Positions 1 through 23,593 of a stretch of 23,593 nt of DNA are shown here, piece after piece. A program made the position numbers and the translations under genes. The notes beneath the pieces are model-generated. The model was given only the letters and a program-made list of their open reading frames with translations. It searched no databases and was not told where the DNA came from. Source of the stretch: a virus; IMG/VR virus record IMGVR_UViG_3300048597_000392, positions 1-23,593 of that record; one strand, given 5' to 3'. Numbering within the stretch: position 1 is the stretch's first letter; every line of letters begins with the position of its first letter.

Positions 1-179
1 ACGCCCGCACCTGGACCAGCCAGGGCCGCACCCTGATCCGCAAGGACTACAAGCACTCCCCGAACAAGATCGACCTCGTCGTCGCCCTCGCCCTGGCGTT
101 CGAGGCCGCCGCCGACGCCCGCACCGCCGGGGAGGACCGCCCGGTGCAGCGCCCCACCTACCGCGCCGCCGGGTACTGA
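1..179 (+). CDS. Terminase large subunit, C-terminal fragment (cut by window start)
   Basis: The reading frame is open from base 3 to the TGA at 177-179 and gives 58 residues. They include KHSPNKIDLVVALALAFEAA, the typical last helix of the RNase H-like nuclease domain of large terminases; the Asp in KID is in the position of the last catalytic acidic residue. The enzyme cuts concatemeric DNA and powers packaging into the capsid through the portal. The ATPase half of a terminase begins at 23165 at the other window edge, so both pieces probably belong to one gene in a circular or permuted genome. The two pieces give only about 200 residues together, so around 300-370 are missing. No start is present. 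The assignment rests on the nuclease-helix pattern and gene order. Confidence 0.8.
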   Translation, partial: ARTWTSQGRTLIRKDYKHSPNKIDLVVALALAFEAAADARTAGEDRPVQRPTYRAAGY

Positions 180-202
180 GACGGCCCGGGCACACTGTGG
201 GC

Positions 203-661
203 ATGGACGCCGGGGACTGGATCGCCGTCACGGCGCTCGCGGTCTCGGGGGTGTCCGTGGTGGTCGCGTCGCGCTCGGCCAGGTACGAGAGGGCATCTGC
301 GGAGGCGGCGAAACGGTCCGCCGAGGCCGCGGAACGGGCGAACCTGCTCGCGCAGGAGTTGGCAGCCGGGAGGGATAAGGGCCCCACCGGTTCCGTCGCC
401 TGGAAGGTTGAGCGGCGCAGCAAGTACGGATACCTCCTGCGCAACACGGGCGATGTCGTGGCGGAAGGCGTGAACATCAACGCGGCGCTGATCGGGGCCG
501 AGGCGCGGAACCTGCCGGAGGACGCGGTGGTCAGGCCGGGGGCGTCGGCGGAGTTCCTCCTGATCCCCCTGTGGGGGCGCCCGCTCCCGGCGGAGGTGTG
601 GGTTTCGTGGTGCGGACCTGGCGGGCCTGCAGATCAAGCCGTGCCACTGCCACCCGGATAG
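203..661 (+). CDS. Small membrane-anchored protein of unknown function
   Basis: Translation from ATG 203 gives about 152 residues; an in-frame GTG at 197 is possible. Residues about 6-24 (IAVTALAVSGVSVVVAS) form one membrane segment. A charged, Ala/Glu-rich helix (about 28-58) suitable for a short coiled coil follows, then a beta-rich domain with motifs YLLRNTGDV and EVWVSWC. I do not recognise a family. It lies 23 nt after the terminase stop on the same strand, so it probably rides on the packaging operon. Its last ~15 codons have unusually A/T-ending third positions and run antisense to the small membrane gene at 531-767. The natural C-terminus may therefore have been replaced where the plus and minus blocks meet, near 605-640. 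Confidence 0.65.
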   Translation: MDAGDWIAVTALAVSGVSVVVASRSARYERASAEAAKRSAEAAERANLLAQELAAGRDKGPTGSVAWKVERRSKYGYLLRNTGDVVAEGVNINAALIGAEARNLPEDAVVRPGASAEFLLIPLWGRPLPAEVWVSWCGPGGPADQAVPLPPG

Positions 662-767
662 TCGCCAGGTCCTCGACCCCGCGCTTGGCGAGCAGGACGA
701 GCATCAGCAGCGCCCACAGGGCGACGGCCGCCGCGGCGAACACCAGCCACCCAAGCGGAACAGTCAC
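531..767 (-). CDS. Small single-span membrane protein
   Basis: Starts at GTG 767, which overlaps the TGA of the preceding 23-codon gene (GTGA), and encodes 78 residues. Residues about 5-27 (LGWLVFAAAAVALWALLMLVLL) are a strong membrane segment. An amphipathic stretch follows (LATIRVAVARLDLQARQVR), then a Pro/Gly-rich tail. The first ~52 codons have the high-GC codon use of this genome. The last ~25 contain many A/T-ending codons and overlap the end of the opposite gene 203-661 by 131 nt, so the tail may not be ancestral. It is the last gene of the minus-strand portal/MuF block. Function is unknown; small membrane proteins of this kind are common in actinophages. Confidence 0.55.
   Translation of the reverse strand: MTVPLGWLVFAAAAVALWALLMLVLLAKRGVEDLATIRVAVARLDLQARQVRTTKPTPPPGAGAPTGGSGGTPPTPPA
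639..653. repeat. Left arm of an inverted repeat around the reversed portal/MuF block
   Basis: CCGTGCCACTGCCAC is the reverse complement of GTGTCAGTGGCACGG at 4029-4043, apart from one mismatch (14 of 15). The two arms enclose the minus-strand portal/MuF block. This arm lies inside the overlap of the 203-661 and 531-767 genes. It could be an inversion junction or a chance match. Confidence 0.45.
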
Positions 768-835
768 GGACCCCAGTATTCCTGGACGATCCACTCCACG
801 GCAGTGCAGCGAAGTCGACGTCGTCCTCCGGTCAT
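764..835 (-). CDS. 23-residue micro-ORF, translationally coupled on both sides
   Basis: The ATG at 835 overlaps the stop of the 832-1050 gene (ATGA). Its own TGA overlaps the GTG start of the 531-767 gene (GTGA). The peptide starts MTGGRRRLRC and ends VEWIVQEYWGP. A reading frame that exactly fills the gap between two genes, with 4-nt start/stop overlaps at each end, is what a translated phage gene looks like and is unlikely by chance. Function is unknown: a basic N-terminus followed by an aromatic amphipathic C-terminus. It could be a real peptide or mainly a device that passes ribosomes to the next gene. Confidence 0.5.
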   Translation of the reverse strand: MTGGRRRLRCTAVEWIVQEYWGP

Positions 836-1050
836 CCGGACTTGCGCTGGGCGAGGAACCAAGCCGCAACGGGATCCACCTGCATGAGGTGAGCGGGCAT
901 CGGTTCTGGGTCCGGCCACTGCCCGGTCTCATCCGCGATCTTGCGTCTGCGATCCAGTTCAGCCTGCGCGCTAGGTACCCCGGTCGAGGCCATGTCCCGG
1001 AGTTCGAAGATGTCCAGGTAGGGGACGTGCTCAGGACCGAGACATGTCAC
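832..1050 (-). CDS. Hypothetical protein in the portal/MuF block
   Basis: The GTG at 1050 overlaps the stop of the upstream MuF gene (GTGA), with a purine-rich stretch (caggggtgg) just before it. It encodes 72 residues beginning MTCLGPEHVPYLDIFELRDM, with a central acidic/basic helix (AQAELDRRRKIADETGQW) and a C-terminal PVAAWFLAQRK. There is no membrane segment or recognised motif. Tight overlap with genes on both sides indicates a polycistronic minus-strand message with portal and MuF. A small head-assembly accessory role is possible but is only inferred from position. Confidence 0.6.
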   Translation of the reverse strand: MTCLGPEHVPYLDIFELRDMASTGVPSAQAELDRRRKIADETGQWPDPEPMPAHLMQVDPVAAWFLAQRKSG

Positions 1051-2564
1051 TGCGACCACCCCTGTTCCCGACCTACGCGTGCGACCCACCCGGGGCGCGT
1101 GGCTGGGTCTCCCCACACCCATTCCACGAACGCTTCGGCCACCATCTCCACAGCGTTCTGCTTCCCGTAGGCCCTCGTCATTTCCCCCACCAGTTCGTTG
1201 TGCAACTCCTCAGCCCGTGCCGTGTACCCGTGCCTGTCCACGGTATGCCCCGCTTCATGGGTCATCAACCCGGTGAGGTAGTCCGGTGATGCCTTCCAGC
1301 CGTCGACGACGCCCATGGCCTGGGGGTCGTGGATCCGATCGCCCCAGGAGCCGATGAAGTTCCGGTTCATCGTGATCTGGCGACCACCGATCTTGGCCCA
1401 GGCCCCCGCGGAGGGAATCTTCGGCGTCTCCCCCACCACGATGGTGTACCCGTCCGTGAACTGACTGGTGGTCCGCAGCGACGGCGGCCACCTGCTCATC
1501 GTGGAGCGCAGCGCGTCGGAGAGCCGTTGGGCGACCTGCGCACTGCCCGGCACGCTCTGGTGGATCCGGTACTGGTGCAGCCCGTCGCTGTACAGGTCCG
1601 CCTGCTTCAGCGAGTCGATGTCCGCTTCGCGTTGCCCCTGGGTGGTGGCGGGCTGCGCCCACTTCCATTCCTCGGTACTGATCGGGGTCACGGCGTCCCG
1701 CATCCGGGGCACTGCGCGCATCGGGTCGGGCTGCTGCCCCCGTGGTGCGGGGCCACGGCCGCGGCGCGCCCGTTCCTGGGTGCGGGCGAAGGGGCTGGTG
1801 GTGTACCGGTCCATGGTGCCGGTGGCGTCCCATGCGGCGGCGGCCTGGTCGACGAGGGCGCCGACGTCGCTGCTCGGGTCGAGGTACCCGGTCAGGGGTG
1901 TGCCGCGGGGCACGGCGAGGGTGCGGCAGCGGCACCACGGGTGGTAGGGGCCGACGCGTCCTTGGGCGGTGCGCTGGCTGGTGTAGACGGGGCCGCGGGA
2001 GGCCAGGAGCAGGCACCAGGGGCAGCCGTTGGTGGCGGGGATCCGGGCCCAGCCCAGGCCCGCGGCCTGGAGGGTGTGTTCGTGGGCGGTGCGCGCGGTG
2101 CGGGCCCCGATCCCGGCGGCGCCGCGGCCGGCGCGCTGCCGGGCGTGCTGCAGCGCCTGCTCGGGTGCGGCCCCGGCGGCGATCCGCTGCTTGGCCTCGA
2201 TCAGGACCGTCAGCCGCAGCTGCGCGGCGGTGCCGGCGGCGTCCGGGAGCAGCCCCGGCGGCGGGCCGGTGACGGTGGACAGGCCGCCGGCGGGGTCGGC
2301 GCCCCACGCTGCGGCGGCGTCACCGGCGACCGAGGCGGAAGTGGCTGCGGCGGTCCGCCACGCCGCGGCCAGTGCCGCGACGGCGGCGGGTTCGGCGGCG
2401 GTGTAGGTGTCGTCCAGGCGGCCCGGGGACAGGACGTTGACGAGGGCGTCGACGGCGGCGACCGACCGGGCCCGCACCAGCGCCAGGGTCCCGGCGTGCC
2501 GTTCGGCGGCGGCCACCGCCCCCACCGGGACGTCCGCGGTCAGCACCCCCGGCCCGATCGCCAC
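1047..2564 (-). CDS. MuF-type minor capsid protein with C-terminal zinc metallopeptidase domain
   Basis: 505 residues from GTG 2564, placed 2 nt after the portal stop; other starts nearby are possible and no strong Shine-Dalgarno sequence is seen. Residues about 115-220 carry the MuF/head-morphogenesis signature: helix LIEAKQRIAAG, then CPWCLLLASRGPVY (C181, C184) and YHPWCRCRTLAV (H208, C211, C213), a likely metal-binding cluster. Residues about 315-505 form a second domain with HEAGHTVDRHG: H436, E437 and H440 make an HExxH zinc motif, and Glu residues in VEMVAEAFVEW (473-481) are candidates for the third ligand. MuF proteins join the portal-proximal head and may be injected with the DNA. 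C-terminal enzymatic or toxin domains on MuF proteins are known in temperate phages. The C-terminal half is visibly less GC-rich than the N-terminal half, suggesting domain acquisition. Confidence 0.85.
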   Translation of the reverse strand: MAIGPGVLTADVPVGAVAAAERHAGTLALVRARSVAAVDALVNVLSPGRLDDTYTAAEPAAVAALAAAWRTAAATSASVAGDAAAAWGADPAGGLSTVTGPPPGLLPDAAGTAAQLRLTVLIEAKQRIAAGAAPEQALQHARQRAGRGAAGIGARTARTAHEHTLQAAGLGWARIPATNGCPWCLLLASRGPVYTSQRTAQGRVGPYHPWCRCRTLAVPRGTPLTGYLDPSSDVGALVDQAAAAWDATGTMDRYTTSPFARTQERARRGRGPAPRGQQPDPMRAVPRMRDAVTPISTEEWKWAQPATTQGQREADIDSLKQADLYSDGLHQYRIHQSVPGSAQVAQRLSDALRSTMSRWPPSLRTTSQFTDGYTIVVGETPKIPSAGAWAKIGGRQITMNRNFIGSWGDRIHDPQAMGVVDGWKASPDYLTGLMTHEAGHTVDRHGYTARAEELHNELVGEMTRAYGKQNAVEMVAEAFVEWVWGDPATRPGWVARVGREQGWSQ

Positions 2565-2566
2565 GT

Positions 2567-3991
2567 TCAGGCGCCGTACGCTGCTGCCTGGGCGGCCGCG
2601 GCCTGCGCCTGCTCCGCCGCGGCCAGGGCCAGGACCCGGTCGATGGCCTGCGGGCTCCACCCGAACGTCTCCAGCAGCGCCGCCAACGGCAGGCCCGCCT
2701 GCCGCAGCTTCAACATCGCGTCGGCGACGGCGCCGGGGGAGCGGACCTCGGTGTTGCGCCACACCACCTCGAGCTGGTCGTCGTCGGCGACCTGCGGCAC
2801 GTCCGCGGCGCGGGCGGCCAGGCGCACCACCTGCTCCCACGCCTCCCCCAGGTCCAGCTGGCGGCGCCGGACCTTCGCCGCGAGGCCGGACTCCGCCGCC
2901 AGCAGGGCCTCCGCGGACGGGGGGTTCGCCGACCCGCCCAGCAGGTAGTGGGCGGGGGTGCGGGTCACCGACGCCAGGTGCTTGATGTCCTGCTCGACGG
3001 CTTCCACGATGGGGCGCAGGTCGGTGGCGGCGAAGTCCCCGAACTCCGCGGCCGGGTCCTCGGCGGTCCACAGCAGGTCCGCGCCGTACCGGAACGGCGC
3101 CGGCCCCGGCACCGGCAGGCCGTCCGGGCCGAGCACCGGTTCCCCGGTGTCGGGGTCGAGCGTGTCGGGCAGCCGGATCCCGGTGGCCCACCGCTGCCGG
3201 TACGCCCCGAACTTCCCCGCGGTCAGCCGGCCCAGCACCGTCTCGGTGATCCGGTCGATCGCGGGCAGGTGCGCCTGCAGGTCGGACACGCCGTCGCCGC
3301 GCAGGTCGGGCAGGTTCGCGATCCGCACCACCGGGCAGCCGCCGAGGGTGTGGGCGGCGGCCTCCACCGGCACCCACGCCCCCGAGGGGGCCAGGTCGAT
3401 GCTGTCCACGGGGTCGCGCCACCAGCGGACCACCCGCAGGGCGGGGGCGCGATGGGACCGAGGCGCGGGCCGCGCCCACGTGCGGGCCTCGTCCGGGCCG
3501 TACCACGCCAGCAGCTCCACGCCGCCGGCGGTCCAGGTGTGCACGGCCTCGGCCAACGCCCACGGGCCGCTGCCGGCGCGGACCCCGATCGTGTCCCGGG
3601 AGTCCAGGCCCCGCACCGACGCCCCGCCGGCGGCGGCGGGCCACACCAGCACGTAGGAGGCTCCCGACACCAGGGCGTCGACGTGGACCGCGTTCTGCCG
3701 GGCGTCCAACGCGCTGCCCTGCCACAGCGCCCACGCCGCCGCGGACGCCTGCGACCCGGCGGTGCAGTTCACGCCCTCCACCACGAGCCGTTCGGCGACG
3801 GCGTCGACCACCAGGGCCCCCCACGCGGTGCGGGCCAGGTCCACCAGCCGGCGCAGCTCCTCGCTGGCCTGCCGCGGCACGTGCGGCAGGGCGCTGCGGC
3901 CCGCGTAGTACTCGTGCAGGACGTCCAGGCGGGCGGCGTCGGCGCGCAGGTCCTGCAGCAGGGACGTGGCGCGGGACAGCGGATCGGTCAT
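2567..3991 (-). CDS. Portal protein (SPP1 gp6-like)
   Basis: 474 residues from ATG 3991. It shows the usual portal layout: an N-terminal helical region (LDVLHEYYAGRSALP), a middle beta-rich section, the long helix and clip section around IDRITETVLGRLTAGKFGAYRQRWATG, then VEAVEQDIKHLASVTRTPAHYLLG, a pattern I associate with actinophage portals, and an Ala/Gln-rich end. The portal forms the dodecameric vertex through which terminase pumps DNA. It is the first gene of a minus-strand unit (portal, MuF, three small genes) although the terminase and all other head genes are on the plus strand, which is unusual. Identification is from length, motif pattern and its place next to MuF. Confidence 0.85.
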   Translation of the reverse strand: MTDPLSRATSLLQDLRADAARLDVLHEYYAGRSALPHVPRQASEELRRLVDLARTAWGALVVDAVAERLVVEGVNCTAGSQASAAAWALWQGSALDARQNAVHVDALVSGASYVLVWPAAAGGASVRGLDSRDTIGVRAGSGPWALAEAVHTWTAGGVELLAWYGPDEARTWARPAPRSHRAPALRVVRWWRDPVDSIDLAPSGAWVPVEAAAHTLGGCPVVRIANLPDLRGDGVSDLQAHLPAIDRITETVLGRLTAGKFGAYRQRWATGIRLPDTLDPDTGEPVLGPDGLPVPGPAPFRYGADLLWTAEDPAAEFGDFAATDLRPIVEAVEQDIKHLASVTRTPAHYLLGGSANPPSAEALLAAESGLAAKVRRRQLDLGEAWEQVVRLAARAADVPQVADDDQLEVVWRNTEVRSPGAVADAMLKLRQAGLPLAALLETFGWSPQAIDRVLALAAAEQAQAAAAQAAAYGA

Positions 3992-4073
3992 ACCGCGAGC
4001 CTAGGCCCGTGCTGGCCCGAAAGGACTAGTGTCAGTGGCACGGACGGACTACATTGATGGGGAGGCAGCCGGA
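3992..4073. promoter_or_regulatory. Divergent gap between portal (-) and scaffold (+)
   Basis: These 82 bases separate two divergently oriented start codons and must hold any promoters for the reversed portal block. I see no convincing -35/-10 pair on either strand. On the plus strand ccgaaaggac (4017-4026) matches the ribosome-binding region of the capsid gene, and GGGGAGG (4059-4065) is well placed for the scaffold ATG. The right inverted-repeat arm (4029-4043) also lies here. The lack of a clear promoter for the portal unit is notable. Confidence 0.35.
4029..4043. repeat. Right arm of the inverted repeat around the reversed portal/MuF block
   Basis: GTGTCAGTGGCACGG pairs with 639-653 in inverted orientation, 14 of 15 positions. 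It lies at the 5' edge of the scaffold reading frame. Flipping the DNA between the arms would give the usual order terminase, portal, MuF, scaffold, capsid on one strand. Confidence 0.45.
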
Positions 4074-4610
4074 ATGGGTGTCGAGCAGCCCGGAACGGGC
4101 GGCGAGCAGGCAGGTCAGCAGCAGTACGACGGGCAGGCACCCGCAACGGGCGCCCCCGGCGGGCAGGAGCAGCCCGGAACGGGCGCCGGCGACCTGGCGG
4201 CGGAACTGGCCAAGTGGAAGGACCTCGCCCGGCAGAACGAGGCCCGCGCCAAGGCCAACGCCGACGCGGCCAAGCGCCTGGCGGCCATCGAGGAATCGGG
4301 CAAGACCGAGCAGCAGAAGCTCGCCGACCGGCTGCAGCAGGCCGAGCAGCGGGCCGCCGCGGCGGAGTCCCAGGTCCTGCGCTCGGAGGTCGCCACCGCC
4401 AAGGGCGTCCCCGCCGCCCTGGCGGGCCGGCTGCAGGGCAGCACCCGCGAGGAGCTCGAGGCCGACGCCGACGACCTGCTGTCCCACCTGCCCACGGCGC
4501 CGCCCGGCGCCGGGGCGAAGGTCCCCCCGGTCGACGCCGTCGCCGGGACCGCCGGCGGGCACGGCCCGCGGACGGCAGCGGACGAGTTCGCCTCCTTCCT
4601 GGGGGCCTGA
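4074..4610 (+). CDS. Capsid scaffold protein
   Basis: 178 residues from ATG 4074, chosen because GGGGAGG lies 8 nt upstream. In-frame GTGs at 4029 and 4035 also exist, with gaaagga in front of them. The N-terminal ~40 residues are Gly/Gln-rich and low-complexity, with EQPGTG repeated. Residues about 40-110 form a long charged coiled coil (LAKWKDLARQNEARAKANAD onward), followed by a Pro-rich linker and a conserved-looking C-terminal end (ADEFASFLGA) that would contact the capsid protein. Scaffolds organise capsid subunits into a procapsid and leave before DNA filling. It lies directly upstream of the capsid gene, the standard position. Confidence 0.8.
   Translation: MGVEQPGTGGEQAGQQQYDGQAPATGAPGGQEQPGTGAGDLAAELAKWKDLARQNEARAKANADAAKRLAAIEESGKTEQQKLADRLQQAEQRAAAAESQVLRSEVATAKGVPAALAGRLQGSTREELEADADDLLSHLPTAPPGAGAKVPPVDAVAGTAGGHGPRTAADEFASFLGA
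4083..4185 (+). repeat. 19-nt direct repeat within the scaffold gene
   Basis: GAGCAGCCCGGAACGGGCG occurs at 4083-4101 and 4167-4185, encoding the repeated EQPGTG motif of the disordered scaffold N-terminus. A degenerate copy (CGCAACGGGCG) lies between them near 4142. It is probably a slippage-type repeat in a low-complexity coding region. Confidence 0.6.
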
Positions 4611-4627
4611 GCCGAAAGGACGGGCGC

Positions 4628-5539
4628 ATGGCGCTCACACTGAACGGGGTCGCCCAGGCGGTCCCGAAGGCGGTCGCCGGAGCGATCTTCGAACGGACCA
4701 CCGAGACCAGCATCGTGATGCGCCTGGCGCAGCGGGCCCCCACCACCTTGACCGGGTCCGCGATCCCGGTCACCGTCGGCGACGTGGAGGCGGACTGGGT
4801 CGCCGAGGGCGCCGAGAAGCACGTCTCGGACCCCGGCGCGGCCGTGCTCATCATGGAGCCGCGCAAGGTCGCCACGATCATCCTGGTGACCGAGGAGTTC
4901 CGGCGCACCGACCCCGGCGGCCTCCTGGCGATCATCCAGGAGAAGGGCGGCGAAGCGATCGCCCGCGCCTTCGACATCGCCGCCCTGTTCGGGAAGCGGA
5001 CCGTCGGCGCCGGCGCGGGGCCGTTCAGCACGTGGATCGGGCAGACCCCGCACGTCGTGGCGCTGGGCACCAGCGCCCAGGGGCAGGGCGGGGTGTTCGG
5101 CGACCTCGTCGGCGCGCAGGGCCACGTCCCGGACTTCAACGGGTACGCCCTGGACAAGACGCTGCGGGCCCGCCTGGCGAACACCCGCGACACCCTGGGC
5201 CGTGAGCTGCAGGCCGACCTGACCACGATCGGCGGGGAGCAGGCGCTGTTCGGCCGGGTCATCCACAAGGGCGACCCGACGGTGGCCGGGTTCGGCGGCG
5301 ACTGGCGGATGTGCGCGTACGGCGTCGGCATGGACCTGACCATGAAGATGACCGACCAGGCCACCGTCCGCACCGGCGGGCAGCTGGTGCCGCTGTGGCA
5401 GACCAACCAGATCGGGATCCTGCTGGAGGCGTCCTACGGGTTCGTCGCGCACGACATCGCCGCGAACTTCGTCCGGTTCGACGAGGCCGCCGAGGCCGCC
5501 GAGGCCGAGCCTGCGGCGGCGCGGGCCGGGAAGCAGTAA
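4628..5539 (+). CDS. Major capsid protein (HK97 fold)
   Basis: 303 residues from ATG 4628, with gaaagga 7 nt upstream and 17 nt after the scaffold stop. Recognisable capsid features: the N-terminal TETSIVMRLAQRAPTTLTGSAIPVTVGDVEADWVAEGAEK region, the beta pattern EPRKVATIILVTEEF, the long spine helix region, and the C-terminal P-domain strands (ILLEASYGFVAHDIAANFVRFDE). It is short for the family and has no N-terminal delta domain, consistent with a separate scaffold gene. The tail after residue 285 is Ala/Glu-rich (AAEAAEAEPAAARAG). It builds the icosahedral shell and follows the scaffold in one operon. No protease gene is seen, so maturation without a dedicated protease is likely. Confidence 0.88.
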   Translation: MALTLNGVAQAVPKAVAGAIFERTTETSIVMRLAQRAPTTLTGSAIPVTVGDVEADWVAEGAEKHVSDPGAAVLIMEPRKVATIILVTEEFRRTDPGGLLAIIQEKGGEAIARAFDIAALFGKRTVGAGAGPFSTWIGQTPHVVALGTSAQGQGGVFGDLVGAQGHVPDFNGYALDKTLRARLANTRDTLGRELQADLTTIGGEQALFGRVIHKGDPTVAGFGGDWRMCAYGVGMDLTMKMTDQATVRTGGQLVPLWQTNQIGILLEASYGFVAHDIAANFVRFDEAAEAAEAEPAAARAGKQ

Positions 5540-5551
5540 GGGGCGCAGGCG

Positions 5552-5926
5552 ATGGGCGGGCTGGTCACGGTCGACGACGTGCAGGAGCGCCTCGCGCGGC
5601 CCCTGACGTCCGACGAGCTCGCCCGCTTCGACGTGGTGGCGAGGGATGTCGAGGCGCACCTGCGCATCGCCGCCCCCCGCATCCCCGCCGCCGCGCCGTT
5701 CCCGGCGGCCGTGGTGCGGGTCGCCAGCGAACTGGTCATCAGCGCGCTGGCGGCCCCGCCCGGGGCCGGCGGGGACGTCGCCGCCGAATCCCTGGGCGGC
5801 TACTCGGTCACCTACCGGCAGTCGGGCTCGGGCGGGCTGTCCGACCTGCATGCGCAGCTGCTGGCCCCCTGGTCCCGGCCCCGGATCGGCACCATGACCA
5901 CCTCCACCCCGGTGGTGGCGCCATGA
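5552..5926 (+). CDS. Head-tail connector (adaptor) protein
   Basis: 124 residues from ATG 5552, 12 nt after the capsid gene. It has a helical N-terminal region (VDDVQERLARPLTSDELARFDVVARDVEAHLR), a second helix (VVRVASELVISALAAP) and a beta stretch with SLGGYSVTYRQ near the C-terminus. This is the pattern of the first connector after the capsid in many siphophages (HK97 gp6 / SPP1 gp15 type), which docks under the portal ring. Its stop overlaps the next start (ATGA). The family call rests on motif pattern and position, not on a search. Confidence 0.7.
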   Translation: MGGLVTVDDVQERLARPLTSDELARFDVVARDVEAHLRIAAPRIPAAAPFPAAVVRVASELVISALAAPPGAGGDVAAESLGGYSVTYRQSGSGGLSDLHAQLLAPWSRPRIGTMTTSTPVVAP

Positions 5927-6255
5927 CCCTGGCCCCGCAGCGGCTGATGACGGTGCCCTGCACCGTGGTCTCCCGCGTCCCGGACAGCACCGACGCCTAC
6001 GGCGCCGCCGTCGTCGTCGAGGAGCGCGCCGCTGCCCGCTGCTGGTACTCCGAACCGTCCACGAGCGAGCGCGAGGGCCGGGTGCTCACCACGATCACCC
6101 TGTACTTCGGGCCCGACGAGCTGCTGGACCGGGCCACCCGGGTCGAGGTCGAGGGGATCGGGTCGTGGGAGGTCGACGGGGAGCCGCTGGCGCACCGCTC
6201 GCCCCGCACCGGCGTCCTGACCCACCGCACCGTCCGCGGCAGGTCGATGCCATGA
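5923..6255 (+). CDS. Head closure protein
   Basis: 110 residues; the ATG overlaps the previous stop by 4 nt. It is a small all-beta protein: VPCTVVSRVPDSTDAYGAAV, then a Cys-Trp-containing strand (ARCWYSEPSTSERE) and a final strand region with ATRVEVEGIGSWEVDGEP. This resembles head-closure/stopper proteins (SPP1 gp16-like) that seal the connector after packaging. It is second in the connector cassette, the standard place. Its stop overlaps the next ATG (ATGA). Confidence 0.7.
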   Translation: MTLAPQRLMTVPCTVVSRVPDSTDAYGAAVVVEERAAARCWYSEPSTSEREGRVLTTITLYFGPDELLDRATRVEVEGIGSWEVDGEPLAHRSPRTGVLTHRTVRGRSMP

Positions 6256-6587
6256 GCGTCCGCTTCGAGCCGTCCCGCCGGCTGCCCGACGACCTCGGGA
6301 ACGACCCGGCGTTCCGCCGGATGCTGCTGTCCAAGGGCATCACCGTCCGCAAGGGCATCGCCGCGCAGCTGCCCGTGGGCCGCACCGGCGGGCGGCGGGT
6401 CGCCCCGTTCGCCCGGCAGGCGTTCGCCGAGCCCGACGGCACCGGCCGGGACGTCTCCGTGGCGGTGGGCACCCGGTGGCGGCTGGCCCACATCATCGAG
6501 TTCGGCAGCGCCCGCAGCCGCGCCTACGCACCGGTGCAGCGGGCCGCCCTCGCGGCCGGGCTCCGCTTCGAGCGGGGGAGGCGCTGA
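6252..6587 (+). CDS. HK97 gp10-like neck/tail-joining protein
   Basis: 111 residues. The N-terminal part holds a small helical region (LGNDPAFRRMLLSKGITVRKGIAAQLPV), followed by beta strands with RDVSVAVGTRWRLAHIIEFGS and APVQRAALAAG. The HIIEFGS...AP pattern is typical of HK97-gp10-like proteins, which assemble at the top of the tail or the neck. It overlaps its neighbours at both ends (ATGA and TGATG), in line with one translationally coupled connector operon. Confidence 0.7.
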   Translation: MSVRFEPSRRLPDDLGNDPAFRRMLLSKGITVRKGIAAQLPVGRTGGRRVAPFARQAFAEPDGTGRDVSVAVGTRWRLAHIIEFGSARSRAYAPVQRAALAAGLRFERGRR

Positions 6588-6991
6588 TGGCCCTGGCCGA
6601 CCCCGTCCTGGTGTGCCGGGAGGTCCTCCTGGCCGACCCCGCCGTCACCGCCCTGGTCGCCGACCGGGTGTACGCCACCCCCGACCTGCCGCAGGGGCAC
6701 AGCTACCCGTGCCTGCGGCTGACCCACGTCGGCACCAGCGGGCACGCCCCCGTCCCGTTCCGGCACTCCGCCTCCGCCCTGGTGCAGCTCGACGCGTGGG
6801 CCCCGCAGATGCGGGACCTGCACGAGCTCGCCGAAGCCGCACTGGACGCCCTCACGGGAACCCCGATGTTCCCCGGGGCCCTGTCCATCCGGTCGGTGTC
6901 GGAGGTGCGGGAGCTCGACGAGACCGCGCAGCCGCCGCTGCACCGGTACCGCGCCCAACTGTCCGTCCGCATCGTCCGCACCACCGCATAG
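6587..6991 (+). CDS. Tail terminator / tail completion protein
   Basis: 134 residues starting at ATG 6587, overlapping the previous TGA by one base. The sequence VREVLLADPAVTALVADRVYATPDLPQG-type N-terminus, the middle strands LVQLDAWAP and HELAEAALDAL, and the C-terminal YRAQLSVRIVR match the pattern of tail terminator proteins (lambda gpU / DUF3168-like), which cap the tail tube and join it to the head. It lies immediately before the major tail protein. No search could be run; position and fold pattern agree. Confidence 0.68.
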   Translation: MALADPVLVCREVLLADPAVTALVADRVYATPDLPQGHSYPCLRLTHVGTSGHAPVPFRHSASALVQLDAWAPQMRDLHELAEAALDALTGTPMFPGALSIRSVSEVRELDETAQPPLHRYRAQLSVRIVRTTA

Positions 6992-7002
6992 GAGGTACCC
7001 CC

Positions 7003-7527
7003 ATGGCGTTCGACACCAGCACGGTGCTGCAGGCCTTCGACGGGCAGCTGTTCGCCGCCCCCGCCGGCACCGCCCTCCCGGCCGATCTCGCCGACCCCCT
7101 GGGTGCGGCGTTCATCGGCGTCGGGTGGCTCACCGACGACGGGCTCACGTTCAACCCGAACGTGGACTCCCCCGACGCCATCCGGGGCTGGCCGCGGGGG
7201 GAGATCCTGCTGCGCCCCCCGGCCACCCTGGAGCCCGAGTTCACCTTCACCCTGGCCCAGCACGACGCCGACGCCCTGACCTGGATCACCGACGTCAGCG
7301 CCGAGCGGGCCCTGGTGCTGGAGTACCGGGCGTCGGTGGCGTCGCGGACGCACCGCCTCCTGCTGCCCCTGGTCCGGCTGTCGGATGCCGGGGACATGCC
7401 GCTGAACACCACCGACCTCGCCTCGGTGGAGATCACCGTCGGCGCCCGCCGCGACGACACCGCCGGGTTCACGTTCCAGTTCCAGCTGCCCGACGGCGCC
7501 GCCGGCACCGTGACCCGCCAGTACTGA
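7003..7527 (+). CDS. Major tail (tube) protein
   Basis: 174 residues from ATG 7003, with a strong aggaggt ribosome-binding site. The N-terminal STVLQAFDGQLFAAPAGTALP and VGWLTDDGLTFNPNVDSPDAIRGWPRGEIL resemble actinophage major tail proteins, as does the C-terminal ITVGARRDDTAGFTFQFQLPDG. It polymerises into the tail tube around the tape measure. The strong ribosome-binding site fits high expression. It is followed by the tail chaperones and tape measure in the canonical order. Confidence 0.82.
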   Translation: MAFDTSTVLQAFDGQLFAAPAGTALPADLADPLGAAFIGVGWLTDDGLTFNPNVDSPDAIRGWPRGEILLRPPATLEPEFTFTLAQHDADALTWITDVSAERALVLEYRASVASRTHRLLLPLVRLSDAGDMPLNTTDLASVEITVGARRDDTAGFTFQFQLPDGAAGTVTRQY

Positions 7528-7538
7528 GGAGCAACCCC

Positions 7539-7847
7539 ATGCCAGTGACGAAGCGGCCCGCCGGCGACGCGGGCGCAGTCATCGACCTCGACGCCCGCAA
7601 GGCGGCGCGGCTGGAGTCCAAGGGCCCCCGCACCGTCCGCTTCGGCGGCCGGGAGTGGGTGCTGAAGCCGGAGCTGCCGATGCAGTGCGTCGAGCACTTC
7701 ACCGCAGGCGACCTCGTCGGGGCGTTCGCCCTGATCCTGGTCGACCCCGACGACGCGCAGGGGTTCCTCGCCTCCGCGGAGCTGACGCGGGAGGACATGG
7801 CCGACCTGATGTCCGTCGTGTACGGGGTGGACCTGGGAAAGCCGTAG
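7539..7847 (+). CDS. Tail assembly chaperone, short (G-like) form
   Basis: 102 residues from ATG 7539 with a gagga site upstream, ending at TAG 7845-7847. It has an N-terminal basic stretch, TVRFGGREWVLKPELPMQCVEHFTAGD, then an acidic end. It is the lambda gpG equivalent, which binds the tape measure during tail assembly and is absent from the virion. Most ribosomes stop here; a fraction slip at 7835-7841 to make the long form. Confidence 0.85.
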   Translation: MPVTKRPAGDAGAVIDLDARKAARLESKGPRTVRFGGREWVLKPELPMQCVEHFTAGDLVGAFALILVDPDDAQGFLASAELTREDMADLMSVVYGVDLGKP

Positions 7848-8224
7848 CCGTCGGCCGCCTGCTCGACGAGCGGTGGCCGGCGGTGGAGGCCGATTTTCAG
7901 CAGTACTACGGGCTCGACCTCGGGGAGGAGGTGGACACGATGGGGATCAGCGCACGGCGGCTGTGCGTGCTGGTGCACGGGCTGCCCCGCACCTCCCGCA
8001 CCGCTGCGGCCCTGTCCGGGACGTGGACCCCGGAACGGACCCTCCTCGGCGTCATCGTCGAGCGCCTCGACGCGCTCACCGCCGTCACGGTCCGCGCCGC
8101 CGGCGGGAAGGTCCGCACCCCCGCCCCCATCGTGCCCAGGCCGCGCCGGCAGCAGGCCGCAGCAGTGCCCACCACCGCAGCCCTGGACGCCCTCGACGCG
8201 GCCCTGGCAAGGGGTGCCCGCTGA
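7539..8224 (+). CDS. Tail assembly chaperone, long (GT-like) frameshift product
   Basis: The short-form frame is joined by a -1 slip at GGGAAAG (7835-7841) to a frame that continues from 7841 to TGA 8222-8224. The fusion has about 228 residues: 101 from the first frame and 127 from the second. The second part begins AVAVGRLLDERWPAVEADFQ, contains GLDLGEEVDTMGISARRLCVLVHGLP (a pattern usual for actinophage T domains) and ends in an Ala-rich tail. The T part has no ribosome-binding site or convincing start of its own. Programmed frameshifting here is conserved across siphophages and sets the G to GT ratio. Confidence 0.88.
7835..7841 (+). promoter_or_regulatory. Programmed -1 ribosomal frameshift site
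   Basis: GGGAAAG is read G GGA AAG in the zero frame, two codons before the short-form stop. It is the same heptamer used by phage lambda for G-T. After a 1-base backward slip the ribosome enters the open T frame at 7841. Confidence 0.9.
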
Positions 8225-8226
8225 TG

Positions 8227-8664
8227 CTAGGAACGCTGACGGGCGCGGTACGCATCGGAACTCGCCTTCATGCACGCCCGACACTGCCGGGATCCGCGCG
8301 GGTTCACATAGGTGTTCTCCCGCGTGTACTCGTGCCCCTGCGGGCAGTGCGTTCTGAGATGCCATCTGCGCGGGCGTTGGCGGGCATTGTTGACGGCTTG
8401 GGTGACGGCCTCGAGGTGTTCCGGTCTGACGCATTCCGGCGTGTGGCACAGGTGGTCGATGTGCAGCCCGTCGGGGATGGGGCTTACGAGAACTTCGTAG
8501 ACGTACTTATGCGCCAGCACTCGCCTGCGAGGGTTGCTGAGGGAGAAGACCCCGTATCCGTACCTGTTCTTGGCGCCTGTCCAGACCCAGCAGCCGGACT
8601 GCTTGTCGATGAATCTCCACACGCGGACCTCTGCGGGCACTGGCTTCGGCCCGGGCTTCGTCAT
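8227..8664 (-). CDS. HNH homing endonuclease
   Basis: 145 residues from ATG 8664. The first part has CWVWTGAKNRYGYGVFSL, then AHKYVYEVLVSPIPDGLHIDHLCHTPECVRPEHLEAVT: the core of the HNH_3-type beta-beta-alpha-metal nuclease, with H/D/H catalytic residues in IDHLC and the downstream His. A C-terminal zinc-ribbon-like segment follows (CPQGHEYT...CRAC), probably for DNA binding. It is oriented against the tail operon, its stop facing the chaperone stop only 2 nt away and its start 17 nt from the tape measure. It is less GC-rich than its neighbours, as expected for a mobile gene. It probably copies itself into related phages lacking it. Confidence 0.9.
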   Translation of the reverse strand: MTKPGPKPVPAEVRVWRFIDKQSGCWVWTGAKNRYGYGVFSLSNPRRRVLAHKYVYEVLVSPIPDGLHIDHLCHTPECVRPEHLEAVTQAVNNARQRPRRWHLRTHCPQGHEYTRENTYVNPRGSRQCRACMKASSDAYRARQRS

Positions 8665-8681
8665 GACAGAAGGATAACCTG

Positions 8682-10952
8682 ATGGCCGTAGCCGCAGGCA
8701 CCGCGTTCATCGATATCAGGCCGGACTGGGCGGGCTTCAGCAAGGAGCTGTCGTCGGGGCTGTCGCGGGCCGGGTCCGGGCTGACCGGGTTCGGCAAGCA
8801 GATGAGCGTCGGCGTCACCGCCCCGATCCTGGCCGCCGCCGGCGCCGGCGCGTTCTTCGGCATCTCCACCGCCGCCTCCCTGGAGCAGGCCGAGGTCGCG
8901 TTCTCCACCCTCACCGGGTCCGCCGAGACCGGGAAGAAGGTCCTGCAGGACCTCAAGGACCTCGGCAGGATCACCCCCTTCGAGACGGCCGACCTGACGA
9001 CCACGGCGCAGCGGCTCCTCAACGCCGGCGTCGCCACCGGCGACCTGACGAAGGCGATCACGTTCCTCGGCGATGCGGCCGGCACGCAGGGCGCCCAGGG
9101 CCTGGACCGGCTCGGGTTCGCCTACAGCCAGATCCTCGGGTCCGGGCGGGCCCTCACGGAGGACATCAACCAGATCGCCGACGTCGGCGTCCCCATCTGG
9201 GGGGAGCTCGCCGCACAGCTGGGGGTGACGCAGGCCGAGGTCCGCGACATGGCGTCCGAGGGCAAGATCAGCGCCGACGTCATCACGGCGGCGTTCGAGC
9301 AGCCCCTGGGGCCCATGAAGAACCTCGTCGGCGGGATGGCGGCGCAGTCGCAGACCCTCACCGGGCTGTGGTCGACGCTGAAGGACACCGTCGGGCAGGG
9401 CCTGGCGGACTCCATCACCGCGTCCCTGCCCGACATCAAGGCGGCGCTGTCCGACATCACCGCCGCGATCGGGCCCGCCCTGGCGGCGGCCGGGCCGGCG
9501 TTCGCGGGCATCGCGCAGGCGGCCGTGCCCCTGGTCGGGGCCCTCGCCGACGTCCTGGTGTGGTTCAGCGAACTGTCGCCGCAGATGCAGCAGTGGATCG
9601 TGTACGCGGTCGCCGGCGCCGCCGCGGTCGGCCCGGTCGCTCTGGGCCTGGGCCGGGTCGCCACCGCCGCCTCCAGCACCGCAGGGGTGCTCGGCAAGGT
9701 GTCCGGCGGGTTCAACAAGGTCGTCGGCGCGATCTTCCCGGTGTGGAAGCAGCTCACCCCCCTGGGCCGGGTGCTGGTGTCGTTCGGGTCGGTCGGGAAG
9801 GTGTTCGCCACCCTGGGGCGGACCCTGTTCGGGTTCGCCAAGGGCGTGGTCACGGTGATGCGGATCATCGGAGCCGCGTTCGCGGCCAACCCGATCGGGC
9901 TGCTCGTGCTTGCGATCGGGATCGGCGTGGTCCTGGTCATCAAGTACTGGGACCAGATCAAGGGCGCGTTCGCGGCGGCCTGGGCGTTCGTCCAGCCGAT
10001 CCTGCAGTCGCTGTGGCAGGCGGTGAAGGGCGCCTTCGACGCCGTCGTGTCCGCGATCAGCACGGCCATCGCCTGGATCGGCGGCCTGTTCACGTCCATC
10101 TGGGCCACCGTGAAGCCGGTCTGGGACACATTCTGGTCCCTGCTGACCCTGCCGATCCGGATCTGGTGGACCTTCGTCAGCGCCTACGTGCAACTGGCGT
10201 GGGCGCTCATCCAGGCCGTGTTCACGGCGGTGGCCGGGTTCGTGGTGCCCATCTGGCAGGGCATGTGGGACGCCGTCTCGGGGGCCCTGTCCGCTGCGTG
10301 GGGCTTCATCTCCGGGGCCCTCTCGGCGGCCTGGGGGTTCATCGTCGGGGTGTTCAACGGAATCAAGGACAGCGTCGTCGCGGTGTGGACAGCCCTGTGG
10401 GGGGCTGTGCGGGGGGCGTGGGACGCCGTCTACGGGTTCCTCTCCAGCGGTGTCTCGCGGGCCCGCGATGTCGTCGTCGCGGCGTTCGAGAACATGCGGG
10501 ACCGGGTCCGCGCGGTGTGGGACGGCATCAAGGGCATCGTCCGTGGAGCCGTCGACGCGGTGCAGGGCATCGCCTCGGGGATCTGGTCGGGCCTGCGGGG
10601 CGTCATCAACACCGGGATCGGCCTGCTGAACTCCGCGATTTCGGGGTTCAACCGGGTCATCTCCGCCGTGAACCGGGTCCCCGGCGTGTCCGTCCCAACG
10701 ATCCCGTCCATCCCGCGGCTGGCCGACGGCGGCATCGTGTCCGCCCCCACGATCGCGATGGTCGGGGAGGCCGGCCCGGAGGCCGTCATCCCGCTGTCCC
10801 AGCTCGGCCGGTTCGTGCCCGAGAAGCAGAAGCAGGACACCTGGCTGCAGGTGTACATCGGCGACCAGGAGATCACGGCGATGATCGAGCAGGTCACCCG
10901 CCGCGACGCCACCGCCCTCGCCGGCGCCCTCGCCCGCGGGAGGCGGCTATGA
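8682..10952 (+). CDS. Tail tape measure protein
   Basis: 756 residues from ATG 8682 with agaagga upstream. The N-terminal region (AFIDIRPDWAGFSKELSSGL, then GFGKQMSVGVTAPILAA, then FSTLTGSAETGKKVLQDLKD and ITPFETADLTTTAQRLL) is the typical tape-measure start. Hydrophobic segments lie near residues 400-425 (IGLLVLAIGIGVVLVIKYW) and in the Trp/Ala-rich middle, which has imperfect repeats (GALSAAWGFIS / GALSAAWGFIV). The end has PRLADGGIVSAPTIAMVGEAGPEAVIPL, a widespread tape-measure C-terminal motif. At about 0.15 nm per residue the tail would be near 110 nm. Its stop overlaps the next ATG. Confidence 0.93.
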   Translation: MAVAAGTAFIDIRPDWAGFSKELSSGLSRAGSGLTGFGKQMSVGVTAPILAAAGAGAFFGISTAASLEQAEVAFSTLTGSAETGKKVLQDLKDLGRITPFETADLTTTAQRLLNAGVATGDLTKAITFLGDAAGTQGAQGLDRLGFAYSQILGSGRALTEDINQIADVGVPIWGELAAQLGVTQAEVRDMASEGKISADVITAAFEQPLGPMKNLVGGMAAQSQTLTGLWSTLKDTVGQGLADSITASLPDIKAALSDITAAIGPALAAAGPAFAGIAQAAVPLVGALADVLVWFSELSPQMQQWIVYAVAGAAAVGPVALGLGRVATAASSTAGVLGKVSGGFNKVVGAIFPVWKQLTPLGRVLVSFGSVGKVFATLGRTLFGFAKGVVTVMRIIGAAFAANPIGLLVLAIGIGVVLVIKYWDQIKGAFAAAWAFVQPILQSLWQAVKGAFDAVVSAISTAIAWIGGLFTSIWATVKPVWDTFWSLLTLPIRIWWTFVSAYVQLAWALIQAVFTAVAGFVVPIWQGMWDAVSGALSAAWGFISGALSAAWGFIVGVFNGIKDSVVAVWTALWGAVRGAWDAVYGFLSSGVSRARDVVVAAFENMRDRVRAVWDGIKGIVRGAVDAVQGIASGIWSGLRGVINTGIGLLNSAISGFNRVISAVNRVPGVSVPTIPSIPRLADGGIVSAPTIAMVGEAGPEAVIPLSQLGRFVPEKQKQDTWLQVYIGDQEITAMIEQVTRRDATALAGALARGRRL

Positions 10953-11740
10953 CCCTCGACCTCACCGCCGCGGCGGGGCCGCTGGACGTGCGGCTGCGGG
11001 CCACCGGCAGCGTCCCCGGCGCGGCCCGCATCGAGGTCCTGCGCACGATGCTCGGCACCCGGTCGGTGGTCCGGGCCTGGCCCGGCTTCGACGGGGCGTG
11101 GGTGCACACCGACATCGACGTCCTCCAAGGCACCCCGCTGACCTACGAGGCGGTCCTGTACGACGCCTCCGGGGCGATCCTGGCCACGACCCCGCCCACC
11201 GCCGCGGTGGCCGTGCCGCCCAGCGGCGCGGTGCTGCGGGACGCCCTGGTGCCGGCGCACCGGGTGCCGGTGCGGCTGGCCGGGCAGACCTCCGGGGACA
11301 CCACCAGCGACGTCCGCCGCGAAGTCCTGCGCCCCCTGGGCAGGTCGGCGCCGCTGGCGATCACCGACGTCCGGCAGCGCGCCACCGGCACCACCTCGGT
11401 GCTGACCCTCACCCGCACCGAGCACGACCAGCTGCGGTCCCTGCTCGACAGCGGCAACGTCCTGCTGTTCACCGGCCCCGTCGGATTCGACATCGCCCGC
11501 CCCTTCTACCTGACCGCCGGGGCCCTGACCGTGTCCCGGGTGTCGGCGGCCCTGGACGAGGCCAGGCTGTTCACGTACGACTGGATGGAGGTCGACGGTC
11601 CGCCCGTCCTGGAGCCCACCCCCGCAGTCACCTGGGGGCAGCTGCTCGACACCGGGACCCGGTGGGCCGACATCCGCCGCACCCCGTGGGTCGACGTCAT
11701 GTTCCCCCCGGCGGCCCCGGCCCGGCTCAGGAGCGCGTGA
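10949..11740 (+). CDS. Minor tail protein (distal-tail type)
   Basis: 263 residues, with the start overlapping the tape-measure stop (ATGA). It is beta-rich: N-terminal LDVRLRATGSVPGAARIEVLRT, a central DVRREVLRPLGRSAPLAITD segment and TSVLTLTRTEHDQLRSLLDSGNVLLFTGP, then the C-terminal TWGQLLDTGTRWADIRR. Proteins in this position in actinophages form the distal tail ring that links tube and tip. I infer that role from position and fold pattern. It overlaps the next gene by one base. Confidence 0.68.
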   Translation: MTLDLTAAAGPLDVRLRATGSVPGAARIEVLRTMLGTRSVVRAWPGFDGAWVHTDIDVLQGTPLTYEAVLYDASGAILATTPPTAAVAVPPSGAVLRDALVPAHRVPVRLAGQTSGDTTSDVRREVLRPLGRSAPLAITDVRQRATGTTSVLTLTRTEHDQLRSLLDSGNVLLFTGPVGFDIARPFYLTAGALTVSRVSAALDEARLFTYDWMEVDGPPVLEPTPAVTWGQLLDTGTRWADIRRTPWVDVMFPPAAPARLRSA

Positions 11741-12828
11741 TGCTGCCCACCTCGCCCCGCTGGCCGCTGGCCGTCACGACGTCCCACACCGTCGCCCACC
11801 GGGTGCAGGTGTGGCGCGGCGGGCAGCTCCTGGTGGCGGACCTGCCCGTGGCAGGAGGGTCGGTGGTCCGCGACCACGGGGCCGTGATGACCTCGGCCGC
11901 CACGGTGGAGGTCGCCGACCCCGTGTGGCTGCCCGTGCTGCCCACCGACCCCCTGATGCCGCTCGGGGACGAGCTGCGGATCCACCTGGGGATCCGGTAC
12001 GCCGACGGGTCCACCGAGCTGGTGCAGGTGTTCGCCGGACCGGTCGTGTCCTGCCCGACCGGTCCGTCCGGCGGCGCGTTCACGGTCCGCGCCGAGGGGT
12101 GGCTGCGGTACGTCGCCGACGACCGGTTCCTCACCCCCTACCAGCCGTCCGGGTCGGCGGCGGCGGCGATCACCGCACTGCTGCGGGAGTCCGTCCCGGG
12201 GGCCGTGGTCGAGGTCGTGGTGCCCGACGCGCCGGCGCCGGCGGGGCTGCTGTTCGAGGAGGACCGGCTGCAGGCGGTGCAGGACCTGGCGGCGGGGCTC
12301 GGCGCCATCGTCACCGAACGCCCCGACGGCGGGTTCCGGGTCGCGCCGGACCCCGCGCCGGACCCGGCCGCGGCCCCCGCGAGGACGTTCATCCACGGCG
12401 AGGCGAACACCCTGCTGTCCCGCAACGAGCCCGAGCTGACCCGCGAGGAGCGGTACAACGCCGTCGTGGCGTTCAACCCCGACGACAACGGGGTGCGGGC
12501 GGTGGCGACCGTCGACGACCCCGCGTCCCCTGTGGCGTGGGGCGGCCCGTTCGGGCGGAAGCCTCTGTTCTTCTCCTCCCCCCTGCTGACCGCCGCGACC
12601 GTGCAGCAGGCCGCCGCGACACGCCTGGACGGCCTGCGGGGGCGGGTGCGGAAGGTCGAGGCGGACATCGGCCCCGACCCCGCACTGGAGCCCGGCGACC
12701 ACGTCCTGATCCGGTGGCCCGCGACGCACCGGACGCGGGGGCAGGTCGAGGAGGTCGCCCAGATCCGACGGGTCGAGCACCCCATCGGGCCGGGCGTCAC
12801 GAAGATGCAGCTGCGGGGGACCGGATGA
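11740..12828 (+). CDS. Tail hub protein (DUF5047-like)
   Basis: 362 residues. The N-terminus (SHTVAHRVQVWRGGQLLVADLPVAGGSVVRD) and the following TSAATVEVAD and GDELRIHLGIRYADGSTELVQVFAG pattern resemble DUF5047-type tail proteins of Streptomyces phages. A middle segment with ITALLRESVPGAVVEVVVPD and a C-terminal section with RYNAVVAFNPDD resemble gp27/hub-like domains. It probably forms part of the tail tip that opens on adsorption. Start and stop overlap both neighbours by 1-4 nt, so translation is coupled through the tail-tip genes. Confidence 0.72.
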   Translation: MLPTSPRWPLAVTTSHTVAHRVQVWRGGQLLVADLPVAGGSVVRDHGAVMTSAATVEVADPVWLPVLPTDPLMPLGDELRIHLGIRYADGSTELVQVFAGPVVSCPTGPSGGAFTVRAEGWLRYVADDRFLTPYQPSGSAAAAITALLRESVPGAVVEVVVPDAPAPAGLLFEEDRLQAVQDLAAGLGAIVTERPDGGFRVAPDPAPDPAAAPARTFIHGEANTLLSRNEPELTREERYNAVVAFNPDDNGVRAVATVDDPASPVAWGGPFGRKPLFFSSPLLTAATVQQAAATRLDGLRGRVRKVEADIGPDPALEPGDHVLIRWPATHRTRGQVEEVAQIRRVEHPIGPGVTKMQLRGTG

Positions 12829-13325
12829 GCGCCCTGGTGGACGTCCTGGCCGGGCTGGCGCAGGAGCGGCCCGTGACGATCCGGGATGCCGTCACCACGG
12901 CCACGGCCGGGTCGGTGATGGTGGGCGGCGCCCAGGTCGCGGTGTCCCGATGGGTGAACCGCCCCGAGGGCGCCGGGCAGCGGGTGGTGCTGCTGCTGCA
13001 GGGCGGGACCGCGGTCGCCGTCGGTGCGGGCCTGTACCGGCCGGACCTCGACGCCAGGTACGTGCGCACAGGGACGGGGCCGCTGCGCGCGAATGCAGCC
13101 CGCGTCACGTTCCTGTACGACGGATCGTGGCACCGGGCGAACCTGACGGGGTTGGGGCTGACCAACATCACAGCCGCGTCGTTCTCCCCGTGGGGGACCG
13201 CGGACGCGCTGCACATCTCCGTCGTCGATTCGAACCCCGCGAACTTCGGCCTCGCGATCTGGCGGTGGGACGGCACCCGCTTCACCGGGTCGCTCCAAGT
13301 GTCCGTGTCGGCCGAAGGGACGTGA
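12825..13325 (+). CDS. Tail tip protein with N-terminal OB-like segment
   Basis: 166 residues starting ATG 12825 (ATGA overlap). Residues about 1-70 (LAGLAQERPVTIRDAVTTATAGSVMVGGAQVAVSRWVNRP, then RVVLLLQGGTAVAVGAGLY) follow the beta pattern of small OB-fold spike/base proteins found after hub proteins. The remaining part (FLYDGSWHRANLTGLGLTNITAA and ALHISVVDSNPANFGLAIWRWDG) is beta-rich and Trp-containing, perhaps a binding domain. The identification is tentative. Confidence 0.55.
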   Translation: MSALVDVLAGLAQERPVTIRDAVTTATAGSVMVGGAQVAVSRWVNRPEGAGQRVVLLLQGGTAVAVGAGLYRPDLDARYVRTGTGPLRANAARVTFLYDGSWHRANLTGLGLTNITAASFSPWGTADALHISVVDSNPANFGLAIWRWDGTRFTGSLQVSVSAEGT

Positions 13326-13326
13326 C

Positions 13327-13770
13327 ATGCAGACGATGCCGGACGACGAGTTCGACGCCCTGTACCTCGAGGTCGTCGTGGAGAAGCAGCGCCGGATGAC
13401 GCTGGCGTCCATCCCGCAGCAGGTCGCCGACCTGAACGCGCAGTTCCTCGATGCCGAAGGAGCGGAGCAGGGGGACCCGTGGCGGCGCCCCACCGGCGCC
13501 CACGACGCCTACCCGCTCGGGTGGGTCGTCACCCACGACGGTGCGACCTGGGAGTCCCTCGTCGCCGCGAACGTGTGGGAGCCGCCCATGAACTGGCGGG
13601 AACTCGTCCCCGGAGGCTGCCCGGCGTGGGTGCAGCCGACCGGCCAGCACGACGCCTACAACGAGGGCGACTGCGTCACGCACGACGGAGGGTCGTGGGT
13701 GTCCCTGATCGACGCCAACGTGTGGCCCCCCGGGGTCCACGGCTGGGAACTGCACGAAGGAGAGCGCTGA
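13327..13770 (+). CDS. Tail protein with two tandem carbohydrate-binding-like repeats
   Basis: 147 residues from ATG 13327. After a helical N-terminal 45 residues there are two copies of one motif: PTGAHDAYPLGWVVTHDG followed by WESLVAANVWEPPMNWREL, and PTGQHDAYNEGDCVTHDG followed by WVSLIDANVWPPGVHGWEL. The Trp/His/Asp pattern matches small chitin-binding (CBM5/12-like) modules common in phage tail and lytic proteins. It probably gives the tail tip a host-surface glycan-binding function. Its stop overlaps the next ATG by one base. Confidence 0.7.
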   Translation: MQTMPDDEFDALYLEVVVEKQRRMTLASIPQQVADLNAQFLDAEGAEQGDPWRRPTGAHDAYPLGWVVTHDGATWESLVAANVWEPPMNWRELVPGGCPAWVQPTGQHDAYNEGDCVTHDGGSWVSLIDANVWPPGVHGWELHEGER

Positions 13771-14045
13771 TGCCCGCAACCCCCCTGTACGGGTTCCCCG
13801 CCCCCGACGTGATGACCGACGCCGACGGCCCCGAGCAGATCCTCGCCCTCGGGCAGGCGGTGGAGAACCTGTTGTCCACCGGGACGGTGAAGATGGCCGG
13901 CGGCGTGATCGAGGCGAACACCCCGACCGCCGCCAACCATGTCGCCACCCGTGGCTACATCGACGCCAGGTTCGTCATCGGGCCGGTCGCCGCCGCCCCA
14001 CCGGCCGGCGGGCTGGCCGACGGCAGCCTCTTCTTCGGGGTCTGA
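13770..14045 (+). CDS. Small tail-fibre-associated protein
   Basis: 91 residues from ATG 13770. The N-terminus MPATPLYGFPAPDVMTDADG with a following helix (EQILALGQAVENLLS) is a pattern I associate with short N-terminal segments of actinophage tail fibres. Then comes NTPTAANHVATRGYIDARF, a typical fibre-hinge motif also echoed in the gene at 15385. It could be a fibre attachment protein. It lies between the glycan-binding gene and the fibronectin-type gene. Confidence 0.6.
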   Translation: MPATPLYGFPAPDVMTDADGPEQILALGQAVENLLSTGTVKMAGGVIEANTPTAANHVATRGYIDARFVIGPVAAAPPAGGLADGSLFFGV

Positions 14046-14046
14046 C

Positions 14047-15003
14047 GTGGCCGTCTACGCCTTCACCGGCGGGCAGCGCAAGGCCCTGGTCGACCCCCTG
14101 GCGTACGTCGCCGGTGCGAGGGTGCCGGTCCAGACGGTCCACGCCTACCACGGCGGGCAGCGGACCCTGGTGTGGTCCCGCACCCCCACCACCCTGGCCG
14201 CCGTCCCGCTGTCCACGTCGCAGGTCCGCCTCACCTGGACGGCGCCGGGCGCCGGCGCCGACTCCTACCGGCTGCGCCGCGGCGGCACGCAGATCTACGC
14301 CGGACCCGCGCTGACGTTCACCGACTCCGGCCTGCCGGCCGGGACGGCGTTCACGTGGACCGTCGACGCGCTCCGCGGCGGGGTCGTGGTGTCCACCGCC
14401 ACCGCCAACGCCTCCACCCTCCCCGTCGTCATCGAGGACAGGTTCGTGTCGCTGTTCGCCGTCACCTCCGCCTCGTTCAACGGGGCGGGGGCGAACCGGA
14501 ACGTGCCCGACACGTTCTACGGCCAGTTCTCGACGGTCCACGGCAACCAGCGCAGCCTGTGGTGCTTCGACATCCCCGCCGAGGTCCGCAACTGCGTGGC
14601 GATCGACCGGATCGACATCGCGGTCTTCAACCAGCACCACTTCCAGGGCGGCGGGAACGCCGTCGCCCTGGTGGTCCACCACGGCGACTTCCGGGGCGGG
14701 TTCCCGGGGCAGTTCCCCGGGTCCACGACGGCCCTGAACTTCAACGGGGCGGTCTGGCGACCGATGGCCCGCCGCAACGCCTGGCTGGACGCCGGGGCGA
14801 ACGACGGCGGGTGGATGACGAACTGCCAGGGCCTCGCAGCAGCCGGCCGGGCCACCCTCGCGGAGGAGTTCCGGGTCGGCGGTGCCTGGGGCTTGGGCCT
14901 GATCGCCCCCAGCACCGCGCAGGCCCACTACGGCTACGGGCAGGGCGCCACGCAGACCAACCGGCCGCAGCTCAGGCTGTGGTTTCGCGTCAGGGTCGGC
15001 TAG
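14047..15003 (+). CDS. Minor tail protein with fibronectin type III domain
   Basis: 318 residues from GTG 14047, 1 nt after the previous stop. Residues about 45-115 (LAAVPLSTSQVRLTWTAPGAGADSYRLRR...) form an FN3-like module, often seen in tail proteins of phages of Gram-positive hosts. The remaining ~200 residues (RNVPDTFYGQFSTVHGNQRSLWCFDIP, DRIDIAVFNQHHFQGGGNA, and the end GLGLIAPSTAQAHYGYG) look like a beta-sandwich receptor-binding domain. Motif GGQRK/GGQRT is repeated in the first 40 residues. The role in surface binding is inferred. Confidence 0.65.
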   Translation: MAVYAFTGGQRKALVDPLAYVAGARVPVQTVHAYHGGQRTLVWSRTPTTLAAVPLSTSQVRLTWTAPGAGADSYRLRRGGTQIYAGPALTFTDSGLPAGTAFTWTVDALRGGVVVSTATANASTLPVVIEDRFVSLFAVTSASFNGAGANRNVPDTFYGQFSTVHGNQRSLWCFDIPAEVRNCVAIDRIDIAVFNQHHFQGGGNAVALVVHHGDFRGGFPGQFPGSTTALNFNGAVWRPMARRNAWLDAGANDGGWMTNCQGLAAAGRATLAEEFRVGGAWGLGLIAPSTAQAHYGYGQGATQTNRPQLRLWFRVRVG

Positions 15004-15017
15004 GAGGAGGAGCAGTG

Positions 15018-15392
15018 ATGACGAGCATCTGCACAGGACCCACGAGGCTGGACTGGGGCTGCGTCTACGCAGGAGACCGCAATACCGTCCGGCTCGAACT
15101 GCTCGCCGACGGCTCCCCGTGGAACCTGGACGGTGCGGTCCTGTCGGCGCAGGCCAGGAGCACGGCGACCTCCCCGGACGTCGCGCTCACCGCGACCATC
15201 GTGGACGTCGACCCCTCCCGTGGCCTGTTCGATGTGGGGTGGGACGGGGAGGCCGTCAGGGCGCTCCTGGGCGGTGCTGCGGCGTGGTCCGGGGTCTGGG
15301 ACCTGCAGGTGCTCGAACCGGAGCAGGACCTGCCGACCACGGTCCTGCACGGCACGATCTCGGCGACGATGGACGTGACCCGCGATGAGTGA
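15018..15392 (+). CDS. Tail tip / baseplate-type small beta protein
   Basis: 124 residues from ATG 15018, with aggaggagg ideally spaced; an in-frame GTG at 15015 is an alternative. The pattern LDWGCVYAGDRNTVRLELLADG, then WNLDGAVLSAQARSTATS and FDVGWDGEAVRALLGG, WSGVWDLQVLE resembles the N-terminal immunoglobulin-like domain of upper baseplate proteins (BppU type). It probably anchors receptor-binding parts to the tip. Its stop overlaps the next ATG region by 8 nt. Confidence 0.6.
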   Translation: MTSICTGPTRLDWGCVYAGDRNTVRLELLADGSPWNLDGAVLSAQARSTATSPDVALTATIVDVDPSRGLFDVGWDGEAVRALLGGAAAWSGVWDLQVLEPEQDLPTTVLHGTISATMDVTRDE

Positions 15393-16155
15393 CCCGCAGC
15401 ATGTCGTAAAGGTCGACGTGGTGGAGCGCACCACGTCCCTGCTGGTGCCCGACCAGCGGGTCGTGGTGTCCCACGTCGGCCCGCAGGGCCCCGGCGGGGG
15501 CGTCACCGCCGAGGACGGCGACGCCCGCTGGGTCAACCTCGACGGGGACACCATGACCGGGGCCCTGACGGCCACCGACCTCCACGCCGACTACCTCACG
15601 TCCGGGTACGGCGCGGACATGGGCGGCCACCGGGTGACCTCGGTGGCCGACCCGGTGGATGCCTCTGACGCGGCCACGAAGGCGTACGTGGACGGCAGCA
15701 GCAGCGGCGGCCCGGCCGCCGCGTGGGCCGTCTGGGGCTTCGGGCAGGACGTCGAGCGGTGGCGGTTGCAGCAGCCCGACACCGCGCTGGACGCCCTCGA
15801 CCCGCTCGTCCTGGAGGGCGCATCACGGCACTCGGCGACGAGGGTCATGCTCGACCGCCGTGGCTGGTACGCCGTGACCCTCGTCGGACAGGTCGATGGG
15901 CAGGCCGACAGGGCCATGGTCTCGGTCCACGACTCCCTCAACCTCCCGATCGGGGTCAGCGCCTTCGCCGACCCGGAGACCGGTGGCTTCCTCGGCAGCG
16001 CCGTGGTGGTCCTGGAGGCCGGGCACTACGCGGTCCGGGCCAGCCACTTCGGGCCGGACGCGGACGCCTGGTTCGGCGGTCAGGTCGAGTTCGTGCTGCT
16101 CAAGGAGGACGCCCCGGTCATCCCGGTCTTCCCCTGGTCGGAGGGACGTCCATGA
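15385..16155 (+). CDS. Tail fibre protein
   Basis: 256 residues from ATG 15385. A short collagen-like motif (GPQGPGGG) near residue 34 is followed by GDTMTGALTATDL, MGGHRVTSVADPVDASDAATKAYVD: the classic fibre-shaft repeats. A C-terminal ~140-residue beta domain follows (ATRVMLDRRGWYAVTLVGQVDGQAD, GHYAVRASHFGPDADAWFGGQ) of the C1q/TNF-like jelly-roll type often used for receptor binding. The last residues overlap the lysin start (ATGA). Confidence 0.75.
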   Translation: MSDPQHVVKVDVVERTTSLLVPDQRVVVSHVGPQGPGGGVTAEDGDARWVNLDGDTMTGALTATDLHADYLTSGYGADMGGHRVTSVADPVDASDAATKAYVDGSSSGGPAAAWAVWGFGQDVERWRLQQPDTALDALDPLVLEGASRHSATRVMLDRRGWYAVTLVGQVDGQADRAMVSVHDSLNLPIGVSAFADPETGGFLGSAVVVLEAGHYAVRASHFGPDADAWFGGQVEFVLLKEDAPVIPVFPWSEGRP

Positions 16156-16859
16156 GAACCTCCCCGGTCCCCGGCTTCCCCGTCTCGACCCCGTGGGGCC
16201 GTCGCGGGCGGCACTGGTCGTGCAACCGCGATTCCAACGGCAACGGCATCCACACGGGAGCGGACATCGCCGCGCCCAACGGGACGCCCATCGTCGCCCC
16301 CCTCGCCGGGGTCGTCCGGCACACCGCCCAGGGCGGCGCGTTCGGGCCGCACCAGTTCTTCATCATCCCCGACGCGGACACCCGCGCCGCGATCTTCTTC
16401 GGGCACACCCTGGACCGCCCCGCCAACGGCAGCCGCGTCACGCAGGGGCAGCGGATCGCCAGGGTCGGGGCGCTCGGGAACGCCACCGGGCCGCACCTGC
16501 ACTTCGAGTGGTGGCCGCAGCACGCCCGTGGCTGGGGGTGCGGCAACAACGCCGACCCCGTGCCGATCCTCACCCGTCTCCAAGGCCCGGCACCACCTCC
16601 GCCCAGCAATCCGCCCGCGAAAGGGTGGCAGATCGAAGGGATCATCCCCATGAGTGCAACGTCCATCGTGTACTTCACGGTCAACGACGGATCCGGCCGC
16701 ATCTGCGAGGCCAGGCTCCTGGAGGGCACCTGGAGCCACGTGCCGAACCCGACCGTCCTCACGGAACGCAGGCAGTCCCTGGACACCTCCGGCATCCGCT
16801 GGCGGGACGCGGGGCAGACCGCCACGGCCCGCTGGGGCCGAGAGGTGCCGTGGTCCTGA
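16152..16859 (+). CDS. Endolysin: M23 zinc peptidase with C-terminal binding-like domain
   Basis: 235 residues from ATG 16152. The M23 (LytM/lysostaphin) motifs are complete: H34 and D38 in GIHTGADIAAPNGTPIVAP, H85 in IFFGHTL, and H115/H117 in GPHLHFEWWP. A Pro-rich linker (PAPPPPSNPP, about 146-155) leads to a ~75-residue domain (VYFTVNDGSGRICEARLLEGTWSHV and the end) that may bind the wall. The enzyme should cut peptide cross-links in peptidoglycan. There is no signal peptide. The next genes are small membrane proteins, so this is probably the lysis cassette. A tail-associated wall-entry role cannot be excluded because it follows the fibre gene. Confidence 0.85.
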   Translation: MRTSPVPGFPVSTPWGRRGRHWSCNRDSNGNGIHTGADIAAPNGTPIVAPLAGVVRHTAQGGAFGPHQFFIIPDADTRAAIFFGHTLDRPANGSRVTQGQRIARVGALGNATGPHLHFEWWPQHARGWGCGNNADPVPILTRLQGPAPPPPSNPPAKGWQIEGIIPMSATSIVYFTVNDGSGRICEARLLEGTWSHVPNPTVLTERRQSLDTSGIRWRDAGQTATARWGREVPWS

Positions 16860-16966
16860 TGCGCGACGTCCTGATCATCGTCTTCCTGCTCATCGGGACG
16901 ATGGGGCTGTGGTGGGCGCTGGACGCCGCCGAGCAGCGCCACCGCGACCGGCAGGACCGCTGGTGA
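16859..16966 (+). CDS. 35-residue single-span membrane protein (lysis cassette)
   Basis: The ATG at 16859 overlaps the lysin stop (TGATG). The peptide starts MRDVLIIVFLLIGTMGLWWA, a single hydrophobic span, and ends with a charged cytoplasmic-type tail (EQRHRDRQDRW). Its TGA overlaps the GTG of the next membrane gene. Coupling on both sides supports real translation. It may be a holin, antiholin or membrane regulator of lysis; the choice is inferred only. Confidence 0.65.
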   Translation: MRDVLIIVFLLIGTMGLWWALDAAEQRHRDRQDRW

Positions 16967-17199
16967 CCCGCCCGACGAGGCCCGCCGGCATCGTCGCGGC
17001 GATCCTCGCCACCACCGTCGGCGCGGCACTGGTCGCAGGGCTCGTCCTGCTCCTCACCGGCACCGTGGCCCTCGACGACGCCTCCACCACGATCATGGTG
17101 GAGATCCTCGTCATCATCGGCCTGATCTCCGGCGGCCTCGTCGCCTACGTCAGCCACGACCACCACGACCACAACCACGACGACGAGGGGCAGCAGTGA
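16963..17199 (+). CDS. Putative holin, two membrane spans with a His/Asp-rich tail
   Basis: 78 residues from GTG 16963 (GTGA overlap). Spans: about 8-33 (GIVAAILATTVGAALVAGLVLL) and 43-64 (TIMVEILVIIGLISGGLVAYV). The C-terminus is SHDHHDHNHDDEGQQ, five His and five Asp in a short acidic tail. Size, topology and place right after the lysin are those of a class II holin. The His/Asp tail is unusual and could bind divalent metal. The stop overlaps the next GTG. Confidence 0.72.
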   Translation: MTRPTRPAGIVAAILATTVGAALVAGLVLLLTGTVALDDASTTIMVEILVIIGLISGGLVAYVSHDHHDHNHDDEGQQ

Positions 17200-18206
17200 A
17201 CGGGTTCAACATCGAGGTCGCGGAGCTGGTCGAGGACGACGGGTTCACCACCATCCACATGACCGGCGGAGGCGGCGGGACGTTCGACATCAGCGGCCGG
17301 GTCACCCTGACCCCCGCGGACCACGTGGAACAGCCCCCGCAGCCGCCGCGGTGGCCCGACGCCACCACCACGGGCGTCCCCGACGGGACCCCCCTGACCA
17401 CCGTCACAGCACCGGTCCACCCCGCCGACACCATCACCGGCGGCACATACCACTGCCGCGTCCCCGGGGCACGGTACGAGGGCCTGCGGCTGCCCTTCCT
17501 CGTGCAGGTCCACGCACCGGGCGTGCAGTTCAAGCACTGCCGCTTCACCGGGACGCGGAACCCGCCCGGGTCCTCCGCGATGCTGCTGATCCGCGACGAC
17601 AGGCCCGCCGTCGGCCCGCCGCCATCGGCGACCGCCACCCGGTGCACGTTCATCCCCGACCACCCCTCCGGCACCCTGGACGCCGTCCGCGGCTCCCAGT
17701 TCCGCCTCACCGCCTGCGAGATCGCGCGCACCGTCGACGGGGTCCACATCTTCGGATCCACCCAGCGCAGCGACCCGCACGCGGGGGACGTCCTGGTGGA
17801 ACGGTGCTGGGTGCACGACCTGCGGGTGTTCCCCGACGCCGGCCGGCCCGACGGGTTCACCCACAACGACGACAGCCAGCTCGTCGGCGGGTCCCGGGTC
17901 CACCTCATCGGCAACCGCCTCGAGGGCGGTCGGAAGGCAGCCGTCATGGTCGGCCCCAGCCGCAACGACATCGCCGACCTGTGGATCCTGGACAACTACC
18001 TCGGGGTGTCCGCGGCGGCCGTCAACCTCAACGACTCCCGCGGCCCGGGCCCCATCCTGGGCCTGCGGATCGAGGGGAACACGATCGCCCGGCAGACCCA
18101 CGGCCTGCTCATCTCCGGCCGCACCCTGGACCGCGGCACCCCCGCGATCACCGGCAACACCTGGGCCGACGACGGCACCCCGGTCCCGGTCCGGCGGGGG
18201 GCGTGA
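17196..18206 (+). CDS. Right-handed beta-helix protein (tail spike or depolymerase-like)
   Basis: 336 residues from GTG 17196, overlapping the holin stop. After a short N-terminal part (ELVEDDGFTTIHMTGGGGG) and a Pro-rich linker there are successive strand-turn units: HAPGVQFKHCRFTGT, SATATRCTFIPDH, SQFRLTACEIARTVDGVHIFG, DVLVERCWVHDLRV, SRVHLIGNRLEG, ADLWILDNYLGVS, LGLRIEGNTIARQTHGLLISG, TPAITGNTWA. The repeating Asn/Cys-ended strands are typical of parallel beta-helices of the pectate-lyase fold. It may degrade or bind a surface polysaccharide. Its place after the lysis genes, not among the fibres, is less usual. It is the last gene of the late operon. Confidence 0.72.
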   Translation: MNGFNIEVAELVEDDGFTTIHMTGGGGGTFDISGRVTLTPADHVEQPPQPPRWPDATTTGVPDGTPLTTVTAPVHPADTITGGTYHCRVPGARYEGLRLPFLVQVHAPGVQFKHCRFTGTRNPPGSSAMLLIRDDRPAVGPPPSATATRCTFIPDHPSGTLDAVRGSQFRLTACEIARTVDGVHIFGSTQRSDPHAGDVLVERCWVHDLRVFPDAGRPDGFTHNDDSQLVGGSRVHLIGNRLEGGRKAAVMVGPSRNDIADLWILDNYLGVSAAAVNLNDSRGPGPILGLRIEGNTIARQTHGLLISGRTLDRGTPAITGNTWADDGTPVPVRRGA

Positions 18207-18258
18207 CGGTGGCGCGTCGGAAATGACAGGGGTGTGATTGGGCCGACGGGAGGACACG

Positions 18259-19944
18259 GTGCAGCTCGCGTCCGTTCAACCCCACGCAGGGACCACCGTT
18301 TCGGACGTGGGCAGCCTTTTCGGGAATGCACTCTTCTACGGGGACAACCTGCCCATCCTGCGCGACCAGATCGACGCCGAGTCCGTGGACCTCGTGTACC
18401 TGGACCCGCCGTTCAACTCCAACGCGAACTACAACGTGCTGTTCAAGCAGTCCGACGGGGCCCCCGGCTCGGCGCAGGTCCACGCCTTCGAGGACTCCTG
18501 GCACTGGGGCCCGGAGGCGGAGCGGACCTACCACGACCTGATCCACGGCGGGTCCACCGAACTCGCCGACCTCGCCGAGGCGCTCAGGACGATGCTCGGC
18601 ACCAGCGACATGCTCGCCTACCTCGTGATGATGGCCCCCCGCCTCGTGGAGTTGCGGCGGGTGCTGAAGCCGACCGGCTCCCTGTACCTGCACTGCGACC
18701 CCACCAGCAGCCACTACCTGAAGATGCTGCTGGACGCGATCTTCGGCCCCCGCAACTTCCGCAACGAGGTCATCTGGAAGCGCACCGGTGCCCACGGCGC
18801 GGCGAAGAAGTTCGCGCCGGTCCACGACGTGATCCTGCTCTACGGGCGGGGTGGGACCACCGTCTGGAACCGCCAGTTCCACCCCTACGACGAGTCCTAC
18901 CTGTCCACGAAGTACAGGTTCGACGACGCCCGAGGCCGTTACAGGCTCATCACGCTCCAGCCTCCCGGGCGGCGCAACGGCGCAACCGGTCAGCCCTGGC
19001 GCGGGTTCGATCCGGACAGGAAGGGGATGCATTGGAGGTTCCCTCCGCACCGCCTGGACGAACTCGACGAGGAGGGGGTCATCGTCTGGGGACGGCCGGG
19101 AACGACCCCTCAACTCAAGCACTACTTGGACCTCGAGGCCGGGGTACCGGTCCAGGACGTCTGGACTGACCTCCCTCCAGTGAACTCGCGCGCCGCCGAG
19201 CGGATCGGCTACCCGACCCAGAAGCCCGTCGCCCTGCTGGAGAGGATCATCAGGGCGTCCAGCAACCCCGGCGACCTCGTGCTGGACCCGTTCTGCGGGT
19301 GCGGCACCACCGTGGACGCGGCCCAGCGACTCGACCGCAACTGGATCGGCATCGACATCTCGTACCTGGCCATCGACATCATCGACAAGAGGCTGAGGAA
19401 GGTCTACGGCGACTCCGTCGCGGCGACCTACGAGATCAAGGGCAGCCCGCACGACATCGAGGGGGCGCGGGCCCTGGCGGTGCGGGACAAGTTCGAGTTC
19501 GAGCGGTGGGCGGTGTCCCTGGTGGACGCCCAGCCGAACTCCAAGCAGGTCGGCGACAGGGGCATCGACGGCGTGGCCAGGTTCGCCACCGGCCCGAAGA
19601 CGTATCGCCGCATCCTCGTGAGCGTCAAGGGCGGTGCCAACAACCCCGGCTTCGTCCGGGACCTCGCTGGCACCGTGTCCGCCAACCGAGCGGCGATGGG
19701 AATCATGGTCACGCTGAACCCGCCGACGAAGGGGATGCTGGAGGCTGCCGCATCGGCCGGGGTGTACCGGCACGTCAACGGCAGGACGTACCCCAGGGTC
19801 CAGATCATGGCCGTGGCGGACCTCCTCGGGGGCAGGACCCCCGACCGACCCTCGACGCTCATGCCGTACGTCGAGGGCGAGTCTATGACCGAGGAGCCAG
19901 AGGAAGGCGGGCAGGGACGCCGGCGCGACCTGCGGGGCGCGTAG
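18259..19944 (+). CDS. DNA methyltransferase (beta-class N4/N6) fused to a restriction-endonuclease-like domain
   Basis: 561 residues from GTG 18259, chosen for gggagg 5 nt upstream; a TTG at 18238 would add 7 residues. Motif IV VYLDPPFNSN (47-56) precedes motif I DPFCGCGTT (343-351): the beta-class order of amino-methyltransferases with the target recognition region between them. Residues about 408-530 form a second domain: FEFERWAVSLVDAQP, GDRGIDGVARF (D434, D437) and ILVSVKGGA (K457), which fits a PD-(D/E)XK or Mrr-like nuclease pattern. The methylase would protect phage DNA from host restriction; the nuclease domain may cut or only bind. It follows the late operon on the plus strand and faces the minus-strand lysogeny region. 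No specificity can be predicted. Confidence 0.85.
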   Translation: MQLASVQPHAGTTVSDVGSLFGNALFYGDNLPILRDQIDAESVDLVYLDPPFNSNANYNVLFKQSDGAPGSAQVHAFEDSWHWGPEAERTYHDLIHGGSTELADLAEALRTMLGTSDMLAYLVMMAPRLVELRRVLKPTGSLYLHCDPTSSHYLKMLLDAIFGPRNFRNEVIWKRTGAHGAAKKFAPVHDVILLYGRGGTTVWNRQFHPYDESYLSTKYRFDDARGRYRLITLQPPGRRNGATGQPWRGFDPDRKGMHWRFPPHRLDELDEEGVIVWGRPGTTPQLKHYLDLEAGVPVQDVWTDLPPVNSRAAERIGYPTQKPVALLERIIRASSNPGDLVLDPFCGCGTTVDAAQRLDRNWIGIDISYLAIDIIDKRLRKVYGDSVAATYEIKGSPHDIEGARALAVRDKFEFERWAVSLVDAQPNSKQVGDRGIDGVARFATGPKTYRRILVSVKGGANNPGFVRDLAGTVSANRAAMGIMVTLNPPTKGMLEAAASAGVYRHVNGRTYPRVQIMAVADLLGGRTPDRPSTLMPYVEGESMTEEPEEGGQGRRRDLRGA

Positions 19945-20024
19945 TCAGCACCACGCAGGATTGATCACGCCGCCGCGGCCAGCTCGGCTCCGCTACGGGG
20001 CGCGCTGCGCCGGGACCACCCCCT

Positions 20025-20450
20025 CTAGCGGCGGCCGCCGTCGAAGACCTTGTGGTGCGGGTCCCACCAGAGGGCGAAGAACACGTCGTCGACGATGTAC
20101 CCCCACAAACGGGCGGCGGCTGTGACTCGGAATTCGTAGAGGCAGCCCTCGGCTGCGTCCCTGACCTCCTCGTGGAGGCCGTCCCACAACTCCCGGCCCA
20201 CCTGGCGCAGGTTCACCGGCGCCACCCGGGTCAGAAGCCGCACCCCCTCGGTCGTGTGCGAGTGCAGCGCGGTGGCGTCCTGCGACGCGCAGACATGCAG
20301 CAGCTGCGCCAACGCCAGCAGCATGTCCCCATCGAGCTCCGGATCCAACGCCTGGAGCCGGGACACGTCCGCCCTCAACGACTGCCGGTGGGCCACACCA
20401 GGGACCTTGAAGTCGTTCAGCCGTGCCCGGCCCTTCTGCCGATTCCCCAC
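20025..20450 (-). CDS. Probable toxin partner of the Panacea antitoxin
   Basis: 141 residues from GTG 20450, 5 nt after the Panacea stop. The N-terminal part is helical and basic (MGNRQKGRARLNDFKV, RADVSRLQALDPELDGD), the middle contains LLALAQLLHVCASQDATALHSH, and the C-terminus has the notable VTAAARLWGYIVDDVFFALWWDPHHKVFDG. The WWDPxH ending resembles small prophage toxin-like proteins, but I cannot name the family. Panacea (SocA/DUF4065) proteins are commonly encoded next to diverse toxins, which is the main reason for the call. It is convergent with the methyltransferase, 80 nt away. It could be a non-toxic accessory protein. Confidence 0.55.
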   Translation of the reverse strand: MGNRQKGRARLNDFKVPGVAHRQSLRADVSRLQALDPELDGDMLLALAQLLHVCASQDATALHSHTTEGVRLLTRVAPVNLRQVGRELWDGLHEEVRDAAEGCLYEFRVTAAARLWGYIVDDVFFALWWDPHHKVFDGGRR

Positions 20451-20455
20451 GGGGC

Positions 20456-20926
20456 CTAGTAGTCGATGCTGACGGCCGTCGGATCGGCGTGCAGCGCCCG
20501 GTAGTAGTCGCGCATCGTGTCCAGGCTGATGCGGTCCGTCCCGGCCTGCCGCAGCGGCTTGCCTGCGCGGGCCTCGATCCACGGCCGGTCCGCGTGGGTC
20601 ATGCTGACGAGCTCGTGCGGCTCGAACTGGTCGTACGCGGCGAGGACGTCGTTCAAGAACGGGGCGTCGTAGTCGTCGATCAACTCATGGTCCCCGCCGA
20701 CGGTTGCGACGGTGTACCGGCCCCGGTGCCGGTCGTACACCTCGCGGACCACCGGCCCGTTCACCCACGCCTCGATCGGCTCCTCGAACAGCTGCACGTC
20801 CCGCAGGGCCAAGGACCACGCCTGCGCGTAGTAGACGATCTTCTGCAGCTTGAACGCCGACATCGGGCCGTCGTGCCTGCGCAGCAGGTACTCGGCGACG
20901 TCCACTGCCCTGTACACGGTCTCCAT
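20456..20926 (-). CDS. Panacea (SocA-like, DUF4065) antitoxin-type protein
   Basis: 156 residues from ATG 20926, with AAGGGGGG 4 nt upstream. It starts with the family's usual N-terminus (VDVAEYLLRRHDGPMSAFKLQKIVYYAQAWSLAL), followed by LFEEPIEAWVNGPVVREVYDRHRG, the hallmark EAW-x-GPVV-x-EVY region, then FLNDVLAAYDQFEPHELVSMTH and PWIEAR. Panacea domains neutralise unrelated toxins in PanAT modules, and SocA acts as a ClpXP adaptor for its toxin. The frame is open upstream, without a stop, to GTG 21205, so a longer 249-residue form is possible (see 20927-21205). The order here is antitoxin then toxin, downstream of the integrase. Confidence 0.8.
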   Translation of the reverse strand: METVYRAVDVAEYLLRRHDGPMSAFKLQKIVYYAQAWSLALRDVQLFEEPIEAWVNGPVVREVYDRHRGRYTVATVGGDHELIDDYDAPFLNDVLAAYDQFEPHELVSMTHADRPWIEARAGKPLRQAGTDRISLDTMRDYYRALHADPTAVSIDY

Positions 20927-21205
20927 CGTGCCCCCCTTGATGCTGGTCTGGCGACCGTAAGTGTGCGGTGCCGGTCCGACCCGTCCCGCTGGAGGGGTCC
21001 GGCGCACTACCCGCGCCCCCGCCGCGGCGCCGGGACGGCCGGGGGCCGCCCACCGTTCCGCCCACACCGCCTCCCCGTCCCTGACCGGGCACCGCCACAC
21101 CACCCACCCGTCGGCCGTCTCCTGCACCAGCTCCACGAACCCGGCCGCCCCGTCCTCGAACCGGCACCCGTCCAACGGCCCACCCACCCACACGTACCTG
21201 GTCAC
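20927..21205 (-). other. In-frame 5' extension of the Panacea ORF, resembling a separate small phage protein
   Basis: GTG 21205 overlaps the integrase stop (GTGA) and opens a frame that runs without a stop into the Panacea gene. Its first ~60 residues (RYVWVGGPLDGCRFEDG, FVELVQETADGWVVWRCPV, EAVWAERW) look like the small 'VGGPLDG' proteins of actinophages, which normally end on their own. A Pro/Gly/Arg-rich stretch then leads to the Panacea Met. Either the small gene lost its stop and fused, giving a 249-residue protein, or Panacea is started internally. The internal ribosome-binding site favours at least some separate Panacea. Confidence 0.5.
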
Positions 21206-22041
21206 GCCGCCACCAACAGCGCGGACCGTGGGGCCGGCACCACGTGCCCGGCCGCAGCCCGCAGCCGCTGCCTGGGCACGCCGACGTAGATCTGCGTCGT
21301 CGCCGGTGAGGCATGCCCCAGCAGCCGCTGCACCGCCAGCAGGTCCCCCGTGCCGTCATGGACGGTCGAGGCGAACCAGTGCCGCACCTCGTGCGGCGCG
21401 CAGCCCGTCGCGGCCTTCACCCGTCGCCGCAGGGTGCAGGGATGCAGGTGGCCCGTGAACCGGCCCGGGAACACCCAGCCCGGCCCACGCTCGAGCAGCG
21501 CCCGGCGCAGCGCCGGGTCCTCGATCGGCAGCCACCGGGACCGATCCCCCTTCCCGCGCACCGTCACCCCGCGGCCGTCGGCGTCGAGGTCCTCCCGCCG
21601 CAGCGCCACGGCCTCCGCGCACCGCAGCCCGAGCCGGGCCAGCACCAGCACCATCAGCGCGGTGTCCTCGTCCCGGACGTCGAGGCCGGCGGCCACCTGC
21701 GCGTGCGACGCCGGCCTCGCCGTCCCGGGGACCTGCCGGACCGGCGCGATCCCCAGCATCGGGTTCCGCTTCCGCTTCACCACCTTCTCCGCGACCAGCA
21801 GCCGGTACATGGAGCCCAGCGCCATCCGCGCGGACTTGTGGCTCGACGCCGACCACGACTGCTCTGCGATCCACGCCTTCACGTCCCGGTGCCCGGCCTG
21901 GACAGGGTCCACGCCGTTCACTGCGCACCACCGGCCCCACCGGCGCAGGTAGCTGCGCCACGTCCGCACCGTCTCCGGTGACAGCCGTCGGGACCGCAGG
22001 TCGGTCTCCCACAGGCCCATCGCCTCATCCCACCGCATCAT
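21202..22041 (-). CDS. int: Tyrosine site-specific integrase, C-terminus with ssrA-like -ALLVAA
   Basis: 279 residues from ATG 22041, selected because ggaggtgg is well spaced upstream; a TTG at 22092 would add 17. The N-terminal ~100 residues form a SAM-like core-binding domain (AMGLWETDLRSRRLSPETV, ALGSMYRLLVAEKVV). The catalytic domain has R140 (LGLRCAEAV), K164 (RGKGD), H217 and R220 (HEVRHW), H243 (LLGHAS) and the nucleophile Y252 (TQIYVG). There is no N-terminal arm-binding domain of obvious size. The protein ends SALLVAA, similar to the -ALAA end of ssrA tags, so it may be a ClpXP substrate. It probably recombines the fMet-tRNA core at 22775-22814. It is served by the TTGACA promoter at 22112-22141. 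Confidence 0.92.
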   Translation of the reverse strand: MMRWDEAMGLWETDLRSRRLSPETVRTWRSYLRRWGRWCAVNGVDPVQAGHRDVKAWIAEQSWSASSHKSARMALGSMYRLLVAEKVVKRKRNPMLGIAPVRQVPGTARPASHAQVAAGLDVRDEDTALMVLVLARLGLRCAEAVALRREDLDADGRGVTVRGKGDRSRWLPIEDPALRRALLERGPGWVFPGRFTGHLHPCTLRRRVKAATGCAPHEVRHWFASTVHDGTGDLLAVQRLLGHASPATTQIYVGVPRQRLRAAAGHVVPAPRSALLVAA

Positions 22042-22111
22042 CCGCACCACCTCCACCGGCCATTTCGATTCCTCATTCCCGTTGCCGTGCAATAGGAATC
22101 CTGCCGAGGGC

Positions 22112-22141
22112 GTATCGCCCGATTCGTTCTTCAGTTGTCAA
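22112..22141 (-). promoter_or_regulatory. Sigma-70-type promoter for the integrase unit
   Basis: Read on the minus strand: TTGACA (22141-22136), then 17-18 nt, then GCGATA/CGATAC (22118-22112) as a weak -10. It points towards the integrase, 70 nt upstream of ATG 22041, and would also serve the Panacea/toxin genes. The -35 is a perfect consensus in an otherwise GC-rich area. Confidence 0.5.
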
Positions 22142-22445
22142 GGAACAACCCCCGGATGGGGGAAGGGGGGACGCCCCAGGTGCACCTGGTGGCAGTCCCC
22201 GGGACCGGGCGGGCCCCCGAGGCACCCGGTCCCACGCGCAGGGGCGATGGCAACCCCTCCACCCGCAGCACGCCTGCCCGGTGCCAGCAGCACTGGCAGT
22301 GCTGCCCCCGGCCGGACCGGCCCGGCCACCGCCGCCGCGCGTGTTCGATCGCGGCGATGACCAGGACGGCCGGCCGGAGGACCGGCAGGCGGCGGGGCGA
22401 AGACGGCTCCCCCCGACGAAGGGGAGGCGCCCCCGCGCGAAGCAT
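22131..22445 (-). CDS. Uncertain small ORF between integrase and repressor region
   Basis: Open from ATG 22445 to TGA 22131-22133, 104 residues, starting 6 nt after the stop of the 65-aa gene. The middle (VLVIAAIEHARRRWPGRSGRGQ, then HCQCCWHRAGVLRVEG) has the codon bias of real genes. Both ends are Pro/Arg-rich with mixed third positions. The stop lies within the integrase promoter. The Cys-His cluster might bind zinc. No family is recognised. If it is not a gene, the ~310 bases hold nothing else I can support, apart from a small C5/G5 hairpin at 22149-22162. Confidence 0.35.
   Translation of the reverse strand: MLRAGAPPLRRGEPSSPRRLPVLRPAVLVIAAIEHARRRWPGRSGRGQHCQCCWHRAGVLRVEGLPSPLRVGPGASGARPVPGTATRCTWGVPPSPIRGLFLDN
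22134..22149. promoter_or_regulatory. Candidate operator over the integrase -35
   Basis: GTTGT (22134-22138) and ACAAC (22145-22149) form a perfect 5-bp inverted repeat with 6 nt between, overlapping TTGACA. Its place suits a repressor site. It does not match the palindrome at 23014-23027, so the binding protein is unknown. Confidence 0.3.
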
Positions 22446-22450
22446 TCAGC

Positions 22451-22648
22451 TCATGCGCCCTCCCCGGGCAGCAGCCCGCCGGGCGCGTGGTACCGCGCGA
22501 ACAGCTCGGCGTGGATCTCCGGGAACGCCGACCGGAGCGCCTCCATGTTGAAGGTGTCCGCCTTGCGCATCGCAGCCATGACCAGCGCGGCGAACGGCCA
22601 GTCGCGCTGTGCGATCTCGAGGGACGCCTGGTAGTCGTACCAGCTCAT
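22451..22648 (-). CDS. Small conserved-looking phage protein (MSWYDYQ type)
   Basis: 65 residues from ATG 22648, which overlaps the last base of the long repressor form's stop (TGATG). The sequence MSWYDYQASLEIAQRDWPFA, ALVMAAMRKADTFNMEALRSAFPEIHAEL, ARYHAPGG follows a pattern I have seen in actinophage hypothetical proteins. It is helical and soluble, with function unknown. Its start is coupled to translation of the unintegrated (phage-form) repressor. After integration the two genes would lie at opposite prophage ends, so its expression could be switched by integration. Confidence 0.65.
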   Translation of the reverse strand: MSWYDYQASLEIAQRDWPFAALVMAAMRKADTFNMEALRSAFPEIHAELFARYHAPGGLLPGEGA

Positions 22649-23019
22649 CACGCCGCCGTTTGCAGGTCGCGGCCGCCGGGCAGCACGACGAGTGCTGGAA
22701 CGGGGCGGGGGGAGCGGGGCTGCCATGCGCGCCGCGCCCCGGCGATCAGCGTGAACGCGGGACGGGACGCTCGCAACCCAGAGGTCGCAGGTTCAAATCC
22801 TGCCCCCGCTACCAGGAAGAGGCGTCCGGGTTCCACTCCAAGGAACCCGGACGCTTTCTCTATATCCCGGGCCAGCCAGGCCACTTCGCCGCGCAGCTTC
22901 TTGTTCAGCGACGACCTCGAGATGCCCATGTGCTGGCACATCTGGTCCTGCTTGATCCGTCGAAGCCACAACAGCTCGTGGACGTTGGCGCCGATCACCT
23001 GGTCTGTCTCATCGTCCAC
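22648..23019 (-). CDS. Immunity repressor, phage (long) form with attP inside the gene and -LQTAA end
   Basis: 123 residues from GTG 23019; no strong ribosome-binding site, so the start is tentative. Residues about 12-68 are a Cro/C1-type helix-turn-helix: NVHELLWLRRIKQDQMCQHMGISRSSLNKKLRGEVAW, then IEKASGFLGVEPGRLF. Residues about 70-82 (VAGAGFEPATSGL) are the well-known translation of an antisense tRNA 3' end, i.e. the attP core. The last 41 residues (phage-only) are low-complexity and end DLQTAA, an ssrA-like end. Integration at an fMet tRNA gene should truncate the protein to about 82 residues. It is divergent from the terminase operon, so it may directly control it, and a palindrome overlaps its start. 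Confidence 0.8.
   Translation of the reverse strand: MDDETDQVIGANVHELLWLRRIKQDQMCQHMGISRSSLNKKLRGEVAWLARDIEKASGFLGVEPGRLFLVAGAGFEPATSGLRASRPAFTLIAGARRAWQPRSPRPVPALVVLPGGRDLQTAA
22775..22814 (+). other. attP: attP core: 3' half of an initiator (fMet) tRNA gene
   Basis: From AACCCAGAGGTCGCAGG onward the 40 bases contain the 3' anticodon stem, the variable loop, a complete T-arm (GCAGG, loop TTCAAAT, CCTGC), the acceptor 3' strand CCCCGCT and ACCA. I recognise this as the 3' end of an actinobacterial fMet tRNA. The anticodon CAT is absent (CTCGCAA instead of CTCATAA) and there is no 5' half, so it is an attachment core, not a tRNA gene. Integration would restore the host tRNA from its own 5' half and this 3' half. 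Confidence 0.85.
22822..22865 (+). terminator. Rho-independent terminator downstream of the attP tRNA end
   Basis: GCGTCCGGGTTCC (22822-22834), 7-nt loop, GGAACCCGGACGC (22842-22854): a perfect 13-bp stem, followed by TTTCTCTATAT. It begins 8 nt after the tRNA ACCA. On the minus strand the same bases are repressor codons for about residues 56-66. In a lysogen it would terminate transcription of the reconstituted tRNA. Confidence 0.8.
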
Positions 23020-23027
23020 CGCTGGAC
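23014..23027. promoter_or_regulatory. Candidate operator at the repressor start
   Basis: GTCCA-CCGC-TGGAC is a perfect inverted repeat (5-bp arms, 4-nt spacer) covering the repressor GTG and lying 15 nt before the divergent ATG at 23043. The position fits autoregulation and control of the divergent late operon. No second copy was noticed. Confidence 0.35.
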
Positions 23028-23042
23028 CGAGAGGCCCGCGAG

Positions 23043-23168
23043 ATGATGCTCCCGTTCGGCCTGGCCACCCGCGCCCGCCTGCACGTCACCGTCGCCGACG
23101 ACACGACGGCCCCGGCGGCCCGGACCGCGGTGAGGACCCGCGCCGACCCGCGGCTGAAGGCCGTATGA
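23043..23168 (+). CDS. 41-residue ORF upstream of terminase
   Basis: Starts at ATG 23043 (a second ATG follows directly), with cgagagg 8 nt upstream, and ends in a TGA that overlaps the terminase ATG (ATGA). The peptide begins MMLPFGLATRARLHVTVADD and is basic, with no recognised motif. It occupies the usual place of a small terminase subunit but is far too short for one. It may be a real leader-type gene coupled to terminase, or a remnant. Confidence 0.45.
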   Translation: MMLPFGLATRARLHVTVADDTTAPAARTAVRTRADPRLKAV

Positions 23169-23593
23169 CGGCGCTGCCGCCGACCCTGGGCTTCGTCGCC
23201 GCCGAGTGGATCGAGGCCTGGTGCGTGCACGGCCCCGGCGATGTGCAGGGCCGCCCCGCTGCCCTCACGCAGGAGATGCTGCGGTTCCTGCTGGAGGCGT
23301 ACGAGCTGGACCCGGGCACCGGCCGGCGCCGGGTGAAGCGGGCCATGCTGGTCCGCCCGACGGGGTGGAGCAAGAGCGAGCTGGCCGCGTGGATCGTCCT
23401 GTTCGAGGCGTTCGGCCCGGCCCGGTTCGAGGGGTGGGCCGCCGACGGCAGCCCGGTCGGGCGGGCCGTGCAGACCCCGATCATCCGGATCGTGGCCACC
23501 GAGGAGAACCAGGCCGGGAACATCTACGACGTGGTCCTGCACAACTGCCAGGAGGGTCCGTTGGCGCCGCTGGGGCTGGACGCCGGGCTGACC
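23165..23593 (+). CDS. Terminase large subunit, N-terminal part (cut by window end)
   Basis: 143 residues from ATG 23165 to the window edge. The N-terminal helix region (AAEWIEAWCVHGPGDVQGRP) and QEMLRFLLEAYELDPGTGRRRVKRAMLVRPTGWSKSELAAWI contain an unusual Walker A-like motif, RPTGWSKS (64-71); the RPxGWxKS form is typical of actinophage terminases. IIRIVATEENQAGNIYDVV follows (about 107-124), a conserved segment after the P-loop. This is the packaging ATPase. With the C-terminal piece at 1-179 it suggests a genome whose ends meet inside this gene's missing middle. Confidence 0.88.
   Translation, partial: MTALPPTLGFVAAEWIEAWCVHGPGDVQGRPAALTQEMLRFLLEAYELDPGTGRRRVKRAMLVRPTGWSKSELAAWIVLFEAFGPARFEGWAADGSPVGRAVQTPIIRIVATEENQAGNIYDVVLHNCQEGPLAPLGLDAGLT

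What the first reader, a model, noticed from the sequence alone, without database searches (positions are those of the whole stretch)
22648..23019. Integration-dependent immunity switch: attP lies inside the repressor gene
Seen: an HTH repressor ORF whose codons about 70-82 are the antisense of a tRNA 3' end (VAGAGFEPATSGL), followed by 41 phage-only residues ending -LQTAA, with an integrase gene nearby on the same strand. Known: in mycobacteriophages such as BPs, Brujita and Charlie, attP sits in the repressor gene; the virion form carries a C-terminal ssrA-like tag and is unstable, and integration removes the tag. Inference: this phage uses the same decision logic but in a different context, a ~25 kb phage with an fMet-tRNA attB and the terminase operon, not a cro gene, divergent from the repressor.
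Basis: partly seen in the sequence, partly recalled or inferred. Interest (0 to 1): 0.92.

Follow-up and report, generated by a model that had tools for sequence, protein, structure and literature searches.

The report
Phage repressor gene containing attP
A bacterial virus carries its attachment site inside its own repressor gene, so inserting into the host's initiator-tRNA gene should cut a destruction tag off the repressor; this on/off logic is already known from mycobacterial viruses, and the new parts are the tRNA used and related genes found in non-viral mobile elements.

Summary
ORF 22648-23019(-) is an HTH repressor of 123 aa. Codons 70-82 are antisense to the 3' half of tRNA-fMet (40-bp core, 22775-22814), and 41 phage residues follow, ending -LQTAA. 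The core plus the host anticodon is an exact match in 29 of 198 actinomycete genomes. Recombination there gives an 82-aa repressor that stops at TGA, which is U33 plus the CAU anticodon read antisense. The integrase (21202-22092,-) also ends -AA; its closest annotated relatives include integrases of integration-dependent-immunity (IDI) phages. All nine comparison repressors hold an antisense-tRNA peptide and end -AA, against 2 of 93 other proteins. This is a new IDI member with a new attB; no lysogen of this phage was found and degradation is untested. 'Terminase, not cro, divergent' and '~25 kb' are not reliable: the small terminase lacks residues 1-91 of its relative's and the break abuts the repressor start, so the contig probably lost the promoter, cro and early genes. 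A repressor search found relatives running in frame into tRNA-Met antisense in 14 of 151 genomes of one genus. Four such elements have both att copies and an integrase, and two carry relaxases; none has an -AA tag.

The parts
22648..23019 (-). immunity repressor gene, virion form, 123 aa, GTG start, C-terminus -GGRDLQTAA
22775..22814 (+). attP common core, 40 bp, identical to the 3' half of actinomycete tRNA-fMet; antisense codes repressor residues 70-82
22769..22774 (+). GCTCGC in attP versus GCTCAT in attB: the two differing bases are anticodon positions 35-36 and change antisense TTA TGA (stop) to TTG CGA (read-through)
   Evidence: direct sequence
22648..22773 (-). [quoted passage not shown] carries the ssrA-like -AA end
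22451..22648 (-). 65-aa ORF between repressor and integrase, overlapping the repressor stop; homologue 56% identical in Mycobacterium phage JustASigh
21202..22092 (-). tyrosine integrase, 296 aa, catalytic residues R157, K181, H234, R237, H260, Y269 conserved, C-terminus -ALLVAA
23031..23165 (+). remnant of the small terminase gene: only the part equal to residues 92-136 of the relative's 137-aa TerS
23165..23593 (+). large terminase N-terminal part, cut by the contig end; the C-terminal part is at 1-179, about 0.94 kb missing between

Best explanation
This is an integration-dependent immunity cassette of a temperate siphovirus-like phage of a high-GC actinomycete. In the virion the repressor is 123 aa and its C-terminal -AA end marks it for ClpXP-type proteolysis (inferred), as does the -AA end of the integrase. 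If integrase survives, it recombines the core with the 3' half of tRNA-fMet. That restores the tRNA and, because U33 plus the CAU anticodon reads TGA on the other strand, ends the repressor after 82 residues (HTH plus 14 residues), removing the tag; the stable short form would then hold lysogeny. Shown: gene, core, host site, reading frames, both -AA ends, kinship to IDI integrases. Inferred: proteolysis, activity of the short form, control of the decision.
For: The core is an exact tRNA-fMet 3' half present in hosts; host copies always stop the frame at the anticodon; predicted attL product 82 aa. HTH repressor. The integrase's top-listed annotated relatives include Charlie and the small Gordonia phages Emperor and GMA5; cluster N (Charlie) and cluster CW (GMA5) are published as IDI (PMC9262239, PMC5559632). 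Nine comparison repressors all carry an antisense-tRNA-type peptide and end -AA, against 2 of 93 other proteins of such phages. Catalytic residues intact. The predicted joint, a repressor N-terminus running into tRNA-Met antisense and stopping at the same codon, is seen in a genome as the best hit of a repressor search that made no use of the tRNA, with a 41-bp second core 29.4 kb away beside an integrase.
Against: No lysogen of this phage or a close relative was found. The -QTAA end is short of the classical -ALAA, and degradation was not measured. The repressor's promoter, operator and any cro gene are absent from the contig, which is broken there, so no switch region can be shown. The integrated elements that share the joint lack -AA ends in their predicted excised form, so attP-in-repressor does not by itself prove tag removal.
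Confidence: 0.83

Rival explanations
1. The repressor simply ends next to an ordinary tRNA attachment site; the read-through into the core and the extra 41 residues have no regulatory role, and virion and prophage forms are equally active.
For: In relaxase-type integrated elements of one genus the repressor also runs into the tRNA, yet the excised form ends without -AA, and in one case is only two residues longer. Three of 17 loci beside tRNA-Met stop before the tRNA.
Against: Both repressor and integrase end -AA here, an end found in only 2 of 93 other proteins of IDI phages but in all nine comparison repressors. The integrase is close to known IDI integrases.
Confidence: 0.12
2. The window's cassette is real but has a truly new context: the terminase operon instead of cro lies divergent from the repressor in a compact 25-kb phage. 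(This is a question about context and can hold together with the best explanation.)
For: The contig reads that way without a visible gap, and the terminase pieces at both contig ends fit one gene.
Against: TerS lacks residues 1-91 of the relative's 137 and the break abuts the repressor start. Relatives keep early genes and a full TerS there. No promoter-like site was found by a sigma-70 consensus scan, which is weak evidence in a high-GC actinophage.
Confidence: 0.15
3. The window is prophage DNA and the tRNA half is attL or attR with host sequence on one side, not attP.
For: tRNA halves also mark prophage ends.
Against: Both sides are phage: integrase on the left, repressor reading through the core and terminase on the right, with the two ends of the contig inside one terminase gene. 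The 5' half of the tRNA is missing.
Confidence: 0.03

Closest known systems
Integration-dependent immunity of mycobacteriophage BPs (gp33/gp32; clusters G, N, P)
   Same: Core inside a repressor gene that is co-oriented with a tyrosine integrase; tRNA reads toward the repressor; integration creates a TGA and a shorter repressor (BPs 136 to 103 aa, PMC4557955; here 123 to 82, predicted).
   Different: BPs uses tRNA-Arg and a TGA made by one base at the junction (PMC9262239); here tRNA-fMet and a TGA read from the anticodon. No cro or operator in this contig.
Charlie and related cluster N mycobacteriophages
   Same: Integrase about 33% identical over 88% of its length; Charlie's repressor ends -AA and holds the antisense-tRNA-type peptide GSNQRPAD.
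   Different: Different tRNA; a transcriptional repressor gene (cro position) divergent from rep; genome 43 kb.
Gordonia cluster CW phages (Jeanie, McGonagall, GMA5, GRU3) and Emperor
   Same: Very small temperate phages with the IDI cassette; GMA5 has an extra ORF between repressor and integrase, like the 65-aa ORF here (PMC5559632).
   Different: attB in tRNA-Lys for cluster CW; intact early region and terminases; different head gene order.
Arthrobacter phage Galaxy and relatives (Coral, Kepler)
   Same: Core is the tRNA-Met 3' half, nearly the same 38 bp; integrase-repressor order reminiscent of IDI (PMC5513430).
   Different: attP lies between genes, not in the repressor, and no degradation tags are recognised.
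Relaxase-bearing integrated elements of one actinomycete genus (G387, G535 and others)
   Same: HTH (BetR-like) repressor reading in frame into tRNA-Met antisense and stopping at the anticodon; integrase at the other end in the same orientation; core duplicated at both ends.
   Different: TrwC relaxase and ParA instead of phage genes where examined; predicted excised-form repressors end without -AA.

Membership tests
integration-dependent immunity (IDI) system | attP core lies inside the repressor reading frame | tested here: met
   core 22775-22814 codes residues 70-82 of the 123-aa HTH ORF
integration-dependent immunity (IDI) system | attB overlaps the 3' end of a host tRNA that reads toward the repressor | tested here: met
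   exact tRNA-Met 3' half in 29 of 198 actinomycete genomes, repressor antisense to it
integration-dependent immunity (IDI) system | recombination at the core gives a shorter repressor with a stop at attL | tested here: met
   in silico only: 82 aa ending VAGAGFEPATSGL, stop TGA from the host anticodon; no lysogen of this phage seen
integration-dependent immunity (IDI) system | virion-form repressor carries an ssrA-like C-terminal end | tested here: met
   ends -LQTAA; nine of nine comparison repressors end -AA, 2 of 93 other proteins do. Degradation itself not tested; some IDI repressors lack -AA (PMC8092301)
integration-dependent immunity (IDI) system | tyrosine integrase downstream on the same strand, without arm-binding domain, often -AA ended | tested here: met
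   Phage_integrase 2.6e-17, SAM-like domain from residue 30, all catalytic residues, ends -LLVAA
integration-dependent immunity (IDI) system | cro-like gene and operator divergent from the repressor | tested here: inconclusive
   contig jumps from the repressor start into the C-terminal part of TerS; region probably missing
integration-dependent immunity (IDI) system | virion form inactive and unstable, prophage form stable and immune | not testable with these tools
   needs expression and half-life assays
integration-dependent immunity (IDI) system | no dedicated recombination directionality factor | tested here: inconclusive
   none recognised in the window, but the early region is missing

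The most novel reading that the evidence does not exclude
Initiator-tRNA sites act as a ready-made repressor terminator: because U33 and the CAU anticodon read TGA on the antisense strand, integration that keeps the tRNA intact also ends the repressor at a fixed codon. Both phages and relaxase-bearing integrated elements have put their repressor gene there, so integration-controlled repressor forms are a design shared across kinds of mobile elements, not a speciality of actinobacteriophages.
Probability: 0.35. Interest if true: 0.65.

Novelty: new member of a known kind. Interest (0 to 1): 0.42.

Why it matters
It extends integration-dependent immunity to the initiator tRNA and to a phage group known here only from metagenomes, and shows how the host anticodon can supply the repressor's stop codon. 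The sister elements with the same joint but no -AA end give a natural comparison to ask what the truncation does: tag removal in phages, or something else in conjugative elements. It also warns against reading gene order from the end of this contig.

Tried and rejected
Scans of viral contigs with the whole repressor only returned tRNA genes, because the VAGAGFEP peptide is antisense tRNA; a repeat with the N-terminus alone found nothing. The genome scan with the integrase gave distant relatives without a repressor beside a tRNA. A capsid search in 395 actinomycetes gave homologues of at most 43% identity and no tRNA on the loci returned. Reading 37 host tRNA-fMet loci found no lysogen. The human-gut record MT837581 with a near-identical core is a chromosome piece with a whole tRNA. 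Relatives G003 and G005 hold no recognisable copy of this repressor. I considered that -AA ends are common in GC-rich phage proteins; the count of 2 in 93 speaks against it. A first attL translation gave 81 aa because the host flank was cut off by a script slip; one search corrects it to 82. BPs itself was not in the collection, and the founding IDI paper was not held.

Full report
What is there. The window is a 23,593-base virus record. ORF 22648-23019(-) encodes 123 residues with a Cro/C1-type HTH (Pfam BetR 3.6e-6; PHROG transcriptional repressor 5e-8). Residues 70-82, VAGAGFEPATSGL, are the antisense of a 40-nt stretch at 22775-22814 that is the 3' half of tRNA-fMet. The pattern TCAT plus this stretch occurs exactly in 29 of 198 actinomycete genomes and its reversed control in none of the rows listed. 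In all 37 host copies read, the antisense frame gives VAGAGFEPATSGL and then stops. The stop is TGA, the antisense of U33-C34-A35. In the phage copy GCTC and the 40-bp core are kept, but anticodon bases 35-36 are GC instead of AT, so TTA TGA becomes TTG CGA and the frame goes on for 41 residues to -GGRDLQTAA. The joined attL would encode 82 residues. Because a crossover to the left of those two bases would change the anticodon, an exchange that keeps the tRNA also brings in the stop; this is an inference from the sequence.

Integrase and neighbours. The integrase (21202-22092,-) has an intact set of catalytic residues and no recognised arm-binding domain before the SAM-like domain at residue 30. 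It ends -ALLVAA. Its best listed annotated relatives are integrases of Charlie and other mycobacteriophages, Gordonia phage Dogfish, and the small Gordonia phages Emperor and GMA5, about 33% identical over 88%; of these, cluster N and cluster CW are published IDI clusters (PMC9262239, PMC5559632). Between repressor and integrase is a 65-aa ORF overlapping the repressor stop; homologues are 56-63% identical in JustASigh and two viral contigs, where they sit among other small genes. An extra ORF at this place is also known in GMA5 (PMC5559632).

Comparison set. I translated the repressors and integrases of Charlie, Dogfish, Bunker, Pipp, phiGD21-1, Jeanie, Emperor, GMA5 and WST1. By eye every repressor contains a peptide of the antisense-tRNA type (for example RARTWDLRI, IRDSNPEPAD, GSNQRPAD), and every one ends -AA; most integrases end -AA or -VA. 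Of 93 other proteins from such phages 2 end -AA. The window's repressor and integrase both fit. The published description of IDI agrees in organisation, including the TGA at attL, and notes that some IDI repressors lack -AA (PMC9262239, PMC4557955, PMC8092301).

The unsound part. To the right of the repressor the contig enters the small terminase gene, but only 23031-23165, equal to residues 92-136 of the 137-aa TerS of contig L028, is present. L028's TerS is a Terminase_7 protein, and L028 has early genes and an HNH-like gene before it. The 31-kb relative G003 has a full TerS-like ORF and about 10 kb between its integrase and TerL. The break lies within about 12 bases of the repressor start codon. 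The large terminase is split over the two contig ends with about 0.94 kb missing. So the record is a nearly closed circle that probably lost the promoter region, any cro gene, the early genes and most of TerS by deletion or assembly. The claims of a 25-kb genome and of a terminase operon divergent from the repressor should not be used. The repressor itself looks whole: its first residues align with those of WST1, Dogfish, Bunker and Pipp. I cannot exclude a real deletion genome.

Looking for lysogens. No lysogen of this phage was found. A profile of five repressor N-termini was searched against 395 actinomycete genomes. The best hit, 9e-17, is an ORF in G387 that ends ...KKLVAGAGFEPTTSGL at the anticodon of tRNA-Met, with the tRNA reading toward it. 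A second 41-bp exact core lies 29.4 kb away, just beyond an integrase pointing the same way as the repressor, so attP of that element also lies in the repressor gene. The element is not a tailed phage by the genes seen: it has a 1323-aa TrwC relaxase with helicase domain and a ParA-like protein; its integrase is cut by an insertion sequence.

A family of such elements. In 151 genomes of the same genus 19 have homologues. In 14 genomes the repressor ORF runs in frame into the tRNA-Met antisense and stops at the anticodon; in three more it lies beside tRNA-Met but stops before it. Second cores beside an integrase were found for G487 (32 bp), G467 (37 bp) and G535 (59 bp), and G535 has a relaxase 54% identical to that of G387. 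Their predicted excised-form repressors differ from the integrated form but end -SGVSS, -CHTTR, -PPP or far downstream, never -AA. This serves as a control: read-through of the core does not produce an -AA end by itself. The genome names are not given by the tool; a tmRNA tag AEKNSQRDYALAA on the same contig reminds me of Corynebacterium, from memory only.

Is fMet new for IDI? Among annotated phage records listed with this core, the Arthrobacter phages opened have it outside a repressor; Galaxy's paper says its attP is outside the repressor and tags are missing (PMC5513430). M. abscessus prophi91-4 has it next to an integrase only. The IDI sites named in the papers read are tRNA-Arg (BPs), tRNA-Lys (cluster CW) and others. 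I found no published IDI phage with attP of tRNA-fMet inside the repressor, within an open-access library that lacks the founding paper.

Verdict. The anatomy meets the sequence-testable features of integration-dependent immunity, except the divergent cro region and a directionality factor, which cannot be judged. It is a new member of a known kind with a new attB, and the mechanism is likely but not demonstrated. The wider finding is the set of relaxase-bearing elements with the same repressor-tRNA joint.

Noticed in passing
window 22950-23170: Contig joint: small terminase N-terminal two thirds missing, break within about 12 bases of the repressor start; likely deletion or misassembly.
   Followed up: yes
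window 1047-3991(-) versus 4029-5539(+): Portal and the following MuF-like gene are on the strand opposite to terminase and capsid; the order and orientation are kept in relatives L009, L010, L011, L012 and L013.
   Followed up: partly
window 8227-8664(-): HNH homing-type endonuclease between tail chaperone and tape measure; relatives L010 and L013 lack exactly this piece (matches 2628-8226 and 8679 onward are adjacent there).
   Followed up: partly
window 18238-19944(+): DNA methylase fused to an Mrr-like or NA-iREase domain, absent at the equivalent place in relative L023.
   Followed up: partly
window 20025-20962(-): Panacea-domain (SocA-like) antitoxin gene with a downstream partner, perhaps a PanAT-type pair; the partner's homologue is at the end of L023.
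   Followed up: no
L093, L127-L144 and L147-L164: Relaxase-bearing or other integrated elements of one actinomycete genus with a repressor reading into tRNA-Met antisense; 14 of 151 genomes.
   Followed up: partly
L146 and L154 (G535): Second core 38 kb from the tRNA, identical over 59 bp and preceded by a fragment of the repressor end; may be a duplicated att region or tandem remnant.
   Followed up: no
L029 5818-6666: Integrase of a Propionibacteriaceae MAG ending -DMLAA, possibly another tagged integrase.
   Followed up: no

What the first reader, a model, noticed from the sequence alone, without database searches (positions are those of the whole stretch)
22775..22814. Host anticodon is predicted to supply the stop codon of the lysogenic repressor
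Across the core the repressor frame reads ...ACC TCT GGG TT. In the phage it continues TTG CGA GCG. In an fMet tRNA gene the antisense continues TTA TGA, because the loop is CTCATAA. Integration would give ...ATSGL followed by TGA, an ~82-residue repressor, with the stop formed by the antisense of the initiator anticodon loop. The host tRNA sequence is from memory, so this is a prediction, but it is exact and testable. It would explain the choice of the initiator tRNA as target.
Basis: partly seen in the sequence, partly recalled or inferred. Interest (0 to 1): 0.8.

Follow-up and report, generated by a model that had tools for sequence, protein, structure and literature searches.

The report
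Phage repressor truncated by initiator-tRNA stop
This phage carries its docking site inside its own repressor gene, so inserting into the host's initiator-tRNA gene cuts the repressor short at a stop codon supplied by the host; this is a new example of a known phage switch (integration-dependent immunity), and related prophages sequenced in bacteria show the predicted junction.

Summary
Window 22775-22814 is identical, 40 of 40 bases, to the 3' half of an actinobacterial initiator tRNA gene. It lies antisense inside a 123-codon HTH repressor ORF (23019-22648, minus strand). Joined to real host initiator-tRNA genes, the frame reads ...ATS-G-L(TTA)-TGA: an 82-residue repressor whose stop is the antisense of U33-C34-A35. 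Sequenced relatives already show this junction: Bifidobacterium prophages and an Aurantimicrobium element end their repressors at ...TSGL-TGA in an intact initiator tRNA, and three rebuilt Bifidobacterium viral forms end in an ssrA-like ...ILAA.

The mechanism is known. Integration-dependent immunity, with a host-supplied stop at attL, is published, also for B. breve prophages at tRNA-Met.

The claim that the stop explains the choice of the initiator tRNA is not supported. In one genome 17 of 45 tRNAs give an immediate stop in some frame, and relatives do the same with tRNA-Lys and tRNA-Arg. In this core only one antisense frame is open, so the frame is forced.

Extra lead: a terminator-like hairpin for the rebuilt tRNA lies inside the repressor codons here and in many relatives.

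The parts
22775..22814 (+). attP common core, identical to the 3' half (A37 to CCA end) of an actinobacterial initiator tRNA-Met(CAT) gene
   Evidence: blastn against 45 tRNA genes of one genome; 40/40 with L227 and L228, mismatch immediately on both sides
22648..23019 (-). viral form of the immunity repressor, 123 aa, GTG start, HTH domain residues 9-67, core encodes VAGAGFEPATSG(L)
   Evidence: PHROG 4583 transcriptional repressor E 5e-8 and Pfam BetR above cut-off; 33-40% identical to Bifidobacterium prophage repressors
22774..23019 (-). part of the repressor kept in the predicted lysogen: 82 residues ending ATSGL, stop TGA supplied by host tRNA DNA (antisense of U33-C34-A35)
   Evidence: virtual attL with real host initiator-tRNA genes; same junction in sequenced prophages
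22648..22773 (-). phage-only C-terminal tail, residues 83-123, ending ...DLQTAA (ssrA-like XXXAA end); lost on integration
   Evidence: translation; stop overlaps next gene start as TGATG; relatives mostly end in AA or AAA
22822..22861 (+). terminator-like hairpin (13-bp stem, 7-nt loop, then TTTCTCT) just after the tRNA CCA, inside repressor codons EKASGFLGVEPGR
   Evidence: fold -33.8 kcal/mol, z -5.9; strongest hairpin of the gene, at +4 from the tRNA end
22451..22648 (-). 65-aa ORF (MSWYDYQ...) between repressor and integrase, start codon overlapping the viral repressor stop
   Evidence: TGATG overlap; only a weak PHROG match for the ORF
21202..22092 (-). tyrosine integrase, 296 aa, C-terminus ...ALLVAA (ssrA-like)
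   Evidence: Pfam Phage_integrase E 3e-17; closest phage relatives are the integrases of Charlie, Dogfish and Emperor type phages

Best explanation
This is an integration-dependent immunity switch. The free phage makes a 123-aa repressor with a C-terminal tail ending QTAA, expected to be degraded. The integrase recombines the core inside the repressor gene with the host initiator-tRNA gene. At the new junction the host 5' half of the tRNA gene is completed by the phage core into a whole tRNA, and, read on the other strand, it supplies TTA-TGA, so the repressor now ends after 82 residues without the tail and becomes the stable, active form. Shown: core, frame, stop with real host genes, tRNA regeneration in the virtual junction, and the same junction in sequenced relatives. 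Inferred: recombination in this phage's own (unknown) host, instability of the long form, activity of the short form.
For: 40/40 core to initiator tRNA. HTH repressor and tyrosine integrase in the usual order on one strand. Repressor ends LQTAA and integrase ends LLVAA. The viral reading frame looks real to its end: its stop overlaps the next start codon (TGATG). Homologous Bifidobacterium repressors end ...FEPWTSGL-TGA in complete tRNA-Met genes, and three of four rebuilt viral forms end ILAA. Another phage, L013, has the same core and frame, with viral form ...TSGL-VAA and predicted lysogen form ...TSGL. Method control: the same procedure on phage Hope (BPs group) gives 136 to 103 aa, the published lengths for BPs gp33 (PMC4557955).
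Against: No lysogen of this phage was found: integrase searches of 294 genomes of the Nocardioides family (E 1e-30) and 396 genomes of the phylum gave no close match (best about 35% identity). The host is unknown. No divergent cro-like gene is seen; a terminase start lies next on the right before the contig ends. The degron is judged only by its last residues.
Confidence: 0.88

Rival explanations
1. The overlap of repressor ORF and tRNA core is incidental: the antisense of a tRNA 3' half happens to be open, and truncation has no regulatory role.
For: One antisense frame of this core is open by nature, so an ORF can run through it without selection.
Against: Many different repressors of tRNA-integrating actinophages have the core inside the gene, with immediate or near stops and mostly AA-ending viral tails; Bifidobacterium prophages and L013 share it; repressor stop and next start overlap.
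Confidence: 0.06
2. The repressor is active in both forms; integration changes only the C-terminus, and the tail has some other role (for example DNA binding or interaction) rather than degradation.
For: The window tail ends QTAA, not the canonical LAA; some published systems lack ssrA-like ends (PMC8092301); the rebuilt circular form of the Aurantimicrobium element ends PVGHTG and that of one Bifidobacterium record (G308) ends YWALVD.
Against: Both repressor and integrase of this phage end in AA, as in experimentally studied systems; most relatives do so too.
Confidence: 0.1
3. The initiator tRNA was chosen as target because its anticodon loop supplies the stop.
For: The stop does include anticodon bases C34 and A35 and U33, so it is fixed in initiator tRNAs.
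Against: 17 of 45 tRNA genes of one genome give an equally early stop in some frame; relatives use tRNA-Lys and tRNA-Arg with the same result; Arthrobacter phage Galaxy uses tRNA-Met with attP outside the repressor (PMC5513430).
Confidence: 0.04

Closest known systems
Integration-dependent immunity of B. breve prophages Bb423phi2 and 689b-1 at tRNA-Met (PMC6109161)
   Same: Same target tRNA, attP in the repressor near its 3' end, ssrA-like viral tail lost on integration, small genome (about 18 kb); Bifidobacterium prophage repressors at this site (L130-L132) are 33-40% identical to this one over about 60 residues and end at the same TGA.
   Different: Other host; core differs in the T stem; viral tails end ILAA in related records, here QTAA.
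Integration-dependent immunity of mycobacteriophages BPs, Charlie, Brujita (Broussard et al. 2013, cited; PMC4557955)
   Same: Repressor-integrase order on one strand, attP core inside the repressor gene, host-supplied stop at or near attL, integrase of the Charlie type as nearest phage relative.
   Different: Those use other tRNAs (Lys for Charlie and Arg for the BPs group by my matching); a divergent cro-like gene is present there and not seen here.
M. abscessus prophages MabC, MabK, MabN, MabO (PMC8092301)
   Same: Stop codon formed by the first bacterial base at attL; repressor shortened by 20-35 residues there, 41 here.
   Different: Different attB sites; of the clusters listed there only MabB and MabK are said to sit at tRNA genes.
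Gordonia small phages Emperor, SallySpecial, GMA5
   Same: Small temperate phages, repressor with tRNA core in frame, immediate stop, AA-ending viral form, hairpin after the tRNA end.
   Different: tRNA-Lys(CTT) target, stop TAA.

Membership tests
Integration-dependent immunity system | attP common core lies inside the repressor coding sequence | tested here: met
   Core 22775-22814 inside ORF 22648-23019
[quoted passage not shown]
   40/40 to initiator tRNA genes L227, L228; attL regenerates the tRNA
Integration-dependent immunity system | Prophage form shorter because of a stop codon from bacterial sequence at or near attL | tested here: met
   82 aa with TGA in virtual junctions; same stop seen in sequenced relatives. 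Not observed for this phage's own lysogen
Integration-dependent immunity system | Viral repressor carries an ssrA-like C-terminal tag (XXXAA) | tested here: met
   Ends DLQTAA; integrase ends LLVAA; sequence only
Integration-dependent immunity system | Long form degraded and inactive, short form stable and active | not testable with these tools
   Needs expression and lysogeny experiments
Integration-dependent immunity system | Tyrosine integrase close downstream of the repressor on the same strand | tested here: met
   21202-22092, one small ORF between
Integration-dependent immunity system | Divergent cro-like gene (usual, not among the three defining features) | tested here: inconclusive
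   Only a 41-codon ORF and a terminase start to the right before the contig ends

The most novel reading that the evidence does not exclude
The repressor gene of this and many related phages also encodes, inside its codons, the transcription terminator of the rebuilt host tRNA: a strong hairpin placed within a few bases of the tRNA 3' end and pointing at the repressor. One stretch would then serve as protein code, attachment-site flank and tRNA terminator, keeping tRNA transcription from running antisense into the repressor.
Probability: 0.5. Interest if true: 0.45.

Novelty: new member of a known kind. Interest (0 to 1): 0.3.

Why it matters
It extends integration-dependent immunity to another uncultivated actinophage and shows, from sequenced prophages, that the host initiator-tRNA gene does supply the repressor stop. 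It also corrects a tempting over-reading: a prompt stop is common in tRNA antisense and does not explain the choice of tRNA. The terminator-like hairpin written inside the repressor codons is a testable constraint that no held paper on these systems mentions.

Tried and rejected
Search for close relatives of the repressor in IMG/VR: none. Exact 40-bp core in IMG/VR: none besides the window. A first degenerate pattern gave none; a looser one gave 91 stretches, of which one new phage (L013) had the core in a repressor. Integrase searches of the Nocardioides family and of the phylum gave no close lysogen. The idea that the initiator tRNA is special because of its stop was tested on all tRNAs of one genome and rejected. 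Arthrobacter Galaxy-type phages share the target but have attP outside the repressor. Rfam finds no RNA family in the window. The 2013 founding paper is not held.

Full report
What is there. The window is an IMG/VR record of 23,593 bases. It carries siphophage genes (portal, scaffold), a tyrosine integrase at 22092-21202 and an HTH repressor at 23019-22648, both on the minus strand. ARAGORN finds no tRNA in the window. The stretch 22775-22814 is the 3' half of an initiator tRNA gene: 38/38 against the annotated initiator tRNA of Nocardioides soli, with 20 bp as the next best match among 45 tRNAs of that genome, and 40/40 against two other actinobacterial initiator genes. The flanks on both sides are phage DNA, so this is attP.

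Junction. Antisense to the tRNA, the core reads VAGAGFEPATSG plus two bases of a leucine codon. In the phage the codon is TTG and the ORF goes on to ...GRDLQTAA. With real host 5' halves it is TTA followed by TGA, giving 82 residues (L112, L111, L227, L228, L125, L117). The TGA is the antisense of U33-C34-A35, so it is fixed in any tRNA with anticodon CAU. The virtual attL contains an intact tRNA-Met(CAT), the virtual attR none. The viral frame looks real to its end: its TGA overlaps the ATG of the next ORF (TGATG).

Relatives confirm the junction. Bifidobacterium prophage records at the same tRNA (L128, L132, L133 with complete tRNA-Met by ARAGORN; L129-L131 and L138 cut at the core) hold repressors that end ...LVAGHGFEPWTSGL with TGA from the tRNA. 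That these records are Bifidobacterium is my inference from their core, which matches the att sites printed for B. breve in PMC6109161. L130-L132 are homologues of the window repressor (33-40% identity over 60-65 residues). Joining attL and attR of three such records gives viral forms ending ...SAFILAA or ...FDFILAA; a fourth (G308) gives a tail without AA. An element in Aurantimicrobium minutum (G003, 38.9 kb between its two cores) shows the same junction, with a 24-residue extension in its rebuilt circular form. L013, a phage contig with an otherwise different repressor, has viral form ...PATSGL-VAA, so integration would remove just VAA.

Is it special to the initiator tRNA? No. For all distinct tRNA genes of N. 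soli I read the three antisense frames from the 3' end across the anticodon: 17 of 45 tRNAs have an open frame that stops within one codon, 30 of 45 within ten. Nineteen repressors (the window, L013, and 17 next to related integrases) were then matched to tRNAs of two genomes. Those with long matches stop within 0-3 codons: Met (window, L013), Lys (Charlie, Redi, Dogfish, Bunker, IdentityCrisis, Emperor, SallySpecial, GMA5, Rem711) and Arg (Pipp, Jambalaya, Hope). Matches for the Ala and Thr cases are short and their counts unsure. For Hope the method returns 136 to 103 residues, the published values for BPs, a good control. In the window's core two of three antisense frames are closed, so once the repressor runs through the core its frame, and hence the stop, is fixed.

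Literature. PMC9934374 lists the core in the repressor, the bacterial stop at attL and the ssrA-like tag as the key features. PMC8092301 states that in four M. abscessus prophage clusters the stop forms with the first bacterial base. PMC6109161 reports the system at tRNA-Met of B. breve. The finding is therefore a new member of a known kind.

A further feature. Directly after the tRNA CCA, at 22822-22854, lies a 13-bp hairpin followed by TTTCTCT, pointing with the tRNA and coded inside EKASGFLGVEPGR (fold -33.8 kcal/mol, z -5.9). Hairpins at the same place occur in L013, in every Bifidobacterium record tested, in the Aurantimicrobium element, and in Emperor and Pipp. Across the 19 repressor genes the best hairpin starts within 10 bases of the tRNA end in about 13 (several of them close kin), but not in Charlie, Redi, IdentityCrisis, BigNuz, Brujita or Hope (Redi and IdentityCrisis have theirs 13-21 bases upstream). 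In L130-L132 the stem pairs fully in all three, with three pairs changed on both sides, far above slid controls (only three sequences). Empty host sites also have hairpins there, so the simple reading is that the phage replaces the host terminator it displaces. The tool's own terminator scan did not list this hairpin, because its tail holds too few T in a row for that rule. A putative terminator beside an attP core was noted before in cluster K phages (PMC3203893). Papers held on integration-dependent immunity do not mention one in the repressor; the founding paper is not held, so its novelty is uncertain.

Limits. The host of the window phage is unknown, no lysogen of it was found, and degradation of the long form is inferred from two alanines.

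Noticed in passing
window 22822-22861: Terminator-like hairpin inside repressor codons directly after the tRNA 3' end; recurs in many related repressors, with compensatory changes in L130-L132.
   Followed up: partly
L126, L135, L139 (Bifidobacterium-type records): The sequence left of the core is not tRNA but still carries ATCAT before AACCC, so the same TGA is present beside a non-tRNA arm; perhaps tandem elements or an attP that keeps the stop.
   Followed up: no
G003 (Aurantimicrobium minutum) C1:2001-40946; L095, L206: Element between two initiator-tRNA cores holds a TraG/VirD4-type coupling protein and an HTH gene ending at the tRNA stop, so it may be a conjugative element using the same arrangement; its integrase ORF looks shortened.
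   Followed up: partly
window 1047-3991 (-) against 4029 onwards (+) and 23173 (+): Portal and the MuF-like gene lie on the minus strand between terminase start and scaffold gene on the plus strand, an unusual order that may be an inversion or an assembly fault; no long inverted repeat explains it.
   Followed up: partly
window 18238-19944 (+): DNA methyltransferase with a C-terminal restriction-endonuclease-like (Mrr, NA-iREase) domain.
   Followed up: no
window 20025-21205 (-): Panacea (SocA-like antitoxin) domain protein next to a small ORF without known Pfam family, possibly a toxin-antitoxin pair beside the integrase.
   Followed up: no
G001 (Actinomycetales MAG62), loci L093, L113, L121, L123-L125: Six copies of the initiator-tRNA 3' half, several in non-tRNA surroundings with TCAT or TTAT before AACCC, suggesting several elements at this site or a mixed bin.
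   Followed up: no

What the first reader, a model, noticed from the sequence alone, without database searches (positions are those of the whole stretch)
22822..22865. Repressor codons double as a tRNA terminator on the opposite strand
A perfect 13-bp stem with a T-rich tail lies 8 nt after the tRNA ACCA end. The same bases encode repressor residues just before the core (KASGFLGVEPGR). The DNA therefore carries three overlapping functions in about 90 bp: repressor coding, attP/tRNA 3' end, and a terminator that would protect the prophage from tRNA readthrough and stop that transcription from colliding with the repressor message.
Basis: partly seen in the sequence, partly recalled or inferred. 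Interest (0 to 1): 0.7.

Follow-up and report, generated by a model that had tools for sequence, protein, structure and literature searches.

The report
tRNA terminator hidden inside repressor gene
In this bacterial virus, the stretch of the repressor gene next to the integration site also spells, on the other strand, a stop signal for the host tRNA gene the virus inserts into; relatives carry the same arrangement with different letters, so the overlap looks selected rather than accidental.

Summary
A perfect 13-bp stem (22822-22854, 7-nt loop) with an interrupted T-tract lies 7 nt after the CCA of a 40-nt initiator-tRNA 3' end, inside the codons of an HTH repressor on the - strand. It is the longest perfect inverted repeat in the window. 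Only 2 of 20,000 synonymous recodings fold as well; none has the stem. The T-tract uses codons (ATA, AAA) that ten other window genes never use.

The setting is an integration-dependent immunity cassette of the mycobacteriophage BPs kind: rep then int, attP inside rep, C-terminal -AA ends. Joined to a host tRNA, the repressor shortens from 123 to 82 residues at a stop made by the tRNA anticodon.

Of 34 such repressors, 14 have a stem of at least 9 bp just after the tRNA end, against 1 of 232 control windows, with a T bias on the tRNA strand. Two prophages show the lysogen state: restored tRNA, terminator in rep codons, truncated rep, and a hairpin at the far end that fits the host's displaced terminator. 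BPs-like and some other relatives lack the stem, so it is recurrent, not obligatory. Termination itself is inferred, not measured. No mention was found in the held literature.

The parts
22648..23019 (-). immunity repressor gene (rep), viral form, 123 aa, GTG start, HTH domain, ends LQTAA
   Evidence: Pfam BetR 3.6e-6, PHROG 4583 transcriptional repressor 5e-8; relatives annotated as immunity repressors
22775..22814 (+). attP core: 3' part of an initiator tRNA (AACCCAGAGG...GCTACCA), antisense to rep codons ..VAGAGFEPATSG
   Evidence: core identical to a host fMet gene; CTCAT + core exact in 17 of 98 Actinomycetes-class genomes searched; no complete tRNA in the window
22822..22854 (+). perfect 13-bp stem-loop (7-nt loop) of the proposed tRNA terminator; antisense of rep codons KASGFLGVEPGR
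22855..22866 (+). interrupted T-tract TTTCTCTATATC, antisense of rep codons GAT ATA GAG AAA (Asp-Ile-Glu-Lys)
   Evidence: three of four codons rare or unused elsewhere in the window
22648..22774 (-). viral-only 3' part of rep, lost from the repressor on integration; ends in LQTAA (ssrA-like tag by resemblance)
   Evidence: joining core to a host fMet gene gives an 82-aa product ending GAGFEPATSGL; same end in a real prophage
21202..22050 (-). tyrosine integrase gene downstream of rep, ends LLVAA (start codon uncertain)
   Evidence: Pfam Phage_integrase 2.3e-17, PHROG 1 integrase 1e-36, translation

Best explanation
The window carries an integration-dependent immunity cassette (rep then int, attP inside rep) that targets the host initiator-tRNA gene. 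The first phage DNA after the tRNA 3' end carries a phage-supplied intrinsic terminator written into the antisense of rep codons. Integration restores the tRNA and pushes the host's own tRNA terminator to the far end of the prophage; the rep-embedded hairpin then ends tRNA transcripts, so that host transcription does not run antisense through rep into the prophage. The same recombination joins rep to the tRNA, whose anticodon supplies a TGA, so that an 82-residue repressor replaces the 123-residue tagged form. Shown by sequence: anatomy, structure in excess of coding need, recurrence in relatives, strand-specific T bias, lysogen junctions. Inferred: termination in the cell, its benefit, and tag-driven degradation in this phage.
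For: Stem far beyond what the protein requires (2 of 20,000 recodings) and T-tract made of codons unused elsewhere. 14 of 34 repressors with an antisense tRNA end have a stem of 9 bp or more within 50 nt of it, against 1 of 232 control windows in the same genes (Fisher 3e-13); stems mostly begin 4-15 nt after the discriminator base; 4.6 T of 12 after the stem on the tRNA strand against 2.7 on the rep strand, p 0.001. Prophage L117 (Marisediminicola senii, tRNA-Asn) has a different stem in the same codons of a homologous rep. Genome G378: complete tRNA-fMet, then a stem with TTTTTCGTTTTT inside a homologous rep that ends at the anticodon; second core copy 29.4 kb away beside an integrase match and followed by another hairpin. 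Cellulomonas triticagri shows the same at tRNA-Asn. Six uninvaded fMet genes have stems of 10-21 bp at similar distance.
Against: No RNA data. The T-tract is interrupted and the simple scan does not call the site. 20 of 34 relatives lack a strong contiguous stem, among them BPs-like Hotshotbaby7, so the feature is not required. Controls in the synonymous test are weaker but not null. Relatives are not fully independent. The lysogen of this very phage has not been found.
Confidence: 0.78

Rival explanations
1. The stem is a by-product of G+C-rich coding sequence: the repressor protein happens to need these codons and nothing selects for the structure.
For: Window is very G+C-rich; about half of the relatives have no strong stem; some control segments also fold better than recodings.
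Against: Synonymous null, unused codons in the T-tract, enrichment exactly after the tRNA end with strand-specific T bias.
Confidence: 0.05
2. The inverted repeat is a DNA site, for example an arm-type integrase site, an excision-factor site or a repressor operator, not an RNA terminator.
For: Perfect 13-bp inverted repeat beside attP; attP of other tyrosine integrases carries flanking protein sites.
Against: Stem sequences differ between relatives with related integrases; T follows on the tRNA strand only; PMC9262239 states that these systems do not require arm-type sites.
Confidence: 0.07
3. The hairpin acts in the rep-int mRNA (attenuation, stability or translation of rep) rather than on tRNA transcripts.
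For: Its reverse complement folds almost as well in the rep message (-31.0 against -32.7 kcal/mol).
Against: The T-tract is on the tRNA strand; the position follows the tRNA end and not the repressor protein: linker in most relatives, last HTH helix in the window and L117.
Confidence: 0.06
4. Origin by capture: the stem is a remnant of a former host's own tRNA terminator taken up with the tRNA end by imprecise excision, and rep grew over it.
For: Native fMet genes have similar stems at similar distance; one genome (G032/L143) shares CCGGGTTC in its native stem.
Against: Only 1 of 394 genomes has even that 8-mer after a matching tRNA end. In relatives the stem lies in alignable HTH or linker codons. 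This concerns origin and is compatible with terminator function.
Confidence: 0.15

Closest known systems
Integration-dependent immunity of mycobacteriophage BPs and relatives (PMC4557955, PMC9262239; Broussard et al. 2013, not held)
   Same: rep then int on one strand, attP inside rep overlapping a tRNA 3' end, truncation of rep on integration with a stop made at the host junction, -AA ends on repressor and integrase
   Different: initiator tRNA as target and a strong terminator-like stem in rep codons; the BPs-like Hotshotbaby7 has no such stem. The held papers on these systems that I searched do not describe one
Gordonia phages Emperor, GMA5, Wizard and Mycobacterium phage Purky cassettes
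   Same: 13-14 bp stem with a short loop 5-9 nt after the tRNA discriminator base, inside rep codons, then a T-rich stretch
   Different: other tRNA cores; the stem lies in a linker rich in P, D and G, not in the HTH domain
Arthrobacter phage Galaxy attP (fMet core)
   Same: fMet core followed by a hairpin and T-rich stretch supplied by the phage
   Different: no gene is annotated over the hairpin; in the window it is inside repressor codons

Membership tests
Integration-dependent immunity (BPs type) | repressor and tyrosine integrase genes adjacent on the same strand, rep upstream | tested here: met
   rep 23019-22648, int 22050-21202, both on -
Integration-dependent immunity (BPs type) | attP core inside the repressor reading frame, overlapping a tRNA 3' end | tested here: met
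   40-nt fMet 3' end antisense within rep; use as attP is inferred
Integration-dependent immunity (BPs type) | integration truncates the repressor at a stop made at the host junction | tested here: met
   by joining sequences for this phage: 82 aa; seen in prophages of relatives
Integration-dependent immunity (BPs type) | ssrA-like C-terminal tag makes the viral repressor unstable | not testable with these tools
   rep ends LQTAA and int LLVAA; stability not measurable here
Integration-dependent immunity (BPs type) | short form active in repression, long form not | not testable with these tools
   needs an immunity assay
Intrinsic (Rho-independent) terminator | stable G+C-rich hairpin in the transcript | tested here: met
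   13-bp perfect stem, -39.6 kcal/mol, z -6
Intrinsic (Rho-independent) terminator | run of U directly after the stem | tested here: inconclusive
   TTTCTCTATAT: T-rich but interrupted; scan with at least 5 T in 8 does not list it. Most native fMet stems in uninvaded genomes also lack a U-run
Intrinsic (Rho-independent) terminator | transcript 3' ends at the site | not testable with these tools
   no RNA data

The most novel reading that the evidence does not exclude
Integration-dependent immunity phages repeatedly embed a phage-supplied tRNA terminator in the antisense of repressor codons next to attP, so that one stretch of about 90 bp is at once repressor coding, integration site, tRNA 3' end, degradation switch and terminator, and the terminator helps to keep the repressor expressed in the lysogen by stopping antisense transcription from the tRNA.
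Probability: 0.5. Interest if true: 0.65.

Novelty: new variant of a known kind. Interest (0 to 1): 0.5.

Why it matters
Integration-dependent immunity is known for packing several functions into its attP core. This adds one more, with a simple test: synonymous changes that break the stem leave the protein intact. It also raises a general point: a phage that inserts at a tRNA 3' end separates the tRNA from its terminator and may have to supply a new one. Where attP lies inside a gene, that terminator has to be written into codons, which leaves a measurable mark (unused codons, excess antisense structure) that can help to find such cassettes and attP sites in metagenomic contigs.

Tried and rejected
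Close relatives by rep protein in viral contigs: none. Exact fMet-core pattern with a base other than A next: none; the pattern with A and then not T gave L019 and three Arthrobacter phage contigs. Chance from G+C content: disfavoured by the recoding null. Capture of a host terminator: only 1 of 394 genomes shares even 8 nt of the stem after the same tRNA end. Rfam: only a weak tRNA match at the core, nothing at the stem. Generic terminator scan: does not list this site, kept as evidence against. Strict pair-by-pair covariation is not claimed: the stems of the window and of L117 occupy the same codons but their centres differ by about 1.5 nt. Pipp looked like a stem case by eye but fails the strict stem rule (loop too long) and is counted as stemless. 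Literature: the only held paper with both 'integration-dependent immunity' and 'terminator' means a tail terminator protein; the founding 2013 paper and a companion are not held, so a mention there cannot be excluded.

Full report
WHAT IS THERE. The window is a virus record of 23,593 bases, high in G+C, with tail, capsid, portal and terminase genes. Near its right end, on the - strand, lie a 123-residue HTH repressor (23019-22648) and, downstream, a tyrosine integrase (22050-21202). The repressor frame runs antisense through a 40-nt copy of the 3' part of an initiator tRNA (22775-22814). CTCAT plus this copy occurs exactly in 17 of 98 genomes drawn from the class of Cellulomonas. ARAGORN finds no complete tRNA in the window, as expected for a phage attP.

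THE STEM. Seven nt after the CCA lies a perfect 13-bp stem with a 7-nt loop (22822-22854) and then TTTCTCTATAT. The + strand RNA folds at -39.6 kcal/mol, z -6.0. It is the longest perfect inverted repeat in the window. To ask whether the protein alone could force it, I recoded DIEKASGFLGVEPGRLF 20,000 times with the window's codon usage: 2 recodings folded as well and none had a perfect stem of 13 bp. With a 60-nt segment and 1,000 recodings p was 0.002. The T-tract is the antisense of GAT ATA GAG AAA; in ten other genes of the window ATA is used 0 times of 121 Ile and AAA 0 times of 62 Lys, and in the rest of rep Ile is always ATC and Lys always AAG. Both stem and T-tract look selected beyond the protein.

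THE CASSETTE. The nearest annotated relatives of the repressor are repressors of Mycobacterium and Gordonia phages, upstream of a tyrosine integrase on the same strand, with a tRNA 3' end antisense in the C-terminal part of rep and tails ending in -AA. This is the integration-dependent immunity of phage BPs (PMC4557955, PMC9262239): integration removes an ssrA-like tag and leaves a stable, active repressor. Joining the window's core to a real host fMet gene gives an 82-residue repressor ending ..VAGAGFEPATSGL, stopped by TGA from the anticodon region. The window's rep ends LQTAA and its integrase LLVAA. Tag function is inferred from these ends. L019, another contig with an fMet core in rep, has only VAA beyond the same point.

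RELATIVES. Among 34 repressors with an antisense tRNA end, 14 have a contiguous stem of at least 9 bp (up to 2 G-U, loop 3-9) within 50 nt of the tRNA end; 1 of 232 control windows further inside the same genes does (Fisher 3e-13). T is more frequent after the stem on the tRNA strand than on the rep strand (4.6 against 2.7 of 12, p 0.001). Synonymous nulls for 32 of them combine to 4e-14 next to the tRNA end; the controls are much weaker but not null (3e-4 and 0.04), so part of the signal is general structure in these genes. Clustering at 60% identity leaves 30 groups, 14 with a stem; at 50%, 23 and 12; at 40% most merge, so the cases are not fully independent. Stemless members include BPs-like Hotshotbaby7, Typha and IdentityCrisis.

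SAME PLACE, OTHER LETTERS. The stem follows the tRNA end rather than a place in the protein. In most relatives it lies in a linker rich in P, D and G. In the window and in the Marisediminicola senii prophage L117, which lack that linker, it lies in the last helix of the HTH domain, in the same codons but with a different stem sequence.

LYSOGENS. In genome G378 (unnamed) a complete tRNA-fMet is followed 8 nt after the CCA by a stem of the ATCCCCCTC-TTCG-GAGGGGGAT kind and TTTTCGTTTTT, inside a homologous rep that ends ..VAGAGFEPTTSGL at the anticodon. A second copy of the tRNA end lies 29.4 kb away beside an integrase match, and behind it is a hairpin that fits the host's displaced terminator. 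In Cellulomonas triticagri a tRNA-Asn is followed by a 14-bp stem in rep codons; a second tRNA-Asn end beside an integrase match on another contig is followed by a strong hairpin. Six native fMet genes without such a prophage have stems of 10-21 bp beginning 7-22 nt after the discriminator base. So integration does move a terminator away, and the phage brings one.

HOW IT MOST LIKELY WORKS. Shown: anatomy, coding excess, recurrence, strand bias, junctions. Inferred: RNA polymerase leaving the tRNA gene stops at the rep-embedded hairpin, so that the tRNA gets a normal 3' trailer and rep is not covered by antisense transcription. Not shown: any transcript end, any effect on repressor level. More than half of the relatives lack a strong stem, so the feature helps or is one of several solutions, not a requirement.

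NOVELTY. The immunity system is known, and hairpins after attP cores outside annotated genes occur (Galaxy). I found no description of terminators inside the repressor codons of these systems, but the founding paper is not held.

Noticed in passing
window 1047-3991: Head maturation protease (1047-2564) and portal (2567-3991) lie on the - strand, while capsid, tail genes and the terminase start (23165-23593) are on +: an inversion of the portal-protease block in place, or a misassembly. The contig ends inside the terminase gene.
   Followed up: partly
L019 8743-9069: An fMet-core repressor whose viral form extends only by VAA beyond the point where the tRNA anticodon would stop it: a minimal removable tail. 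Its stem also lies in rep codons.
   Followed up: partly
G378:C1 127741-129869: The integrase match of the fMet prophage is split into two parts about 1.3 kb apart, suggesting an insertion and a prophage that can no longer excise.
   Followed up: no
L116 5246-5319 and L150 about 3080: In Cellulomonas triticagri the phage-side and far-end tRNA-Asn copies differ by a paired change in the T-arm (G-C against A-T), so the phage copy keeps tRNA pairing while differing from the other copy.
   Followed up: no
window 18238-19944: A DNA methyltransferase (N6_N4_Mtase 8e-45) with a C-terminal Mrr-like nuclease domain match (1.4e-5) in one frame near the integrase.
   Followed up: no
window 20456-21103: A SocA/Panacea-domain protein (9e-16) beside the integrase, a domain of antitoxins; partner not looked for.
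   Followed up: no
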